Assembly: GCA_951828535.1 (NCBI GenBank)
Contig: OX639990.1
Coordinates: 3,521,300 to 3,585,299, forward strand
Source of the DNA: an uncultured Candidatus Entotheonella sp.
Lineage (GTDB): Bacteria > Tectomicrobia > Entotheonellia > Entotheonellales > Entotheonellaceae
Direction of reading: 5' to 3'
Length of the DNA stretch: 64,000 bases
Under the pieces are notes generated by a model. That model saw nothing but the letters and a program-made list of their open reading frames with translations. It was not told the origin of the DNA and did no database searches. Positions 1-64,000 of this stretch are shown piece by piece (position 1 is the stretch's first letter; each line of letters begins with the position of its first letter). A program made the translations under genes and the position numbers.

Positions 1-125
1 TTGGCGACGGACCCATCAAGCGCATCATGATGGACGAACCCCTGCGCGGCACCAAGTCGCACGTACAACAGTTGCTCGAGCGCTCGGAGACCGCGGCGGA
101 ACTGGTCGAAAATATCGTTACGTAA
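1..125 (+). CDS. dop: Dop (deamidase/depupylase of Pup), 3' end only
   Basis: Only the last 40 codons lie in the window; the first two bases are a partial codon. The tail contains the motif PLRGTKSHVQQLLE. It aligns with the PPQNTRAKMRGELI segment of pafA in this same window, as expected for the carboxylate-amine-ligase-like Dop/PafA family. Position directly upstream of pup matches the usual dop-pup-prcB-prcA-pafA order. Dop removes Pup from substrates and, where Pup ends in Gln, deamidates it. Here Pup already ends in Glu, so only depupylation would be needed. The call rests on a short stretch plus context. Confidence 0.75.
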   Translation, partial: GDGPIKRIMMDEPLRGTKSHVQQLLERSETAAELVENIVT

Positions 126-156
126 TCCGCTCACGGGCGGGCTGGAAGGAGTGCTA

Positions 157-411
157 ATGATCGTCAAGCAGACCCCTGGAGATACGGACCGTTGGTATGG
201 AATCGTCACCTGCGCCGAGGGAGGACAGCAGCGTGGCACCCGGCGCAGCGACACGCAGACGGACAGCACGACAACCCCGGCGAGCGACCTGTCGGAGAAG
301 GGCGACAAGCTCAAAGACGAGCTGGACGCCATGATTGACGAGATCGACGAGGTCCTCGAAGAGAACGCCGAGGAGTTCGTGAAGAATTACGTGCAGCGAG
401 GGGGAGAATAA
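157..411 (+). CDS. pup: Prokaryotic ubiquitin-like protein Pup
   Basis: The C-terminal half is a clear Pup: SEKGDKLKDELDAMIDEIDE, then VLEENAEEFVKNYVQRGGE. The chain ends in Gly-Gly-Glu, so it can be joined by PafA to substrate lysines without deamidation. The middle is acidic and low-complexity, as in disordered Pup. ATG at 157 has GGAAGGA six bases upstream and is preferred over GTG at 151. The resulting 84-residue protein has about 22 residues (MIVKQTPGDTDRWYGIVTC...) before the part that resembles ordinary Pup of about 60-70 residues. A GAGGGAGGA sequence before an out-of-frame GTG at 233 suggests that this N-terminus could be mis-framed. It lies between dop and prcB. Confidence 0.9.
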   Translation: MIVKQTPGDTDRWYGIVTCAEGGQQRGTRRSDTQTDSTTTPASDLSEKGDKLKDELDAMIDEIDEVLEENAEEFVKNYVQRGGE

Positions 412-413
412 AG

Positions 414-1211
414 GTGTCGTTGTGGTCAGGCAGCTATAAGGGATCGAGTTTCTTCGATCTGTTGCGGCACGATTTTCCGCACATGCTGCCGTTGCAACAT
501 TTGCCCCAGATACCCGCTGGCGAGCCGCGGCTGCTGGAGACGGTGCCTTTCGCCACGACCATCCTGGCGCTGCGTTTCGCCGACGGCGTGGTGATGGCGG
601 GCGACCGGCAGGCCACCGAGGGCTTCGAGGTGTCGTCGCGGCGTATTGAGAAGCTCTACAACGCCGATAGCCACTCCGTCGTCGCCATGGCTGGGGTCGC
701 CGGGCCGTGTTTGGACATGGCCAAGTTGTTCCAGATCGAGATGGAGCACTACGAGAAGATCGAAGGTGCCCCGCTGGCTTTGGAAGGCAAGGCGAACCGC
801 CTGGCACAGATGGTCAAGCAGAACCTGCCGGCCGCTTTTCAGGGGCTGGTCGTGGTGCCGATTTTCGCCGGTTACGATGTCCACGCCGAGCAGGGCCGCA
901 TCTTCAAGTACGACGTGACCGGCGGGCGCTACGAGGAACGCGAGTTCTACGCCACCGGCTCCGGGGGAAAAGAGGCCCGCAGCACCCTGCGCAAGCTTTA
1001 CAAGGACGGCCTATCGCGAACCGAGGCGATTGCCTTGGCACTCGAAGCCTTGGTGGATGCCGCCGACATAGACGTCGGCACCAGCGGACCGGATTTGGCA
1101 CGAGGCATTTATCCGTTGGTCAAGATCACCACCCTTGACGGTACCGCGGACGTGGACGACGAGGAATTGTGCGCGGTGAGCGAGAGACTGCTCAGCGTCG
1201 TGAAAGGCTAA
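414..1211 (+). CDS. prcB: 20S proteasome beta subunit (PrcB)
   Basis: Catalytic N-terminal-nucleophile subunit of the bacterial 20S proteasome. A propeptide of about 47 residues precedes TTILALRF, so Thr48 should become Thr1 after autocleavage. Asp64 (AGDRQAT) and Lys80 (RRIEKLY) fall exactly at the Asp17 and Lys33 positions of the Thr1 active site. The residue before Thr1 is Ala, where actinobacterial PrcB usually has Gly. ELFY-like motifs follow (MEHYEKIEG, QGLVVVPIFAGYD, GSGGKEARSTLRKLY, GPDLARGIYP), all usual for PrcB. GTG start with GGGGAG just upstream, two bases after the pup stop, so translation is probably coupled. Length 265 residues is normal for the precursor. Confidence 0.95.
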   Translation: MSLWSGSYKGSSFFDLLRHDFPHMLPLQHLPQIPAGEPRLLETVPFATTILALRFADGVVMAGDRQATEGFEVSSRRIEKLYNADSHSVVAMAGVAGPCLDMAKLFQIEMEHYEKIEGAPLALEGKANRLAQMVKQNLPAAFQGLVVVPIFAGYDVHAEQGRIFKYDVTGGRYEEREFYATGSGGKEARSTLRKLYKDGLSRTEAIALALEALVDAADIDVGTSGPDLARGIYPLVKITTLDGTADVDDEELCAVSERLLSVVKG

Positions 1212-1215
1212 GTAC

Positions 1216-1926
1216 ATGGCCGTTCCCTTCTACGTCTCGCCTGACCAGGTCATGCAGGACAAGGCCGAGTATGCCCGCAAAGGCATCGCCAAGGGCAAGT
1301 CCATCGTGGCGATGGAGTACGCAGGCGGCTTGCTGCTGATGGCCGAAAATCCAAGTGTATCCCTGAACAAGATATCCGAAATTTATGACCGCATCGCTTT
1401 TGCCGGTGTAGGCAAATACAGCGAATTCGAGAACTTGCGCAAAATCGGCATCCGCTACGCCGATATGACCGGCTATGCCTCCAGCCGCCGTGACGTGACC
1501 ACCAAATCGCTGGCCAAGGGATACTCCGATCTCATCGGCACCGTCTTTACGCGCGATCCGAAGCCGTTGGAGGTAGAGATTCTGGTGGTGGAGGTTGGTG
1601 AGGCGCCGGCTACCAATCAGATGTACCACGTGTCATTCGACGGCTCCATCAGCGACCGGCAACAGTTTGCGGTCATCGGTGGCCATTCGGATCGCATCGT
1701 GGCCTATTTGCAGGATCACTACGCCGCCAACCTGAGCCTGTCCGAGGCCCTGCGGCTCAGCCAGCGCGGCGTCGTGGCCGGCTACGAGCAGCCGCCGGAG
1801 GAGGCCAGTGTCCTGGAAGTCGGTATCCTCTACCGCGAGCGCGTCGGCCGCAAGTTTTATCGGATGCCGCCAACCGACGTTGCCGAGGCCATGGCCGTCG
1901 CTGGCGATGAAGTTGAAGCGCTATGA
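1216..1926 (+). CDS. prcA: 20S proteasome alpha subunit (PrcA)
   Basis: Non-catalytic subunit that forms the outer rings and gate of the 20S particle. The N-terminus MAVPFYVSPDQVMQDKAEYA is the gating segment and first helix, followed by ARKGIAKGKSIVAMEY and the family block NKISEIYDRIAFAGVGKYSE. It has no Thr nucleophile, as expected. The ORF starts four bases after the prcB stop and its last codon overlaps the pafA ATG (ATGA), so prcB-prcA-pafA is a translationally coupled operon. The C-terminus ends EAL. The proteasomal ATPase (Mpa/ARC) is not in the window and may lie upstream of dop. Confidence 0.95.
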   Translation: MAVPFYVSPDQVMQDKAEYARKGIAKGKSIVAMEYAGGLLLMAENPSVSLNKISEIYDRIAFAGVGKYSEFENLRKIGIRYADMTGYASSRRDVTTKSLAKGYSDLIGTVFTRDPKPLEVEILVVEVGEAPATNQMYHVSFDGSISDRQQFAVIGGHSDRIVAYLQDHYAANLSLSEALRLSQRGVVAGYEQPPEEASVLEVGILYRERVGRKFYRMPPTDVAEAMAVAGDEVEAL

Positions 1927-3317
1927 AAAAACGCATTTACGGCCTTGAAAACGAATTCGGTATTTCCTTCACGGCGAACGGACGCCGCTCCCTGCCTTCC
2001 GAAAAAGTCGTTCGTTACCTATTTGAAAAGTTGATCACGACGGAGGGCTTCCTCAACGTTTTCCTGGAAAACGGAGCCCGTTTCTATCTCGATACCGGCT
2101 GCCATCCCGAGTACGCCACGCCCGAGTGTGCCAGTCCGCAGGACGTGGTCGTCTACGACAAGGCCGGCGACCGCATTCTCGAAAACCTGCTCCAGCACGC
2201 CCAGAACAAGGTGCGCGAGGAGGGTTTTCCCGGCGAGCTGGCGATTTTCAAGAACAACACCGATTTTGTCGGCAACTCATACGGCTGCCACGAGAATTAC
2301 CTCGCCGAACGGACCTCAGACTTCTACTACATGGCCGAGCAGCTCATCCCGTTTCTGGTCACCCGGCAGATCTTCACGGGCTCCGGCAAGGTCTTCCGTA
2401 CCCGCCGCGGTACGGTCTTTCACATCTCGCAGCGCGCCCAGCACATCCGGCAGAAGATTTCCGGCACCACGACCAACGAGCGCAGCATCATCAATACCCG
2501 CGATGAACCGCACGCCATGAAGGAAAAGTACCGCCGCCTGCACATCATCGTGGGGGATTCCAACATGTCGGAGTTCACCACCTATCTGAAGGTCGGCACC
2601 ACCGCCATCGTGCTGCAGATGATCGAAGACGATTTCATCACCCCGCGGTTTGCCCTGCGCAACCCGGTGCGGGCCATCAAGGACATCTCGCGCGATCTGA
2701 CTTGCCGCGAGTCGGTGCCGCTGAACAACGGCAAGCGCTATTCGCCCCTGGAGTTGCAGAAGCAGTATCTCGAGCTGGCCCACACGTATTACAGCACCCG
2801 CAAGATGGGCGCACTGGCCGCCGACATCCTGCAGAAGTGGGAGTACGTGCTCACCAAGCTCGCCGAAGAGCCCCTGCAACTGCACCGCGAGATCGACTGG
2901 GTGATCAAGATGCACCTGCTCAAGGCCTACGGCGAGCGTTCTCGTATGGCCGCCGAAGCGCGGGGCGACCGGCTGCTGATGCTCGACCTGCAATACCACG
3001 ACATTCGCCGCGAAAAGGGCCTGTATTTCCTGCTGGAGCGCCGGGGGCAGATCGAGCGCATCGTTTCCGATGCGGACATCGAAAAAGCCATGGTGGACCC
3101 GCCGCAGAACACGCGGGCGAAGATGCGTGGCGAACTGATCAAGCTGGCGAAAAAGAAGCGCATTCCGTATGACCTGGATTGGAACTATATCCGCATCGGC
3201 TACCTGCTGAATCTGTGGGTGAAGTGCAACGACCCGTTCCAGGAAGAGAACGAGAAGGTGACGCAGCTCAAACGCCGCATCGAACGATCGAACTTCAAGT
3301 ACGGTTATCTGCTGTAA
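1923..3317 (+). CDS. pafA: Pup-protein ligase PafA
   Basis: Uses ATP to phosphorylate the C-terminal Glu of Pup and join it to substrate lysines, marking proteins for the proteasome. The N-terminal IYGLENEFG gives the Mg-ATP ligand Glu9, and FYLDTGCHPEYATPEC gives catalytic Asp57 with the conserved HPEYAT block. GNSYGCHENYL, RARHI-type and TTNERSIINTRDEPHA blocks follow in family order. Length 464 residues is typical. The start overlaps the prcA stop by four bases. PafA rather than Dop, because the Asp-containing loop is the short form and the gene follows prcA. Confidence 0.95.
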   Translation: MKKRIYGLENEFGISFTANGRRSLPSEKVVRYLFEKLITTEGFLNVFLENGARFYLDTGCHPEYATPECASPQDVVVYDKAGDRILENLLQHAQNKVREEGFPGELAIFKNNTDFVGNSYGCHENYLAERTSDFYYMAEQLIPFLVTRQIFTGSGKVFRTRRGTVFHISQRAQHIRQKISGTTTNERSIINTRDEPHAMKEKYRRLHIIVGDSNMSEFTTYLKVGTTAIVLQMIEDDFITPRFALRNPVRAIKDISRDLTCRESVPLNNGKRYSPLELQKQYLELAHTYYSTRKMGALAADILQKWEYVLTKLAEEPLQLHREIDWVIKMHLLKAYGERSRMAAEARGDRLLMLDLQYHDIRREKGLYFLLERRGQIERIVSDADIEKAMVDPPQNTRAKMRGELIKLAKKKRIPYDLDWNYIRIGYLLNLWVKCNDPFQEENEKVTQLKRRIERSNFKYGYLL

Positions 3318-3340
3318 AGGGTCGTCCCGGGGGTTCGCGC

Positions 3341-4468
3341 ATGCCAAAGAACGCCTCGCCTAAACTTCGTCTCGCCATCCTCTACGGCGGTCGTTCGGGT
3401 GAGCACGACGTGTCCATCGCCTCGGCCACGTCGGTGATGCAGGCCATCGACAGGGATAAGTACGACGTTCTGCCCGTTTACCTGACGCCCGAGGGACGTT
3501 GGCTGCCAGGCGTCGAACCCGTCCGGCTGACTGCTGGTGCTCGTCCTGCCACTGCTTCGGTAGCCTTGTTTTCCAGCGATCCCCAACAGCCCGGCTTGTT
3601 GCCGTTGTCCAAAGCTGAGGTACAGCCGGAGCAGGCGCAGGCGGTGGACGTCGTGTTCCCGCTGCTGCACGGCACCTATGGCGAGGACGGCACCGTGCAA
3701 GGACTGCTGGAGCTCGCCAACGTGCCCTACGTCGGATCTGGGGTGCTGGGATCGGCCGCCGGCATGGACAAGGACGTCATGAAGACGCTTTTCGCCGCCG
3801 CCGGTCTGCCCGTGGTGCCGCACCTGCTGGTCCGGCGCCGCGAGTGGGAGCAGCGTCCGGCGGTTGTCCGCGAGCGCATTCTGCAAACGCTGCGGTTGCC
3901 GGTGTTCGTCAAGCCGGCGAATCTCGGATCGAGTGTGGGAATTTCCAAGGTGGGTGACGCGACTGGCCTACCGGACGCTCTGGATTTGGCTTGCCGGTAC
4001 GACCGTCGCGTGCTGGTCGAGCAGGGTCTGGACTGCCGTGAGTTTGAGTGCAGCGTATTGGGGAATGATGAACCGAATGCCTCGGTCATCGGCGAGATTA
4101 TTCCGTCGCGTGAGTTTTACGATTACCAGGCGAAATATAGTGACGACGAATCGAGTGAGCTACGCATCCCTGCGGAGATCGATACCGGCCTCGCCGAGAA
4201 CCTGCGCGCCATGGCGGTAACCGCCTTCCAAGCGGTCGACGCCGCCGGGCTGGCACGGGTGGATTTTTTCCTCGAAACCCGCACCGGCAAGCCCTACGTG
4301 AACGAAATCAACACCCTGCCGGGTTTTACCACGATCAGCATGTATCCGAAGCTATGGGAGGCGGGAGGGCTCTCCTACGCGCAGCTGATCGATAACCTCG
4401 TAAACCTCGCCATCGAACGACACCGGGACCGGCAGCGCTCCCTCACCGTCTACGACCAAAACCCGTGA
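3341..4468 (+). CDS. ddl: D-alanine--D-alanine ligase
   Basis: ATP-grasp enzyme that makes D-Ala-D-Ala for peptidoglycan in the cytoplasm. The N-terminal GGRSGEHDVSIASA loop, the ATP-binding FVKPANLGSSVGIS with Lys191, and the metal/substrate segment VNEINTLPGFT near residue 320 are all present in order. The 375-residue length from ATG 3341 is usual. A longer in-frame reading from 3179 would overlap pafA and has no family similarity, so it was not used. It follows pafA by 23 bases and may be read through from the proteasome operon, although its function is unrelated. Confidence 0.95.
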   Translation: MPKNASPKLRLAILYGGRSGEHDVSIASATSVMQAIDRDKYDVLPVYLTPEGRWLPGVEPVRLTAGARPATASVALFSSDPQQPGLLPLSKAEVQPEQAQAVDVVFPLLHGTYGEDGTVQGLLELANVPYVGSGVLGSAAGMDKDVMKTLFAAAGLPVVPHLLVRRREWEQRPAVVRERILQTLRLPVFVKPANLGSSVGISKVGDATGLPDALDLACRYDRRVLVEQGLDCREFECSVLGNDEPNASVIGEIIPSREFYDYQAKYSDDESSELRIPAEIDTGLAENLRAMAVTAFQAVDAAGLARVDFFLETRTGKPYVNEINTLPGFTTISMYPKLWEAGGLSYAQLIDNLVNLAIERHRDRQRSLTVYDQNP

Positions 4469-4518
4469 TCCGTGGCTGATACGCAAGCCGATTCTGATGG
4501 TACAAACCGGTAACATCC

Positions 4519-6000
4519 GAGCCTCTTGCAAAATTCATGAGCAACTGCAGGCTCGGCTACGGAAGCACGAAGCGTCGCCTTGAGCCGCAATAGGCATGAA
4601 GGCTTAAGGAACGTGCTGCAAGAGTTACCTCGGTGTCCAGTTGGAGCAGGTTCTACGACCTGTGGGCAAGGTTGTCCCCGGCCCTCCATGAGGGCGGTGT
4701 TGCAGTGATGTCGGGCGAACAAGCTCCATCAGAGCGGTGGCAGCAGGTGCATCAGCTGGCTGACCGCCAGCGCAAGGATGCCCAACATGAGGTGGCATAG
4801 CACCTTCGCGTGCCCCCGTACCCGAACATGACGACCGCCGAACTCCTCCTTGAGCCGCGCATACACCCGCTCGACGGTCGTGCGTTCGTGGTAGCGCCGC
4901 TGTTCCGGAAAAACATAGCCAAGAGCGCGGCGTGCCGTTGCTTCGCGCTTGATCGCTTCGCCTCGCCCGCCCGATCCCCGGGGGTTGAAGTCGATGATCG
5001 GCACGTGGCCGAGGTTTCGACTGTAGGCCCGTATCTCCTCAGCGTCGTAAGCTGCGTCCATCAGGTCGTAGAGGTTGTTAACCCGCCCAGCCGTCAGACG
5101 TGCCAATGGGATGGCTGCTTGTGAGTCATGCAGCGACGCCGAGGTCAAAATACAACTCACCGGCACGCCGCCATCGGCGGCGTCGACGTGCAGCTTGTAG
5201 CCGACCCACTTTTCAAACGCGCCCTTGGCGTTTGTCCGCACTCCGACGTCGCACGGCTTTGGCAACTCGTCCAACATTTGCGGCAGCGTCATGGCTAACT
5301 GACGTTGCAGGCGGGTGGGTTCCTTGGGCCGTTGTTCACCCTTTCGCGGGCGCCCTCGCTGGCGCTTCGTTCGGCGTGCGCCAGGCACCTTCGGCAGCGG
5401 CTTTTCACGGCCCGCGATTGCCGTGGCATCGCGCGAGATATGCCCGACCAAGTGGCCCTTCATCGTCCGCGTAACCAGCGCCTCGTGCAGACGGCTAACC
5501 AGGGCGCTGTCGGCGAATTCGGCAAAGCCGCGTGAGAACGTGGCCTCGCTCGGAAGTCGGCAGGCGCTGCTGAAGCCGCACAGGCGCTGAAGTGTCTGGT
5601 CAACCCGCAGACGTTCGATGAGGGCCCGCGTCGTCGGGATGTCGAAGACCGCCTTGGCAATGAAGGCGCGCGCCAGTGCGGCGCGATCCTGCGGTGGCCG
5701 GCCTGGCAAGCTGGACATGGACGGCAAAAGGATTTCGAGGCGCACGAACTCGAGGACCGCAACAAAGAGTCCATAGCGCCCGCTCAGGGGGCCAAACTCC
5801 ATTTCGAGTCTGGGGAACAGTTCTTGTTGAAAGGCATACCAATAGTTCGATAGAGTCTCGCGCAGGGGCATGGCCGCTCTCCTCGTCATGAGGTCTGTGG
5901 AGGACACCATGATACTCAGGAGGGTCGGCCTGTCCCAGCCAAAGTCATCCTACTCCAATCTGCAATAAATCCAGTCGTTTCGTAATTCTGCAAGAGGCTC
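4519..6000 (-). mobile_element. Complete IS element (IS5/IS4-type superfamily)
   Basis: The ends are inverted repeats. The left end reads GAGCCTCTTGCAAAATT, and the complement of the right end reads GAGCCTCTTGCAGAATT, so 16 of 17 bases match. The element is flanked by a direct ATCC on both sides (4515-4518 and 6001-6004), a 4-bp target duplication. It is about 1.48 kb and holds one transposase on the minus strand. Intact ends, intact ORF and a perfect target duplication point to a recent insertion, into the gap after ddl. No gene can be shown to be broken by it. Confidence 0.92.
4729..5871 (-). CDS. IS transposase, DDE type with DUF772-like N-terminus
   Basis: About 380 residues from ATG 5871, which has AGGAG eight bases upstream; ATG 5910 is also possible. 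The N-terminal half (SLPGRPPQDRAALARAFIAK...) is like the DUF772 domain of IS5/IS1182-type transposases. The catalytic core has Asp in HISRDATAIAG, Asp in LYDLMDAAYDAEEI and Glu in a full YREK signature, Y-x2-R-x3-E-x6-K (YHERTTVERVYARLK). A basic KRQRGRPRKGEQRPKE linker sits mid-protein. It catalyses movement of the surrounding element. No frameshift or stop is seen. Confidence 0.92.
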   Translation of the reverse strand: MPLRETLSNYWYAFQQELFPRLEMEFGPLSGRYGLFVAVLEFVRLEILLPSMSSLPGRPPQDRAALARAFIAKAVFDIPTTRALIERLRVDQTLQRLCGFSSACRLPSEATFSRGFAEFADSALVSRLHEALVTRTMKGHLVGHISRDATAIAGREKPLPKVPGARRTKRQRGRPRKGEQRPKEPTRLQRQLAMTLPQMLDELPKPCDVGVRTNAKGAFEKWVGYKLHVDAADGGVPVSCILTSASLHDSQAAIPLARLTAGRVNNLYDLMDAAYDAEEIRAYSRNLGHVPIIDFNPRGSGGRGEAIKREATARRALGYVFPEQRRYHERTTVERVYARLKEEFGGRHVRVRGHAKVLCHLMLGILALAVSQLMHLLPPL

Positions 6001-6123
6001 ATCCTTTACACATTAAACCGGGAACATGGTTTACGTTTAAGGTATACGGCGAGGAGCATTCGTCGATGCCTTGGAAAGAGACGTGTACCATGGACCGACG
6101 CATCCAGCTTATCGCCGACTACC

Positions 6124-7014
6124 TCACAGCAGGAAATCCGCCGACACGACGCAATGATCGGGATGTCGGCCACGCCGGGGCCATTCGTGGATCGAACCCG
6201 GCACCAGCAGGGTCTCGGCCCCGCCGCCCAGGACGAGGTGGTCGATGAATTCCGTGTAGCGGACGTCGCATGTGGTGGTCAGGTCAGCGGTCGGTAGAAG
6301 AAGTGGTGCGGATGGCGGCGACAGAATTCCCCAGGCCCAATCGCCCGACACCGCAAGACGCCGGTTGAAATCCCCCAGGATGATGAAGGCCAGATCCTCG
6401 CCCCGGCGAGCGTCGGCCCATTCCTTGAGCACCTCAATCTGGCGACGAAGCACGGCGCAATCCTCCGCGTCCCCGGGGTTCGTGTCGTTTTCCGCCCCCC
6501 AGCACCCGGCTGTGAGGTGGACCGACAGCAACCGCAAGTCTTGTCCGTCTTCCGTGACCGTGATGTCGGTTCCCCAGCGTTGGAATGAACTTGCTTCTCC
6601 CAGGGCGGACAGGTCGGGGTTGCCGTGATAGGCGATTCCCTGGCGGATGGCAAACCCCGTTGCCAAGCGACCCATACTCGCGCGCGCCCGCTCCTGACAC
6701 TCAAGGCCCGTGCCTTCGCCGGGACGGGAAGACATTACGACGTGCCAATCCGACCTGGGAAAGACCCGGTACGCCGCTGCTTCGTTTTCCACTTCTTGAA
6801 ACGCGACGATGTCCAAGGCGAGTTCCTTCACCTCAGCCGCCATGGCGTCGTAGTGGGCTTGCTCCCGCGGCACACAGCCATCCGTGTCTGAATCGTCCAG
6901 ATGCTCCAGATTCCATGCGGCGATCCTCAGCCGCGGCCCGTCGTCATGGCAAGACGAGGTAAGCAGCACCAGTGCGAGGAAGCACAGCAACAAGCGTAAC
7001 GGGATCATTCGCAT
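6124..7014 (-). CDS. Endonuclease/exonuclease/phosphatase-fold lipoprotein
   Basis: ATG 7014 is preceded by GGAGG with good spacing and gives a 296-residue protein. A signal peptide with lipobox LLTSSC (Cys near residue 21) implies export and lipid anchoring. The mature part has EEP-superfamily motifs in order: IAAWNLEHLD, DIVAFQEVEN (Glu metal ligand), LLSVHLTAGCW, IILGDFNR (Asp-Phe-Asn) and the final DHCVVSADF with Asp-His. The metal-dependent phosphoesterase core is therefore complete. The substrate is unknown; extracytoplasmic nucleases and phosphatases share this fold. The upstream 43-residue extension of the open frame was discarded. Confidence 0.8.
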   Translation of the reverse strand: MRMIPLRLLLCFLALVLLTSSCHDDGPRLRIAAWNLEHLDDSDTDGCVPREQAHYDAMAAEVKELALDIVAFQEVENEAAAYRVFPRSDWHVVMSSRPGEGTGLECQERARASMGRLATGFAIRQGIAYHGNPDLSALGEASSFQRWGTDITVTEDGQDLRLLSVHLTAGCWGAENDTNPGDAEDCAVLRRQIEVLKEWADARRGEDLAFIILGDFNRRLAVSGDWAWGILSPPSAPLLLPTADLTTTCDVRYTEFIDHLVLGGGAETLLVPGSIHEWPRRGRHPDHCVVSADFLL

Positions 7015-7152
7015 GGAACCTCCTGCAAGATCGAACCCATCTGCGTCGCGGTGAATCGGCTGCGCTTCCTTGCCCATCGACCGATAGCGAGGCCGTCCCT
7101 CGAATACATATCGGCTGTCGCGTCGCGCCCGCTGCAAGGCCACCCGAAGGTG

Positions 7153-7413
7153 TTATCCAGCCCTGCGCTGCGCCCGCACGTAGCTTTCGAGCACCCGGTT
7201 GATCCGCGTCTGATAACCTTTTCCAGACGCTTTGAAATACGCCAGCACCGAGCGTTTGATACGCATCGTAACTTGCTCTGTGCGGTCGGGTTCGACGAGG
7301 TGGGCCTGGCGCCAAAAGGTGTCGTCCAGTTCAGGAATGTCACTGAAATCAATGTCCTCGTCTTTTGTGGCCGCGATCTGTTCGGGCGTGAGGAGGCTAT
7401 CGCATCTGTTCAT
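7153..7413 (-). CDS. brnA: BrnA-type antitoxin
   Basis: 86 residues ending in the BrnA ribbon-helix-helix signature: EQVTMRIKRSVLAYFKASGK, then GYQTRINRVLESYVRAQ. The N-terminal half (EDIDFSDIPELDDTFWRQA) is the acidic toxin-binding part of the family. Family members neutralise the RNase BrnT and repress the brnTA operon. Here only the last two dozen codons of brnT remain directly upstream, overlapping the brnA start. The antitoxin is therefore an orphan and may now act only as a regulator. Confidence 0.85.
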   Translation of the reverse strand: MNRCDSLLTPEQIAATKDEDIDFSDIPELDDTFWRQAHLVEPDRTEQVTMRIKRSVLAYFKASGKGYQTRINRVLESYVRAQRRAG

Positions 7414-7474
7414 GGTAAGCCTGCCTTTCCTTGGTTGACGCCAGACGAGCCGAGATCAGGCGAATATGTCCTTT
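7397..7474 (-). pseudogene. brnT toxin remnant (C-terminal stump)
   Basis: Reading minus in the frame that ends at TAG 7397-7399 gives GHIRLISARLASTKERQAYH then EQMR. This is the conserved C-terminal tail of BrnT (family pattern RIISAR..S..ER..YE). It overlaps the brnA start, the normal brnTA arrangement. Everything upstream is replaced by the 3' end of the AOR gene, whose TAA is at 7473-7475. At least three quarters of the toxin is missing, so it cannot be active. Confidence 0.7.
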
Positions 7475-9329
7475 ACCCGCCTGCTGTCGCAGCCAAGCCG
7501 TATTCCTCAATCTGCTCGTCGAACGCTTCGAACACCTGCTGGCGCAGGTCGTGCATGAACTCCGGCGTTACGAAGTGGGGCAGTTGCACGTGCGGGTTGT
7601 TCTGGTACGAGCGGGCGGGGAGGACGTAGTCGTCCAGGGTGGCGCCTTGTTTGCGTTCCAAAAGCAGGCCGCGCAGGTAGGTGCGCTGGGTGGCGTGCAT
7701 GAGGTCGGCGGTGGTCACCTCGACGCCGAACAGGCTGCGGAAGGACGGCTCGATGACGGCGTCCGGGGTGCCGGCGAATTTGCACAGGCCCAGAAGGTCG
7801 TCGCGGGTGTAGTAGATGCCCTTGTTGACGATGGCGTCCACCCAGTAGTCAAGCTCGGTTCGGCCCTCGAAAACGAGCAGCAGGAAGGTACGCATCGACA
7901 TGTGGCCGCCGGCGATGGCGAACGGGTAGCCGGGATTGGTTTCCGGCAGGTAGGCGGGCAGTTCCAGGCCCTTGCAGTGCATGGCGTAGTCGGTTTCGCC
8001 GAGGGCTTCTGAGAGGCGTTTGACGCCCAGGCCGATCTCCGGGCACCCGCCGGCCGCGGCTTGGCGGATGACGTCGCAGGTGGCGGCGAAATCGCCGAAG
8101 CTCAGGCCGCCGAGAATGGCTTGTTCGGGGTGCTGGCGGTTGTAATCCATGGCATAGCCGAGCGTCACGCCAAGGCTGATGGAGTCGAAGCCCAGTTGAT
8201 CGACCAACTCGACGAGGTCCAGCGCCTGCTGCTGATCGTAGATGCCGAGGTTGATGGTCATCAGGTCGAGCGGCTCGTAATCGAATTTGGCGTAAAACTT
8301 GCCGGCCCTGCGGCGCCCGTTGCTCTCGTCGACGTCATAGATGTTCTTGTGGCAGGCGATACCGCACTGGAAGCACGACTCGTCCTTGATGAGGTACGGC
8401 TCCTCCATGGAACTGCGGTACAGGCTGGCAGGCGAGTCGTCGCCCTGCGGCCAGAAATTGGTTTCCGGCAGGGCGCCCAGGGGGTGCAGACCCGCGACGT
8501 TACGCCAGGTGCCGCCGGCGCCGTTGGCCTTCTTGGCGTCGCGGTAGTTGCGCGAGCCCTCGCCGCGGCTGATTTCCTTGTTGGCGTCCCGCACCTCGGC
8601 GGCTAGCTTGCCGCGTTTCAGGTCGGGCGCCTGGGCCACCACGGCCAGCAGGTTCTTCGAGCCCATGACGCTGCCCATGCCGCCGCGTCCGGCAAACCTG
8701 GGCTTACACTGCCGCGATTGCAACTGATTGACCGTGCTGCAGGCGATCGCCGCGTAGGCGTTGTGCTGCCAGTTTTCGCCCGCCGGCCCCAGCGCCGCCA
8801 CGTGCGCGTCGGCATGGCGGTCGGCGAGTTGCATGATCTTGTCATGCGTCGTTTGTCCGACGAGGTCGCCGGCGTCTTCCAGCGACAAGCTCAGGTTGCC
8901 GTTATCGTTGCGGATCAGCAGATAGACGGGCCGCGCCGCCCGCCCGACGAACACCACTTCGTCCACGCCCGCGGCGAGCATCTTGGTGCCGAATTTGCCG
9001 GAGGCCGTCGACCACATGGCGAGCGGTTGGCCGTCGTTGGCTGCCTTGAGCGGGCTGTAGGCGGAGAAGAACACGCGCAGGCCGGTCATGAGTTCCGTGC
9101 CGGAGAAGACGCCGAGGTTCATGATCAGTGGCGCCGCGGGTGCGTAGGCGTCGCTCACGTCGTGCTCAGCCAGGGATTTGAAGGCGCGTCCGATGCCGCC
9201 GAGGAAGTCTTCCACGTCCGCGCAGGCGACCTCCTCTTGCTCGATTCGCGCCTCTCCGAGATCGATGCGCACACGCCGAAAACGGTAATCGGTAAGCTGT
9301 TTGGGGTCGCTGGTGACTGAAGTTTGCAT
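7473..9329 (-). CDS. Aldehyde ferredoxin oxidoreductase (tungsten/molybdopterin)
   Basis: About 618 residues from ATG 9329; the longer open frame to 9500 runs into the divergent promoter region. The family motif AGRGGMGSVMGSKNLLAVV and the [4Fe-4S] site CFQCGIAC (C-x2-C-x3-C, near residues 319-326), with a last Cys in LLGLCKFAG, are present. These proteins oxidise aldehydes or related carbonyls with ferredoxin, using a bis-pterin tungsten or molybdenum cofactor. It is transcribed divergently from an HpcH/HpaI aldolase across 155 bp, so the two may act in one pathway: the aldolase releasing or using an aldehyde and AOR oxidising it. The substrate cannot be read from sequence. Confidence 0.9.
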   Translation of the reverse strand: MQTSVTSDPKQLTDYRFRRVRIDLGEARIEQEEVACADVEDFLGGIGRAFKSLAEHDVSDAYAPAAPLIMNLGVFSGTELMTGLRVFFSAYSPLKAANDGQPLAMWSTASGKFGTKMLAAGVDEVVFVGRAARPVYLLIRNDNGNLSLSLEDAGDLVGQTTHDKIMQLADRHADAHVAALGPAGENWQHNAYAAIACSTVNQLQSRQCKPRFAGRGGMGSVMGSKNLLAVVAQAPDLKRGKLAAEVRDANKEISRGEGSRNYRDAKKANGAGGTWRNVAGLHPLGALPETNFWPQGDDSPASLYRSSMEEPYLIKDESCFQCGIACHKNIYDVDESNGRRRAGKFYAKFDYEPLDLMTINLGIYDQQQALDLVELVDQLGFDSISLGVTLGYAMDYNRQHPEQAILGGLSFGDFAATCDVIRQAAAGGCPEIGLGVKRLSEALGETDYAMHCKGLELPAYLPETNPGYPFAIAGGHMSMRTFLLLVFEGRTELDYWVDAIVNKGIYYTRDDLLGLCKFAGTPDAVIEPSFRSLFGVEVTTADLMHATQRTYLRGLLLERKQGATLDDYVLPARSYQNNPHVQLPHFVTPEFMHDLRQQVFEAFDEQIEEYGLAATAGG

Positions 9330-9353
9330 CGTATATGATTCTCCCTGAAATAC

Positions 9354-9366
9354 GTGAGCGGATAAC
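9354..9366. promoter_or_regulatory. lac-operator-like half between divergent AOR and aldolase genes
   Basis: GTGAGCGGATAAC lies in the 155-bp gap between the AOR start (9329) and the aldolase start (9485). It is identical to the 13-base core of the E. coli lacO1 operator. With flanks it reads ACGTGAGCGGATAACGT, a pseudo-palindrome. A LacI/GalR-family regulator site is possible by similarity and placement; no such regulator is in the window. It may be chance. Confidence 0.3.
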
Positions 9367-9484
9367 GTGGCGGGACCCGCTTGCCCGCCGCCCCATTTTG
9401 TACGCTTTCCTGCCGCTCCCGTCAAACCGCGTCGCGTGCCGCCCTGCGACATTGCCAGAATCAGAGCAAGGAGAAACCGAACCG

Positions 9485-10276
9485 ATGCGCGAGAACACAC
9501 TGAAAGCGATCTGGGCGCGCGGCGATGCCGTCGTCAACGGTTGGCTGTCGATCCCCAGCGCTTTCTCCGCCGAGATCATGGCCCACCAGGGGTTCGATTC
9601 GCTGACCGTCGACATGCAACACGGTGTTGTCGACTACCAGACCGCCGTCACCATGCTACAGGCGGTGTCCACCACCAGCACCATCCCCCTGGCGCGCGTC
9701 GCCTGGAACGATCCGGCGCTGTTGATGAAAATCCTCGATGCCGGCGTCTACGGCGTCATCTGCCCGATGGTCAGCACCGTCGAGCAGGCCGAAGCCATGG
9801 TGAAAGCCTGCAAATACCCGCCGCAGGGCTATCGCAGCTGGGGGCCGGTGCGCGCCTCCATATACGCGGGGGCGGATTACGGCGACCATGCCAACGACGA
9901 CGTGCTGGTCATGCCAATGATCGAAACCGCCGAAGCGCTCGAAAACCTCGACGCCATCCTGCAGGTGCCCGGCATTGACGCGGTCTACGTCGGCCCCTCG
10001 GATCTGAGCCTGGCTCTGGGCTACAAGCCGCGTCTGGATCAGGACGAGCCCGCGGTGGTCGAGGCGCTGCGGCGCATCGTTTCCGCCTGCAAGAAGTACG
10101 GCGTCATCGCCGGCCTGCACAACAACACGCCGCAATACGCCCTCAAGATGATCGAAGAGGGGTTCCAGTTCGTCACCATCGCGTCGGAAAGCCGCTTCAT
10201 GGCCGCCAAGGCGGCCGAGGAAGTCGCCGTCATGCGGCAGGGCAACGTGAAGGCCGGCGCTATTCCGGCATACTGA
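9485..10276 (+). CDS. HpcH/HpaI aldolase family protein
   Basis: 263 residues from ATG 9485, with AAGGAGAAA upstream. A class II pyruvate-type aldolase fold is shown by SLTVDMQHGVVDY, PLARVAWNDPALLMKILDAG, the GYRSWGPVRAS loop, MPMIETAEALEN (metal Glu) and YVGPSDLSLALGY (metal Asp). Family members cleave 2-keto-3-hydroxy acids to pyruvate or glyoxylate plus an aldehyde. Placement opposite an aldehyde oxidoreductase fits an aldehyde product. The exact substrate is unknown. Confidence 0.88.
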   Translation: MRENTLKAIWARGDAVVNGWLSIPSAFSAEIMAHQGFDSLTVDMQHGVVDYQTAVTMLQAVSTTSTIPLARVAWNDPALLMKILDAGVYGVICPMVSTVEQAEAMVKACKYPPQGYRSWGPVRASIYAGADYGDHANDDVLVMPMIETAEALENLDAILQVPGIDAVYVGPSDLSLALGYKPRLDQDEPAVVEALRRIVSACKKYGVIAGLHNNTPQYALKMIEEGFQFVTIASESRFMAAKAAEEVAVMRQGNVKAGAIPAY

Positions 10277-10340
10277 GGCCCGCCGCTCATCCGTCACGAC
10301 CCTGTGAGGCGTGATGAAAATGACAATTGCCCGGCGGCAA

Positions 10341-10440
10341 TTCCCTCCCTCCTTTGCGGGGGAGGGCTAGGGAGAGGGGCTGCTTACCTTGCTCCGGTTC
10401 CCCCTCACCCCGACCCTCTCCCGCCAGGGGAGAGGGGGAA
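10341..10440. repeat. Palindromic intergenic repeats, CCCTCACCC/CCCTCTCCC family
   Basis: Two imperfect hairpins lie back to back between the aldolase and LLM genes. Arms read CCCTCACCCCGACCCTCTCC facing GGGGAGAGGG, and CCCTCCCTCC facing GGAGGG. Relatives occur at about 11624-11725, 16799-16845, 29765-29820 and 53555-53600, always in gaps between genes. REP-like dispersed element. Confidence 0.75.
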
Positions 10441-10494
10441 AAGACCTGTTCAAGGCATTTTGAGTGGCATTAAATTTCCGTAAGGAGGCACGCC

Positions 10495-11607
10495 ATGCAC
10501 GTGGGTTACGCACCGCTTTTCCAGAATCCCGGTAACGCCCTGTCGGACGCTGAGGTCTACGCCCAGGAACTGCGGCTCGCCGAAATGGCCGAGCCCCTCG
10601 GGTTCGACTCTGTGTGGTCGGTAGAGCACCATTTCACCGATTACACCATGTGCCCGGACGTGCTGCAGTTTCTCTCCTACATGGCCGGCAAGACGCAGCG
10701 CGTCAAGCTGGGGTCGATGGTCGTGGTGCTGCCATGGCACGATCCGGTGCGGGTGGCCGAGCAGATCGTGATGCTCGATCACCTGTCAGGCGGGCGCGTC
10801 ATCCTGGGCCTTGGCCGCGGCCTGGCGCGGGTGGAGTACGAAGGGTTTCGGATCGACCAGAACGAAGGCCGGCAGCGCTTCGTCGAATATGCCGAGCTGG
10901 TGCTGCAGGGGCTGGAGCGGGGTTACGTGGAAGGCGGCGAAACGCTGCAGCAGCCGCGCCGCGATCTGCGCCCGTACCCGATGCGCTCTTTCCGGGGCCG
11001 TACCTTCGCGGCGGCGGTGTCGCCTGAATCGATGCCCATCATGGCGCGTCTCGGCGTCGGCCTGCTGGTGATTCCGCAAAAACCGTGGGACGTCGTCGAG
11101 CAGGACTTCGCCGTCTACACCCAGGTCTACCGCGAGGAGAACGGCTGCGAGCCGCCGCAACCCTTCTGCGGCGGGTTCTTCTTCGTCGATGAAAACGCCG
11201 ACCGTGCCGAGGAGCTGGCGCACAAATACATCGGCGGCTATTACCACACCGTCATGCGGCATTACGAAATGACCGCCGAGCATTTCGGCACCCACAAGGG
11301 CTACGAGTTCTACCGCAACGTCGGCCGCTACATCGGGCGCCACGGCACGGACGGCGCGGCGCGCGACTTCACCAAGCTGATGCCGTGGGGCACGCCGCAG
11401 CAGGTGCTCGACAAACTGGCACTGATCCGCGATAAGATCGACATGAACGGCATCATGTGTCACTTCGGCTTTGCCGGCATGCCGTACGACGAGGCCGAGC
11501 GCAACATGCAATGCTTCGTGCGGCACGTCCTGCCCGAATTGAAATCGTGGGAGACCACGCCCCTGAACGAGCCCGCCCCGCTCGCCGGAGCGGCGCCGGC
11601 AGCCTGA
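10495..11607 (+). CDS. LLM-class flavin-dependent oxidoreductase
   Basis: 370 residues with bacterial luciferase-like features: LAEMAEPLGFDSVWSVEHHF, VKLGSMVVVLPWHDPVRVAEQ, the family signature DHLSGGRVILGLGRGLARVEY, and a C-terminal MPWGTPQQVLDKLALIRDKI block. TIM-barrel enzymes of this group use reduced F420 or FMN to oxidise small organic molecules such as alkanes or sulfonates. AAGGAGG lies just before the ATG. It stands alone between repeat-filled gaps. The C-terminus is Ala/Pro-rich and probably disordered. Confidence 0.85.
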   Translation: MHVGYAPLFQNPGNALSDAEVYAQELRLAEMAEPLGFDSVWSVEHHFTDYTMCPDVLQFLSYMAGKTQRVKLGSMVVVLPWHDPVRVAEQIVMLDHLSGGRVILGLGRGLARVEYEGFRIDQNEGRQRFVEYAELVLQGLERGYVEGGETLQQPRRDLRPYPMRSFRGRTFAAAVSPESMPIMARLGVGLLVIPQKPWDVVEQDFAVYTQVYREENGCEPPQPFCGGFFFVDENADRAEELAHKYIGGYYHTVMRHYEMTAEHFGTHKGYEFYRNVGRYIGRHGTDGAARDFTKLMPWGTPQQVLDKLALIRDKIDMNGIMCHFGFAGMPYDEAERNMQCFVRHVLPELKSWETTPLNEPAPLAGAAPAA

Positions 11608-11623
11608 TGAAGGGGTTGTCAAA

Positions 11624-11725
11624 ATTCCCTCTCCACACGGGAGAGGGTCAGGGTGAGGGTTACTCTGGGTTGCCGTCAGGCATGCTTCCCCCGTCCCAGC
11701 CTTCCCCCGAGGGAGAAGGAGCTTT
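11624..11725. repeat. Palindromic intergenic repeat, CCCTCTCC family
   Basis: CCCTCTCCACACGGGAGAGGG is followed by CAGGGTGAGGG, then a second weaker inverted pair (CCTTCCCCCGAGGGAGAAGG). It fills the space between the LLM gene and purC. Same family as the elements at 10341-10440 and 53555-53600. Confidence 0.7.
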
Positions 11726-11746
11726 GGCAAAGGAGTTGAACGAGAG

Positions 11747-12628
11747 ATGAATACGCTTTTCGAGTCTGACCTGCATTCCCTGAAGCGCCTGCGCCAAGGC
11801 AAGGTGCGCGACATTTATGAGGTCGATGACGAGCATCTGCTGATCGTGGCGTCCGACCGCTTGTCGGCCTTTGACGTGGTGCTGCCGACGCCCATTCCCG
11901 ACAAGGGTGGCATCCTGACCCGCATGTCCAACTTCTGGTTCGCGCGCACGGCGTCTGTGGTGCCCAACCATCTGAGCGGCGTGCGGGTGGACGACGTGCT
12001 AAGCGCCGAGGAGGTTGCGCAGGTGGGCGACCGCGCCGTGGTGGTGCGCCGTTTGGCGCCGCTGCCGGTGGAGGCCATCGTGCGCGGTTACATAACCGGG
12101 TCGGCGTGGTCCGAATACAAACGGCAGGGCACGGTGTGCGGCCTGCCGCTGCCGGCCGGGCTGCAGGAGTCGGAGCAGTTCCCGGAGCCGATCTTCACGC
12201 CTTCGACGAAGGCGCCGGAGGGCGAGCACGACCTCAACATTTCGTTCGATGAGATGTGCGGGGTGTTGGGGGGCGACACTCGGTTGGCCGAGCGGATTCG
12301 GGATACCAGCCTGCGGGTGTACCAGGAGGCTGCGGCCTATGCGCTGGAGCGCGGCATCATCATCGCCGACACCAAATTCGAGCTGGCCCTGATGGACGAC
12401 GAACTGGTTCTGATCGACGAGATACTGACGCCCGATTCATCGCGTTTCTGGCCGCTGGAGCACTACGCGGCGGGACGTGGGCAGCCGAGCTTCGACAAGC
12501 AATACGTGCGCGATTACCTCAGCAGCACCGGCTGGAACAAGACGCCGCCGGCGCCGCAACTGCCCGCCGAGATCGTCACGCAGACCGCCGAGAAATACCG
12601 CGACGCCCTGCGCCTACTCACGGCGTAG
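11747..12628 (+). CDS. purC: Phosphoribosylaminoimidazole-succinocarboxamide synthase
   Basis: SAICAR synthetase of purine synthesis: CAIR + Asp + ATP to SAICAR. 293 residues, the longer eukaryote-like bacterial form. Motifs: LRQGKVRDIYEVDDEHLLIVASDRLSAFD (nucleotide-binding N-terminal sheet), EAIVRGYITGSAWSEY, GEHDLNISFDEM and ADTKFELALMDDELVLIDEILTPDSSRFW. All family blocks are intact. Preceding bases AACGAGAG offer a weak ribosome site. The neighbours do not share the pathway. Confidence 0.95.
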   Translation: MNTLFESDLHSLKRLRQGKVRDIYEVDDEHLLIVASDRLSAFDVVLPTPIPDKGGILTRMSNFWFARTASVVPNHLSGVRVDDVLSAEEVAQVGDRAVVVRRLAPLPVEAIVRGYITGSAWSEYKRQGTVCGLPLPAGLQESEQFPEPIFTPSTKAPEGEHDLNISFDEMCGVLGGDTRLAERIRDTSLRVYQEAAAYALERGIIIADTKFELALMDDELVLIDEILTPDSSRFWPLEHYAAGRGQPSFDKQYVRDYLSSTGWNKTPPAPQLPAEIVTQTAEKYRDALRLLTA

Positions 12629-12643
12629 GGTTTCCTATACAGG

Positions 12644-12787
12644 TCAACGACACACTTCGCCGCGGCGACAGATTTTCGTGACAAGGTTACGGGCCATTGA
12701 GTCGTCGATTTCGTAAACGGGGCGGTAGGAGCCGCTGCGAAGCCGATGAACCTGTTGCCATCTCGGAGTGCGGCGTCTGATACCGGG
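12644..12787 (-). pseudogene. RelE/ParE-type toxin remnant
   Basis: The minus-strand frame ending at TGA 12644-12646 reads RWQQVHRLRSGSYRPVYEI, then DDSMARNLVTKICRRGEVCR. This matches the C-terminal half of RelE/ParE toxins (family pattern W.R.R.G.YRV.YEIDD......V..RREVY). The N-terminal half and a start codon are missing. It lies in the gap between purC and hicB and adds to a cluster of damaged toxin genes. The frame is short, so the call depends on the pattern match. Confidence 0.6.
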
Positions 12788-12807
12788 AGACAACCGGAGG
12801 TTACGTT

Positions 12808-13020
12808 ATGACCGAGATCATCTTCGAGGTCACCGAGGACGAGGCGGACGGGGGATATTCGGCCAGCGGCCTGGGCTACGGACTGCACACCGAGGGCGAA
12901 TCGCTGAAAGAAATCCGCCATAACGTCAAGGAAGCCTTTGACTACTACTTCGACGAGACCGTGACCCGACCCAAATTGATTCGCCTGCTCTTCGTGCGCG
13001 ACGAGGTTCTGGAGGCATGA
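12808..13020 (+). CDS. hicB: HicB-like antitoxin
   Basis: 70 residues with the small HicB fold: IIFEVTEDEADGGYSASGLG, then YGLHTEGESLKEIRHNVKEA and FDYYFDE. This short form is often mis-annotated as a 2-oxoisovalerate dehydrogenase subunit. CGGAGG lies about ten bases before the ATG. The stop overlaps the hicA ATG (ATGA), a coupled hicB-hicA order. Because hicA is frameshifted, HicB is probably an orphan; the short form lacks an obvious DNA-binding domain. Confidence 0.8.
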   Translation: MTEIIFEVTEDEADGGYSASGLGYGLHTEGESLKEIRHNVKEAFDYYFDETVTRPKLIRLLFVRDEVLEA

Positions 13021-13283
13021 AGTTGCCCGCGACTTGAGCGGCGCCAGCCTGGAGGCTTCACGTCGATGCTTGGGCTACGAAACCGTGCGGCAGCGGGACT
13101 CTCCCGTGCGGATCACGACGCAGACCAACGGTGAACGTCATGAAGTTATCCCCCTGCACAGCCCGATTGGGGCGAAGACCCTGTCCAAGCATTCTGAAGA
13201 GCATTGCCCAGCGCCATGCCATGAGCGTCGAGGAACTCCTTTGTCATCTAACGACCAAGCTCAGCCGCGGACAAACCGCGTAG
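13017..13283 (+). pseudogene. hicA: hicA toxin, frameshifted
   Basis: Three frames stitch into a recognisable HicA. ATG 13017 gives MKLP and then a stop at 13035. Restoring one C in the CCC run at 13026-13028 gives MKLPRDLSG, and the next frame reads RCLGYETVRQRDSPVRITTQ, TNGERHEVIPLHSPIGAKTL. A second shift near 13185-13188 restores the first frame for SILKSIAQRHAMSVEELLCH, ending at TAG 13281. Both shifts are single-base events, so either the gene is dead or the sequence has two errors. HicA is a dsRBD-like mRNA interferase; the usual GSHxR His is replaced (RDSPVR), a further sign of decay. The 3' end runs into an attC-like site. Confidence 0.75.
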
Positions 13284-13317
13284 CGGGTTGACCGTTGGCT
13301 GCAGCGCCGTGTTATGC
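13246..13317 (-). other. attC-like recombination site 1 (after the PIN/antitoxin cassette)
   Basis: On the minus strand: R'' box GCATAAC (its TAA is the antitoxin stop codon), 5-base spacer ACGGC, L'' GCTGCAGCC, a hairpin centred on AACCCGCTACGCGGTTT, L' GGCTGAGC, 6-base spacer, R' box GTTAGAT (perfect GTTRRRY). L'' pairs with L' except for one extra G, the extrahelical base typical of attC. Length is 72 bp. R'' is the exact complement of GTTATGC, which starts this cassette at site 2, as integron cassette boundaries require. Confidence 0.7.
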
Positions 13318-13482
13318 CGCGGGAGGTTTGACACGCTTCGGTGGGCGAGTGATCGGCTTTTGGCCACTTGCTTTCTGCTGCCGCCTCAACGCCTCCCCGA
13401 TGGCCTTGATGTCATAGTTGAAGCGTCGAGCAAGCTCTTCGCGCCTACTCCGGGTTTCTTCGACGATTGGGTCTTTCCACAT
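13312..13482 (-). CDS. Antitoxin-like partner of the cassette PIN toxin
   Basis: 56 residues from ATG 13482: MWKDPIVEETRSRREELARR, FNYDIKAIGEALRRQQKASG, then a basic Pro-rich tail. It matches small proteins (MW.DPIVEEVR..RDEHAARFNYDL..I) encoded next to PIN-domain toxins in many genomes. It overlaps the 3' end of the PIN gene by 38 bases, so it is co-expressed, with toxin first. Its TAA stop lies inside the attC R'' box, a common design for integron cassette genes. No DNA-binding motif is obvious. Confidence 0.7.
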   Translation of the reverse strand: MWKDPIVEETRSRREELARRFNYDIKAIGEALRRQQKASGQKPITRPPKRVKPPAA

Positions 13483-13957
13483 TGTCCTGTGCCTCGATAA
13501 GTTGCAGTGGTGTACAGATCGTCGGCGGAATGACACCGAACTCTACGCACGCAGCATTGATCTGCGGCTGCATGAAGGGGTTGGCAATGTGTGCGCAGTT
13601 CCACGTCAAGAGGATATCGATGCCATTGGCCGCAGCTAGACCAATGTGCAGAGCGTCAAGTGCAGCCTTTTGGGGCAGCGCCATGGCTGAAAGCAGCGCA
13701 TCCGCCAGAGCTTCTGCCTCCTCCGTCGTCGCGAGGATCGGCAGGCCAGCAAGAAGCACCCCCCGATGGGCGGCGGCGGTTGGATCACCGGCTGCGCACT
13801 CCGCAACGACAACGTCTGAAACGAAGAGTTCGCATTCGCCACGGCGCGTCTCCCACCAGTCTCGTGTCACCTGTTGATTTCCGGCAACTACCAGGTCGCG
13901 ACTCGGACGCGCCGTCAAATAGCTGATTACGCTGGATTTGAGGTAAATGCTCTTCAT
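13445..13957 (-). CDS. PIN-domain toxin with altered first acidic residue
   Basis: 170 residues from ATG 13957 (ATG 13969 also possible). MKSIYLKSSVISYLTARPSR, DLVVAGNQQVTRDWWETRRG, then ELFVSDVVVAECAAGDP and ALDALHIGLAAANGIDILLTWN match a VapC-like PIN family with N-terminus YLETSVISYLTARPSRDL. The first metal-binding acid (Glu) is Lys7 here, codon AAA instead of GAA, one transition. The other acids (Glu in VVVAECAAG, Asp in ALDALHI) remain. Nuclease activity is probably weak or lost. The gene and its antitoxin form one cassette between two attC-like sites. Confidence 0.75.
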   Translation of the reverse strand: MKSIYLKSSVISYLTARPSRDLVVAGNQQVTRDWWETRRGECELFVSDVVVAECAAGDPTAAAHRGVLLAGLPILATTEEAEALADALLSAMALPQKAALDALHIGLAAANGIDILLTWNCAHIANPFMQPQINAACVEFGVIPPTICTPLQLIEAQDNVERPNRRRNPE

Positions 13958-13996
13958 CTTACGTAGCATGGAGGGATACTTGTCGGTTGGCGAGCG

Positions 13997-14063
13997 GCAT
14001 AACGTTGCCTTCAGTGGAGCCAGTGGCGTTAGAGACTGCTTCCGCTGGAAGATCTTGTTATTA
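13997..14063 (-). other. attC-like recombination site 2 (after the Nudix-like gene)
   Basis: On the minus strand: R'' TAATAAC containing the TAA stop of the Nudix-like gene, 5-base spacer AAGAT, L'' CTTCCAG, a 30-base central region, L' CTGAAG, 5-base spacer GCAAC, R' GTTATGC. L'' and L' pair with one extra C in L''. Size (67 bp), spacing and stop-codon overlap match site 1. Its R' box departs from GTTRRRY at one position, but it is the exact complement of the R'' of site 1. The two sites therefore bracket one cassette in the same orientation. Confidence 0.6.
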
Positions 14064-15221
14064 TTGTATTTGCATATTCTTTTGCCATAATGCCAAGGCA
14101 CTTAATAACGGCAAGGACATTGAATCGGCATGTTTATTAAGTAATGCGTCCATATTTTTTCTAAAGACGTATTTCTGATCATCATCTGGGTTATCATTAA
14201 AGACGTCTCCGCCAAAATGCCAAAATATTAACTTTGAGGATTCCCATTTGTCTTTGGCATTCCTTCGTAGGCTACGTACTTTACCTTGATCCAAATTGGT
14301 TTGAGCCATAAAAAACATTTCAGGCTTTCCGCCTCTCAATAATTCCCTTGTAATTCCCAGAAACTTTACAGAATCTGGATTAATGTCTTCATTATGAATG
14401 TGCAATTCCTCTTTTGACTCGCGAAGGAAAGGAAATGTTCCGGAACCTCCATCGGCAAGCCTGAAATCATCTGCCTCAAAAGAGCCAGACGATGGCGCCC
14501 CCCACAATGACCCAAAAGCAACTACCTTCCTTGATCGTTTTTGAATAATTAGTTCACCATCGGCAGTAAATAATAGCGTATTAACACCAAGAGAATTGGC
14601 CAGTTTTGAACTTGCTAAGTCCTCCAGCCCTTTACTCTTACCATGCACACGATTGCGAATTGTGTCACCTTTATCTTTAATAGGAGCATCAAGGCACATG
14701 TGTGTTTTGCATACGGCGTTATATCTAACTGGTTGAATGCATAACTTGACTCCTTCTTCGTCTGAGGAAACACATTTTAACCGTGCTAGTTCCCCATCGG
14801 TATAACACTTTCGATGAGCACGCAGCATTCGCCTATAACTTCCAAAAAAATGTGCTGCCGCCGCCTCAAGCTCATCATCTAAAGTGAATGTTTTGTCTGA
14901 AAAAGACACCTTAATTTCATTAGGAGAAAATGCACGTAGGGAATTGTCGAATTCTATTGCAACTGGCAAGGTATGCAATTCAATGCCGTTTTTGATGTTT
15001 AGATAATTGAGGCGGCTTGAATCGTAAAGCGCGCGCATTAATTGTTCGTTTGGAGAAAGATAAAAATCTGGTCTTAGTTCTTTGGGCATCAAACGCACGA
15101 CAGCCAATTTGAGGGTTGAAACGGGTAATCCCACAAAAGAAATACCATCTTCCACTAATGCCTTTCCACCTTCTACAAATGCCCTTCTAAGCAACTCTGA
15201 CTTGTTACCAGGATTTGTCAT
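14061..15221 (-). CDS. AT-rich Nudix-like protein of unknown function
   Basis: 386 residues; base use is clearly richer in A/T than all neighbours, suggesting transfer. The N-terminal about 200 residues match nothing I recognise. The C-terminal part resembles a Nudix hydrolase: a strand with GELIIQKRSRKVVAFGSLWG, then RESKEELHI, which fits the REUxEExxU core of the Nudix box, though the upstream Gly and Glu spacing is imperfect. AAGGAG precedes the ATG, and an inverted repeat CTGATT-N4-AATCAG lies just upstream at 15239-15254. The stop codon sits in an attC-like site, so this appears to be an integron cassette. Candidate roles are nucleotide-derivative hydrolysis or phage defence; neither is shown. 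Confidence 0.6.
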   Translation of the reverse strand: MTNPGNKSELLRRAFVEGGKALVEDGISFVGLPVSTLKLAVVRLMPKELRPDFYLSPNEQLMRALYDSSRLNYLNIKNGIELHTLPVAIEFDNSLRAFSPNEIKVSFSDKTFTLDDELEAAAAHFFGSYRRMLRAHRKCYTDGELARLKCVSSDEEGVKLCIQPVRYNAVCKTHMCLDAPIKDKGDTIRNRVHGKSKGLEDLASSKLANSLGVNTLLFTADGELIIQKRSRKVVAFGSLWGAPSSGSFEADDFRLADGGSGTFPFLRESKEELHIHNEDINPDSVKFLGITRELLRGGKPEMFFMAQTNLDQGKVRSLRRNAKDKWESSKLIFWHFGGDVFNDNPDDDQKYVFRKNMDALLNKHADSMSLPLLSALALWQKNMQIQ

Positions 15222-15238
15222 TGAAATTACTCCTTAAT

Positions 15239-15254
15239 CTGATTGTGTAATCAG
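15239..15254. promoter_or_regulatory. Inverted repeat upstream of the Nudix-like gene
   Basis: CTGATTGTGTAATCAG, a perfect 6-bp inverted repeat with a 4-base loop, ends 18 bases before the gene start and just upstream of its AAGGAG. It could be an operator or a 5' UTR hairpin. No partner regulator is identified. Confidence 0.35.
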
Positions 15255-15355
15255 TAATTATCAAGCAAATTTGACATGTGCCGTATCATCGTCCAAGGGC
15301 GACCAAAATTGCGGCACATCAAGTTCCGGACGTAGCATAGGCCCGGGGGATTCGC

Positions 15356-15829
15356 TTGTCGACCAAACTGCTCGACGAAATGCGCGACCTCATGCGGTGA
15401 CGTCATTATTCAATCCATACCGAACGCGCCTATCGCGATTGGGTCAAACGCCATGGCCGTTTCCATAATATGCAGTCCCGGGACGACCTTCACCCCGGGG
15501 AAGAGAAGATCGAAGGATTCCTCAGCCGCTTGGCCAGAGATCGCCAAGTGGCTGCTTCGACCCAGAACCAAGCCATGAATGCGCTCGTCTTCCTCTACAA
15601 GCACGTGCTCAAGCAACCACTGAGCGGCGAAATCAACGCAGACCCCGCACGCAAACAAACCAGGATACCCATTGTCCTGACCCGTGAGGAGACGGCTCGC
15701 GTGATCGCACTGACGTCCGGAGTGCATCAGCTCATGGTCAAGCCTCTGTACGGCTCCGGCTTGCGCATCACGGAGTGCCTTCGACTCCGCACCCAGGACA
15801 TCGACCTGGAGATGAAAGCTCTCACCGTT
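15356..15829 (+). pseudogene. Integron-type tyrosine recombinase (IntI-like), broken
   Basis: The frame reads TKLLDEMRDLMR, a TGA stop at 15398-15400, then [56 protein letters not shown] and [20 protein letters not shown]. These are the hallmark blocks of integron integrases (LLD..R..IR..HYS..TE.AY..W; ASTQNQAL.ALVFLY). TGA stands where family members have Arg, consistent with CGA to TGA. After KALTV at 15829 the similarity stops, so the rest of the catalytic domain, with the HxxR and Tyr residues, is absent. It points away from the minus-strand cassettes, the normal intI orientation. Confidence 0.75.
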
Positions 15830-15904
15830 TTGTTACCCTGTTCGTCAACGACAAATTGGACGCCTTTCATGATGCCGCTTCCCTCTCGTCGCCCTGCCTT
15901 CTCC

Positions 15905-16672
15905 CTATGCGAACGTCGCCGAAACGGCGCCTACCGACGAGAAGTGCGTTTCCCAGCTCTCGCCCTGCTTGATGGGCAGCGGCTTGGTGAACGATCCGGT
16001 AATGACGCACTGACCGGCCTCCAGCACCCTGCCAAAAACAGCGAGCTGGTTGGCGAGCCAGGCCAGCGATTGCAGCTGATCGTCAATGACGTCGGCGCCG
16101 AGCAGGCTGGCGATGATGGTTCCATCCGTCTTGACCTCGGCGGTGACCCCACCCAGCACCAGGTCCTTCGGGTACGGCGCTATCGCCGCGTGCGTCACGT
16201 AGCCCCACTGGCTGACGTTGTCGGCGATGCCCAGGGGCAAATCCTCCGCCATTTTGACCTGCATCGATACGACCTCGAACGACGGGGCGATCGAACTGAC
16301 CGCGTTGAGCGCCTGCTCACGGGTCGCACCGGGGCCGCGCAGCGTTTCGCCGAGGGTGAAGCAAAGCTCGGATTCGATGGCCGGGTTGACGATGTCGGCG
16401 TAGTTGAAGCGGTGGCCGCTGCTGTAGGCGTTGCTTTCCAGCAGGAAGCCGAAGGCCGGATCGCTGGTGTCGTAGATTTGTCGAATGGCGTCGGCCGTCA
16501 GCCCGATCTTCCAGCCCGCCTGCGTTTCGCCGCTGGCCTTGTAATGCTCCAAAACCCCCAGCTGCACCTGGTAGGCGTCATGCAGGGATAGCTTGCCCTG
16601 CAGCGCCTCGGGTGCGTGATCGCCCCGCTGCAAACCCTGCCACTTGATCTCGACTGCCTCGTCAACGGCCAT
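15905..16672 (-). CDS. 2-keto-4-pentenoate hydratase family protein
   Basis: 255 residues from ATG 16672 with AAGGAG upstream. MhpD/XylJ-like blocks: [46 protein letters not shown], then [15 protein letters not shown] (metal-binding Glu-x-Glu) and SWLANQL-type [20 protein letters not shown], with the final [15 protein letters not shown]. Members hydrate 2-hydroxypenta-2,4-dienoates or decarboxylate 4-oxalocrotonate in aromatic meta-cleavage routes. No other meta-cleavage gene is adjacent; the HpcH aldolase 6 kb away could act after such a hydratase. Confidence 0.85.
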
Positions 16673-16798
16673 TCTGATTCTCCTTATCCATTGCGAAAGA
16701 TGGCGTGCCTGTCCCGTTAGACAACGGGGGCGGAATGTAGAAAACACCCCCACACGGGGGGTAAGTTGCCGCGCCGACGAGTCGGTTCGCAGCTCGCT

Positions 16799-16845
16799 TT
16801 CCCCCTCACCCCAACCCTCTCCCTCGAGGGGAGAGGGAGTCAACC
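16799..16845. repeat. Palindromic intergenic repeat, CCCTCACCC family
   Basis: CCCCCTCACCCCAACCCTCT then CCCTCGAGGGGAGAGGG. The CCCTCTCCC and GGGGAGAGGG arms meet at a CTCGAG centre. It lies between the hydratase and the vWA gene. Same dispersed family as at 10341. Confidence 0.75.
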
Positions 16846-16917
16846 CGTTCTAGGGAGGGGGTCGATTGATCGGGTTCTCTCAAACTGGGGCCTACCTGCC
16901 AACGCGATACGGTCGGC

Positions 16918-18054
16918 TCAGGGGAAATGCCGCAGGCGCCGGTGCAGCCGCAGGCCGGCGCTCAGCGGCAAGAGCAGCAGGCCGGGCAGAAACCAGCGCA
17001 CGACCGGCTGTTTGCTTACCTCGGTGGCGACGACGCTCCTGCCGCGCGCCGTGGTGTCGATGTCGCGGGCGATCTGCGCGAAAATGCTGTTCAGGCCGCT
17101 GCTGGTCTGGTCCCAGGTGTACGCCCGCCAGCTCGGGTTGCGTCCCAGCAGCGGGTTCAACTGTGCCGGGTGGGATTTCAGGCTGACAAAATAGAGGTGC
17201 CGAAAGCCCAGTTGCTCGTATGTGCCCAGGATTTTCAGATAGTCCACGAGGGTCGCATCGGAACCGGATTCCAGGAGCTGGCCGTCGGTAACGAGGATCA
17301 TCGACTTGCCGGTACCGATGTCGGCCAGGGTGTCGACGAGCGGGATTTCCAGTTGGAATTCGTCCTTGCTCTTGCTCCGGAAATACCCTAGAAACCGGGC
17401 CAGAACGTCCTGCAATTCGCGGTAAATGCCGTCCTGCGCCGGCACGTCGAGGCGCGCCTCCACCACCCGCCTTTCCACTTCGTCCTCCACAAAGCTGGCC
17501 AGCGCCTTGAACAGGCCGACGCCGAGCTGGGTGCCCTTGGTGCTCAGCATGGCGAGGTCCCGCGCCACGTCGAACTGCTGCACGACGCTGCGCCGGGTGA
17601 TTTCCATGATCACGCCGTCGTGGTTGCGCGTGAAGATGCCGCCGCTGGCGTCGGAATCGAAGCGCGCCACCGCCAGGCGGTCGGCCTCGGGGCGCTCGGC
17701 GATGAACGGCACCAGAAAGCCTGTCACCACGCGCTTCAGCAGCCCGGTCTGGATCATGCTGGCGGAGGTGTCAAGAAGCATGAGGATGCTGCGCGCTTCT
17801 TCCACCTCGTGCGTTTCCACCGTGCCGAGGTAGGGTTCGGACATAACGACGAGCAAGATGGCGAGGAAGCCGTATAGACAGTAAAGCGGCAGGCGGGTGA
17901 GGCGGCGCTGTCCGGCTGCCGCTCCGGCGCGGGCGCGAACCGCCGGGGGCAGGCTCACCGCCAGGTACGGCAGCAGACGGCGGCGCGGCCACCAGGCCAG
18001 CGCGATGAGGGGTAGGGCGAGCAGGAAAGCGGCGGGGTGCTCGAATTGCAACAT
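16918..18054 (-). CDS. Membrane-anchored vWA-domain protein (BatA/BatB-like)
   Basis: 378 residues. The N-terminus has a BatA-type start (LQFEHPAAFLLALPLIALAW, then WPRRR) and a second membrane segment LYGFLAILLVVMSEPYL. The vWA domain follows with MIDAS DTSASM near residue 98 and the downstream ILVTDGQLLE. The C-terminus has another hydrophobic segment (FLPGLLLLPLSAG). In MoxR operons such proteins are metal-dependent adhesion or assembly modules facing the periplasm. The start lies three bases after the stop of the upstream gene (18058), so it is the last gene of the operon. Confidence 0.85.
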   Translation of the reverse strand: MLQFEHPAAFLLALPLIALAWWPRRRLLPYLAVSLPPAVRARAGAAAGQRRLTRLPLYCLYGFLAILLVVMSEPYLGTVETHEVEEARSILMLLDTSASMIQTGLLKRVVTGFLVPFIAERPEADRLAVARFDSDASGGIFTRNHDGVIMEITRRSVVQQFDVARDLAMLSTKGTQLGVGLFKALASFVEDEVERRVVEARLDVPAQDGIYRELQDVLARFLGYFRSKSKDEFQLEIPLVDTLADIGTGKSMILVTDGQLLESGSDATLVDYLKILGTYEQLGFRHLYFVSLKSHPAQLNPLLGRNPSWRAYTWDQTSSGLNSIFAQIARDIDTTARGRSVVATEVSKQPVVRWFLPGLLLLPLSAGLRLHRRLRHFP

Positions 18055-18057
18055 GGG

Positions 18058-19890
18058 CTATTCACAAAGGGCTTCGGCGAGACGGATGGCGCGGCTCAGC
18101 AGATCATCGATGGTGTCTTTGGTTAGCGACAGATCTTGGCTCAGCGCCTGGCTCTCGATGGCATGCAGCAGATCCAGCGCGTCCGCCACCAGCGACGCCT
18201 GCGGGTCGACCGAGGTGGCCAGCATGTACCGATGGATCGTTGCGCTCGACGTGCCCAGGCCGCCGAGCAGCCGGTGCTCGTCTTCGTAGCAGCGTTCGCC
18301 GAGGAGCTGTTTCAGGAACACGCTGAGCGCCCGCAGCCAAGCACGCTCGCTCGCGCTCGCTTGCATCTGATTGATACGCTCAGCTTCGTTCGCGGTGGCG
18401 TCCGCGGGGCCTTGCAGGGACAGGGAGTCCGCCTGCTGCGTCAGGTCGCCGAGCCGCTCGCGGTAGCGCTGCCGCAGGGCCGCCAATGCCTGCTCGCGGG
18501 CCTCGGTATCGTCGGTAGCGGCGGCGGCGCGAAAGCTCCAGGTGCGGTTCGAGACGCGCAGGGCGCCGATGAGCCCGACAACCATACACAGGATGCCCAG
18601 CGCCAGACCGGTCGGGCTGATCCAGGTTGGCGTTTGCAAAGCCGCGACGGGCAGCAGTTGCCCGGGCATTTGCCCGACCTGCCGCGGCAGGTGGCCGGGA
18701 ATGCTGAGGAAATTTTGCGACTTGGCGTTGAACACCTCGATGCGGCGCTGGTCGTTCAGGCCCGAGTAGGCGGCCTGAATGGGATATGGGGAGAATATGT
18801 AGATGCCGGTTTTGGATAGCCGGAAGGTCAGCGACACGTCGTCCAGGGCGCGCCCGTCGCCGAGCTCACGGGTTTGCCGCTCGATATCGTCCACCTGGAT
18901 GAGATCGTCCGGCAGCCTGGTGTTGTCCGACAGCCAGGCACGCACGGCCCCCTCGGTGAAGGCTTTGGGCAGCAGGTCGACGTCCTGGTCGCGCTCGATG
19001 GCCAGCTTGTAGCGCACCGGTTCCCAAATGCCGAACGAGTTGATGCCGGTGGGCAGTTCCCAGCTTGCCTGCACCTCCACCGGCAAACGCAGCCGCAGCC
19101 AGCGCAATTGCGCCTGCTTGACGACGCCGGGCATCTGCTGGTAGCGCAGCACCGTGGCCAGGATGTTGCTGGGCGCCTCCTTGCTGAGTTGCAGGACCAC
19201 GGGCTGCTCGAAGTCGGGCTTCTCCTCGGATTCGTCTTGCACCGGCTGCACGTGATTGGCGCGGTTCACCGAGGTGATGTGGCGGACGCCGCCGGGAATG
19301 AGCTGCGGCGCCAGAAATTCCGCCTCGAAGAGCGGAAACGGCGCCGCCATCCTGTCCGGGAAGAAAAACGCCGGCAGGGCGTAATCCACCTCCGAACGGT
19401 CGGCCAACTCCTGCAGGGCCTGCAGGAAAGCGCCCGTGCCCAAGCGCTGGTCGAAGGTGACCAGGAAAACCGCGAAATCCTTGCCGGCCTTCCGGCGCCG
19501 CTCCCCCAGCGGGTCCTGAATGTAACCGATCGCGAAGGTTTCGGCGGTTTTCGGACCGGGCAGAACGCGGAAGGCGGCGATGGACGGCAGGCTCACCGGC
19601 GGTTTTTGCAACAACTCGCGCACCCGGCGTTCGCTGTAGTCGTTCGGCTTTTCCAGCACGATGACGGCGTGCTGGCGCGATAGCATAGGCAGCAGGTCCT
19701 CGCGCTGCAATCCCGCGTCGACCATGCGGTAATGCACGAATTGCTCGGGTTCGTAGTAGAGCCGCTCTTCTTCGGAGCGCTCGTAAATGGCGTCCTGCGA
19801 CCAGACGGAAGGCGCCAGCCCGGTGCTGGTCAACAGCAAGGCACTAACGAAGGCCAGCAGAACGCAGCGTCCGGTGGGTCGCTTGGTCAT
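18058..19890 (-). CDS. Large membrane protein of the MoxR/vWA operon, function unknown
   Basis: 610 residues from ATG 19890 (TTG 19908 possible). A signal peptide (LLAFVSALLLTSTGLAPSV) leads into a long extracytoplasmic region of about 400 residues, then one transmembrane segment, ISPTGLALGILCMVVGLIGA, then a cytoplasmic part with Glu/Arg-rich helices. I do not recognise a family. The position resembles BatD or the DUF4381/DUF4129 partners found between MoxR, DUF58 and vWA genes, but motifs for those are not visible. It ends four bases before the vWA gene. Likely a membrane partner in a MoxR-driven assembly or folding complex, by context only. Confidence 0.6.
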   Translation of the reverse strand: MTKRPTGRCVLLAFVSALLLTSTGLAPSVWSQDAIYERSEEERLYYEPEQFVHYRMVDAGLQREDLLPMLSRQHAVIVLEKPNDYSERRVRELLQKPPVSLPSIAAFRVLPGPKTAETFAIGYIQDPLGERRRKAGKDFAVFLVTFDQRLGTGAFLQALQELADRSEVDYALPAFFFPDRMAAPFPLFEAEFLAPQLIPGGVRHITSVNRANHVQPVQDESEEKPDFEQPVVLQLSKEAPSNILATVLRYQQMPGVVKQAQLRWLRLRLPVEVQASWELPTGINSFGIWEPVRYKLAIERDQDVDLLPKAFTEGAVRAWLSDNTRLPDDLIQVDDIERQTRELGDGRALDDVSLTFRLSKTGIYIFSPYPIQAAYSGLNDQRRIEVFNAKSQNFLSIPGHLPRQVGQMPGQLLPVAALQTPTWISPTGLALGILCMVVGLIGALRVSNRTWSFRAAAATDDTEAREQALAALRQRYRERLGDLTQQADSLSLQGPADATANEAERINQMQASASERAWLRALSVFLKQLLGERCYEDEHRLLGGLGTSSATIHRYMLATSVDPQASLVADALDLLHAIESQALSQDLSLTKDTIDDLLSRAIRLAEALCE

Positions 19891-19908
19891 CAACGGTTTC
19901 GGAACCAA

Positions 19909-20301
19909 AATGAGGCATCCTTTTCTATAAAATTAGAGCGGTTTTCGCATGCCTATATGGCATCTCCGCAGCCGTGCAAGGCGTCGGACAAAGACGTGCA
20001 CCCGAGCGGTCCTGCGCCTGCCTTGGCGTAACCCCCCAACCCCCCCTTATCAGGGGGGCCTTGGAGGCATTGTCCTTGAGCCCTTGCGGTCTTCAGAATT
20101 TCCCCCCTGATAAGGGGGGCAAGGGGGGTTTGATCCCCGACAATAAATCCCTGGCCGGACTTGACCCCGCATCAGGTCCGGGGCAGGCTCCGGAATCCAT
20201 CAACCCCAGCGGAGCAGGCTCTTGCCGGCGGAAAACCCTCTGGATTCCGGCCTGCGCCGGAGAGACGTCAAAATCAGACCCTCTCTAATCCGACCGGGCA
20301 G
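19909..20301. repeat. Gap of about 390 bp filled with two kinds of palindromic repeats
   Basis: 20029-20130 holds CCCCCCTTATCAGGGGGG and its mate CCCCCCTGATAAGGGGGG, with C-rich and G-rich outer arms (AACCCCCCAACC and GGGGGGTTTG). 20160-20290 holds GATTCCGGCCTGCGCCGGAG and GACTTGACCCCGCATCAGGT, related to the element at 37790-37872. No gene is seen. The gap splits the MoxR operon after DUF58, so the 19890 gene may have its own promoter. Confidence 0.7.
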
Positions 20302-21198
20302 TTACACACGTTGCGCTTCGAGATACTCGATGACGGCGTCCACGTCGAAAGCTTGCTGCGATACGAACAGCGCCCCCAGGCCCGAGGCCTCGAACGCTGC
20401 CAGGTAGCGCTCGCGCCGTTCCTGCCTTTCTTCGTGCAGCAGCCTCAGCCACGCGCGTGCGTCAACCGTCTGCAACTGCCCGCTTTCGACATCGCGGTAG
20501 GTCAGCAGCCCAGCCGAGGTCGGCAGGTGTTCCGGCACGGCCTCTTCCAGCACGATGGGCAGCAACGGGTGCATGGCGTGTATGCGCTGCGCGGCCGGCA
20601 GCCAGTCGTCCTCGGTCTCGAAATCGGACAGCAGCAGCAGCAGGCGCTTTTTCCTCTGCTGCGAGGCGCCCTCTTGCGTCTCGAAGAACCGCAGGGCCGG
20701 CAGCAGGGCGGTAGCAGCGCCGCTCTCGGGCTGGTGCTCCCAGATCGTTTGCAGCAGGTTGACGAAGGTCTTTTCCGACCGAAACGGCTGCATCACGGTG
20801 CGGATGTCGCGGTCAAAACCGACGAATCCGAGGAGGTCCTGCTGGCCGATGACCGAGCGTCCGATGATGGCGATGAGGTCCAGCAGAAGGCGCTGCTTGC
20901 AGCCCTCGGTGGAAAAGCCGGTGAAGATCGAGGCGCTGAGGTCGGCGGCGATCCATACTTCGAGCACGCGCTCTTCGCGCAAGCGGCGCACCAGCAGGCC
21001 GCTTTCCAGGCGCTCACTGGCTCGCCAGTCGATGTGGGCGGTGTCCTCGCCGAGGGCGTGCGGTTGGAAAAACTCGAAATCCTCGCCGCGGCCGCGAAAG
21101 GTGCTGGCGTGCATGCCCTGCATGATGGTCTGCACCCGTTGCCTCAAGCGTAGATCGGCCCGGCGGGTGGCGTGGGCGTACCAAGTGCCGAAATCCAT
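20302..21198 (-). CDS. DUF58 domain protein (MoxR partner)
   Basis: 298 residues from ATG 21198 (MDFGTWYAHATRRADLRLRQ). The DUF58 signature lies near the N-terminus: GMHASTFRGRGEDFEFFQPH, then DTAHIDWRASERLESGLLVR. A vWA-like core follows with VWIAADLSASIFTG and LLLLSDFETEDDWL. These cytoplasmic proteins accompany MoxR ATPases. The gene follows the moxR-like gene by 77 bases (37 if the upstream ATG 21237 is used). An intact family member; the biochemical role of DUF58 is not established. Confidence 0.85.
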   Translation of the reverse strand: MDFGTWYAHATRRADLRLRQRVQTIMQGMHASTFRGRGEDFEFFQPHALGEDTAHIDWRASERLESGLLVRRLREERVLEVWIAADLSASIFTGFSTEGCKQRLLLDLIAIIGRSVIGQQDLLGFVGFDRDIRTVMQPFRSEKTFVNLLQTIWEHQPESGAATALLPALRFFETQEGASQQRKKRLLLLLSDFETEDDWLPAAQRIHAMHPLLPIVLEEAVPEHLPTSAGLLTYRDVESGQLQTVDARAWLRLLHEERQERRERYLAAFEASGLGALFVSQQAFDVDAVIEYLEAQRV

Positions 21199-21275
21199 GT
21201 CGCTACGCTCGCTGGCTGTCGCTCCCGTTATCTGCATATCCAGGCTCGCCTCAGGTCGCTGTGATTGCCGCGGCC

Positions 21276-22424
21276 CTAATCGGCAACCTCGGTGGGAACG
21301 CCGCGCAGGATGCGGCGCACCACTTGGCGCAGGAAGCCGATGTCGTCACGCAGATCGAAGGCGCGTTCGCCCTGCTCGATGAGGTGGTCGTCCAGAAACG
21401 CCATGGGACGACTGGCCCGTTGCGCCAACAGGGTGCCATCCAACACCAGGCGGTGATTGAACACGTCGAACGCCAAGTCCTGGAGGTCCTCGTACCACAC
21501 CTCGTCGCGGCCCTTGAGGAAGGCCCGCGTTTTGGCGAGGTTGACGAGGACGAGGTGGGTGCGCGGCGAGCAGCCGACCAACACGGGCGAGCGGTCGCCG
21601 ATATAGAGGTCATCCAGGCATTGCCGGTGCAGCGAGCCGGTGGGGTCGTTGGTTGGCGGCCGGGTGGCGTGCACCAGCCGCACCGCATAAGCCCGGCAGG
21701 CGCGGTCAACGTAGACGTTGGCGCGAATGAAGGCGCGCGCGGCGACGACTTCCTCGCGGCTCATGATCGGCTTGAGCGACAGGTCGGCGAACACGTCTTC
21801 GCGCTCGGACAGGGCCATTTCTTCGGCTTCGGAGAGGTAATCCAGGGTGATACGCATGGCGAAGCGGTCGAGAAGAGCCTCCGGCAGCGGGTAGGTGCCC
21901 TCCTGCTCGAGCGGGTTCTGGGTGGCAATAACGAAAAAGGGTTCCTCGATGTAAAAACGCTCGTGACCGACGTCGACTTTACCCTCCGCCATGGCTTGCA
22001 GGGCGGCGCTGAGGGTGCGCGGCGGCGTGCGGTTGATTTCGTCGAGGAGGATGCTGTTGGAAAAGATGGGGCCGCGCAGGAAGGTGAATTCCTTCTTGCC
22101 GTTCTGGCTTTCCAGCACCGGGGCGCCGAGGATATCGGCGGGCAGCATGTCGGCCACCAGTTGAATCCTGCGGAAAACGCCGCCAATGAGTTGGGCAACG
22201 GTTTCGCCGGCGGTAGATTTGCCAAGGCCCGGGTAGGCGAGCAGCAACAGGTGGGCACAGGTGGTGCGCCCCAGACTTTTTTGGCCGTCTGAGAAGAGGC
22301 CGTAGAGCAGCCGCCGTACCAGTCGGTCATAGCCGACCACCACCTGCCGGATTTCCCGATCCAACGCCGTGAGTTTTTTCCGGTATGTTTTCCTCTCCCC
22401 GGCAAGGGCGCTCAAGACCTCCAT
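21276..22424 (-). CDS. MoxR-family AAA+ ATPase
   Basis: 382 residues. AAA_3 MoxR features: VVVGYDRLVRRLLYGLFSDG, Walker A AYPGLGKST (Tyr and Ser replace the more common Val and Thr), GAPVLESQNGKKEFTFLRGP, Walker B ILLDEINRTPP, sensor VIATQNPLEQEGTYPLPEAL and arginine-finger LLDRFAM. The family acts as chaperone-like ATPases that insert metal cofactors or mature protein complexes with vWA partners. It heads the moxR-DUF58-(gap)-membrane protein-vWA cluster. A tungsten AOR gene lies 12 kb away; a link is speculative. Confidence 0.92.
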   Translation of the reverse strand: MEVLSALAGERKTYRKKLTALDREIRQVVVGYDRLVRRLLYGLFSDGQKSLGRTTCAHLLLLAYPGLGKSTAGETVAQLIGGVFRRIQLVADMLPADILGAPVLESQNGKKEFTFLRGPIFSNSILLDEINRTPPRTLSAALQAMAEGKVDVGHERFYIEEPFFVIATQNPLEQEGTYPLPEALLDRFAMRITLDYLSEAEEMALSEREDVFADLSLKPIMSREEVVAARAFIRANVYVDRACRAYAVRLVHATRPPTNDPTGSLHRQCLDDLYIGDRSPVLVGCSPRTHLVLVNLAKTRAFLKGRDEVWYEDLQDLAFDVFNHRLVLDGTLLAQRASRPMAFLDDHLIEQGERAFDLRDDIGFLRQVVRRILRGVPTEVAD

Positions 22425-22533
22425 GATGTTGGGCTGTTCCTCCGATTCGATGTCGTGGCTAAAGGGTCAAAGCCCCTTTTGTACCAGAACTGCCTATACC
22501 AGACAAGGAGATTCGGCCATAGCGGGCCAAGCC

Positions 22534-23823
22534 TCACAGCACGTTCCAGCGGCGGTTTGCGGCCTTTTCGGCCAGCAGGGTGTCGACGATCCAGTCGCGC
22601 ACGGCGGGGGCGACGTAGAAGGTGGGCTTGACGAGCTCAGCCTCGTCGGCGATGAGCCCGTCGGCCAAAGCGCGGGCGGCCACCGCGGTGCCGGGCAGAA
22701 CGCTGACGCCGACGCGCAGGTTGGCCAGGGACGGCTTGACGCCGCGCAGAAAGTCTAGTTTGGCGGCGACCGTCTGCCGCGTCTCGTCGGGCTCGCCGAA
22801 GGTGACGGAGAGGGTGTAGTTCAGCCCGTGCCGCTCGCACAGGCGGCAGGTTTCGAGCGCCGGCTGCAGGCGTTCGGCCAGATTCCCCGTCGCCAGCGGC
22901 GCGGTCGGCAGTGCGCCCATGAGGACGAGGACGCATCCGGCCTGGTTCATAAGGCGGACCAGTTCGGCATCGCAGCCGAATGGCGCCAGGCAGGTGTTCC
23001 AGTGCACCGTCGTGCCGCAGGCGACCAGAGCGCGGCACAGGTCCTTGGCATGCGGCAGCGGCACGTTGAAGGCGTTGTCGATGAAGAACACCTTGCGCAG
23101 GCCATGGCGGGCTTCCAGGTTTTGGACCTCGGCCAGCACCTCGTCGATGGGGCGAATGACGCGCCACGCTTCCTGCTGCGAGCTATCTCCGGCGCGGGTG
23201 GGGTAGGCGAAGCTGCTGAGCTTGGTCACCACGCCCATGCCGAAGCCGGCCTGGGCGTATTTAGCAATGTCCAGACCGTCAAGGCGGGGCGGGTGGTTGA
23301 AGGCGCTGCCGTCGCCCGCCGGGTTCACGACGACGCGGCCGTCTCGGCGGCAGACCAGTCCGGGCAGGTCATCGTGGGGCGCGCCGGGTTCCAGGCTGTC
23401 AGCGAGGCGCACAAAGGTGTCGGCGGCGTCCCCGATCAGCCCCAGGTCCGGTTCCAGATAGTCGAACACCGCCTGCGGCAGGATACTGAAGGCCGGGCCG
23501 CCGCACACGATCGTGGCGCCGCAGCAGGCCCGCACCGTGTCGATCACCGCCTTGGAATCGGGCAGCGCCCATTGCGGATCGAGGTAGCTGTGGTTGCTCA
23601 GGTTACGCAGCGAAATGCCCACCAAGTCGGGCTGCACGTCACCCACCGCCCGTTGGACGTCGGCGCAAGCGTCCTCGGAGAACATCAGGTCCAGCGACGT
23701 GACGGTGTGCCGCGAATTCGCAAAAGCGCCGGCCACGTAGGCCAGCCCGATCGGCAACGGCTTAGCGTTCAGGCGGCTCATCAGTCGGTCGTGCCGGTTG
23801 GTGGCAATCAGCAGCACGCGCAC
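22534..23823 (-). CDS. B12-binding radical-SAM-like protein lacking the CxxxCxxC cysteines
   Basis: 429 residues. The N-terminal cobalamin-binding-like Rossmann domain has PLPIGLAYVAGAFANSRHTV, PDLVGISLRN and TIVCGGPAFSILPQAVFDYL. The second half follows the radical SAM barrel pattern (RPIDEVLAEVQNLEARHGLR, KVFFIDNAFNVPLPHAKDLC, TLSVTFGEPDETRQTV). Where homologues have TKRGCPFRCIYC, this protein has TKLSSFAYPTRA of equal length: the three cluster cysteines become Ser204, Pro208 and Ala211. No other frame restores them. It therefore should not bind the SAM [4Fe-4S] cluster. It may be a structural or binding derivative. No clear operon partner. Confidence 0.75.
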   Translation of the reverse strand: MRVLLIATNRHDRLMSRLNAKPLPIGLAYVAGAFANSRHTVTSLDLMFSEDACADVQRAVGDVQPDLVGISLRNLSNHSYLDPQWALPDSKAVIDTVRACCGATIVCGGPAFSILPQAVFDYLEPDLGLIGDAADTFVRLADSLEPGAPHDDLPGLVCRRDGRVVVNPAGDGSAFNHPPRLDGLDIAKYAQAGFGMGVVTKLSSFAYPTRAGDSSQQEAWRVIRPIDEVLAEVQNLEARHGLRKVFFIDNAFNVPLPHAKDLCRALVACGTTVHWNTCLAPFGCDAELVRLMNQAGCVLVLMGALPTAPLATGNLAERLQPALETCRLCERHGLNYTLSVTFGEPDETRQTVAAKLDFLRGVKPSLANLRVGVSVLPGTAVAARALADGLIADEAELVKPTFYVAPAVRDWIVDTLLAEKAANRRWNVL

Positions 23824-23935
23824 GGGATTCTCCTTGGCGGAATCGTGCAGTGTCCGTAACCCATCGGCTATGCTCCGGGGCTCTGCCCGGTTTCGGAGCG
23901 ACGGGGCGCATCATACTACATGTGAGGAGCATGAC

Positions 23936-24913
23936 ATGAAGAACATCGTCATCTGCTGTGATGGAACCGGCAACGAATACGGACGCAACAACACGAACGT
24001 CGTGGAAACCTACGTTCTGGCGGAGAAGGACGCCTCTCAGGTCGCCTATTACGACCCGGGCGTCGGCACCGGCGGCTGGGAATACGACGAAGAGAGCGGA
24101 AGCTTGAGGTCCCTGGCCGATCAGGCCACCGGCTACGGTCTGCAGAAAAACGTCGAGGATGCCTACCGCTACCTGATGAGCTGCTATGAAGAAGGCGACG
24201 CCGTCTATCTCTTCGGATTCAGCCGCGGCGCGTTCACGGTGCGTTCCCTGGCCGGCATGCTCCACGCATGCGGCCTGCTCGGAGGAAACGCCGGAAATCT
24301 GGTGGAATACGCCTCCAAGGTCTACAACACACCGGACAACAACGACGTTGCACGGGGCTTCCGCGACGCGTTTGGCCGCCCCTGCCCGGTTCACTTCATC
24401 GGCGTCTGGGATACCGTGGAGTCGTTGGCGATGAACGCCGGCAAACGCTTTCACGACACCCGGCTGAATCCCGAAGTTCGGTACGGTTATCACGGCCTCG
24501 CCATCGACGAGAAACGCCGCGATTTTGTGCCTTGCCTGTGGGACGAGCGCAACGTTGCGACGGGTCAGACGATCGAGCAGGTGTGGTTTGCCGGGGTTCA
24601 TTCGGACGTAGGCGGCTGGTATGACGAGCGCGGCTTGTCCAACGTCGCCTTGCGCTGGATGATCGGCAAAGCGGTTGGCTGCGGTCTGCGGATCAACGGC
24701 GAGAAGCTGGCGGGCTATCGGCCTGACCCGCACGACAGACTCCACAGGTCGTTCACGGGTTTCTGGAAGTTTCGGGGTCAGAGAACCCGCAGGATTCCTG
24801 AGCATGCCCGGATTCATGAAAGCGTGTTCGAGCGCATGGCCGAGCCGGAAAACAACTATCACCCCCGGAATTTGCCGGCCAACTACTTTCAGGCGCAGAC
24901 CCAGGACCCATGA
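23936..24913 (+). CDS. DUF2235 alpha/beta-hydrolase-like protein
   Basis: 325 residues from ATG 23936 with GAGGAG upstream. It begins KNIVICCDGTGNEYG, the DUF2235 start, and carries the nucleophile elbow LFGFSRGAFTVRSLAG (G-x-S-x-G near residue 98), VHFIGVWDTVESL and VWFAGVHSDVGGWY with a candidate acid/His pair. The family includes Tle1-type type VI secretion phospholipases, but single genes like this occur without any secretion cluster, and none is present here. No signal peptide. Substrate unknown. Confidence 0.85.
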   Translation: MKNIVICCDGTGNEYGRNNTNVVETYVLAEKDASQVAYYDPGVGTGGWEYDEESGSLRSLADQATGYGLQKNVEDAYRYLMSCYEEGDAVYLFGFSRGAFTVRSLAGMLHACGLLGGNAGNLVEYASKVYNTPDNNDVARGFRDAFGRPCPVHFIGVWDTVESLAMNAGKRFHDTRLNPEVRYGYHGLAIDEKRRDFVPCLWDERNVATGQTIEQVWFAGVHSDVGGWYDERGLSNVALRWMIGKAVGCGLRINGEKLAGYRPDPHDRLHRSFTGFWKFRGQRTRRIPEHARIHESVFERMAEPENNYHPRNLPANYFQAQTQDP

Positions 24914-25106
24914 ACGACTTGAGCATTTTCCAATCAAAACGGCCTGTATCTGGATCGTTTCTCATTAAATCCCCGTATGATGAGAAGGCGACGCCATGGT
25001 GGGCGAAGGTGGTTTCTGGGTCTTTGGAAAGGCAACGTGAAGGCCGAAGGACATAGACGCGGGAAGTGGAAATGCTGAAAAGGCGAGGACGGCCGGGGGC
25101 CGGATG

Positions 25107-25226
25107 TCAGGTCAGCGCCCGCAGAGCCGTTTCGGGCGCCTTGTCAAGAACCCTCAGCAGAGCGTTGGCGGCGCCCGCGGGACGGCGCTTGCCCTGCTCC
25201 CGGTTGCGGATGCTCTCGTGCGCCAT
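25107..25226 (-). pseudogene. HTH-type antitoxin remnant (C-terminal 39 codons)
   Basis: The minus frame from ATG 25226 to TGA 25107 reads MAHESIRNREQGKRRPAGAA, then NALLRVLDKAPETALRALT. This matches the end of Xre-type antitoxins of the HigA/NadS kind (family pattern TIRNWEQGKR.P.GPARALLRV....PE.V). An in-frame TAA lies just upstream and the first helices are gone. The rest of 24914-25688 holds no gene I can support. From about 25569 it is the conserved 3' flank of the repeat-protein gene. Confidence 0.55.
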
Positions 25227-25688
25227 GGATCCTTACAGCGACTGATACGGACGGGCCCTGGGGGTGTGCGCCTTGCGTGGCGGGGACCTGAACGCCTGGC
25301 TGGTGGTGCTGTTCACCCGGGTGCTGACAGGGCGTTCAGCTATCTTGGTACAACAGGACAAGCCGAGGCCTATCCGGCAGCTTTTTGCCTTCCATCAACC
25401 CCCCCTTTAAGGCGCCTGATACCGCACGCCGCGTTCCAATCAACAAAATCGCCTCCGCTGTCGGCACCAAAACATGGCCAACACGGCTACGCGTGTTCAC
25501 AAAGCTTGGCCCTCGAGCCAGGTCTGAAGCCCGACCGCCGTCCAGAAATTTCCACCCGGCGAACCGCCGAACTGGTTGAAGGAAGCGGCGCCTCAAGAAC
25601 GGCATCGTTGGGGAGCCGGAGGGAACCGCTTGGCCCGGCGCCGCGCACGGGGGCCCTGCAGGCGCCGGAAACTCACCGCTAGCCTACG

Positions 25689-26765
25689 TTAATGGGGCTG
25701 GAAGAGCCCACCGGCCGCCCAGCTGGACTGACCGGAAGCCGTACGGTTATGGCCGCCGCTGACGCTGGCAGTATCGCCACTGGCCTCGTTGCTGCTGCCG
25801 CCGCTGACGCTGGCACCAAAGGCGCTGGCTGTGTTGCTGTCACCGCCACTGACACTGGCATCAGGCTGGCCGCTGGCCTCGTTGTTGGCACCGCCGCTGA
25901 CGCTGGTAGCGTCCTTGCTGGCCTCATTGCTTTCACCGCCACTGACGATGGAGAAATCGCCGCTGACTTTATTGTTCTGACCGCCGCTGGCGCTGGCGGA
26001 CTGCCCGCTGGCCGTGTTGTTGGCACCGCCGCTGACGCTGGCCCATTCATCGCTGGACAGGTTGGCCCCGTTGTCTTTGATGGCCTCGTTGCTCTTGCCG
26101 CCGCTGATGCTGCCAAGTGTCTTGCTGACCGTGTTGTTGGCACCGCCGCTGGCGCTGGCCCATTGACCGCTGGCCACGTTTTCTTTACCGCCGCTGACGC
26201 TGGCATACTGCCCGCTGGCCGTGTTGGTGTCACCGCCGCTGACGCTGGCAATACCGTCGGGACTCGCAATTGCGTTGGCAAAGCCCGCCAGCAACCCCCC
26301 GTTAGTCGAATAGCTGTGCTCAGGACCGATCACCAAATTATGCGAGCCATAGCGGGCGTTGCCGCCGTACGTGGGATGATCGGAGTCAATGAAAACATCA
26401 TCCTCATTGTAGCCAATGATCAAATTGCCCTTGCTGTTGGTGAAGTAGTCTCCATGGCCGTTTTGCACATGAACGTTGCAGCCCGTAAAGATGACATCAT
26501 CGACCGCACCAGCACCCGAAGCCGTGGTCATGCACGCCGGGATGTCCGCCGCCATGCCGTTAATCTGGCTTTGCAGCGTCGCTATCTGGGCCATGTGGCC
26601 TTGTAGCGCGTTGTTAAACTGGTCAATCTGGGCTTGTTGTAGCGCGTCAATCTGAGCTTGCAACGCGTCAATCTGGGCTTGCAGCGGGGGCTGCGCCGTC
26701 GCTGGCAAGGCGGCGAGACCACCTAACAGCATCGCCAATACCAGGGTCTTCATGAGTCGTGTCAT
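25689..26765 (-). CDS. Secreted YadA-head-like repeat protein, paralogue 1
   Basis: 358 residues from ATG 26765 (AAGGAG six bases upstream; the GTG 15 bases earlier overlaps that site). Signal peptide MTRLMKTLVLAMLLGGLAAL-PATAQ, then a heptad-like LQAQIDALQAQIDALQ coil, then a conserved region with two Cys (IPACMTT and FTGCNVHVQNG) and GSHNLVIGPEHSYS. The C-terminal 190 residues are about eleven 15-residue units of the type ASVSGGxxNxASGxx. Such units build the left-handed beta roll of YadA heads. There is no YadA membrane anchor, so it is probably released or bound by another protein. No promoter like those of paralogues 2 and 3 is found; it may be read from paralogue 2. Confidence 0.8.
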   Translation of the reverse strand: MTRLMKTLVLAMLLGGLAALPATAQPPLQAQIDALQAQIDALQQAQIDQFNNALQGHMAQIATLQSQINGMAADIPACMTTASGAGAVDDVIFTGCNVHVQNGHGDYFTNSKGNLIIGYNEDDVFIDSDHPTYGGNARYGSHNLVIGPEHSYSTNGGLLAGFANAIASPDGIASVSGGDTNTASGQYASVSGGKENVASGQWASASGGANNTVSKTLGSISGGKSNEAIKDNGANLSSDEWASVSGGANNTASGQSASASGGQNNKVSGDFSIVSGGESNEASKDATSVSGGANNEASGQPDASVSGGDSNTASAFGASVSGGSSNEASGDTASVSGGHNRTASGQSSWAAGGLFQPH

Positions 26766-26896
26766 GCTCAACTCCTTCACACTATTGTGGTTGTGTCGGT
26801 CATACGAATGGGTATTTTAGGAGGCCGGAGGGAACTGCTTGGCTCGGCGCCACGCACGGGGCCTTATAGGTGCCGGAAGCCCTCCGCTGGCCCACG

Positions 26897-27946
26897 TTAC
26901 TGGTTCTCGGAGAGCCCACCCGCCGCCCAGTTATACTGATCATGAGCCGACCGGCCATCGCCGCCGCTGACGCTGGAAGTATCGCCGATGGCCTCACTGT
27001 ACCGACCGCCGCTGACGCTGGAACCAATGCCGCTGGCCTCGTTGTTCCAACCGCCGCTGACGCTGGCTTGTTTGCCGCTGGCCTCGTTGTTGCTACCGCC
27101 GCTGACGCTGGCAGACTCCCCACTGGCCTTATTGCTTTCACCGCCGCTGACGCTGGAAAAATCGCCGCTGGCCTCGTTGCTGCTACCGCCGCTGGCGCTG
27201 GCAGATTTCCCGCTGGCCTTATTGTACTGACCGCCGCTGACGCTGGCATACTGCCCGATGGCCTCGTTACCCCAACCAGCGCTGATGCTGGCAGTATCGC
27301 CGCTGGCCTCGTTGGCGCTACCGCCACTGATGCTGGCGCGCGGCCCGCTGGCCGTGTTGCCGGTACCGCCGCTGACACTGGCATAATCGCCGCTGGCCGT
27401 GTTGCCGGTACCGCCGCTGACACTGGCATAAATGCCGCTGATCGTGTTGCCTGAGCCCGCCACCAATCCCCCGTAACTCGAATAGCTGTGCTCAGAACCG
27501 ATCACCACATTATGCGAGCCATCACGGCCATTGGCGCCGTATGTGGGATCATTGGGGTTAATGAAGACACCCTCCGCATTGTAGCCAATGATCAAATTGC
27601 CGACGCCATTCTTGCTATCGGTGCTTCCCTGACCGTTTTGCACGTGCACGTTGCAGCCGCTAAAGACCACATCATCGACCCCACCAATACCCAGAGCCGT
27701 GGTCATGCAGTCGGGAATGTCCGCTGCCACGCCGGTAATCTGGCTTTGCAGCGTCGCTATCTGGGCCATGTAGCCTTGTAGCGCGGCCATCTGGGCCATG
27801 TGGGTTTGTTGTAGCGCGTCAATCTGGGCTTGCAACGCGTTAATCTGGGCCTGCAACGGGCCGCCGGGGGGCTGCGCCGCCGCTGGCAAGGCAGCGAGAC
27901 CACCGCATAGCATCACCAATACCAGGGTCTTCATGAGTCGTGTCAT
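26897..27946 (-). CDS. Secreted YadA-head-like repeat protein, paralogue 2
   Basis: 349 residues from ATG 27946. Same plan as its neighbours: signal peptide ending LPAAAQ, short coiled coil, region with two Cys (IPDCMTT, FSGCNVHVQNG), NLIIGYN and GSHNVVIGSEHSYSSYGG, then eleven uninterrupted 15-residue repeats (YASVSGGTGNTASGD, RASISGGSANEASGD and so on) and a YNWAAGG cap. In DNA the repeats appear as a 45-base period. A strong sigma70-type promoter is conserved upstream. Trimeric adhesin-like head without an anchor; the partner is unknown. Confidence 0.8.
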   Translation of the reverse strand: MTRLMKTLVLVMLCGGLAALPAAAQPPGGPLQAQINALQAQIDALQQTHMAQMAALQGYMAQIATLQSQITGVAADIPDCMTTALGIGGVDDVVFSGCNVHVQNGQGSTDSKNGVGNLIIGYNAEGVFINPNDPTYGANGRDGSHNVVIGSEHSYSSYGGLVAGSGNTISGIYASVSGGTGNTASGDYASVSGGTGNTASGPRASISGGSANEASGDTASISAGWGNEAIGQYASVSGGQYNKASGKSASASGGSSNEASGDFSSVSGGESNKASGESASVSGGSNNEASGKQASVSGGWNNEASGIGSSVSGGRYSEAIGDTSSVSGGDGRSAHDQYNWAAGGLSENQ

Positions 27947-28002
27947 GCTCAACTCCTTCACGTTGTCGTGGTTGGGTTGGTCGTACGAATGGAAGGTGGC
28001 GC

Positions 28003-28030
28003 ATTATAGAGTCAGGTAGGGGCGAGTCAA
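28003..28030 (-). promoter_or_regulatory. Sigma70-type promoter of repeat paralogue 2
   Basis: On the minus strand TTGACT (28030-28025), a 16-base spacer, then TATAAT (28008-28003). The same promoter stands before paralogue 3. Expected start of transcription is about 50 bases before the ATG. Confidence 0.75.
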
Positions 28031-28565
28031 AGACATCGGTGGCGTCACCATCGAACATGGAATCGGGGGTTTGGGAGGCTCAGGGAGATGCGACAGCGGA
28101 CAGTCGCGGAATGGCAAGACGACGGCCAGGGACCCCGCACCCGCCGATGGAAGTTGCTGGAGACAATGGCACGGCTTATCCCGTGGCGGCGTCCGGATGG
28201 ATTATCGCCAAGCGGGGCGTGGGGGGACCCCTTGTGACCTCGCCGTCATGCTTCTCGTCGAGCGCCAATCGAGAGCCCCTTCGGCCTCGCCGCGTAGGGC
28301 TTCTTATCAGGCGTCCAGGGTCTCAGGCGGCTCTTGAGGGGTGGAGCGAGTGGCGTGAAGCCCAACCCCCGTGGCCCTCTCCGAAGCTGCCTGCTCGAAC
28401 GGCCGGAGCCGTCACTGAATGGGTTACTCTGAGCGGGCACGAAGCCGGTTGCAGGGACGGGAGCGTACCGCTGCAGCTGGCTCGGTGCTGTCGCCTCAAG
28501 CAGGGCATCGTTGGAGAGGCCGGCGGGAATCGCTTGGCCCGGCGCCGGAAACCCGTTGCCCTACC
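28031..28565. other. Gap between repeat paralogues 2 and 3
   Basis: No gene is supported. The part from about 28480 repeats the 3' flank seen after paralogues 1 and 2 (CTCAAG, GGCATCGTTGG, then GCTTGGCCCGGCGCC). It contains the inverted repeat TTTCCGGCGCCGGG, which may form a stem after the stop codon of paralogue 3. The rest shows no repeat or coding pattern I can identify. Confidence 0.6.
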
Positions 28566-29441
28566 TTAGTGGCTTTGGGAGAGCCCACCGGCCCGCCAGT
28601 TGTACTGACCGGAAGCTGTCCGGCTATCGCCGCCGCTGACGCTGGCCCGAGTGCCGCTGGCCTCGTTGCCAAAACCGCCGCTGACGCTGGCAGTAGGGGC
28701 GCTGGCCTCGTTGCTGTCACCGCCACTGACGCTGGCATAATAAGCGCTGGCCTTGTTGTACCAACCGCCGCTGACGCTGGCCATAATGCCGCTGGCCGTG
28801 TTGTGGGCACCGCCGCTGACGCTGGCATAATCTCCGCTCACCGTATTGCTGTAGCCTGCCACCAAACCGCCATAACTCGAATAGATGTGCTCAGGACCAA
28901 TCACCACATTATGCGAGCCACCGCGGTCATTGGCGCCGTATGCGGGGTGACCGGGGTTGATGAAGACATCATCCTCATTGTAGCCAATGATCAGATTGCC
29001 GACGCCATTGCTGCTGGCGGTGATTCCCTGGCCGTTTTGCACGTGCACGTTGCAGCCCGTAAAGATGACATCGTCGACCCCACCAGCACCCAAAGCCGTG
29101 GTCATGCAGTCGGGAATGTCCGCTGCCACGCTGTTAATCAGACTATGCAGCGTCACCATCTGAGCCATGTGGCCTTGTAGGGCGTTGTTGGTCTGGGCCA
29201 TGTGACCTTGTAGGACGTTGTTGGTCTGAGCAATCTGGCCTTGTAGGGCGTTGTTCATCTGGGCAATCTGGCCCTGTAGCGCGTTATTCATCTGGGCCAT
29301 CTGGCCTTGTAGCGCGGCCATCTGAGCTTGCAACGCGTTAATCTGGGCTTGCAACTGGCTATGGGTCTGCGCCGCTGCTGGCAGGGCGGCGAGGCCACCG
29401 CACAGCATCACCAATACCAGGGCCTTCATGAGTCGTGTCAT
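28566..29441 (-). CDS. Secreted YadA-head-like repeat protein, paralogue 3
   Basis: 291 residues from ATG 29441. Signal peptide as in the other two copies, but the coiled coil is longer: GQMAQMNNALQ, GQIAQMNNALQ and GHMAQTNNALQ units repeat with an 11-residue period. The two-Cys region follows (IPDCMTT, FTGCNVHVQNG), then only five 15-residue head repeats and a YNWRAGG cap. Stalk and head lengths vary independently between the three copies, as expected for recombining internal repeats. Likely the first gene of the array by strand order, with its own promoter. Confidence 0.8.
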   Translation of the reverse strand: MTRLMKALVLVMLCGGLAALPAAAQTHSQLQAQINALQAQMAALQGQMAQMNNALQGQIAQMNNALQGQIAQTNNVLQGHMAQTNNALQGHMAQMVTLHSLINSVAADIPDCMTTALGAGGVDDVIFTGCNVHVQNGQGITASSNGVGNLIIGYNEDDVFINPGHPAYGANDRGGSHNVVIGPEHIYSSYGGLVAGYSNTVSGDYASVSGGAHNTASGIMASVSGGWYNKASAYYASVSGGDSNEASAPTASVSGGFGNEASGTRASVSGGDSRTASGQYNWRAGGLSQSH

Positions 29442-29497
29442 GCTCAACTCCTTCACAGGGTCGTAGTTGTGTTGGTCGTACGAATTGTAGGCCGCGC

Positions 29498-29525
29498 ATT
29501 ATAGAGTCAGGTAGGGGCGGGTCAA
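29498..29525 (-). promoter_or_regulatory. Sigma70-type promoter of repeat paralogue 3
   Basis: On the minus strand TTGACC (29525-29520), a 16-base spacer, TATAAT (29503-29498). It matches the paralogue 2 promoter in both boxes except one base and in most of the spacer, so it was duplicated with the gene. Confidence 0.8.
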
Positions 29526-29544
29526 ACACCAGCGGCGCCGCCAT

Positions 29545-29912
29545 CTGACATTACCGCCAGTCGGCCTCGGAGCAGGTAAAATGACCACCCGAGCCGCGCC
29601 AACGGCTGCGTGTGGTTGGCGGCGCGAGTCGCGTCAAGGGTTGGCGTGCCGTCGGAAACACATGATTGAGACTGGAACCGGAGTTGTGAGACCGGTTGCC
29701 TCCTGCCGTCCGTTCCATAGCTCACCTCCGAGTTGCACAGCCCCTTCCTGTCAGGAAAGCCCCCCAAAGAAGAGAGTCCTCCTCCCCCGGGAGGGGTCAG
29801 GGGAGGGCCAGGGAGGGAGGCGCTGGTGCAATCAGATACGGAAATGCCCTGGCCTGACAGCGGTGATGAAAGCGTCAAGGGCTTCAGGCGCGCCCCGGCG
29901 GCAGGCGCCGCA
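29545..29912. other. Gap before coaX, with one C-rich palindromic repeat
   Basis: No gene seen. 29770-29820 holds CCTCCCCCGGGAGGGGTCAG then GGGAGGGCCAGGGAGGG, a member of the CCCTCxCC/GGGAGGG repeat family. Confidence 0.5.
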
Positions 29913-30707
29913 TCACGAATCCCTGAAGCCGTTGAGTTCATGAATCAACCGCAGCCCCTTGAGGGTCAACAGCGGATCAATCACGTCGATGGCCTTGGTT
30001 TCCGGCGTAATAACCTCCACTAGGCCGCCGGTGGCGATGACTTTTACTGCCTGCTGATCCTCCTCCGCGGGCGTCATTTCGGCCTTCAGCCGGGCCACCA
30101 GCCCTTCGACCAGCGCCGCGTATCCGAGGATGAGACCGGACTGCATGGTGTGCACGGTATTGGTGCCGATGGCGCGCGGCGGACGGACGAGCTCCACTTG
30201 GTACAACTGCGCTGCCGAGCGGGTCAGCGATTCCAGCGCCGTCACGATGCCGGGGGCGATGGCGCCGCCGAGGTATTCGCCGTGCGCCGATACGCAATCG
30301 AACACGGTGGCGGTGCCGAAGGCGATGGCGATGGCCGGGCCGCCGTATAAATGATGCGTTGCCGCGGCGTTCACCACGCGGTCGGCGCCGACCTCGCTGG
30401 GGTTGTCGACCGACAGCGTCACGCCGCTGCGGGTGTGCGGCCCGACCATCAGCGGTTCGACGCGCAGGTACTGGCGCGACAATTGATCGAAGACCGCGCG
30501 CAGCGGCGGCACGACGCAGGAAATCGACACGCCGCGAATGTCCTCCACGGTGATGTCACTGGCGCGGAAGAGGTTCAGCAGCAAGATGGCGTACTCGTCG
30601 GCGAGTCTTTGCCGCTCCGTGGCGAACCGCCAATCGGCCACCAGGGCGTCGCCGCGAAACACGCCGGCCTTGATGGTGGTGTTGCTGACGTCGATGGTGA
30701 GCAGCAT
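29913..30707 (-). CDS. coaX: Type III pantothenate kinase
   Basis: 264 residues from ATG 30707 (MLLTIDVSNTTIKAGVFRGD). First step of coenzyme A synthesis from pantothenate. ASKHA-fold motifs: the N-terminal phosphate loop DVSNT (usual DVGNT), then VGADRVVNAAATHHLYGGPA, IAIAFGTATVFDCV (usual DFGTATT), EYLGGAIAPGIVTALESLT and VIATGGLV. GT replaces the common DFGTA acid by Ala-Phe-Gly-Thr, so the Asp often seen there is missing (AIAFGTA). Otherwise complete. The aminotransferase gene upstream ends 46 bases before it. Confidence 0.88.
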   Translation of the reverse strand: MLLTIDVSNTTIKAGVFRGDALVADWRFATERQRLADEYAILLLNLFRASDITVEDIRGVSISCVVPPLRAVFDQLSRQYLRVEPLMVGPHTRSGVTLSVDNPSEVGADRVVNAAATHHLYGGPAIAIAFGTATVFDCVSAHGEYLGGAIAPGIVTALESLTRSAAQLYQVELVRPPRAIGTNTVHTMQSGLILGYAALVEGLVARLKAEMTPAEEDQQAVKVIATGGLVEVITPETKAIDVIDPLLTLKGLRLIHELNGFRDS

Positions 30708-30753
30708 GCAAATCTCGATGGCTGAAAGGGCAGGGTCGTGCCGAGGCGTCGGC

Positions 30754-31938
30754 TCAGCCGCGGCAGGTTTCGAGCGTTTCCTTGAAGCCCGGCAGGGCGT
30801 TCTCGATGGTGTGGTCTTCCACACAGTAGGCCAGACGGAAATAGCCCGGCGTGCCGAAGCCGCGTCCGGGCACGGCGAGAATGCGCCGTTGCAGCAGCAT
30901 GTTAACAAACGCCGTGTCATCCTCGATGGGCGAGCGCGGAAACAGGTAGAACGCTCCCTGCGGCCTGACGAATTCGTATCCCATGGCTGCCAGTGCGTCG
31001 CACATCAGCGCGCGCTTGCGCTCGTATTGCTGCATGTCGATCGTGACGCCCTGCAACTCCCGCACCACGTGCTGCATGAGCGCCGGGGCGTTGACGAACC
31101 CCAGGGTGCGGTTGGCGAAGTTCAGGCCCTCCAGGAGTTCTTCCAGGCCGGCGCAGGCGGGGTTGACGGCGATGTGGCCGATCCGCTCGCCGGGCAGCGC
31201 CAGGTCCTTGGCGTGCGACGTTACCGCGATGCTGTTAGCGAAGTGGGCATGGACCTCCGGGTAGGTCAGGCCGTCGTAAAGCAACTTCTTGTAGGGCTCG
31301 TCGCTGACCAGATATATCTGAGTGCCGAATTCCGCTTGCTTGCGGCGCAGCAGGTCGCCCAGGGCCTCAACGGTGGCCGCGTCGTACATGACGCCGGATG
31401 GATTGTTAGGCGAATTGATGAGGACGATCTTGGTGCGGACCGACAGCGCCGCCGCGATGGCCGGCAGGTCGAGGTTGAAGCGTGCGTCGGTCGGCACCAC
31501 CTTGCTGACGCCTTGGTGGTTGTCGGCGTAGAAGTTGTATTCGACGAAGTACGGCGAGAAGATCATCACCTCGTCGCCGGGGTCCAGGAGCGTCTTGAAT
31601 ACCACGTTGAGGCCACCGGCGGCGCCGACCACCATGGTGATGAGCTCGGCCGTGAAGGCGATGCCGGTTTCGCGCCCGAGCTGTTCCGCCACCGCGGTTC
31701 GCGTTTCGGCGTAGCCGGTGTTCGGCATGTAGCGGTGCATGCCCGGTTTGGGTTGGCTGACCAGCCGGTGCAGCGCCTCGTGGAACTCGGGGGGCGGCTC
31801 GACCACCGGGTTGCCGAGTGAGAAATCGTAGACGTTGTCGGCCCCGTGTTCCTGTTTGAGCCGGATGCCCTCCTCGAACATGCCCCGTATCCAGGACGCC
31901 GCCTGCATGTATTGCCGAACCTTTTGCGCGATGGCCAT
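30754..31938 (-). CDS. Pyridoxal-phosphate aminotransferase, class I/II
   Basis: 394 residues from ATG 31938 with AAGGAAG upstream; the longer frame to 32070 was rejected. Fold type I landmarks: VYDFSLGNPVVEPPPEF, PNTGYAETRTAVAEQLG, INSPNNPSGVMYD, LVSDEPYKKLLYDG and the PLP lysine in SHAKDLALPGERIGH, then FYLFPR and a final FRLAYC. The SHAKDL form is also seen in several uncultured-lineage enzymes labelled aspartate aminotransferase-like. The substrate is not determined. Confidence 0.88.
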   Translation of the reverse strand: MAIAQKVRQYMQAASWIRGMFEEGIRLKQEHGADNVYDFSLGNPVVEPPPEFHEALHRLVSQPKPGMHRYMPNTGYAETRTAVAEQLGRETGIAFTAELITMVVGAAGGLNVVFKTLLDPGDEVMIFSPYFVEYNFYADNHQGVSKVVPTDARFNLDLPAIAAALSVRTKIVLINSPNNPSGVMYDAATVEALGDLLRRKQAEFGTQIYLVSDEPYKKLLYDGLTYPEVHAHFANSIAVTSHAKDLALPGERIGHIAVNPACAGLEELLEGLNFANRTLGFVNAPALMQHVVRELQGVTIDMQQYERKRALMCDALAAMGYEFVRPQGAFYLFPRSPIEDDTAFVNMLLQRRILAVPGRGFGTPGYFRLAYCVEDHTIENALPGFKETLETCRG

Positions 31939-32116
31939 GATGACTTCCTTGTGGATTGGCGAAGGCGCGGCGTCGGGTACCGCGGCCATGGTCAGGAGCG
32001 TGTTAGCATGCGTGAAAACGCCCGTTGGCGCAAGCGCAACGTCCGTCGGCCGGCAATCGCCGCTTGACATGGCAGTGGGCCAAATTTAGTTTGCTGGGCG
32101 TGAATCAGTCATGTAG

Positions 32117-32144
32117 GTCGGATTAGCCACAGCCGTAATCCGAC
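32117..32144. repeat. Palindromic repeat GTCGGATTA-N10-TAATCCGAC
   Basis: A perfect 9-bp inverted repeat with a 10-base loop in the gap before the ABM gene. The same arms recur at 51215-51240, and a diverged copy lies at about 52120-52155. A second dispersed repeat family, distinct from the CCCTCACCC one. It could also act as a terminator-like hairpin, but no T run follows. Confidence 0.75.
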
Positions 32145-32183
32145 ATTCCATCACGATAGATATCTGCCATCGGGAAACACACC

Positions 32184-32465
32184 ATGCTGACCTTAACCGC
32201 TGTTCTGACGGTGAAAGCCGGGCGGGAGGCTGAATTCGAGCGCGTCATGCACGTTACGGTGCCGAAGGTGCGCGAGGAGCCCGGCAACCACGCCTACGTG
32301 CTGAACCGTTCGACCGAAAACCCGCGCGTTTTCATGGTCTATGAGGAATACGAGGACGCCGAGGCGCTGGAATCGCACCGCGCCCACCTGAAGGAAATGG
32401 GCATCGACCTGCGCGACCTGTTGGAGGGGCCGTCGGTGCTGACCTTTTACGACAAGCTGCTGTAG
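32184..32465 (+). CDS. Antibiotic biosynthesis monooxygenase (ABM) domain protein
   Basis: 93 residues of dimeric alpha/beta-barrel type: LTAVLTVKAGREAEFERVMH, GNHAYVLNRSTENPRVFMVY, EEYEDAEALESHRA. ABM proteins range from cofactor-free quinol monooxygenases to heme-degrading or non-enzymatic members. The gene precedes the thiolase by 18 bases and may share its operon. Substrate unknown. Confidence 0.85.
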   Translation: MLTLTAVLTVKAGREAEFERVMHVTVPKVREEPGNHAYVLNRSTENPRVFMVYEEYEDAEALESHRAHLKEMGIDLRDLLEGPSVLTFYDKLL

Positions 32466-32483
32466 CGGCGCGGAGAACAAATC

Positions 32484-33698
32484 ATGGGTCGCCTGACAGA
32501 CAAGTACTGCATCGCCGGCGTTGGCGAAACGTCGTACTCCAAGAATTCCGGCAAGACGACGCGCGCCATGGGCGCCGAGGCGATTCGCAACGCCATGCGC
32601 GACGCCGGCCTGAGCGCCGATCAGGTGAACGGCGTGTTGAGCTATCACGGCGGCGATTCGACCGCGGGTCCGGAGATTGCCGCCGACTTGGGCATCCGCC
32701 CGGACTTCTACATGGACTGCTCCGGCGGCGGCTCGAGTACCGAGGCACTGGTCGGCCTGGCCATCGGCGCCATCGAGGTGGGGATGTGCGAAACGGTGGC
32801 GATTTTCAGGTCGATGAACGGCTACAGCGAGGTGCGCATTGGCGGCACCGGACGGCGCGCCGCGACCCCGGTGGCGGGCAGCCAGTTGCTAAGCCGCCCG
32901 TACGGCATGGTGAGCGCCGGGCAGAATTTCGCCCCGGTGTTCATGCGCCACATGATGGAGTACGGCACCGCCAGCGCCCAGGTGGCGGCGGTGAAGGTGG
33001 CGCACAGCAAGCACGCCAGCAACAACCCGAAGGCGTATTACCGCAAGCGCTATACGGTCGAGGACGTGCTGAACTCGCGCTGGATCTGCAAGCCCTTGCA
33101 CCTGCTGGACTGCTGCGTGGAGACGGACAACGCCACGGCCCTGATCGTCACCTCGGCGGAGCGCGCGGCGGATTTGCGGCGACGGCCAGTCTACGTCATG
33201 GGCGTGGTCGGGCGCGTTACCAAGAAGCGTGGCGACACCTTCTACAACGACGCCCCGATTACCGACGTAGCCGGCAAGTACGCCGCCGAGCGGGTCTTTG
33301 GCATGGCCGGGGTCGGGCCCGAGGACGTCCACGTAACCGGCTCGTACGACGCTTTTACGTTCACGACGATGCTGCAGCTGGAGGACTACGGTTTTTGTCG
33401 CAAGGGAGAAGGCGGCGATTACGTATCGAGCGGCATCATCGAGCTGGGCGGCAGGCGCCCGAACAACACCAGCGGCGGACACCTGTGCGAGGGCTACACG
33501 CACGGCATGAGCATGGTCATCGAGAACGTGCGGCAGTTGCGCGGCCAGGCGGACGATTCGTGCCCAGGGTGGCAGGACGGCGTGCACACCCATGATTACG
33601 CCGAAGGCGGTTGCCGCCAGGTGCGCGAGGCTGAAATTTCCATGAATCTGGGATGGGCCAACCCGGTAACGGGAAGCGCCCTCATCCTGCGGAGGTAG
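32484..33698 (+). CDS. Thiolase-family protein (SCP2/lipid-transfer type)
   Basis: 404 residues. MGRLTDKYCIAGVGETSYSK is the typical start of these acetyl-CoA acetyltransferase-like proteins. A candidate catalytic Cys lies in FYMDCSGGGSSTEALVGLA and conserved His in the C-terminal NNTSGGHLCEGYTHG. It is followed five bases later by a DUF35 zinc-ribbon gene, the usual partner: thiolase/DUF35 pairs act on acyl-CoA substrates in fatty acid, sterol-like or ketone metabolism. The reaction cannot be specified. Confidence 0.85.
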   Translation: MGRLTDKYCIAGVGETSYSKNSGKTTRAMGAEAIRNAMRDAGLSADQVNGVLSYHGGDSTAGPEIAADLGIRPDFYMDCSGGGSSTEALVGLAIGAIEVGMCETVAIFRSMNGYSEVRIGGTGRRAATPVAGSQLLSRPYGMVSAGQNFAPVFMRHMMEYGTASAQVAAVKVAHSKHASNNPKAYYRKRYTVEDVLNSRWICKPLHLLDCCVETDNATALIVTSAERAADLRRRPVYVMGVVGRVTKKRGDTFYNDAPITDVAGKYAAERVFGMAGVGPEDVHVTGSYDAFTFTTMLQLEDYGFCRKGEGGDYVSSGIIELGGRRPNNTSGGHLCEGYTHGMSMVIENVRQLRGQADDSCPGWQDGVHTHDYAEGGCRQVREAEISMNLGWANPVTGSALILRR

Positions 33699-33703
33699 GC
33701 ACC

Positions 33704-34207
33704 ATGCCGCAAGTCGAATACCGTGGAATGCTCCTGATGGTCCCCGAAAACGACAGCGAATTTGGCGGCTATTTCGAGGCTGCCCGAGAGCACCGGCTGG
33801 TGGTGAAGAAATGCGCCGGCTGCGGCCTGCTGCGCTTCCCGCCCGGCTCCGGCTGCCCCTGGTGCACCTCACTGGACTGGACGTGGCAAGAGGTGAGCGG
33901 CAAGGGCGCCATCTACTCCTACGAAATCATCGCCCACGCCATCCAGCCCGGCTTCCGCGATCTCACTCCCTATCCCGTCATCATCGTCGAGCTCGACGAA
34001 CAACGCGGCGCTCCCACCCCTCAGGACGGCCTCCGCCTCATCGCCAACCTCGTGGACGCTCAATTCCAGCCCGAAGCCGAAGCCAACGTCGCCATCGGCA
34101 AGCGCGTGGACGTTGTCTTCCAGGACCTGTCGCCCGACTTGTCCCTGCCGCAATTCCGCCTGACCGACGAGCCGCCCGCCGGGCCGGTCTGGCAGTTCCC
34201 GGGGTGA
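33704..34207 (+). CDS. DUF35 zinc-ribbon/OB-fold protein, thiolase partner
   Basis: 167 residues from ATG 33704 with GGAGG upstream. The zinc ribbon CAGCGLLRFPPGSGCPWC (two C-x2-C pairs) at residues 36-53 is followed by an OB-fold (WTWQEVSGKGAIYSYEIIAH, PYPVIIVELDE). DUF35 proteins bind acyl-CoA and form a complex with the adjacent thiolase, passing intermediates. The short gap and order support co-translation. Confidence 0.88.
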   Translation: MPQVEYRGMLLMVPENDSEFGGYFEAAREHRLVVKKCAGCGLLRFPPGSGCPWCTSLDWTWQEVSGKGAIYSYEIIAHAIQPGFRDLTPYPVIIVELDEQRGAPTPQDGLRLIANLVDAQFQPEAEANVAIGKRVDVVFQDLSPDLSLPQFRLTDEPPAGPVWQFPG

Positions 34208-34371
34208 GACCGGACGTCTCAACCTCGAGAGGCGGATCTGCGAGCCACTTCGATGCGCATTGATCCCGGGGAAGAATAGACCGGCTTCTGTATTCGCCTT
34301 CATCCGCATGGGTTGCTCGTCCGGGTCTCGCAGATGACGATTGCGGGGTTTCCTCGCCCAAAAGCGGTCGA

Positions 34372-34755
34372 CTATGCAGTTGGTTTGCCAAGGGCTGCCA
34401 GGAGGTCGAAGTCCGAGTCGGCGGATTCGAGTCTGGCGCCGTGACGGCGGGCGCAGGCGGCAATGACCACATCGGTCGCCGGAATGGTCACACCTTGGAG
34501 TCGCGCCTGACGGGCCAGATCGTACGCCCCTGTCCAGACTTGATCGTCGATAGGAAGCTCCGGGAGGGTGCGGGCGAAATCCAGCAGAACCTTCCGTTCC
34601 TGTTGGCCGCGGGCGCCGTTCCAGAGTTCGAGCTGCACCAACGGACACCAACAGGCTTGCCCGGCGGTCAGCGCGGCCTCGACACGGGCGCGGACCATCC
34701 GGTCGCCGCTCGGTCGAAGCATGTGTATCCAGGACGACGTATCGACAAGAATCAC
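34372..34755 (-). CDS. vapC: VapC-type PIN ribonuclease toxin
   Basis: 127 residues, full-length VapC. MILVDTSSWIHMLR carries the first Asp (Asp5), LVQLELWNGA the Glu, ATDVVIAACARRHGA the third Asp, and ESADSDFDLLAAL the last acids. All PIN metal ligands are therefore present, unlike the cassette PIN at 13445. It begins four bases after vapB ends. Probably a working RNase toxin, stopped by the adjacent antitoxin. Confidence 0.9.
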   Translation of the reverse strand: MILVDTSSWIHMLRPSGDRMVRARVEAALTAGQACWCPLVQLELWNGARGQQERKVLLDFARTLPELPIDDQVWTGAYDLARQARLQGVTIPATDVVIAACARRHGARLESADSDFDLLAALGKPTA

Positions 34756-34759
34756 CGGT

Positions 34760-34963
34760 TCAACCCTGGCGGCGCGCAGCCTGAAGTTCTTGCGGCGTGA
34801 TCAGGTCGGCGCAGGTGCCGGCGTATTTGGTGAGTTCCGACATGCGCATGCGGCGATTGAAGTCGGCGACCGCGCCGACGATGGCATCGCGTTTGGTCTT
34901 CGCCTTCGTGAATCGGATAGCATCCTTAAGTTCGTGGTCGGGAATATCAATAGTAGTTTTCAT
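34760..34963 (-). CDS. vapB: VapB-type antitoxin
   Basis: 67 residues: MKTTIDIPDHELKDAIRFTK, AKTKRDAIVGAVADFNRRMR, MSELTKYAGTCADLITPQEL. This is the ribbon-helix-helix VapB that pairs with PIN toxins, with the N-terminal strand for DNA binding and the C-terminal part for toxin binding. Antitoxin first, toxin next, the standard autoregulated order. The gap 34964-35281 downstream of the ATPase module holds no gene I can support. Confidence 0.9.
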   Translation of the reverse strand: MKTTIDIPDHELKDAIRFTKAKTKRDAIVGAVADFNRRMRMSELTKYAGTCADLITPQELQAARRQG

Positions 34964-35281
34964 GCTTGCAAATTAGCCTCCATAGGAAGTTCTGTCAAAT
35001 GATCTGATATTCGATATGATCGCTTTTCAGCATCCCGAAGCGCTGATTCGATGAGTTATTGTCCTTGACGACCCTACCGCGGGTCTTGGGGGCAGCGTTC
35101 GTCCCTGCCTCCCTGCTGGAATCCGACGGCTTCGCGCCAGCGTTGACCGTGGCGCAGCGAAGGACTATTAATCCGGGCAGTGCTTGGCGAGCTTCGGAGG
35201 TCGGATAGTTGCCGGTGCATCAGAGCGTGCAGTCGGACCCGCCCGACACGGGTGAGCAGATGTGCATTCATGCGAGCGCCG

Positions 35282-35911
35282 CTATGTAAACAGGTTCTGA
35301 AGCCAAGCGAGGAAGGTGCGGCAAAGGATGCCGTCGACCTCCAGGTCGCGGGCACGAATCGCGGAGCCCATGCGCCTGGGGTCCTCTCTGGCGGCCAGCC
35401 AAGCGTCGAGCTTGGCCCGTTGGGTTTTCTGCTTGGAAAATTTTCTGTCCTGCTCGGGAATGGCGTCAATATAGCGCTGAGACATGGGCCAAACCGTATC
35501 CCCGGCGGGCACCATTTCAATAACGAAATCTTCGAGTTCGCCGCCGGACGTGTTGTCTGGCATTAACCACACACCCACACGGGGCTTGCTCGTAACGGTG
35601 ACGATCGTCCCTCCGGCAGCAGGGTGTCCGGGCAATCCGATGCCTTCGGTCGACAATCGAGTCTTTACGGCGTCCCAGCGCGACGACAGGTCCGTATTGG
35701 CGTCCACCAGAATGCCGAGAGCTTGTCGCCCCGGTGCTCTCAATTCGGCACCAATGGAATCAAGTAGGGGTCCGATGCCCTCACGATTTTCAATAACAAA
35801 ATCAAGGGTGGGTTCGCACCGCCTCAAGATGTGGCGTACGACGTGCTCATCGTCCTGACCTTCAACCAGGAGAATCTGGGGACTTGGCAGGGAGGAATTG
35901 GGGCGGGCCAT
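35282..35911 (-). CDS. TOPRIM-like DUF3226-type protein of a two-gene ATPase module
   Basis: 209 residues. TOPRIM pattern: ILLVEGQDDEHVV with Glu17, then LGILVDANTDLSSRW with Asp70 and Asp74, then GVWLMPDNTSGGELEDFV, a block typical of DUF3226. TOPRIM domains bind Mg and cut or bind nucleic acid in OLD-type nucleases and in the PARIS effector AriB. The ATG lies three bases after the stop of the ATPase gene, so the two are coupled. The C-terminus (RAKLDAWLAAREDPRRMGSA) is basic. Probably the effector partner of the ATPase; defence is an inference. Confidence 0.78.
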   Translation of the reverse strand: MARPNSSLPSPQILLVEGQDDEHVVRHILRRCEPTLDFVIENREGIGPLLDSIGAELRAPGRQALGILVDANTDLSSRWDAVKTRLSTEGIGLPGHPAAGGTIVTVTSKPRVGVWLMPDNTSGGELEDFVIEMVPAGDTVWPMSQRYIDAIPEQDRKFSKQKTQRAKLDAWLAAREDPRRMGSAIRARDLEVDGILCRTFLAWLQNLFT

Positions 35912-35914
35912 CGG

Positions 35915-37057
35915 TTACCTGACTTCAATTCCGTATCTGGCCGCGGCGTTGAGGTTATCCTCCGAGTACTCTACAGCGCGAATTTCGTCCCCATGTCTTT
36001 CGAGACGTACCAAGACCCCGTGTACATCTTCCAACTCCGCTGCCGCCTGCGCGAAGCCGACCACACAGTCCCAGCCGTGGGTTGTGGCCAGAACCTGCAC
36101 GTCGTTTTCGCGGGCCGTCTGCATAACCATTCTCCAGAAGTCACGTTGTATGGAGTGGTGGATGCCGTTTTCCGCTTCGTCGATTAACAGAAACCCCCCC
36201 TGACCGTTGGCGAGCGCCAAGGCGGCGCCAAGCAGTCGAACCGCCCCGTCCCCCAGACTCTTTAGGGGAACTGGGTTGTCCTGACCTTTGAGCTTGACAA
36301 TGGCACGACGAGACGGCCCTCTTTTGTCGTCCCCGACAAAGGCGATGCGCTCTACGTCTTCCCCTCCAATAACCTGCAAAGACTGTACGGCCCGACTGTC
36401 ATCATGGGTAAGGGCTACGCTGTCCCACAATCCTCCCAGTTGGTAGTTGTTGGGTAAGCCGGGACCCAGAGTGACACACCGAACTTCAGCGATTTGTTCA
36501 GATCTGTCGTGCCGTAATCCGTTCCGCAACCGACGAGGGAACCGATAGGGATCCCATAGGGCGCGCAAGGGGATTTCCTGGACTGCGTCGTTGAATTCGA
36601 CTCGCAGTAGGGCTTCATCGGCATCCGCCTCGAATCCATGCGACCTCTGCTCCCAGACTCGATTGGAAGGGTAAAGTTGGCCTTGTTGCAAGACAGGGCC
36701 GACCTTGATCCTGAGTCGAGAGGCTTCAGCCGGTCCAATGGATATGACGCAATCCGAGGAGGGATGACGGCCAAAGAAGAGGGCCTCAAGATGGGGTCTG
36801 CTTACTTTATCGCCGTCTTCATCGACATCTACGACAAGTTCTTCCCTTCTTTCCAATACGTCCAACAAAGCAGGGTAACTGCCGCGTGCCGCAAATATGC
36901 GCACGGCGTCCAGCAGCGTCGTTTTGCCGACGCCGTTTCGTCCCGCAATTAGCGTGACACGGCCCAGACGGCGGATCGAGAGTTCGTCCAAGCCACGAAA
37001 ACCCTTGATTGAAATACTGGGTAGATGGAGGCTTTCCTCGAGCGGCGCGGTCCCCAT
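35915..37057 (-). CDS. ABC-type AAA ATPase of a two-gene ATPase/TOPRIM module
   Basis: 380 residues from ATG 37057 with AAGGAG upstream. RecF/OLD-like head: ISIKGFRGLDELSIRRLGRV, Walker A GRNGVGKTT (39-47), ABC signature-like LKSLGDGAVRLLGAALAL, Walker B GGFLLIDEAENGIHHS (Asp293, Glu294) and a TTHGWD switch. There is no TOPRIM domain in the same chain; it is supplied by the next gene. The layout parallels OLD-family nucleases split in two, and the PARIS pair (AriA ATPase, AriB TOPRIM). It lies beside vapBC, in keeping with an accessory patch. Confidence 0.85.
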   Translation of the reverse strand: MGTAPLEESLHLPSISIKGFRGLDELSIRRLGRVTLIAGRNGVGKTTLLDAVRIFAARGSYPALLDVLERREELVVDVDEDGDKVSRPHLEALFFGRHPSSDCVISIGPAEASRLRIKVGPVLQQGQLYPSNRVWEQRSHGFEADADEALLRVEFNDAVQEIPLRALWDPYRFPRRLRNGLRHDRSEQIAEVRCVTLGPGLPNNYQLGGLWDSVALTHDDSRAVQSLQVIGGEDVERIAFVGDDKRGPSRRAIVKLKGQDNPVPLKSLGDGAVRLLGAALALANGQGGFLLIDEAENGIHHSIQRDFWRMVMQTARENDVQVLATTHGWDCVVGFAQAAAELEDVHGVLVRLERHGDEIRAVEYSEDNLNAAARYGIEVR

Positions 37058-37171
37058 ATCGCACTCCTTGCTTCCGTCCGTGAGCTATACCGCTCTGGAA
37101 CGAACGGCATGTTTCAATAAAGCGCAATGTAGCAGAGGCCCCTTTTCCGGGCAATGAAGGGCAGTTTATGG

Positions 37172-37693
37172 CTACCGGTAAAGCCCTTGCCCCGCAATGT
37201 ACGCAGCCACCGCCTCGGGAAGCATCCCGCCGAGTGAAGCGGGCGGGACGCCTTGCCGGAGTTGCCGGCGGATGTCGCTGCTGCGGACCGCATGGGTAGC
37301 GGGCAGGCTGAGGCGGCCGAATTCCCGGTCGATGTCGGTGTGGCGGTGCCAGCGGTGCCATTCGGCGGCGATGTCGGGGCCGACGAGTAGAGAGATCGGT
37401 TGCCGCAGGCGGTCTCGAAGATGGCGGAGGACGTCGTAGGTGTAGACGGGTTGGTCATCGTCGGTGGCCAGGCGGCGTTCGACGTCGCAGACGCGGGCTG
37501 GCAACAGGGCGTCGAAGGCCAGGCGGCACATGTGAACCCGGTGCGCAAAGGGCGCGGACTGCTTGCCGAAGGCGTGGCGGAAAGCCGGTACGATGATGAC
37601 GTAATAGCCGAGCTCGACGGCGCGCCGGATCATGGATACGTGCCCGGCGTGTATCGGATCGAAGCTGCCGCCATAGACGGCGTAACGGCGCAT
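37172..37693 (-). CDS. nadD: Nicotinate-nucleotide adenylyltransferase
   Basis: 173 residues. Converts nicotinate mononucleotide and ATP to deamido-NAD. Nucleotidyltransferase motifs: GGSFDPIHAGHVSMIRRAVE (the HIGH-type HAGH), FAHRVHMCRLAF, and VRSSDIRRQLRQG (the SSTxIR motif). It is short compared with the usual 190-215 residues, with a compact middle. Stand-alone; not beside the usual obgE/proA/rsfS genes. Confidence 0.88.
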   Translation of the reverse strand: MRRYAVYGGSFDPIHAGHVSMIRRAVELGYYVIIVPAFRHAFGKQSAPFAHRVHMCRLAFDALLPARVCDVERRLATDDDQPVYTYDVLRHLRDRLRQPISLLVGPDIAAEWHRWHRHTDIDREFGRLSLPATHAVRSSDIRRQLRQGVPPASLGGMLPEAVAAYIAGQGLYR

Positions 37694-37789
37694 GCGATCA
37701 CCCTTCCCGCAATGTTTGTCCGGCCCCTTATGGCGTGCTATAAGAAGCGCTTCCAGTATTCCGCAGACACCGCAAGGACATCAAGCTTG

Positions 37790-37872
37790 CCTTCGATTCT
37801 GATCCGGGACAAGGGTCCGGAAGTTTTTCCAGAATTGAAGCGACTGGATTCCGGGTCGAGCCCGGAATGACG
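37790..37872. repeat. Palindromic repeats GGATTCCGGG/CCCGGAATGACG family
   Basis: GATCCGGGACAAGGGTCCGG and then GGATTCCGGGTCGAGCCCGG followed by AATGACG. Both are imperfect inverted repeats in the gap between nadD and the pheA-tyrA fusion. Related to the pair at 20160-20290. The second arm set (CCGGGTCGAGCCCGG) is a near-perfect hairpin. Confidence 0.65.
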
Positions 37873-37934
37873 CCTTGTGGAACTGGACGGGCTACATTCA
37901 TGAGGAACGACATTATTACGGCAAGGGGCAGCTT

Positions 37935-39617
37935 GTGAAAATCGGTTTCTTGGGACCGCAGGGAACGTACACGGAGGAGGCAGCGAAGGCGGCCATGGCA
38001 GACGCCGTTTACATGCCTTACGCTTCCATTGAATCGGTGTTCGACGCCGTGGCCCGGCAGGAGGTGGCGCGCGGGCTGGTGCCTATCGAGAACGTCATCC
38101 AGGGTCCGGTAACCGAGACCCTGGACAACCTGTTCCACTGCGCCGATCGCGTCAAGATTGTCGACATGCTCGTGCTGCCCATTGAGCACGCCATCGGGGT
38201 GCTCAGTCCGCAGTCCCGGGTCAACCGCGTCCTCTCCAAGGACCAGGCGCTGAAGCAGTGCTCGGCCTACCTGCAAGCCAACTACCCGCAGGCGCAATGC
38301 CTCGACGTGGACAGCACCAGCGCGGCCATGGAGACCATCGCCACGCAGCGCCTGACGGACGCCGCGGCCATCGGCAGCGAGACGGCCCTGAAACAGTACG
38401 ACCTGCACGTCCTCGACCGTGACATCGGCAACATCAAACAGAACAAGACCCGTTTCGCCGTCCTCGGCCCCGCCTCGGAGCCTCATCGCCCCCGCACCGG
38501 ACGCGATGCCACCGCCTTCGCCCTGTATCCGCACCGCGACCGCCTTGGCCTGCTGAATGACATTGTCTCCGCCATCAGCCAGGACCACAAGCTCAACCTG
38601 TCCTTTATCCACTCCCGCCCAGACACCCGCGGCGCCTTTCTGTTCCACATGGAGGTCGAGGGGCACCTGGATGACGAACCCGTGGCGGCGTGCATGACCC
38701 ACCTGGCGCGGCAGTTGGGCGATCAGGAACTCGAGGTCAGGGTTTTCGGCACCTACCCGCGCTGCGCTTTCAACGAGCCGGACATCAAGACAATCGGCGT
38801 CTTGGGCGGCACGGGCCAGATGGGGCAATGGTTCCGGAAATTTCTGGGCGAGGCGCGGTACGACGTACTCATCAGCGGCCGCCGCACGCCGCTGACCTAT
38901 CAGCAGTGCATCGAGCAGTCCGACGTGGTCATCATCAACGTGCCCATTCGCAATACGGTGGACGTGATCCACGACGTGGGCCGCTATTTCCGTCCCGGCC
39001 AGCTTATCACCGACAACACCTCCATCAAGACGCAACCCGTCGAAGCGATGCTGGCGGCGGTGCCGGAGGGCGTCGAGGTGCTCGGCATGCACACCATCTT
39101 CGGCCCGCGCGTGGAGGGCCTGCGCAACCAGAACATCGTCTTCACCCGCACGCCCTTGTCGGGTGCCCGCGCCAAGGAGTTCGAGGATATTTTCTACAAG
39201 TACGGCGCCACCATCACCTACACGACGCCGCAGTATCACGACAAACAGATGGCCTTCCACCAGAACCTCGAACACTTCACCAAGATCGCGCTGGCGCAGG
39301 TGCTGCATAGGCAATTCAGCGACCCGACCGAGATGGACCGCTACAGCTCGCCCAACTCCCGCACGTCGCTGGCCGTCATGGGTCGCATCCTGCGGGCCGA
39401 CCCGGACCTCTACAGCGAAATCCAGTCCTACAACCTGCAGGGTCCGGCGATGCTGAAAGCCTACCTCGACGTCGTGCAAACCCTGGCGCAGGCGCTGATC
39501 GACGGCAACGTTGACGCTTTCACCCGCAGCATGACGACGAGCGCCGACGCCCTGGGCGCCAAGTATCTGGCAGACATGCTGCAACGGTCGCAGATCATCC
39601 AGCGCAGCTTGGTGTGA
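37935..39617 (+). CDS. Fused prephenate dehydratase-ACT-prephenate dehydrogenase
   Basis: 560 residues from GTG 37935 (AAGGGG upstream). Residues 1-180 are prephenate dehydratase: IGFLGPQGTYTEEAA, PIENVIQGPV, and the catalytic TRF motif at 172-174. Residues 193-270 are an ACT domain (RLGLLNDIVSAIS, FIHSRPDT) that usually binds Phe. Residues 287-560 are prephenate dehydrogenase: GVLGGTGQMGQW dinucleotide loop and GMHTIFGP with catalytic His386. One chain could therefore send prephenate to phenylpyruvate and to hydroxyphenylpyruvate, under Phe control. No chorismate mutase segment is present. Such PheA-TyrA fusions are rare; Archaeoglobus has one with a mutase. Confidence 0.9.
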   Translation: MKIGFLGPQGTYTEEAAKAAMADAVYMPYASIESVFDAVARQEVARGLVPIENVIQGPVTETLDNLFHCADRVKIVDMLVLPIEHAIGVLSPQSRVNRVLSKDQALKQCSAYLQANYPQAQCLDVDSTSAAMETIATQRLTDAAAIGSETALKQYDLHVLDRDIGNIKQNKTRFAVLGPASEPHRPRTGRDATAFALYPHRDRLGLLNDIVSAISQDHKLNLSFIHSRPDTRGAFLFHMEVEGHLDDEPVAACMTHLARQLGDQELEVRVFGTYPRCAFNEPDIKTIGVLGGTGQMGQWFRKFLGEARYDVLISGRRTPLTYQQCIEQSDVVIINVPIRNTVDVIHDVGRYFRPGQLITDNTSIKTQPVEAMLAAVPEGVEVLGMHTIFGPRVEGLRNQNIVFTRTPLSGARAKEFEDIFYKYGATITYTTPQYHDKQMAFHQNLEHFTKIALAQVLHRQFSDPTEMDRYSSPNSRTSLAVMGRILRADPDLYSEIQSYNLQGPAMLKAYLDVVQTLAQALIDGNVDAFTRSMTTSADALGAKYLADMLQRSQIIQRSLV

Positions 39618-39661
39618 GCCAGCGCAGTCGGAAGTCGGACCACGCCTGCGGCCAATCCGGC

Positions 39662-40330
39662 CTACAGGGGCCAGGTCTCCTGCCGATGCGCCATGTCCCA
39701 GAAGAGATACTCGTAGCGGCAGCTATCGGCGAATAGCCGGCTGAGGCGGACTTGCCGGTCCGGCGCCGTGCCGCTTCCCAGGCGGTCGAGCAGGCCCCGC
39801 AGCCAGTCGGCGAGGGCGGCAAATTCGGGGGCCGCGTACATCTGGATCCACTCGTCATACAGCGGCTGCGGCGACGGCACGCCTTGTGCTGCCAGGTTCT
39901 GGCCGATGTCGCTGTAGTCCCACATGCAGGGCAGGATGGCCGCGGTGATATCTGCCAGATCCCCGCTGTAAGCGGTGGCCAGCAGGTGCTGGGTGTAGGC
40001 TCGCGTGCCCGGTGCTGCCTGCGTGCTCTCCAGCTCGCCCGGGCTGATGCCGAATTTTGCTGCAAAGCCGCGGTGTAAATCCATTTCGGTGTTCAGCGTT
40101 TCGTGCAGCAGCCCCGCAAACCGCCCCATCGTCTCGAGGTCGCCCGCCTTCGCCGCCGCCAACGCCAACACGCGGCTGTAGTCGACAAGAAATACGTAGT
40201 CCTGACACATGTAGAATCGGAACGCCTCCAGCGGCAGTCCGCCGTCGCCGATTCCCGTCACGAAGGGATGCTGCAAGATTTGCTGGCGCAGGTCGGCGGT
40301 TTGCTGGCGCAGGTGCTCGGTAAAACGCAT
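39662..40330 (-). CDS. tenA: TenA-family thiaminase II/aminopyrimidine aminohydrolase
   Basis: 222 residues of all-helical TenA fold. FTEHLRQQTADLRQQILQHP, FRFYMCQDYVFLVDYSRVLA, LHETLNTEMDLHRGFAA (active-site Glu), and AILPCMWDYSDIGQNLA with the catalytic Cys; a second Cys lies in FADSCRYEYLFWDMA. TenA salvages the pyrimidine of degraded thiamin. No thiamin gene is adjacent. Convergent with the pheA-tyrA gene. Confidence 0.9.
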   Translation of the reverse strand: MRFTEHLRQQTADLRQQILQHPFVTGIGDGGLPLEAFRFYMCQDYVFLVDYSRVLALAAAKAGDLETMGRFAGLLHETLNTEMDLHRGFAAKFGISPGELESTQAAPGTRAYTQHLLATAYSGDLADITAAILPCMWDYSDIGQNLAAQGVPSPQPLYDEWIQMYAAPEFAALADWLRGLLDRLGSGTAPDRQVRLSRLFADSCRYEYLFWDMAHRQETWPL

Positions 40331-40482
40331 GGCTTCTCCATTTGGCTGTGGATCATCGTTATGAAGTCAGATTCGCCGGCAAAGTGTACCGCGTGGGCCA
40401 CCGTCATTGACACCCCCGGCGCGCCGCCCGTATGCTGCCGCCAAAATTCCGATTCGAATCACCAGCGAGAGAGGGCTGCACC

Positions 40483-40878
40483 GTGGATGATGCCGAACTG
40501 AGGCGCGTGACGCGAGAAACTGCCGAGATGCTCTTTGGCCCCCCGAAGCCGGGCGAGGGCGTGTTCCAGTTGTGGAAGAAGTTCGACCCGGACCTGGCCC
40601 GCCACATTTCCACCTTCTTCACTGGCCGGCTTTACGCCCGCAACGTCATTTCCCAGAAAGAACGGGAATTGTGCGCTGTCGCCGCGCTGACGGTGCTGCA
40701 GCGGCTCGACGAGCTTCGCATCCACATTGGCGCCGCTCTGAACGTGGGGGCCACCCGGGAGGAGGTCGCCGAGGTCATTTTCCAGATGATGACGTACGGT
40801 GGTGTGCCCACCATGGTGGAGGGGCTGAAGGTTTGCAAGGCGGTTCTGCAGGAGAGGGGCATGTGGGACGGCGATTGA
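40483..40878 (+). CDS. Carboxymuconolactone decarboxylase (CMD) family protein
   Basis: 131 residues from GTG 40483 (GAGAGGG upstream); ATG 40432 is an alternative. CMD/AhpD-like helix bundle: ISTFFTGRLYARNVISQKER, ELCAVAALTVLQRLDELRIH, IGAALNVGATREEVAEVIFQ. It lacks the AhpD CxxC; the single Cys in the ELCAVA segment and the His in RIHIGAAL are the family positions. The stop overlaps the ATG of the pilin gene (TGATG). Function unknown. Confidence 0.85.
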   Translation: MDDAELRRVTRETAEMLFGPPKPGEGVFQLWKKFDPDLARHISTFFTGRLYARNVISQKERELCAVAALTVLQRLDELRIHIGAALNVGATREEVAEVIFQMMTYGGVPTMVEGLKVCKAVLQERGMWDGD

Positions 40879-41399
40879 TGGGTGGCGGCAGGCCGTGCCG
40901 CTTGGGTGAGACGGGGTTCAGCCTGCTGGAGTTGATCGCCGTGCTCGCCATCTTGGGGCTCGTGGCTGCGATTGGCACGCCCAACGTGGTGTCGTGGCTG
41001 GCCCGTCTGCGCTCACGTACCGTTGCCGATGAGGTGGTGTCCGTGCTGCAATCGGCGCGTCTGCAAGCCATCGCCCATAACACCCGCCTGCAGGTATGCC
41101 TGTACAGCACCGCAACCCCGCATGACTTCCTGACCCTCCGTAGCCTCGACCCCCTGCAGCCCGACTGCCCCGCGCCGCCTGCAACGTCAAGCCCCGCCTA
41201 CGGGGCATTCCGCCGCACGATGACCGACTTGCCGGGTGTCCGCATCAAGACGACGACCCGCCGGTCGTTCGTCTTTGGCCCGCGCGGGACGGCGGCCGCC
41301 GGCAGCTTCACCCTCGAAACCATCGCGGACGGCCATGCACGGAAAATCATCGTGGCCCCCAACGGCCGCGTCCGGTCCGAGGAAGCCAAGGCGGGATAA
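40878..41399 (+). CDS. Minor pseudopilin/pilin, GspH/FimT family
   Basis: 173 residues. A short leader ends GETG, with cleavage before FSLLELIAVLAILGLVAAIG; Glu5 of the mature protein is present, so PilD-type processing is expected. The C-terminal GspH-like domain (VADEVVSVLQSARLQAIAHN, and the VFGPRGTAAAG block) follows. First of three pilin genes in a tight row, each with N-terminal methylation motif. Part of type IV pilus priming, with PilC and the PilF-like protein elsewhere in the window. Confidence 0.88.
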   Translation: MGGGRPCRLGETGFSLLELIAVLAILGLVAAIGTPNVVSWLARLRSRTVADEVVSVLQSARLQAIAHNTRLQVCLYSTATPHDFLTLRSLDPLQPDCPAPPATSSPAYGAFRRTMTDLPGVRIKTTTRRSFVFGPRGTAAAGSFTLETIADGHARKIIVAPNGRVRSEEAKAG

Positions 41400-41402
41400 A
41401 TC

Positions 41403-42041
41403 TTGAAAGCCACCCTACGAGACCAGCACGGCTTCACCCTCATCGAGCTGCTGATTGCCCTCGCTGTTGGCTCGCTCGTCATGGGCGGCATCTACGGCGT
41501 TTTGGTGCAGCAGCGCAACGCCTATGCGCGGCATCAGCAGATGCTGGAAATGCGGCAAAACGTTCGCATGGGTCTCGACGTGATGGCCAACGACATCCGC
41601 ATGGCCGGTTTTGATCCGACGGGAAACGCCGCCGCCGGCATCGTCACCGCCCAGGCCGATCTGATGCGCTTCACGATCGACCGCAACGGCAGCGGCACGA
41701 TCGGTGACGCCGCGTTTGAAGACGTTGCCTACCGTGCCAGGTCCGGCAGTCTGCGCATCCAGTCGGTGCGGGAGAAGGCAGGCGGCTTTCAGGCGGTCGT
41801 CGACACAATTCAGCGGCTGCGATTCTGCTACGTGTTGCCCAGCAACGATCCGCGGCTCCCCTGTGTGCCGCAGGTGCCGGCGGGACAGTTGCAAAACATC
41901 CGCGCCGTGCGCCTGACGCTCACCGCCAGAGCGTCGCACCGTGATCCGCAGCACGCGGAAAACGACGGCTATCGAACGCTCGAACGGGTCGCCACGGTGC
42001 AACTCAGGAATGTCGCCTTGACAGACGAGCCGGGATGGTGA
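41403..42041 (+). CDS. Minor pilin, PilW-like
   Basis: 212 residues; TTG 41403 start, three bases after the preceding stop. DQHG is the leader end and FTLIELLIALAVGSLVMGGI the pilin helix. The body has RQNVRMGLDVMANDIRMAGFDP, the PilW block of bacterial minor pilins, and VSREKAGG-like middle strands. Second gene of the minor pilin operon. Confidence 0.88.
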   Translation: MKATLRDQHGFTLIELLIALAVGSLVMGGIYGVLVQQRNAYARHQQMLEMRQNVRMGLDVMANDIRMAGFDPTGNAAAGIVTAQADLMRFTIDRNGSGTIGDAAFEDVAYRARSGSLRIQSVREKAGGFQAVVDTIQRLRFCYVLPSNDPRLPCVPQVPAGQLQNIRAVRLTLTARASHRDPQHAENDGYRTLERVATVQLRNVALTDEPGW

Positions 42042-42044
42042 CGG

Positions 42045-42563
42045 ATGCCGGACGAGGCAGCAAACAGGGGTCGGGAGCGCGGCTTCACGCTCATCGAGGT
42101 TATGGTAGCCGTGCTTCTGTTGGCCTTGGGACTGTCGGCATTGGCTGCGATGCAGATAACCGCGGTCACCATCAACGCCAGGGCCAACGGTATGACGCGG
42201 CTCCTCACGATGGCGCAGGAACGGCTGGAATTACTGCTCGCGCTTCCCTACAACCATCCGCATTTGCTGGACACGGCCGCAGGCGCCGCCAAGACGACCT
42301 ATGACGTCGCGCCCGGTGACGTCCCAGACGGTCATCGCGTGTATTGGTGCGTCAACGAGGGATTCCCGCGTCCCCAGCTCAAGACCATCGACGTCGTCGC
42401 GGCGCAATCTGGCGATGCCGCTGAGGACAGCAATCTGAACTGCGCCCTGGACGCCGGCGAGGACGCCAATGACAACGGTCGTCTCGACCAAGGCAGGCGG
42501 ACGTTCGTGCTGTCGGGCGTACGGTCGGTCATCGGGGCGACGTATCTGGCGCCGCAAGATTAG
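42045..42563 (+). CDS. Minor pilin, PilV-like
   Basis: 172 residues. The leader ends RERG, followed by FTLIEVMVAVLLLALGLSAL and the PilV-typical AAMQITAVTINARANGMTRL. A C-terminal stretch CALDAGEDANDNGRLDQG looks like an EF-hand/dockerin calcium loop (D-x-N-D-N-G-x-L-D), seen in many PilV-type proteins. Last pilin gene; PilX and PilY are not in the window. The end meets the Lon-like gene on the other strand with a 4-base overlap. Confidence 0.88.
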   Translation: MPDEAANRGRERGFTLIEVMVAVLLLALGLSALAAMQITAVTINARANGMTRLLTMAQERLELLLALPYNHPHLLDTAAGAAKTTYDVAPGDVPDGHRVYWCVNEGFPRPQLKTIDVVAAQSGDAAEDSNLNCALDAGEDANDNGRLDQGRRTFVLSGVRSVIGATYLAPQD

Positions 42564-45031
42564 GCAAGGCCGGATCGCCCCCCAGGCGGCGTCCGCAGAA
42601 CGCCGTTGGTGGGGGCGCGGCGATGCTGGAAGGCGTACCACTGCTCGGCGTAGCGCCGCAGTTGGGCATCCACGCGGCCGTTCACCGTGCCGGCGTCGAC
42701 ACCCGTCAGAATGGGCAAGCCGTCGTCGATGGTGGGAATGAGGTAGAGATGGAACTGCTGGGCCGCCACGGCATCGACGACCTCTTGCTTGAGCATCAGG
42801 TCATCGACGTTTTGCGGCGGCAGCAGCACCCCTTGCGTGCCGGTCAGGCCCTGCCGCCGGCAGACGTCGAAAAAGACCTCGATTTTCTCGTTAACGCCGC
42901 CGATGGGCTGTATTTGTCCTTGTTGATTTACCGATCCGGTGACGGCGATGCCTTGATCGACCGGCAGATTGGCCAGCCCGGACAGCAACGCGTACACCTC
43001 GGCGGCTGAGGCGCTGTCGCCTGCCACCCCGTCATACGACTGCTCGATGCACAGGCTGGCGCTGAGAATCAGGGGTTTATCCTGCCCGTAAGCGCGCCGC
43101 AGGTAGCCGCTGAGGATGAGAATGCCTTTGTGATGGACGGCATCGCTCAGTTCCACCTCGCGTTCGATGTTGACGATGCCCGCGTCGCCCATCGAGGTGA
43201 CCGCGGTAATGCGCATCGGGCAGCCGAAGGTGGTGCCGTCGGCCAGTTCGTATACCGACAGGCCATTCACTTGGCCGACAACGGCGCCGCGGGTGGTCAG
43301 TAGCAAAAGGTCCTCGTCGATCATTTCGTAGATCTGCTCGGCGGTCAGGTTCAGCCGCTCCTGCCGCGCCAGTAGCGCCCGCTCCACGGCCGCCGCGGTG
43401 ATCATCGCCGTGCCGTCCTTGCCGGCCCAATAATTCGCCTCCCGCGCCACGTCGGCCATAACGTCCAGACAGGCGCTGATTTTGCTCTGGCGTCCGGCAG
43501 TGCGCACACCCCACTCGACCAACGCCGCTACGGCCTCGCGGTCACACGGACGCAACCCCGCTTCGCGGCAGATGCGGCTGAGGAAACCGGCAACTTGCAG
43601 GACGGTTTCGTGCTGGCGCGGCAGCGTGGTATCGAAGTCGGCTTTGACCTTGAACAAGCGGCTGAAATTGGCGTCTTCGTAGGCCAGTTGCTGGTAGAGG
43701 TCCTCATCGCCGAGCAGGATGACCTTCACGTCGCACGGAACCGCATCCGGCCTCAGCGGCGTCGTTGGCACCAGGGTATGGTGATCGATGGACTGGATGT
43801 CCGCCCTGCCGTGGCGCAGCAGGCGTTTCAGCGTTGACCAGACCAGGGGGTCGTACAGGGCCTCCTGGGCGCGAAAGACGAGGTAGCCGCCGTTGGCACG
43901 GTGGATGGCTCCGGCGCGGATGCCCATGAAGTCGCTGCGCCAGGCGCCGCCGTGCTCGACCGCGGGCTCGATGGCGCCAAACAGGTTCTTGTAGGTCGGC
44001 GAGGCTTCAAAGACCAACGGGCGGCCCGTCCTGTCGCCGTGGTCAACGATGACGTTGACCTGAAAGTCATGGAACGGCTCCTCGTCGTCATACGGTGACC
44101 GCGCGGGCTCCCTGTCGGACGCCGCCGGGAGACCAGAATGAAAGCGCTCGCACTCCTCGTTCAGAGCCTCTTCCGCGTCCTGCAGGTAGCGTTTCACACC
44201 CGCTGCGTCAAACACCTTCTCGACCTCGGCTACGGCCTCCCGGATGACCGGCTTTAACGCGGCGCGCTCCAGCGTTCGCAGGTCCTCCTGCATCTTCTGG
44301 CGCAGTTCGCCCAGCTCGGCCAACACGTCGGCGCTGGCCGCGTTTAGCGTGTCCTGTCGGGCGCGCAGATCGCGGAAGCGGGTGATGTCGAAGCCGCCGC
44401 CATCGACACGGTCTTCCAGTTCCGCCATGGGCGTCAGACGTCCCTCGATCACTGGCGCCACTTCCGCCGCCAGCGCCAAGTCCAGCCCCTGCCAAATCAG
44501 GCCGAAGGCCGGCGCCAGGCGCGCCTCGAGTTGCGCCACCAGCCGCTGTTCGCGCCGCTGATACCGGTCCAGGCAGCGAGCCTTTCGGTGCTGGCAGTCG
44601 GCGCCTGCCAACGCCTTCGGCATGCTCTCCTTAAGGCCGTCGATCAAAGCCTGCATGGACTTTTTCAACGCCACGCCCTGTCCCGCCGGAAGCACTAAAA
44701 GGCGCGGGCATTCCGGGCTCTTGAAGCCATACACATAACACAGGTCCGGCGGCCTCGCCTCGGGGTCCTGAAGCTGCGCCGCGATCTGCCGCACCGCCGC
44801 CAGCTTGCCCGTACCGGCGTCGCCGGAAACGTACACGTTGTACCCGGCGTGGTTGATCTCCATGCCGAGCAGCAGCGCCTTGCGGGCGCGCTCCTGGCCG
44901 ATCAAGCCCGCCTCCGGCGCCACGTCATCAGTGCTCGCGAAGGGAAGGCTTTCGGGGTCGCACCGCCACCGCAGTCTGGCGATCGGCACCTCGGGAAACG
45001 CCGCCGTGTCGTGCCTGTCGATTGGGCTCAC
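42560..45031 (-). CDS. LonB-like ATP-dependent protease
   Basis: 823 residues from GTG 45031 with GGAGG four bases upstream; a TTG at 45070 would add 13 residues. N-terminal AAA part with Walker A SGDAGTGKLAAVRQ and a long insertion rich in helices (about residues 110-330), and AAA_32-type GAIHRANGGYLVFRAQEALY. The C-terminal Lon protease domain has the catalytic Ser in DGVAGDSASAAEVYALLS and Lys in IQPIGGVNEKIEVFFDV, a complete Ser-Lys dyad. Cytoplasmic quality-control protease of the kind common outside Enterobacteria. Convergent with the pilin operon. Confidence 0.9.
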   Translation of the reverse strand: MSPIDRHDTAAFPEVPIARLRWRCDPESLPFASTDDVAPEAGLIGQERARKALLLGMEINHAGYNVYVSGDAGTGKLAAVRQIAAQLQDPEARPPDLCYVYGFKSPECPRLLVLPAGQGVALKKSMQALIDGLKESMPKALAGADCQHRKARCLDRYQRREQRLVAQLEARLAPAFGLIWQGLDLALAAEVAPVIEGRLTPMAELEDRVDGGGFDITRFRDLRARQDTLNAASADVLAELGELRQKMQEDLRTLERAALKPVIREAVAEVEKVFDAAGVKRYLQDAEEALNEECERFHSGLPAASDREPARSPYDDEEPFHDFQVNVIVDHGDRTGRPLVFEASPTYKNLFGAIEPAVEHGGAWRSDFMGIRAGAIHRANGGYLVFRAQEALYDPLVWSTLKRLLRHGRADIQSIDHHTLVPTTPLRPDAVPCDVKVILLGDEDLYQQLAYEDANFSRLFKVKADFDTTLPRQHETVLQVAGFLSRICREAGLRPCDREAVAALVEWGVRTAGRQSKISACLDVMADVAREANYWAGKDGTAMITAAAVERALLARQERLNLTAEQIYEMIDEDLLLLTTRGAVVGQVNGLSVYELADGTTFGCPMRITAVTSMGDAGIVNIEREVELSDAVHHKGILILSGYLRRAYGQDKPLILSASLCIEQSYDGVAGDSASAAEVYALLSGLANLPVDQGIAVTGSVNQQGQIQPIGGVNEKIEVFFDVCRRQGLTGTQGVLLPPQNVDDLMLKQEVVDAVAAQQFHLYLIPTIDDGLPILTGVDAGTVNGRVDAQLRRYAEQWYAFQHRRAPTNGVLRTPPGGRSGLA

Positions 45032-45063
45032 ACTGCCTCCGAAGATGGCTGCCAAAACTTTGA

Positions 45064-46968
<1,905 letters not shown>

Positions 46969-47013
46969 GCGGGTAGGGCGGCGCGGCGGAGCGAGACCTG
47001 TCAGGAGAAGGCG

Positions 47014-47898
47014 ATGGTTAAGACGTCGTCCGAAGTGGCGGTGGGACTCATCCAGATGCAGGCTGAGGTGGACCCGCGGGCGAACGTGCAGCGGGCCGTC
47101 AGCGCTATCCGCGATGCCGCGGCGCAGGGCGCGCAGATCATCTGCTTGCAGGAGTTGTTCAGCACGCCCTATTTCTGCCAGACGGAGGACCTCGGCCCGT
47201 TTGCCCTGGCGGAGCCCATTCCGGGCCCGACGACCGACGCCCTGGGAGGGCTGGCCGGGGAACTGGGAGTCGTGCTGATCGTGCCGCTGTTCGAACAGCG
47301 GACGCGCGGCCTGTATCACAACAGCGCGGTGGTGTTCGACGCCGACGGTGCCCGCCTCGGGACCTACCGGAAGATGCACATTCCCGACGACCCGGCGTAC
47401 TACGAGAAGTTCTACTTCACGCCGGGCGACCTCGGTTTTCGAACGTTCAAAACCCGCTACGCTGACATCGGCGTGCTGATCTGCTGGGACCAGTGGTTCC
47501 CCGAGGCGGCGCGCCTGGTGGCCCTTTCCGGCGCCGACATCCTGTTTTATCCCACTGCCATTGGCTGGCACGACGATGAGACGGCCGAGGTGCGCCGCAC
47601 GCAGCACGAGGCTTGGGAACTCGTGCAACGCAGCCACGCCATTACCAACGGGGTCTACGCCGCCGCCGTGAACCGCGTCGGGCGCGAGGGCACGGTGACG
47701 TTCTGGGGCGCCTCGTTCCTGGCCGCGCCGGACGGCAGCCTGGTGGCCCGCGCCGCGCACGATGGGGAAGCCATCGTGGTCGCCAGGTGTGATCTGGACA
47801 CCGTCGATACCATGCGCCAGCAATGGCCCTTTCTGCGTGACCGCCGTATCGATACGTACGGGGCGCTCACCGCCCGGTTTCTCGACAATGATGCCTGA
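47014..47898 (+). CDS. aguB: N-carbamoylputrescine amidase
   Basis: 294 residues of the nitrilase superfamily. The Glu-Lys-Cys triad is seen: ICLQELFSTPYF, GTYRKMHIPDDPAYYEKFYF, and ADIGVLICWDQWFPEAARL. Further AguB blocks: YPTAIGWHDDE, and NRVGREGTVTFWGASFLAAP. Converts N-carbamoylputrescine to putrescine, CO2 and ammonia. The next gene, overlapping its stop, is agmatine deiminase, so the pair forms the agmatine-to-putrescine route. Confidence 0.93.
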   Translation: MVKTSSEVAVGLIQMQAEVDPRANVQRAVSAIRDAAAQGAQIICLQELFSTPYFCQTEDLGPFALAEPIPGPTTDALGGLAGELGVVLIVPLFEQRTRGLYHNSAVVFDADGARLGTYRKMHIPDDPAYYEKFYFTPGDLGFRTFKTRYADIGVLICWDQWFPEAARLVALSGADILFYPTAIGWHDDETAEVRRTQHEAWELVQRSHAITNGVYAAAVNRVGREGTVTFWGASFLAAPDGSLVARAAHDGEAIVVARCDLDTVDTMRQQWPFLRDRRIDTYGALTARFLDNDA

Positions 47899-48946
47899 TA
47901 CCCCCGCCGCCCTGGGCTACCGGATGCCGGCGGAGTGGGAGCCGCACGCCGCCACCTGGCTGGCCTGGCCGCATAACGAAGACACCTGGCCGGGACGCCT
48001 GCCGCAGGTCCGGGACATCTTCCTCGACATGATCGAGGCATTGCACCAGGACGAAACGGTGCACCTGCTGGTCAACGACGCGGCCACCGCCGATCAGGTG
48101 GGGCACCGGATACATGATCGCGGTCTCGATGCACGCGCCATCAGGTTGCACGAAATACCCACCGCCGACGCCTGGCTGCGCGACAGTGGCCCTATTTTCC
48201 TCACGAGCGTCGACCCGCAGCCGCCTTTGGCCGCAAGCGCCTGGAGGTTCAACGCCTGGGGCGGCAAATACGACGACTTGCAGGCCGACGCCGGCCTATC
48301 GCAACGCATCGCCTCGCGCCTCGGCGTGCCGTGTTTCGAGCCCGGCATGGTCCTCGAAGGCGGCGCCATCGACGTCAACGGTAGCGGCGCCTGTCTGACC
48401 ACCGAGCAGTGTCTGCTGCATCCGAATCGTAACCCCGGGTTGCGGCGCGCTGACATTGAGCGCCATCTTGGCGCCACCCTCGGCGTTTGCCATGTCATCT
48501 GGCTCGGCCGCGGCATTGTTGGGGACGATACCGATGGGCACGTCGATGACGTGGCGCGATTCGTCGGCCCGGACACGGTGGTCTGCGCCCTGGAAACCGA
48601 CCCGCAGGACGCCAACTTCGTGCCCCTGCAGGACAATTTCCGACGCCTGAAGGCGGCCACCGACGGGCGTGGCCGGCTCCTCGACGTGGCGCCCCTTCCT
48701 ATGCCGGGGTGCGTCGGCGCCCCACCAGAGCGCCTGCCAGCCAGCTACGCCAACTTCTACGTCGGCAACGGCGCCGTACTGGTGCCCACCTACGACCATC
48801 CCAACGACGACCCCGCGCTGCGCACCCTGCAGGACCTCTTTCCCGGCCGCCGCGTCGTCGGCATTGCCTGCGAGCCGCTCGTCTGGGGGCTTGGCGCCAT
48901 CCACTGCGTGACCCAACAACAACCGGCTGTTGCCAGCAAGCCTTGA
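47891..48946 (+). CDS. aguA: Agmatine deiminase
   Basis: 351 residues from ATG 47891 (ATG 47888 equally possible), overlapping the aguB stop. Guanidino-group modifying enzyme: PAEWEPHAATWLAWPHNEDT, TADAWLRDSGPIFL, VLEGGAIDVNGSG, WLGRGIVGDDTDGHVDDVAR, and the catalytic Cys in LGAIHCVTQQQPA. Produces N-carbamoylputrescine for AguB. No arginine decarboxylase is in the window. Confidence 0.94.
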   Translation: MPDTPAALGYRMPAEWEPHAATWLAWPHNEDTWPGRLPQVRDIFLDMIEALHQDETVHLLVNDAATADQVGHRIHDRGLDARAIRLHEIPTADAWLRDSGPIFLTSVDPQPPLAASAWRFNAWGGKYDDLQADAGLSQRIASRLGVPCFEPGMVLEGGAIDVNGSGACLTTEQCLLHPNRNPGLRRADIERHLGATLGVCHVIWLGRGIVGDDTDGHVDDVARFVGPDTVVCALETDPQDANFVPLQDNFRRLKAATDGRGRLLDVAPLPMPGCVGAPPERLPASYANFYVGNGAVLVPTYDHPNDDPALRTLQDLFPGRRVVGIACEPLVWGLGAIHCVTQQQPAVASKP

Positions 48947-48989
48947 ATTTTTCACCCCGATTCAAGGCCTGCCAGCTATGGAGTGATCC

Positions 48990-51071
<2,082 letters not shown>

Positions 51072-51534
51072 GGAGGGGGAATGCGGAGGTGATCGCATTT
51101 GGGCGTAGAGCACTTCCGTATCTGATCGAACTATGAGGGAACTGGCGGCTTCGCGTAAGTCGGATCAGCCGTAGGCGTAATCCGGTAGCAGGAGCCTGCG
51201 TGGCGTGGTGGAATGTCGGATTACGCTTCGCTAATCCGACCTGCATGAATATGGGCTCATTCTGGGACCTGCCCGCCGTCGGTTTACGGCCGCTGCGAAG
51301 CGCTTGCGGGCGGTGGCGAGCGCTGAGCGTTTGTTTAGGGAGGTCCGCATGAACGAGCTTGCGTTGGGCCTGTATTTCTCGGCTTTCTTGGCATGTCTGG
51401 CGCTGCATCGCATGATACGACAAGCCTGCGCGGCACTTCCTTGCGACCGTCACCATCAGGGCGTACCAGAAAGCGTGGGCCATTCAGGCAGCGGGTGGGT
51501 GAATGCCCTCCCAGCGCAGGCCCGCCTGTTGGCT
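51072..51534. repeat. Gap with GTCGGATTA/TAATCCGAC palindromes
   Basis: 51215-51240 is GTCGGATTA-N8-TAATCCGAC, with a weaker partner at about 51158-51184 (AAGTCGGATCAGCCGTAGGC then GTAATCCGG). No gene is supported; a short hydrophobic ORF from ATG 51349 with GGGAGG upstream runs into the antisense of ridA and was not called. Confidence 0.6.
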
Positions 51535-51921
51535 CTATGCTTTTGCAGCAACCGCCTCGATCTCAAGCAGAAACTCGCCTCTCACCAAGCCGGCGCCGGT
51601 TAGCAGCATCGATGCCGGCCGCGCATCCCCCAGGAAGCGCGATCGGACCTTGACATAATCCGGGATATCCCGCTCGTGCAGCAGATAGTGGGTCACTTTG
51701 ACCAAATCGTCGACCATCATTCCCGCCGATTCCAGCATGTTGACGATGTGGCCCCAGGCCAGCTCGGCTTGACCGGTAATGTCGGCCGGTAAGCTGCCAT
51801 CCAGGGCAAGGCCCGGCGTTCCCGAGGTGAACAGCCACCGTGCGCCCGGCGGCACTTCAATGGCGTCGCTGTAGCTGCCGATCTGCGCGGCAACCCCAAC
51901 ATTGTGAACGACGTTGTGCAT
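51535..51921 (-). CDS. RidA/YjgF/Rid-family protein
   Basis: 128 residues from ATG 51921, which has AAAGG nine bases upstream; ATG 51930 abuts that site. Rid fold blocks: PPGARWLFTSGTPGLALDGS, ITGQAELAWGHIVNMLESAG, VKVTHYLLHERDIPDYVKVR, and the family-end RPASMLLTGAGLVRGEFLLE with IEAVA. The Arg of true enamine deaminases (usually R in PAR.T/S) is at ARPASML, consistent with a possible imine deaminase, though the subgroup is not clear. Confidence 0.85.
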   Translation of the reverse strand: MHNVVHNVGVAAQIGSYSDAIEVPPGARWLFTSGTPGLALDGSLPADITGQAELAWGHIVNMLESAGMMVDDLVKVTHYLLHERDIPDYVKVRSRFLGDARPASMLLTGAGLVRGEFLLEIEAVAAKA

Positions 51922-52277
51922 CACGCTCATCCTTTCTTGATCCGTTTCCCGATCCGTCGACTGGTGAATCCGGATACCGATACTCGGGTGTCCGACATGG
52001 CCGTCGTCGTCAGAATTTCCTCGACCCCCCGCCAATGCCCCTGAAACGGCATGAGTTCTCTTTTATCTTGTCGTCTCACCATTTGCAATCTCAACATCCA
52101 GGGTAAGCGCATATGGCATCATCCGGCTAACACCTGCGGCTAATCCGATCTACGTGAATGTGCGCTCGTCCTGTAACATGTTCCGTGATTGCTCACCTTC
52201 AGCGTCCGGTGTCCTGGGACCGGTTGGTTGAGATGGATCAGAGAATCGACAAGAACCTTCCGACAAAGGAATCGTCT

Positions 52278-53381
52278 ATGAAGAGCACCGTACGAAGAAC
52301 GTCTTTTGTCCTTCTTCTGATAAGTGCCATTGTGGCTGCAGGTTGCGCCTCGGCGCCAACACTGACGGCGTTCAAGACGGATCGCGCCCCGTGTTATGAC
52401 CGCTCAACTCAACCCCAAACTTCGGTCGTGGATGCCCACCTACACTTCCGGCCGTTTGGAGGCCATGCGCTCCCGTTCGAGGAGGTTGTTTCATACCTGG
52501 AAAAGACGGGCGTGCGGTTCGTGAACGTTTATGGCATTGGGCAGATGCTTCCGGTGTCGTCGCCCTGTACCTACTACCTGGACTGTCCAGGCACGCCGGT
52601 GACACCCACGCTGAAGAACGATTTCGTCAATGCCGCCAATTACGTGCTGAAGGCTCCGCCGGGCCTCCACATGACGCTCTCGATGACGTTCCCGGACTTG
52701 TCGCAACCGGCGTCTATTCTTCCCGGCATGCAACTCCTGGAAAGAGAATATCCGGGCATGTTCAAGTGGATGGGCGAAGTCAACATGGTCAAGCAGGCGT
52801 TGTTCAACAATGGACATCAGCCCGTTCCGCGAGGCAAGCTCGCACAATGGGGATCCTTCATGAACGAGCTTCGGCAACGGGACGCCCCACTGGCGGTTCA
52901 CGCGGATTTGGGGAACGACGAGAATCCAACGAAATTCCTGCCGTTGATCGAGGAAATGCTGCGTCTGTATCCTGACAACAAGATCATCTGGATGCATATG
53001 GGGCTGTCCAAGGAGCTTACAAGCATAAATGCTGCGCTGCACATCCAGACGATGAAGTCGCTGCTGGATCGGTTTCCGAATTTGATGGTGGATTTATCCT
53101 GGCGAGTTATCGACGACCACTACTTCTCAAAGCCGGACAAGCGGGCGCTCTATGTTCCGTTCTTGAACGAATACGCTGAGCGGTTCCTTCCTGGAACGGA
53201 CTTCGTTGCTTCAGCGAACAAGACCTTCGAGGTCTATCGGGGAGAGCTACGCGTCACCAGTCGGATCCATCGTTACCTGGACGACAACGCGTTTCGGAAT
53301 ATCGCCTTGGGTCAGAACTACTTTCGCCTGCTGGGTCTGGATTACACGGCTCCCCCAGTGTGTACGGCTCAACAGCGGTGA
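52278..53381 (+). CDS. Amidohydrolase-like lipoprotein (TIM barrel)
   Basis: 367 residues from ATG 52278 with AAAGGA upstream. Signal peptide with lipobox ending VAAGC (Cys near residue 22) indicates a lipid-anchored exported protein. The mature protein has a metal HxH at VVDAHLHFRPFGG, EVNMVKQALF, APLAVHADLGNDENP (His) and IIWMHMGLSKEL (His), consistent with the amidohydrolase_2 family. NVYGIGQ and the NYFRLLGLDY end complete it. An exported lactonase-, decarboxylase- or hydrolase-like role is possible; substrate unknown. Confidence 0.8.
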   Translation: MKSTVRRTSFVLLLISAIVAAGCASAPTLTAFKTDRAPCYDRSTQPQTSVVDAHLHFRPFGGHALPFEEVVSYLEKTGVRFVNVYGIGQMLPVSSPCTYYLDCPGTPVTPTLKNDFVNAANYVLKAPPGLHMTLSMTFPDLSQPASILPGMQLLEREYPGMFKWMGEVNMVKQALFNNGHQPVPRGKLAQWGSFMNELRQRDAPLAVHADLGNDENPTKFLPLIEEMLRLYPDNKIIWMHMGLSKELTSINAALHIQTMKSLLDRFPNLMVDLSWRVIDDHYFSKPDKRALYVPFLNEYAERFLPGTDFVASANKTFEVYRGELRVTSRIHRYLDDNAFRNIALGQNYFRLLGLDYTAPPVCTAQQR

Positions 53382-53554
53382 TGTGGCAAGTCGTAAGGAG
53401 GTCCTTTCCTCGAACAGGATCTGATTTTTCGCCCATCTCATCTTTGTACGAACTGCAGTTGGGCTGCGGGATGATCCGGGCGGACAATGCCGTGGAAATC
53501 GTCATTCGAGAACCCCGTTCAAAGCGACGGGGATCCTCTTCCTGGGGAAATTTT

Positions 53555-53600
53555 GCTCCCTCTCCCTTGGGAGAGGGTTGGGGTGAGGGGGGGAGTTCAA
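53555..53600. repeat. Palindromic intergenic repeat, CCCTCTCCC family
   Basis: CTCCCTCTCCCTTGGGAGAG followed by GGTTGGGGTGAGGGGGG. Arms CCCTCTCCC and GGGAGAGGG form a perfect 9-bp stem over a TT pair. Reverse orientation of the element at 16799. It lies after the amidohydrolase gene. Confidence 0.75.
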
Positions 53601-53624
53601 AGTGAGACACTACCCGGCGAGCCG

Positions 53625-53930
53625 CTACACCGTGATCCGCAACGGCATGCCCGACGCCCGCGTAATCCGCATGACCGCGGCGGAGTTGGGGTTGCCGTTT
53701 TCGGACAGCGCCTTGTAGAGCCCTTCGCGGGTCATCCCAATATCGCGGGCCAGCAAAATCATGTTCTGCGCCCGTGCGAACTCGTTCAGGGCGGCCCGGA
53801 TCAGGCTGCCGTCGCCCGGGCCTTCCTCCGCGCACGCGGCAAAAACGCGCATCTTCCTTATCCGGGCCTGTCCGTGCATCACGACTGCCTGCAGCCATTG
53901 GGGCTTAGAGCATACCCGGTTCTGGAGCAC
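53625..53930 (-). pseudogene. HigA-like addiction module antitoxin, N-terminus damaged
   Basis: From about residue 28 the frame reads FAACAEEGPGDGSLIRAALN, EFARAQNMILLARDIGMTRE, GLYKALSENGNPNSAAVMRI. This is the HTH core of the short addiction-module antidote family (pattern A...G.SRE.LY.ALS..GNP...TV). The expected N-terminal part (about DPEDARVFLA) appears in another frame: KEDAR at the GATGCGCGTTTTTG run near 53849, then a shift. No toxin gene is adjacent. Possibly an orphan with an altered start, more likely a pseudogene. Confidence 0.6.
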
Positions 53931-54060
53931 TTCCGGATCATAATGGCTTGACCTTAAGTCCAGGTCACTCTGGCGAAAGCAGGAGTCCAGAGGTTTTCGG
54001 GGGCCGCTGGATTTGAGCGATTCACTCAGACTGGTGGCCCTGGCCGAAGCTTGATTGGGC

Positions 54061-55341
54061 TTAGTCCTTCACGATGCCGATTTCGACCATCATGCCGGGC
54101 TTGAGGAGGCCGTTGGTGTTGGGGACGGTGATCTGGACGGGGATGCGTTGCTCCACCTTGGTGAAGCTGCCGGTGGGAGGGAAGAGGGCGAACTCGGAAA
54201 TGGCGGCATGGCCGATGGTGTCCACGATGCCGCGGAATTCGTGGTCGGGGTAGGCGTCTACCTGGATGTCGACGGGCTTGCCGACGGTGACGTCGCGGAT
54301 GTACGACTCTTTGATGTTGGCCAGGATCCACACATCATGGGGGTCGCCGATTACCAGCACCGGCTGGCCCTTCTGAACGACCTGGCCTTCCTCGACGCGC
54401 TTGCGGCTGATAATGCCGGAGAGCGGGCTTTTCAGCACCGTTTTGCCCACGTTGCGTTCCGCAAGCTCGCGCTTGGCGTGCGCCTCCTTGAATTGCGCCT
54501 CCAGGATGTTGATCTGTTCCTGAATTCGGCTGCGCTCGCCCTCGGTCTCCGCCAAGCGCACCTTGACGAGAGCCGCTTCGACCTCGGCCTCCAGCGTCTG
54601 CACACGGCTACGGCGCAGTTGAATACGTTTCTTCAAGGTCAGGGCAGTTTCCAATCGCGCCTGAAGCTGCGCTACACGCTCCTGCGCGGCACTGAGGCGG
54701 GCCTCGGTTTGCGCCAGGTCGTCCTCGGCGTCTTCGCGGATGGTGGCGGACACAATGCCCTCGTCAGATAACGTGCTGACGCGCTCCCAGTTGTTCTCGG
54801 CGCTGCGCACTTGCCCCTGCATCTCGGCGACCGTGGACTCGGCTTCCTTCAGCGCGGCCTCGGCTTCAGCCAATTGGTTTTGCACCTGTTCGGTTTCGAT
54901 CACCAGCGCCGTTCTCTCCTCGGCCAGGGCGCTCTGCTTGGCGGCGTGTTCGGCGCGGGCATGAGCGATTTGATCCCGCGCGCGTATACTGTCGAGTTTA
55001 ACTTCCTCGCGCAGTACCTTGAGCTGGAAAGCAATCATGTCTACCCGGGCCTGCGTCTCTTCGAACTGAAGCTCGTAATCGGTGCTGTACATTTCCAGCA
55101 GCACGTCGTCCTTCTGCACCACGCTGCCCTCGTCGACGTGCAGGGCGCGCACCGTGCCGCCCACCTTCGGCGCCACCGGTACCATCAGGCCCTTGACGCG
55201 GGCGTCGTCGGTCACCACGTGTTTGGTTGTGTAAATCCAATAATCGACTCCGTAATACAAGCCAACGATCACCCCGAGGCCCAAGAGAATAGAGGGCAGA
55301 ATGACGCGCAGGCGGCCCGGTAGGGCGATTCTTTCGGCCAT
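54061..55341 (-). CDS. HlyD/EmrA-type membrane fusion protein
   Basis: 426 residues from ATG 55341. One N-terminal transmembrane segment (VILPSILLGLGVIVGLYYGV), the lipoyl half VTDDARVKGLMVPVAPKVGG, a very long coiled coil from about residue 95 to 290 (Ala/Glu/Gln-rich heptads), the second lipoyl half KTVLKSPLSGIISRKRVEEG, and a beta-barrel end (VWILANIKESYIRDVTVGKP). This periplasmic adaptor joins an inner-membrane exporter to an outer-membrane channel. The exporter gene is not next to it. The gene follows mfd by 73 bases on the same strand. The gap downstream (53931-54060) holds nothing clear. Confidence 0.9.
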   Translation of the reverse strand: MAERIALPGRLRVILPSILLGLGVIVGLYYGVDYWIYTTKHVVTDDARVKGLMVPVAPKVGGTVRALHVDEGSVVQKDDVLLEMYSTDYELQFEETQARVDMIAFQLKVLREEVKLDSIRARDQIAHARAEHAAKQSALAEERTALVIETEQVQNQLAEAEAALKEAESTVAEMQGQVRSAENNWERVSTLSDEGIVSATIREDAEDDLAQTEARLSAAQERVAQLQARLETALTLKKRIQLRRSRVQTLEAEVEAALVKVRLAETEGERSRIQEQINILEAQFKEAHAKRELAERNVGKTVLKSPLSGIISRKRVEEGQVVQKGQPVLVIGDPHDVWILANIKESYIRDVTVGKPVDIQVDAYPDHEFRGIVDTIGHAAISEFALFPPTGSFTKVEQRIPVQITVPNTNGLLKPGMMVEIGIVKD

Positions 55342-55414
55342 AAGGCGTGCGTTCCTGAGAGAAGGGATTCGATATGTTACGACATGGAGGCGAGATAGTT
55401 GAATGCTATCACAT

Positions 55415-58400
55415 TCAAAGTTCGCTAGCCAGAAGCCGCTGCAAGCCTCTCTTGAGCTGCACCAGGCGCTCGGCGGGCGTTCCTTCAGCCTCGGGAACGC
55501 ACACCACGTGCTCGGATTGGAAGCGATATCCAGGGTAGTCGGACTCCAGCCAGGGCAGCAGTCGTTCCGGCGCCAGCGGCGTCGAGGCGTGGAATGCCAG
55601 ACGGACCTCCGTACCCCGCTGCTCAATGCGTTCCAGGGCCAATTGCCGCGCCAGGATTTTGATTTCCAACACCTCCAGAAGCTGCAGCGTGGCCTCGGGC
55701 AGCACCCCGAAACGATCCTGCATTTCGTTTCGCAACGCCTGCAACGCCGTGCTGCTCGTCACCGCCGACAAGCGCCGGTACAACTGCAGGCGCTGGGTTT
55801 CGCTCTCCACGTAGCTCTGCGGGATGTGTCCCTGCACCCCTAGGCGAAGTTCGGGCTCAACCCACACGGTGACGGCCTCGCCCTTGGCCTCGCGTACCGC
55901 CTCGGCCATCATCTGGCAATACAGATCGAACCCCACGCTGTTCATGTGGCCGGATTGCTGCGGCCCCAGCAGGTTGCCGGCGCCGCGGATTTCCAGGTCG
56001 CGGGAAGCCAGATGAAAGCCGGACCCTAGCTCGGAAAATTCCTCGAACGCCTCGATCCGCCGCCGTGCCACGCCGGACAGCAGCGCCTCGCCGGGAATGA
56101 GCAGGTAGGCATAGGCCTGTATCAGGCCGCGCCCCACCCGGCCGCGCAATTGGTGCATCTGCGCCAGCCCGAAGCTGTCGGCACGGTTGATGATGATGGT
56201 GTTGACCGACGGTATGTCGAGGCCGGATTCGATGATCGTGGTGCACAGCAGCAGGTCGAAGTCGCGCCGCAGGAAATCCAGCATCACCGCCTCCAGCTGG
56301 CGCTCCGGCATCTGGCCGTGGGCGGTGCGGATGCGGCACTCGGGCGCCAGGCGCTGCAGCATGGCGTGGATGACCGGCAGACTGGCGATGTGGTTGTGCA
56401 CGAAAAACACCTGCCCGTGCCGAGCCAGCTCCTGCCGCACGGCGCGCTCGATGATTTCTTCGCTGAACGGCATGATCACTGTCTCAATGGCGCTGCGCCC
56501 ACCGGGCGGCGTCGCCATGATGGTGCAATCGCGTAGGCCGCTGAGCGCCATCTGCAGCGAGCGCGGGATGGGCGTGGCGGTGAGGATGAGCACGTCGGTC
56601 TTCATGCTCAGCCGCTTGATGCGCTCCTTGTGTCCAACGCCGAAGCGGTGCTCCTCGTCCACCACCAGCAGGCCCAAATCTTTGAAGCGGATGTCCTTCT
56701 GCAGCAGGCGGTGGGTGCCGATGACGATGTCGACCGTTCCCTCTTGCAGCCCCTCCAGCGTTCGGGTCTGTTCCTTGCGGCTGTTCAGGCGGCTCAGCAT
56801 GGCCACCCGCGCGCCGAACGCCTCGAAGCGGCGCTGAAAGGTCTCGGTGTGTTGCTGCGCCAGCACCGTGGTGGGCACCAGAACGGCCACCTGCTTGCCG
56901 TCGAACACCGCCTTGAAGGCGGCGCGCAGGGCGACCTCGGTCTTGCCGTAGCCGACATCGCCGCACACCAGCCGTTCCATGGGACGCGGGTGTTCCATGT
57001 CGATCAGCACGTCCTGGATGGCCTGCATCTGGTCGTCGGTTTCGACGTACTCGAAGGCGTTTTCAAACTCCTGGTGCAGCGTTGTGGACGCCGCGAACCT
57101 GTGGCCGACGTCCTGCTGGCGCGAGGCGTGCAGGCTGACCAGTTCGCCGGCCATGTCGAGCAGCGCCGCCTGGACGCGCGCCTTGGTGCGCGCCCAGGCG
57201 GCGGCGCCCAGGCGGTCGAGTGACACCTTGACGTCTTCGCCGCTGCCGCTGCGGTATTTCTCTACCAGGCTAAGGCGGTAGGATGGGACGTAGAGCTTCG
57301 CCTCGTCGGCGTAGGTGAGCTCCATGAATTCGCCGCCCTGGTGATCGACGTCGAGGAACGTCATGCCGCCGAAGCGCCCGATGCCGTAGTCGGCATGCAC
57401 CACCAGGTCGCCGGGGCGCAGCGTGCTGACGTGGCTCGTCGGGTGCGCCGGGCCAGCAGGCGATGGCGCGGTTTGCTGCTTATCGCTGAACAGATCGCCC
57501 CCCCGCAGGACCACGAGGCGTTCATCCGGCCACAGGAAGCCGTGGCTGAGACTGCCTAAGGCCAGCATGGTGCTGCCCGGCGGGATGGCGCCTTCGTTCA
57601 GGCATTGCGCGGCGGTGTCTGCAATGCGGCAACCGAGGCTGTAAGACGCCAGCACGTCGTGCAGTCGCCGTGTTTCCGGGCCGGAGCGGCACAGGATGAG
57701 CACCCCGAAGCCATCGCCGTGCCACTGTCTGAGGTGCGCTATAAAGCGTCCCAGGTCGCCCGAAAACGCCGGCGTGCCGCGCATGCGCAGTTCGGTGAGG
57801 TTGGTGGATAGTGGATAGTGGTCAGTGGCTAGCGGCTTTTGTTCTTGCTCCCCACGCTTCACGAACCACTCATCACTGCCTTTGAGGTTGTGGTAGCGGG
57901 TCAGCGCGACGTCGGTTCGCTCGCGCAGTTGCCGGGTCAGCGTCGGCACGGCGACGCATCGCTCCGTTGCATACGGCACGGTGCTGTCGCCCAGTCGCAT
58001 GGCGAGCGGCGGTGGGAGTTGATCCAGGATGAGATGGACGTCTTCCAGATCGACGCAGCAAACCATCACGGCGTCCGGCAGGCCCGCCAATGGACATTCA
58101 AGGTCGTCAAAGAAAAAGGTATCCAGACCCCACGGCCAGGCGGCGGGATGCTGCTGGCGCCAATGCTCGAAGCTGGCGGCGATTCCGGCGTCATGCCAGT
58201 CGTGGGCGCGCAGATGCGCTCGCAGCCGCTCCCAGCCCGGCGCCGCTTCGGAGCCCTGCGGCGGCAGGACATGCAATGGCGCGATGACGATGCGCTGCAA
58301 TTCGGCCACCGATAGCTGCGAGGCGACGTCGAAGGTGCGGATGGTTTCCACCTCGTCACCGAAGAATTCGAGCCGCCAGGGCCGCCTTTCCCCGGGCGAA

Positions 58401-58945
58401 AAAACGTCCAGGATGCCGCCGCGCAGGGCGAACTCCCCAGCCGTCTCCACCATGGAGGTGCGCCGGTAACCGCGTTCGACCAGCGCCGCAGCGAACCCCG
58501 GCAGCGGGGTGACGTTGCCGACCTGGACCGGCATCAGGCGCTCGGCGAACAACCCCGGTGCCGTCCCGTAACGCAGCGAGGCGGCAGCGGCGACCACCAC
58601 CACGGGTTCGCCGTTGCGCAGCCGCCACAGGGGTAGGTCGGCTGACAGCGCTTGCGTCTGAGTCGCTCCCTGCGGTTCGGGTATGTAACCCAGAACGGTG
58701 CTGGATTCCTGGCAACAGGATGAGGAACTTGGCAGGTCGTCGAGAAAACAACGCAGATCGTTAATGAGCTCATCGCGGCGGGCAGGCTCCGGTGTCACGA
58801 CGCACACTGGCCCCCGGCGTTCAGCGAACCAGCGCGCCAGTAAATAGCCTTGGCCGCCCGGACGCGATCCGCGCAGGATTCTTGGCGCCGGCCAACCCGT
58901 CTCGTTATGACACGCGATGTCGGTTGTAAGTGTTGGCATGGTCAT
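55415..58945 (-). CDS. mfd: Transcription-repair coupling factor Mfd
   Basis: 1176 residues, full length. UvrB-homology N-terminus (GGILDVFSPGERRPWRLEFF with GDEVETIRTFD), RNA-polymerase-interacting domain (LRPGDLVVHADYGIGRFGGM), and the DEAD/RecG-type motor: VCGDVGYGKTEVALRAAFKA (Walker A), LVVDEEHRFGVGHKERIK (DEEH box), LTATPIPRSLQMALSGLRD, and IIESGLDIPSVNTIIINRAD, QLRGRVGR. It removes stalled RNA polymerase at lesions and recruits UvrA. The ATG shares a base with the pilC stop (TGATG). Confidence 0.97.
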   Translation of the reverse strand: MTMPTLTTDIACHNETGWPAPRILRGSRPGGQGYLLARWFAERRGPVCVVTPEPARRDELINDLRCFLDDLPSSSSCCQESSTVLGYIPEPQGATQTQALSADLPLWRLRNGEPVVVVAAAASLRYGTAPGLFAERLMPVQVGNVTPLPGFAAALVERGYRRTSMVETAGEFALRGGILDVFSPGERRPWRLEFFGDEVETIRTFDVASQLSVAELQRIVIAPLHVLPPQGSEAAPGWERLRAHLRAHDWHDAGIAASFEHWRQQHPAAWPWGLDTFFFDDLECPLAGLPDAVMVCCVDLEDVHLILDQLPPPLAMRLGDSTVPYATERCVAVPTLTRQLRERTDVALTRYHNLKGSDEWFVKRGEQEQKPLATDHYPLSTNLTELRMRGTPAFSGDLGRFIAHLRQWHGDGFGVLILCRSGPETRRLHDVLASYSLGCRIADTAAQCLNEGAIPPGSTMLALGSLSHGFLWPDERLVVLRGGDLFSDKQQTAPSPAGPAHPTSHVSTLRPGDLVVHADYGIGRFGGMTFLDVDHQGGEFMELTYADEAKLYVPSYRLSLVEKYRSGSGEDVKVSLDRLGAAAWARTKARVQAALLDMAGELVSLHASRQQDVGHRFAASTTLHQEFENAFEYVETDDQMQAIQDVLIDMEHPRPMERLVCGDVGYGKTEVALRAAFKAVFDGKQVAVLVPTTVLAQQHTETFQRRFEAFGARVAMLSRLNSRKEQTRTLEGLQEGTVDIVIGTHRLLQKDIRFKDLGLLVVDEEHRFGVGHKERIKRLSMKTDVLILTATPIPRSLQMALSGLRDCTIMATPPGGRSAIETVIMPFSEEIIERAVRQELARHGQVFFVHNHIASLPVIHAMLQRLAPECRIRTAHGQMPERQLEAVMLDFLRRDFDLLLCTTIIESGLDIPSVNTIIINRADSFGLAQMHQLRGRVGRGLIQAYAYLLIPGEALLSGVARRRIEAFEEFSELGSGFHLASRDLEIRGAGNLLGPQQSGHMNSVGFDLYCQMMAEAVREAKGEAVTVWVEPELRLGVQGHIPQSYVESETQRLQLYRRLSAVTSSTALQALRNEMQDRFGVLPEATLQLLEVLEIKILARQLALERIEQRGTEVRLAFHASTPLAPERLLPWLESDYPGYRFQSEHVVCVPEAEGTPAERLVQLKRGLQRLLASEL

Positions 58946-60153
58946 CAGCCAAAGGTGCCAGCCATCTCGAAGATGGGCAAATACATGGCGATCAGCATGA
59001 AGCCGATGAGCGCCCCGAGAACCACCATCAGCAGCGGCTCCAACAAGGAGGTTAGCGCCTCGACAGCGTGGTTCACGTCGTCGTCGTAAAAATCGGCGAT
59101 CTTGTTGAGCATGGCGTCCAGGGAGCCGGCGTTTTCGCCCACTTCGACCATCTGCACCACCATCGGCGCAAAAACCGTCTGGTCGCGTAGCGACTCAGCA
59201 ATCGTGCTCCCCTGCTTGATGCGCTCAATAGCGGTCAGAACGGCGTCTTCCATCACTTTGTTGCCGGTGATACGGGCGGTGATGGCCAGGCCGTCGAGGA
59301 TGGGCACGCCGCTGCTGACCAATGTCGCCAGTGTGCGGGCAAACGACGCCACCGCCATCTTCTCGACGAGACCGCCGAGGACGGGCGCCTTCAACAAGGC
59401 AGTGTCTATCAGCCGCCGCCCGCTGGCGGTGCGACGGAACCATCTGAACGCCCAGACCACTGCGAGGGCCGTGACCACCAAGTAGAGGATGACCGCCTTG
59501 ACGCCACTGCTCAGTGCCATGACGAGGCGCGTTGGCGCGGGCAGGGCACCGCCGAAGCTCTCGAGCAGGTCGGCGAAAATGGGGATGACGTAGATCAGCA
59601 TGAAGATCATGGCCAGCACGGCGACCGCGACAATGGCCGCCGGGTAGGCCATGGCGCCTTTGATCTTGTCCCGCAGCGCGCGGGATTTTTCCAGATAGAC
59701 GGCCAAGCGGGTGAGGATGGTGTCGAGGGCGCCGCCCGCTTCGCCCGCCTCGACCATGTTGACGTAGAAATCGCCGAACACCTGCGGCTGTTTGCGCAGC
59801 GCTTCCGTGAAGCTGGCGCCTGCCTCCACGTCCGCCTTCACTTGCATGAGGATTTCCGCGAGGCGCTTGTTCGGGGTTTGACGGCCCAGCGTATCGAGGC
59901 ACTGAACGAGGGGCAGCCCCGAGGAGATCATGGTGGCAAATTGCCGGGTGAACACGACGAGATCCACGGCTGCGACGCCGCTCGTGAGGCCGGGGAGGTG
60001 GATCGTCAAGTTCCTGGGTCGGGCGCGCAGCGACGTGACGATGAGTTGGCGTTGCCGCAACGCCAAGGCGGCCGCGCGACGGTCGGCAGCGTCAATCTGG
60101 CCGCGCTGCATGGCGCCGGCGGCTGTTCGGACCGTGTACGTGAAAGTCGGCAT
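58945..60153 (-). CDS. pilC: Type IV pilus/type II secretion inner-membrane protein PilC/GspF
   Basis: 402 residues. Two T2SSF domains: first with FTRQFATMISSGLPLVQCLD, then the matching FARTLATLVSSGVPILDGLA in the second. Each is followed by a helix pair and membrane segments (AIVAVAVLAMIFMLIYVIPI, AVILYLVVTALAVVWAF, and the C-terminal MVVLGALIGFMLIAMYLPIF). Works with PilB/PilT motors to assemble the pilus; the motors are not in the window. The start is 17 bases from the aroE stop. Confidence 0.93.
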   Translation of the reverse strand: MPTFTYTVRTAAGAMQRGQIDAADRRAAALALRQRQLIVTSLRARPRNLTIHLPGLTSGVAAVDLVVFTRQFATMISSGLPLVQCLDTLGRQTPNKRLAEILMQVKADVEAGASFTEALRKQPQVFGDFYVNMVEAGEAGGALDTILTRLAVYLEKSRALRDKIKGAMAYPAAIVAVAVLAMIFMLIYVIPIFADLLESFGGALPAPTRLVMALSSGVKAVILYLVVTALAVVWAFRWFRRTASGRRLIDTALLKAPVLGGLVEKMAVASFARTLATLVSSGVPILDGLAITARITGNKVMEDAVLTAIERIKQGSTIAESLRDQTVFAPMVVQMVEVGENAGSLDAMLNKIADFYDDDVNHAVEALTSLLEPLLMVVLGALIGFMLIAMYLPIFEMAGTFG

Positions 60154-60170
60154 GGGTTTTGGATTGACCT

Positions 60171-61043
60171 TTAATCGAGATGGGCTTCAAGCGCCGGGCC
60201 CACCGCCTCCAAAGGGAAGGCGAGGCCGGTCCAGATCGTGAACGCCGCGGCGCCCTGGCCCAGCAGCATGTCGAGGCCGCCAATCGTGGTGCAGCCGGCG
60301 GCTCGGGCGTCCTGCAGGAACGGTGTGTTCAGAGGTCGGTAGACGATGTCGTAGACGATCTGCTCGGGCCCGAAGCAGCGGCTGGGCAGCAGGGGTTCGT
60401 CACCTTCGTGCATCCCGAGCGAGGTGGCGTTGACGAGCAGACGGCTCTGCTGGGCGTCGTCGGCGGCGTCTGACATCGGCACGGCGCGCACCTCGGCGTC
60501 CGTAAACCGTTTTTGCAAGTCCGCGGCCAGACGCTCGCTGCGGACGTGGGTGCGATTGGCGATGACCAGTCGCGGGCAGCCGGCGTTCAGCAGCGCGGCT
60601 GCCAAGGCACGCGCCGCGCCGCCGGCACCCAGGACGAGCACTGGGAGCTGGCTCAAAGGCGCTCCGAGATTTTGCAACGGCTGCAGAAACCCGGCACCGT
60701 CCGTGTTGTGGCCGGCGGTGCGGCCGTCGTGCACGTGCACCGTATTGACGGCGCCAATTGCCCTCGCCTCAGCCGTCACCTCGTCCAGACACGCCATGAT
60801 GGCTTCCTTGTGCGGGATGGTCACGTTAAAGCCTGCGACCCCCAGCGCTACGGCCCCGGCAACGGCTCTGGCGAGGTCGTCCGGCGCCACGGAGAAAGGC
60901 ACGTAGACGGCGTCCAGCCCGTGGTGTCGGAACGCCAGGGTGTGCATCAACGGCGACAGGGAATGCCCGATCGGATAGCCCATGATGCCGTACAGCCGGG
61001 TGGACCCGGAGACGTTGGTGGGAGACGTGGATTCGGTTGGCAT
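60171..61043 (-). CDS. aroE: Shikimate dehydrogenase
   Basis: 290 residues from ATG 61043 with GGAGGA upstream. Reduces 3-dehydroshikimate with NADPH. Motifs: GIMGYPIGHSLSPLMHTLAF (shikimate-binding Ser pair), GFNVTIPHKEAIM with catalytic Lys, GHNTDGAGFLQPL with Asp, VLVLGAGGAARALAAALLNA (NADP loop), IANRTHVRSERLA, and the end GLDMLLGQGAAAF. All key residues present. Part of the pilF-aroE-pilC-mfd gene run. Confidence 0.95.
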   Translation of the reverse strand: MPTESTSPTNVSGSTRLYGIMGYPIGHSLSPLMHTLAFRHHGLDAVYVPFSVAPDDLARAVAGAVALGVAGFNVTIPHKEAIMACLDEVTAEARAIGAVNTVHVHDGRTAGHNTDGAGFLQPLQNLGAPLSQLPVLVLGAGGAARALAAALLNAGCPRLVIANRTHVRSERLAADLQKRFTDAEVRAVPMSDAADDAQQSRLLVNATSLGMHEGDEPLLPSRCFGPEQIVYDIVYRPLNTPFLQDARAAGCTTIGGLDMLLGQGAAAFTIWTGLAFPLEAVGPALEAHLD

Positions 61044-61081
61044 GCTGTCCTCCTGGCCCATTCGCTGGCACTCGCGGTGCT

Positions 61082-61876
61082 TCATTGCTTGCGCTCGCTT
61101 GCGCTCGCTGTGGGTGCGAGGCGCTCGAGTTTTTCGCGGGACGCAACGGCGAGGGGATTGTCAGGTTGCAGGGCGATGACCCGTTCCAGCGCCTGACGCG
61201 CCTCGTCCACCTGTCCAGCAGCTAGCAGCACATCGCCGAGTCCCGCGTAGGCTGCCGCGTAAGTAGGTCGCAGGCGAACAGCATCACGAAAGGCCTGGAT
61301 GGCGGCGTCAGGACGCCCCATGCGATCGTATGCCAAGCCCAGGTTGTGGTACGCCTCGGGCAGACTCCGGTAGCTCAGGGCGCGGCGAAACTGCGCCGCC
61401 GCCAAATCGAACTGTCCCTGCTGTGAATGAGCCAGTCCCATGTTCACGTGCGCCAAGGCGGGCCGATCGTAACCGGGGTCCTGCAGGGCGCGTTGCGCCA
61501 AATCCAGGGCTTCGTCGGGGCGGTTGCGCAGCAACAGCAGGGTGCTGTAATTCACCAGAACGGAGGGAGACGGGTTATTCTGCTGCAACGCCTGTCGGTA
61601 GGCGTCTTCGGCGAGGTCGAAGCGGTTGCGAATTTGGTATGTCAGGGCCAGAAGCTCGAAGTAGCTCGGCTCGCGCGGGCGCAGACTCAGTGCCTGGCGG
61701 ATCGCCTGTTCGGCGGCATCGTAGGATTCGGCGCCGAGATACGTCTGCGCCAATTGGTAGTAGTTGTCGGCCTGCGCCCGCTGTTCGGCGATCGTCCCGC
61801 AGCCCAGCGACACGCCGGCGACGGCGAGGATCAGGACGGAAGCAAGTCGGCGGGCATTGGTGGGAATTGGCTTCAT
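61082..61876 (-). CDS. TPR lipoprotein, PilF/PilW pilotin-like
   Basis: 264 residues. Signal peptide with lipobox VSLGC (Cys near residue 26). About six tetratricopeptide repeats follow: YYQLAQTYLGAESYDAAEQA, YFELLALTYQIRNRFDLAED, LVNYSTLLLLRNRPDEALDL, AHVNMGLAHSQQGQFDLAAA, AYHNLGLAYDRMGRPDAAIQ, AYAGLGDVLLAAGQVDEARQ. PilF proteins guide the PilQ secretin to the outer membrane. Nearby pilC and the distant pilin operon support a pilus role, but a general TPR lipoprotein cannot be excluded. Confidence 0.8.
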   Translation of the reverse strand: MKPIPTNARRLASVLILAVAGVSLGCGTIAEQRAQADNYYQLAQTYLGAESYDAAEQAIRQALSLRPREPSYFELLALTYQIRNRFDLAEDAYRQALQQNNPSPSVLVNYSTLLLLRNRPDEALDLAQRALQDPGYDRPALAHVNMGLAHSQQGQFDLAAAQFRRALSYRSLPEAYHNLGLAYDRMGRPDAAIQAFRDAVRLRPTYAAAYAGLGDVLLAAGQVDEARQALERVIALQPDNPLAVASREKLERLAPTASASERKQ

Positions 61877-61938
61877 ACGAGGCTGGCCTCAGGTTTGGCG
61901 AAGCAGTGCCTGCTCATACCGATTTATCATGGCCCGTC

Positions 61939-62238
61939 CTAGTGCGCCAGCCGTTCGATGAATCGGGGCCTGCGCGCGTGCCGCTCACGAAGCGAGCGAA
62001 GGCGATTCCTGAAGGTTTCTGTTTCGCCGTCTTCACCAGCCAGCGCCTGCGGATTGAGGAGCCGACTCGTAGCCTGTTCATAGCCGTCGGGGTTAAGGTT
62101 TGATGTCGCCTTTTCCACCTCGTTCCAGACCTGGGTTCCCCGACGCCTGACGGCATCGAGGCGTAGCCGTCGTGCTTCCTGGGCCTCCCGACGTTCGGCT
62201 TCGATGGCCTGGAATTCGCAGTGCTGGTACTCGCTCAA
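61939..62238 (-). pseudogene. Internally deleted remnant of a conserved hypothetical family
   Basis: TTG 62238 to TAG 61939. The first eleven residues, MSEYQHCEFQA, match the conserved start (MSEYQYYEFQAIDRPL) of a widespread family of about 400-500 residues. The rest (REAQEARRLRLDAVRRRGTQ, VWNEVEKATSNLNPDGYEQA, FRNRLRSLRERHARRPRFIE-RL) matches the far C-terminus of that family. The middle of roughly 300 residues is missing, with the frame kept. A deletion fusion, probably not functional. From recall of the family pattern. Confidence 0.55.
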
Positions 62239-62325
62239 TGGCTGATTTCCCTATTGCCGCCTCCTGCATCACGTCTGGACCCGCCGTCCCGAGACACCGC
62301 GTATGGCAATGGCGACGCTTTCTCC

Positions 62326-63816
62326 TCACGACCTCTCTTCCGAAAGCATCTCGGCAAACAGAGCCGCTGTCCATTCAGAGGCGTCGAGGTGCCGCTGCAA
62401 CAGGTCGCTCACGGATCCGCCCAGGGCGCCGAACCAGAAGTGGCGCAGCCAAGCGCCGCTGTCGGGGTTGCGGAACCAATCGGCGGCGAATTGCTGATGC
62501 AGCGTCTCCATGAGAACGCAGGCCAGGCTCTGGCTCCACAGGGCAGCGATCGATTCGTAGTGCCAATCGACATCGAGCAGATAGTATTCCGGCGCGTAAT
62601 CGACGCAGCAGGCTTCCATCATCAAATCGCGGTAGGTGTCGGCGGCGCCGGCCAAGGAATCGGCGGTATACAGGTGGCGGGTGAACAGGAAACGGCCCAA
62701 TTGCCGGCGCAGGCGGTACAGGCGGTCGAGTCGGCGCCACAGGCGGTAATTTTCGTCAACGTGCACGGACAGGTAGTGCCGCAGCCAGTCAGGGTGGGCA
62801 ACCAATTCGGCCAGCAGACAGGCGCTGCTGTCGGCGATGGCCGGGTCGGCGAGGAGACGGTGGACCAGCGGCAGGTCCGGGTCGGTGTGGGCCCACAACA
62901 ACGCGCGGCCCAAGGCGCCGGCCCACAGTTCAGCGCCCTTGAGGCCGCTGATGGGCGGGTAAGCGAGGAAGACCTCGTCGGGAACGCGGAGCGCGAGGGC
63001 TTCCGGCGGGCCGAAGTGGCTGGGGCGTTCGCGCCAGGTCAGGCGGCCATCGGCGGTCGGGTCGAGGCCCAGGTGCCGGCAGCAGGCCTGCATGGCGGGC
63101 ACCAGCGCGCCTGGCTGGTAATACTGCTGGTATTCGGCGAAGGTGAACATGGCCAGAACGTCGTGTCGGCGCAACTGGTTGAGCGGCAGGTGCAGGCGCT
63201 GCTTGACTGCCCAGGCCAGCAGATCGGCGTACACCTCGCGGGTTTCATCCAGGACCTCAATTGCCGCATCCTGCTGCGCGACGGCGTCAATATCCGCGAT
63301 GCGGCGCCACAGGTCGTCCGGGGAATCAAAGTCGAGGTCGGCGGCCACCCGCCGGTGCGTTTCGAAGCATGCCTCAAAGGGTTCATTAACGGTGCCAAGC
63401 TGCGCCACGACGGCCGATTCGATGGCCGCCCGCTGGTCGCGCCGGCGTTCGGCGGCCATGTGGGCAAAGGCGTGGCGCAGCGGGATGGCTTCCTCATCAA
63501 CGTAACAGGTGGCGCCTTGCAGCCGGGACTGAGCGGCGTGCCAAGCCGGCCGCAGCCTCTGTTGCACGTGCATACCGAGTCCCCAGGCGTTGAGGCGCCG
63601 CATGGCGGGCCGCTGCGCCGCCGGGGCATTGGCGCCGAGGTTGGCAAAAGCCTGGAGGGCGGAGATCGTGCAGGCGGATTCCGTCTGCGCCATCGCCTCG
63701 GCCAGTCTGCCATCCCGCGTCTCACCGGGCGGGGTGTCGAGGTGGGCCAAGGCGACGGTGCGGTGGTAAGTCTTGCAAGCGTCGAGGAGTTGGTCCGGGC
63801 TGTCGGTGAAGGCCAT
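62326..63816 (-). CDS. M3-peptidase-like protein lacking the HExxH zinc site
   Basis: 496 residues, all-helical by composition. The C-terminal third follows the M3 oligopeptidase pattern, in which catalytic members read HExxHxLxxAHTDPxLPxxxR...EGxAxLxExL. Here the stretch AGALGRALLWAHTDPDLPLV has Gly300, Ala301 and Arg304 where His, Glu and His are expected, and ADSSACLLAELVAHPDWL lacks the third zinc Glu. DVDWHYESIAALWSQSLACV and DWFRNPDSGAWLRHFWFGAL continue the family pattern. The fold seems kept but catalysis lost. It follows a MoaD/ThiS-like gene by 21 bases, which suggests an operon. Confidence 0.65.
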   Translation of the reverse strand: MAFTDSPDQLLDACKTYHRTVALAHLDTPPGETRDGRLAEAMAQTESACTISALQAFANLGANAPAAQRPAMRRLNAWGLGMHVQQRLRPAWHAAQSRLQGATCYVDEEAIPLRHAFAHMAAERRRDQRAAIESAVVAQLGTVNEPFEACFETHRRVAADLDFDSPDDLWRRIADIDAVAQQDAAIEVLDETREVYADLLAWAVKQRLHLPLNQLRRHDVLAMFTFAEYQQYYQPGALVPAMQACCRHLGLDPTADGRLTWRERPSHFGPPEALALRVPDEVFLAYPPISGLKGAELWAGALGRALLWAHTDPDLPLVHRLLADPAIADSSACLLAELVAHPDWLRHYLSVHVDENYRLWRRLDRLYRLRRQLGRFLFTRHLYTADSLAGAADTYRDLMMEACCVDYAPEYYLLDVDWHYESIAALWSQSLACVLMETLHQQFAADWFRNPDSGAWLRHFWFGALGGSVSDLLQRHLDASEWTAALFAEMLSEERS

Positions 63817-63837
63817 AGGCGGTTTGCGGCCCCCGTC

Positions 63838-64000
63838 TTACCGGCGGCCGCCGGCGATCGCGGGGATGATGGCTAGCTCATCGCCGTCTTGCACAGCCGT
63901 TTTCTCGCCGTCCATGAAACGAATGTCCTCGTCGTTCAGATAGAGGTTGATGAATTTGCGGATGGCGCCGCTATCGTCGCACAGGCGCTCGCGAATGCCG
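63838..64000 (-). CDS. MoaD/ThiS-type ubiquitin-fold protein, 3' part
   Basis: The last 53 codons lie in the window; the 5' end is beyond the edge. Frame: GIRERLCDDSGAIRKFINLY, LNDEDIRFMDGEKTAVQDGD, ELAIIPAIAGGRR. This is the C-terminal half of MoaD/ThiS beta-grasp sulfur carriers (pattern FVN.YVN.EDIR...G..T.V.DGDEV.I.PA.AGG). Two Arg follow the Gly-Gly, so trimming would be needed for adenylation, as in some thiocarboxylated modifiers processed by a metalloprotease. Sulfur carrier for molybdopterin, cysteine or another pathway; not resolved. Confidence 0.8.
   Translation of the reverse strand, partial: GIRERLCDDSGAIRKFINLYLNDEDIRFMDGEKTAVQDGDELAIIPAIAGGRR

Follow-up and report, generated by a model that had tools for sequence, protein, structure and literature searches.

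Integrons are platforms that collect genes in bacterial chromosomes. A reading of the bare sequence had suggested that a short region in the genome of an uncultured Candidatus Entotheonella sp., situated between purC and an FAA-hydrolase gene, is a decayed chromosomal integron, and we wondered whether this suggestion holds up and how such an element came to be there. All coordinates given without a contig name refer to the window, i.e. the whole stretch of 64,000 nucleotides that was analysed, which covers positions 3521300-3585299 of a genome assembled as one contig of 3.6 Mb. The analysis confirmed that the locus is a decayed integron remnant, consisting of a broken half of the integrase gene intI and two captured cassettes. 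It comprises the following features:

12808-13254, plus strand: HicB-like and then frame-broken HicA-like open reading frame (both by eye); the end falls within R' of attC site 1
13246-13317, minus strand: attC site 1, the end of cassette 2 (covariance model 44.8 bits, core in common with the L040 integron, fold)
13312-13497, minus strand: cassette 2 gene b, small partner and presumed antitoxin, the stop codon of which lies within R'' of site 1
13445-13960, minus strand: cassette 2 gene a, PIN-domain (VapC-like) toxin gene (PF01850, identity to VapC family)
13997-14063, minus strand: attC site 2, the end of cassette 1 (covariance model 22.0 bits, arm pairing in the fold)
14061-15221, minus strand: cassette 1 gene, 386-aa open reading frame (ORF call, GC content)
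15265-15367, strand unassigned: remnant of attI and the intI promoter, proximal half (alignment with L040 1473-1576)
15368-15829, plus strand: intI pseudogene, N-terminal half of an integron integrase (TIGR02249, DNA identity to L040)

The intI pseudogene scored 165 bits against the integron integrase model TIGR02249, covering positions 1-152 of its 315, and is interrupted by one in-frame TGA; the curated cut-off for a full-length protein, 265 bits, was not reached because half of the gene is missing. The part following this stop codon scored 125 bits as an IntI versus 32 bits as XerC and 31 bits as XerD, and its best solved relative was the 320-aa Vibrio IntI4 (2a3v, residues 45-154). Over positions 15265-15828 the DNA is 84.4% identical to that of an intact intI on the contig we call L040 (MAG JAJDUQ010000234.1, Gammaproteobacteria bacterium jk18x1bzbins.85), the product of which passes the IntI cut-off with 441 bits and aligns with 2a3v residues 3-318. 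The pseudogene ends before the other catalytic motifs and the tyrosine are reached, so that most catalytic residues are gone, and the IntI-specific additional domain falls in the deleted region (after model position 152), which L040 spans. This deletion bars the locus from membership among functional integrons, not from descent from one. Where the sequence-only reading spoke of an integron that lost its integrase, this is right for the function and too strong for the gene, an N-terminal half of which persists with its stop codon. A profile search detected no second intI in the genome, the other matches being below the family cut-off and located within two Xer-sized open frames; since the genome is an estimated 92% complete, another intI could have escaped detection. 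The integron integrase family is often under SOS control, and the intI of L040 adjoins genes that read by eye as dnaE2, imuB, and lexA, genes of SOS mutagenesis (L040 2711-9557).

The pseudogene on the plus strand is directed away from the minus-strand cassettes, as had been described, and both proposed attC sites showed the claimed R''/L''/L'/R' plan with an extra base in L'' and spacers of 5-6 nt. In site 1, R'' GCATAAC (13311-13317) is followed by a 5-nt spacer and L'' GCTgCAGCC (13297-13305, one extra base), and in the other arm L' GGCTGAGC (13259-13266) is followed by a 6-nt spacer and R' GTTAGAT (13246-13252). Site 2 has R'' TAATAAC (14057-14063), a 5-nt spacer, L'' CTTCcAGCG (14043-14051, again with one extra base), L' CACTGAAG (14009-14016), a further 5-nt spacer, and R' GTTATGC (13997-14003). 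The TAA stop codon of the upstream open reading frame lies inside each R'', with the frames ending at 13312 and 14061. Site 2 had first been taken for a 40-nt hairpin, an error corrected by placing R'' at 14057-14063. Our first pattern scanner, which required five R''/R' pairs, missed both sites; as the R'' and R' of one site stem from different cassettes in arrays, this requirement was relaxed, after which site 1 was detected.

A covariance-model search had been proposed as a check on these sites. Because Rfam gave no attC match at its gathering score, we built a covariance model of our own. Training sites came from 80 loci that harbour a relative of the integrase fragment, and in these loci the DNA upstream of intI was scanned for the R''/L''/L'/R' plan; this yielded 124 candidates on the strand opposite to intI versus 49 on the same strand, a bias that should be expected of cassette sites. 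The first model (R1) was made from the bottom strand of 44 attC sites of other integrons, with the window and L040 excluded. In the 64-kb window it returned site 1 with 44.8 bits (E 1.2e-8), far above background, and site 2, also clearly, with 22.0 bits (E 0.0043). Over the 3.6-Mb genome there were just two matches, namely these two sites, separated by 680 bp and adjacent to the intI pseudogene, with genome-wide E-values of 6.9e-7 and 0.24, respectively. A second model (R2), made from 111 sites including the two of L040, raised the scores to 52.9 and 24.0 bits. In the genome-wide search, site 1 was the sole match of R2 and site 2 was not returned, and the case for site 2 therefore rests partly on its position and boundary match; taken alone, it is moderately significant. 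When the sites were folded as single strands, as had also been proposed, the bottom strand folded better than the top strand for both. In the fold of site 2 both the R and L arms are paired and the extrahelical base is present, while its stability is no greater than that of shuffled sequences (z -0.76). The L'-spacer-R' core of site 1 (GGCTGAGC-TTGGTC-GTTA) is common to both attC sites of L040.

Integron cassettes leave a further signature at their boundaries, in that the R'' closing a cassette is complementary to the R' opening that cassette. As a benchmark, complementarity was exact at 7 of 7 positions in 45 of 63 adjacent attC pairs elsewhere (71%), compared with 3.7% of random pairings. 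The boundaries of the PIN cassette comply exactly (GCATAAC/GTTATGC), which bears out what had been noted from the letters. The rule is also obeyed between the two attC sites of L040, and at its attI, as read from the sequence, GTTAGGC faces an R'' GCCTAAC. Cassette 1 breaks the rule, since its R'' TAATAAC predicts a GTTATTA beside attI and none is present. No GTTRRRY core was found on the minus strand within 15222-15367, and in the alignment with L040 the distal attI repeat and the GTTAGGC core have no counterpart in the window. From these two results it follows that the boundary of cassette 1 was erased by deletion or heavy drift. A mutated attI core was at first seen in ATTACAC, near 15255; this reading was rejected because, according to the L040 alignment, attI lacks its distal part instead.

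The PIN protein of cassette 2 matched PF01850 with an E-value of 8e-4, which is under the cut-off of that family, and is 46% identical to an annotated VapC-family toxin. Its first conserved acidic residue is a lysine, at a position where every relative covering it has E or D, and the later conserved E and D positions are retained; the set of acidic active-site residues that marks VapC-type toxins is therefore incomplete, and the nuclease is predicted to be dead. The locus thus resembles VapC-family systems in having a PIN domain and the order toxin, then small partner, and differs from them in this lysine. In an unrelated integron of another genome (L163), a PIN gene with 50% identity and a homologous small open reading frame lie between two attC sites, and there too the boundary match is exact. 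The PIN gene and its partner are also adjacent on a plasmid of Kovacikia minuta. The pair is a bona fide cassette; the original description is amended in that the PIN gene itself looks inactivated.

The open reading frame of cassette 1 is AT-rich (∼40% GC versus ∼60%). Its 386-aa product had no match in Pfam, NCBIfam, PADLOC, or PDB, nor among plasmid and viral sequences, and weak matches to residues 204-337 were found in 2 of 386 genomes. A Nudix-like motif is possibly present in the C-terminal half, as read by eye, and a structure model from the single sequence was uninformative (pLDDT 34). Beyond site 1, the HicBA-like pair had no match in Pfam, NCBIfam, PADLOC, or PDB, its resemblance being by eye only, and since the covariance search of the window found no third attC toward purC, we do not call this pair a cassette. 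Both the PIN and the 386-aa open reading frames are uninterrupted. That the cassette genes have been under selection since the integron stopped working, with the dead PIN protein and its partner as a toxin neutraliser or regulator and the 386-aa protein in a new function, appears improbable to us.

The comparison with related genomes, which had also been recommended, showed that the intact intI of L040 has an attI and matching attC sites alongside. In a tree of IntI proteins, based on a short fragment of 120 columns, the window pairs with L040 (support 100/98), apart from the IntIs of G003 and G004, genomes of the same family or class. The DNA identity of the intI gene to L040 (84%) compares with a purC identity of 74-75% within the family. 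The remainder of the 10.8-kb L040 contig had no match to this genome. DNA similarity to a genome of the same genus, G001, ends at 12637 just past purC and restarts at the end of the FAA-hydrolase gene (15906). A distance of 118 kb separates the two genes in G001, where the FAA-hydrolase side has the opposite orientation to that in the window, and neither gene has an integron or attC beside it. The integron remnant (12637-15906) falls exactly on this synteny breakpoint. From the pairing with L040 and the flanking genes of G001 we infer horizontal arrival, and the platform looks horizontally acquired rather than ancestral.

Some further observations were made in these genomes. G001 has one lone attC (35 bits) directly after a putative DNA methyltransferase gene (L144 6612-7942; G001:C1 about 4270611-4271941), and the two are probably a single cassette without intI. 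G003, of the same family, has at least 56 matches to the attC model, spread over many contigs, as well as several intI genes from different clades (L147-L152), and is a genome with large or several integrons. Finally, a G+C-rich tract in the window at 16796-16840 (CCCTCACCCCAACCCTCTCCC-like) has more than 30 dispersed matches of ∼40 bp across the genome, with some in G001 and G003, and positions 11620-11660 read like this tract; it looks like an intergenic repeat of the REP type.

The data could be read in other ways. A chance occurrence of hairpins near two genes, next to a fragment of a phage or Xer recombinase, might be entertained because site 2 is weak when taken alone. Such a coincidence is refuted by the E-value of 1e-8 for site 1, by the finding that the only two model matches in 3.6 Mb are both at this locus, and by an IntI score of 125 bits against 31-32 bits for XerC and XerD, and we regard its probability as negligible. 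Alternatively, the cassettes may have been set at a non-attI site by an integrase encoded elsewhere, which would make the locus a true CALIN with an unrelated intI fragment. The missing attI core between intI and cassette 1 and the occurrence of lone cassettes in the genus, as in G001, are compatible with that scenario. It is nevertheless very improbable, as the intI fragment, the divergent orientation, and the array are found in order within 2.6 kb and the core of site 1 recurs in the attC sites of L040, which has the closest intact intI; this ordered layout and common core argue that platform and cassettes belong together.

A sedentary chromosomal integron of ancestral origin, which decayed vertically in place and was wholly lost from the sister species, deserves more weight. 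Integrons are at home in the family, as G003 with its 56 attC-model matches and several intI genes illustrates, and the same-genus G001 has its lone attC. We still consider this ancestry unlikely, because the IntI groups with a gammaproteobacterial MAG and not with the IntIs of G003 and G004, the intI gene is closer to L040 in DNA identity than purC genes are to each other within the family, and the site is a synteny breakpoint without an integron on either side in G001. Of the proposed "chromosomal integron", the second word was thus upheld, whereas the first, in its ancestral sedentary sense, gave way to evidence that favours horizontal arrival. On nearly every other point the sequence-only reading was supported.

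The locus is thus very probably a small integron that arrived horizontally and later became non-functional, with two captured cassettes. In this sequence of events, the integron would have come by horizontal transfer, and its function would have been lost afterwards. IntI, expressed on the plus strand, would have acted on attC sites as folded bottom strands and recombined them with attI, by which cassettes would have been added on the minus strand, and at least two would have been captured, the 386-aa orphan gene and the pair of PIN toxin and partner. IntI would then have lost its catalytic half through a stop codon and a deletion, and part of attI is gone as well. The two cassettes would now be fixed, barring an integrase acting in trans.

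The remnant is comparable to several known systems. L040 likewise has a divergent intI and minus-strand cassettes, and it differs in its full-length intI, its attI core GTTAGGC, and its other cassettes, while intI and attI of the window are broken. CALINs, defined by at least two attC sites without an integrase, have been proposed to be degraded integrons (PMC9024848). Having two attC sites in a genome in which no intact intI was detected, the locus agrees with this definition and with the degraded integrons reported by IntegronFinder, and differs in that it retains an intI fragment, so that the route of decay is directly readable. Of the marks of a degraded integron, it shows a truncated gene of the IntI family, the attC architecture, and the boundary rule at the PIN cassette; absent are the additional domain, a complete R-H-R-Y set, and an attI with its core beside intI. 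Nearly one third of intI genes were pseudogenes in a 2008 survey (PMC2426708), and active integrases are costly in terms of fitness and become lost in culture (PMC3510236). Integrons with an intI pseudogene, including those of Xanthomonas (PMC2426708; PMC12444791), similarly have an integrase broken by a stop codon and a deletion and cassettes that are fixed; the locus belongs to a different bacterial lineage and has only two cassettes left. Toxin-antitoxin systems are among the commonest reported cassette functions (PMC8618304), and the same PIN/partner pair has now been seen as a cassette in two unrelated integrons.

Degraded integrons are common, and in this respect the locus is an ordinary fossil of a well-known system. 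It captures an integron frozen mid-decay, with an intI fragment, a partial attI, and one cassette that still obeys the boundary rule. It also adds to the lineages that bear integrons one that is sparsely sampled, the relatives searched having included only four genomes of its genus, family, or class.
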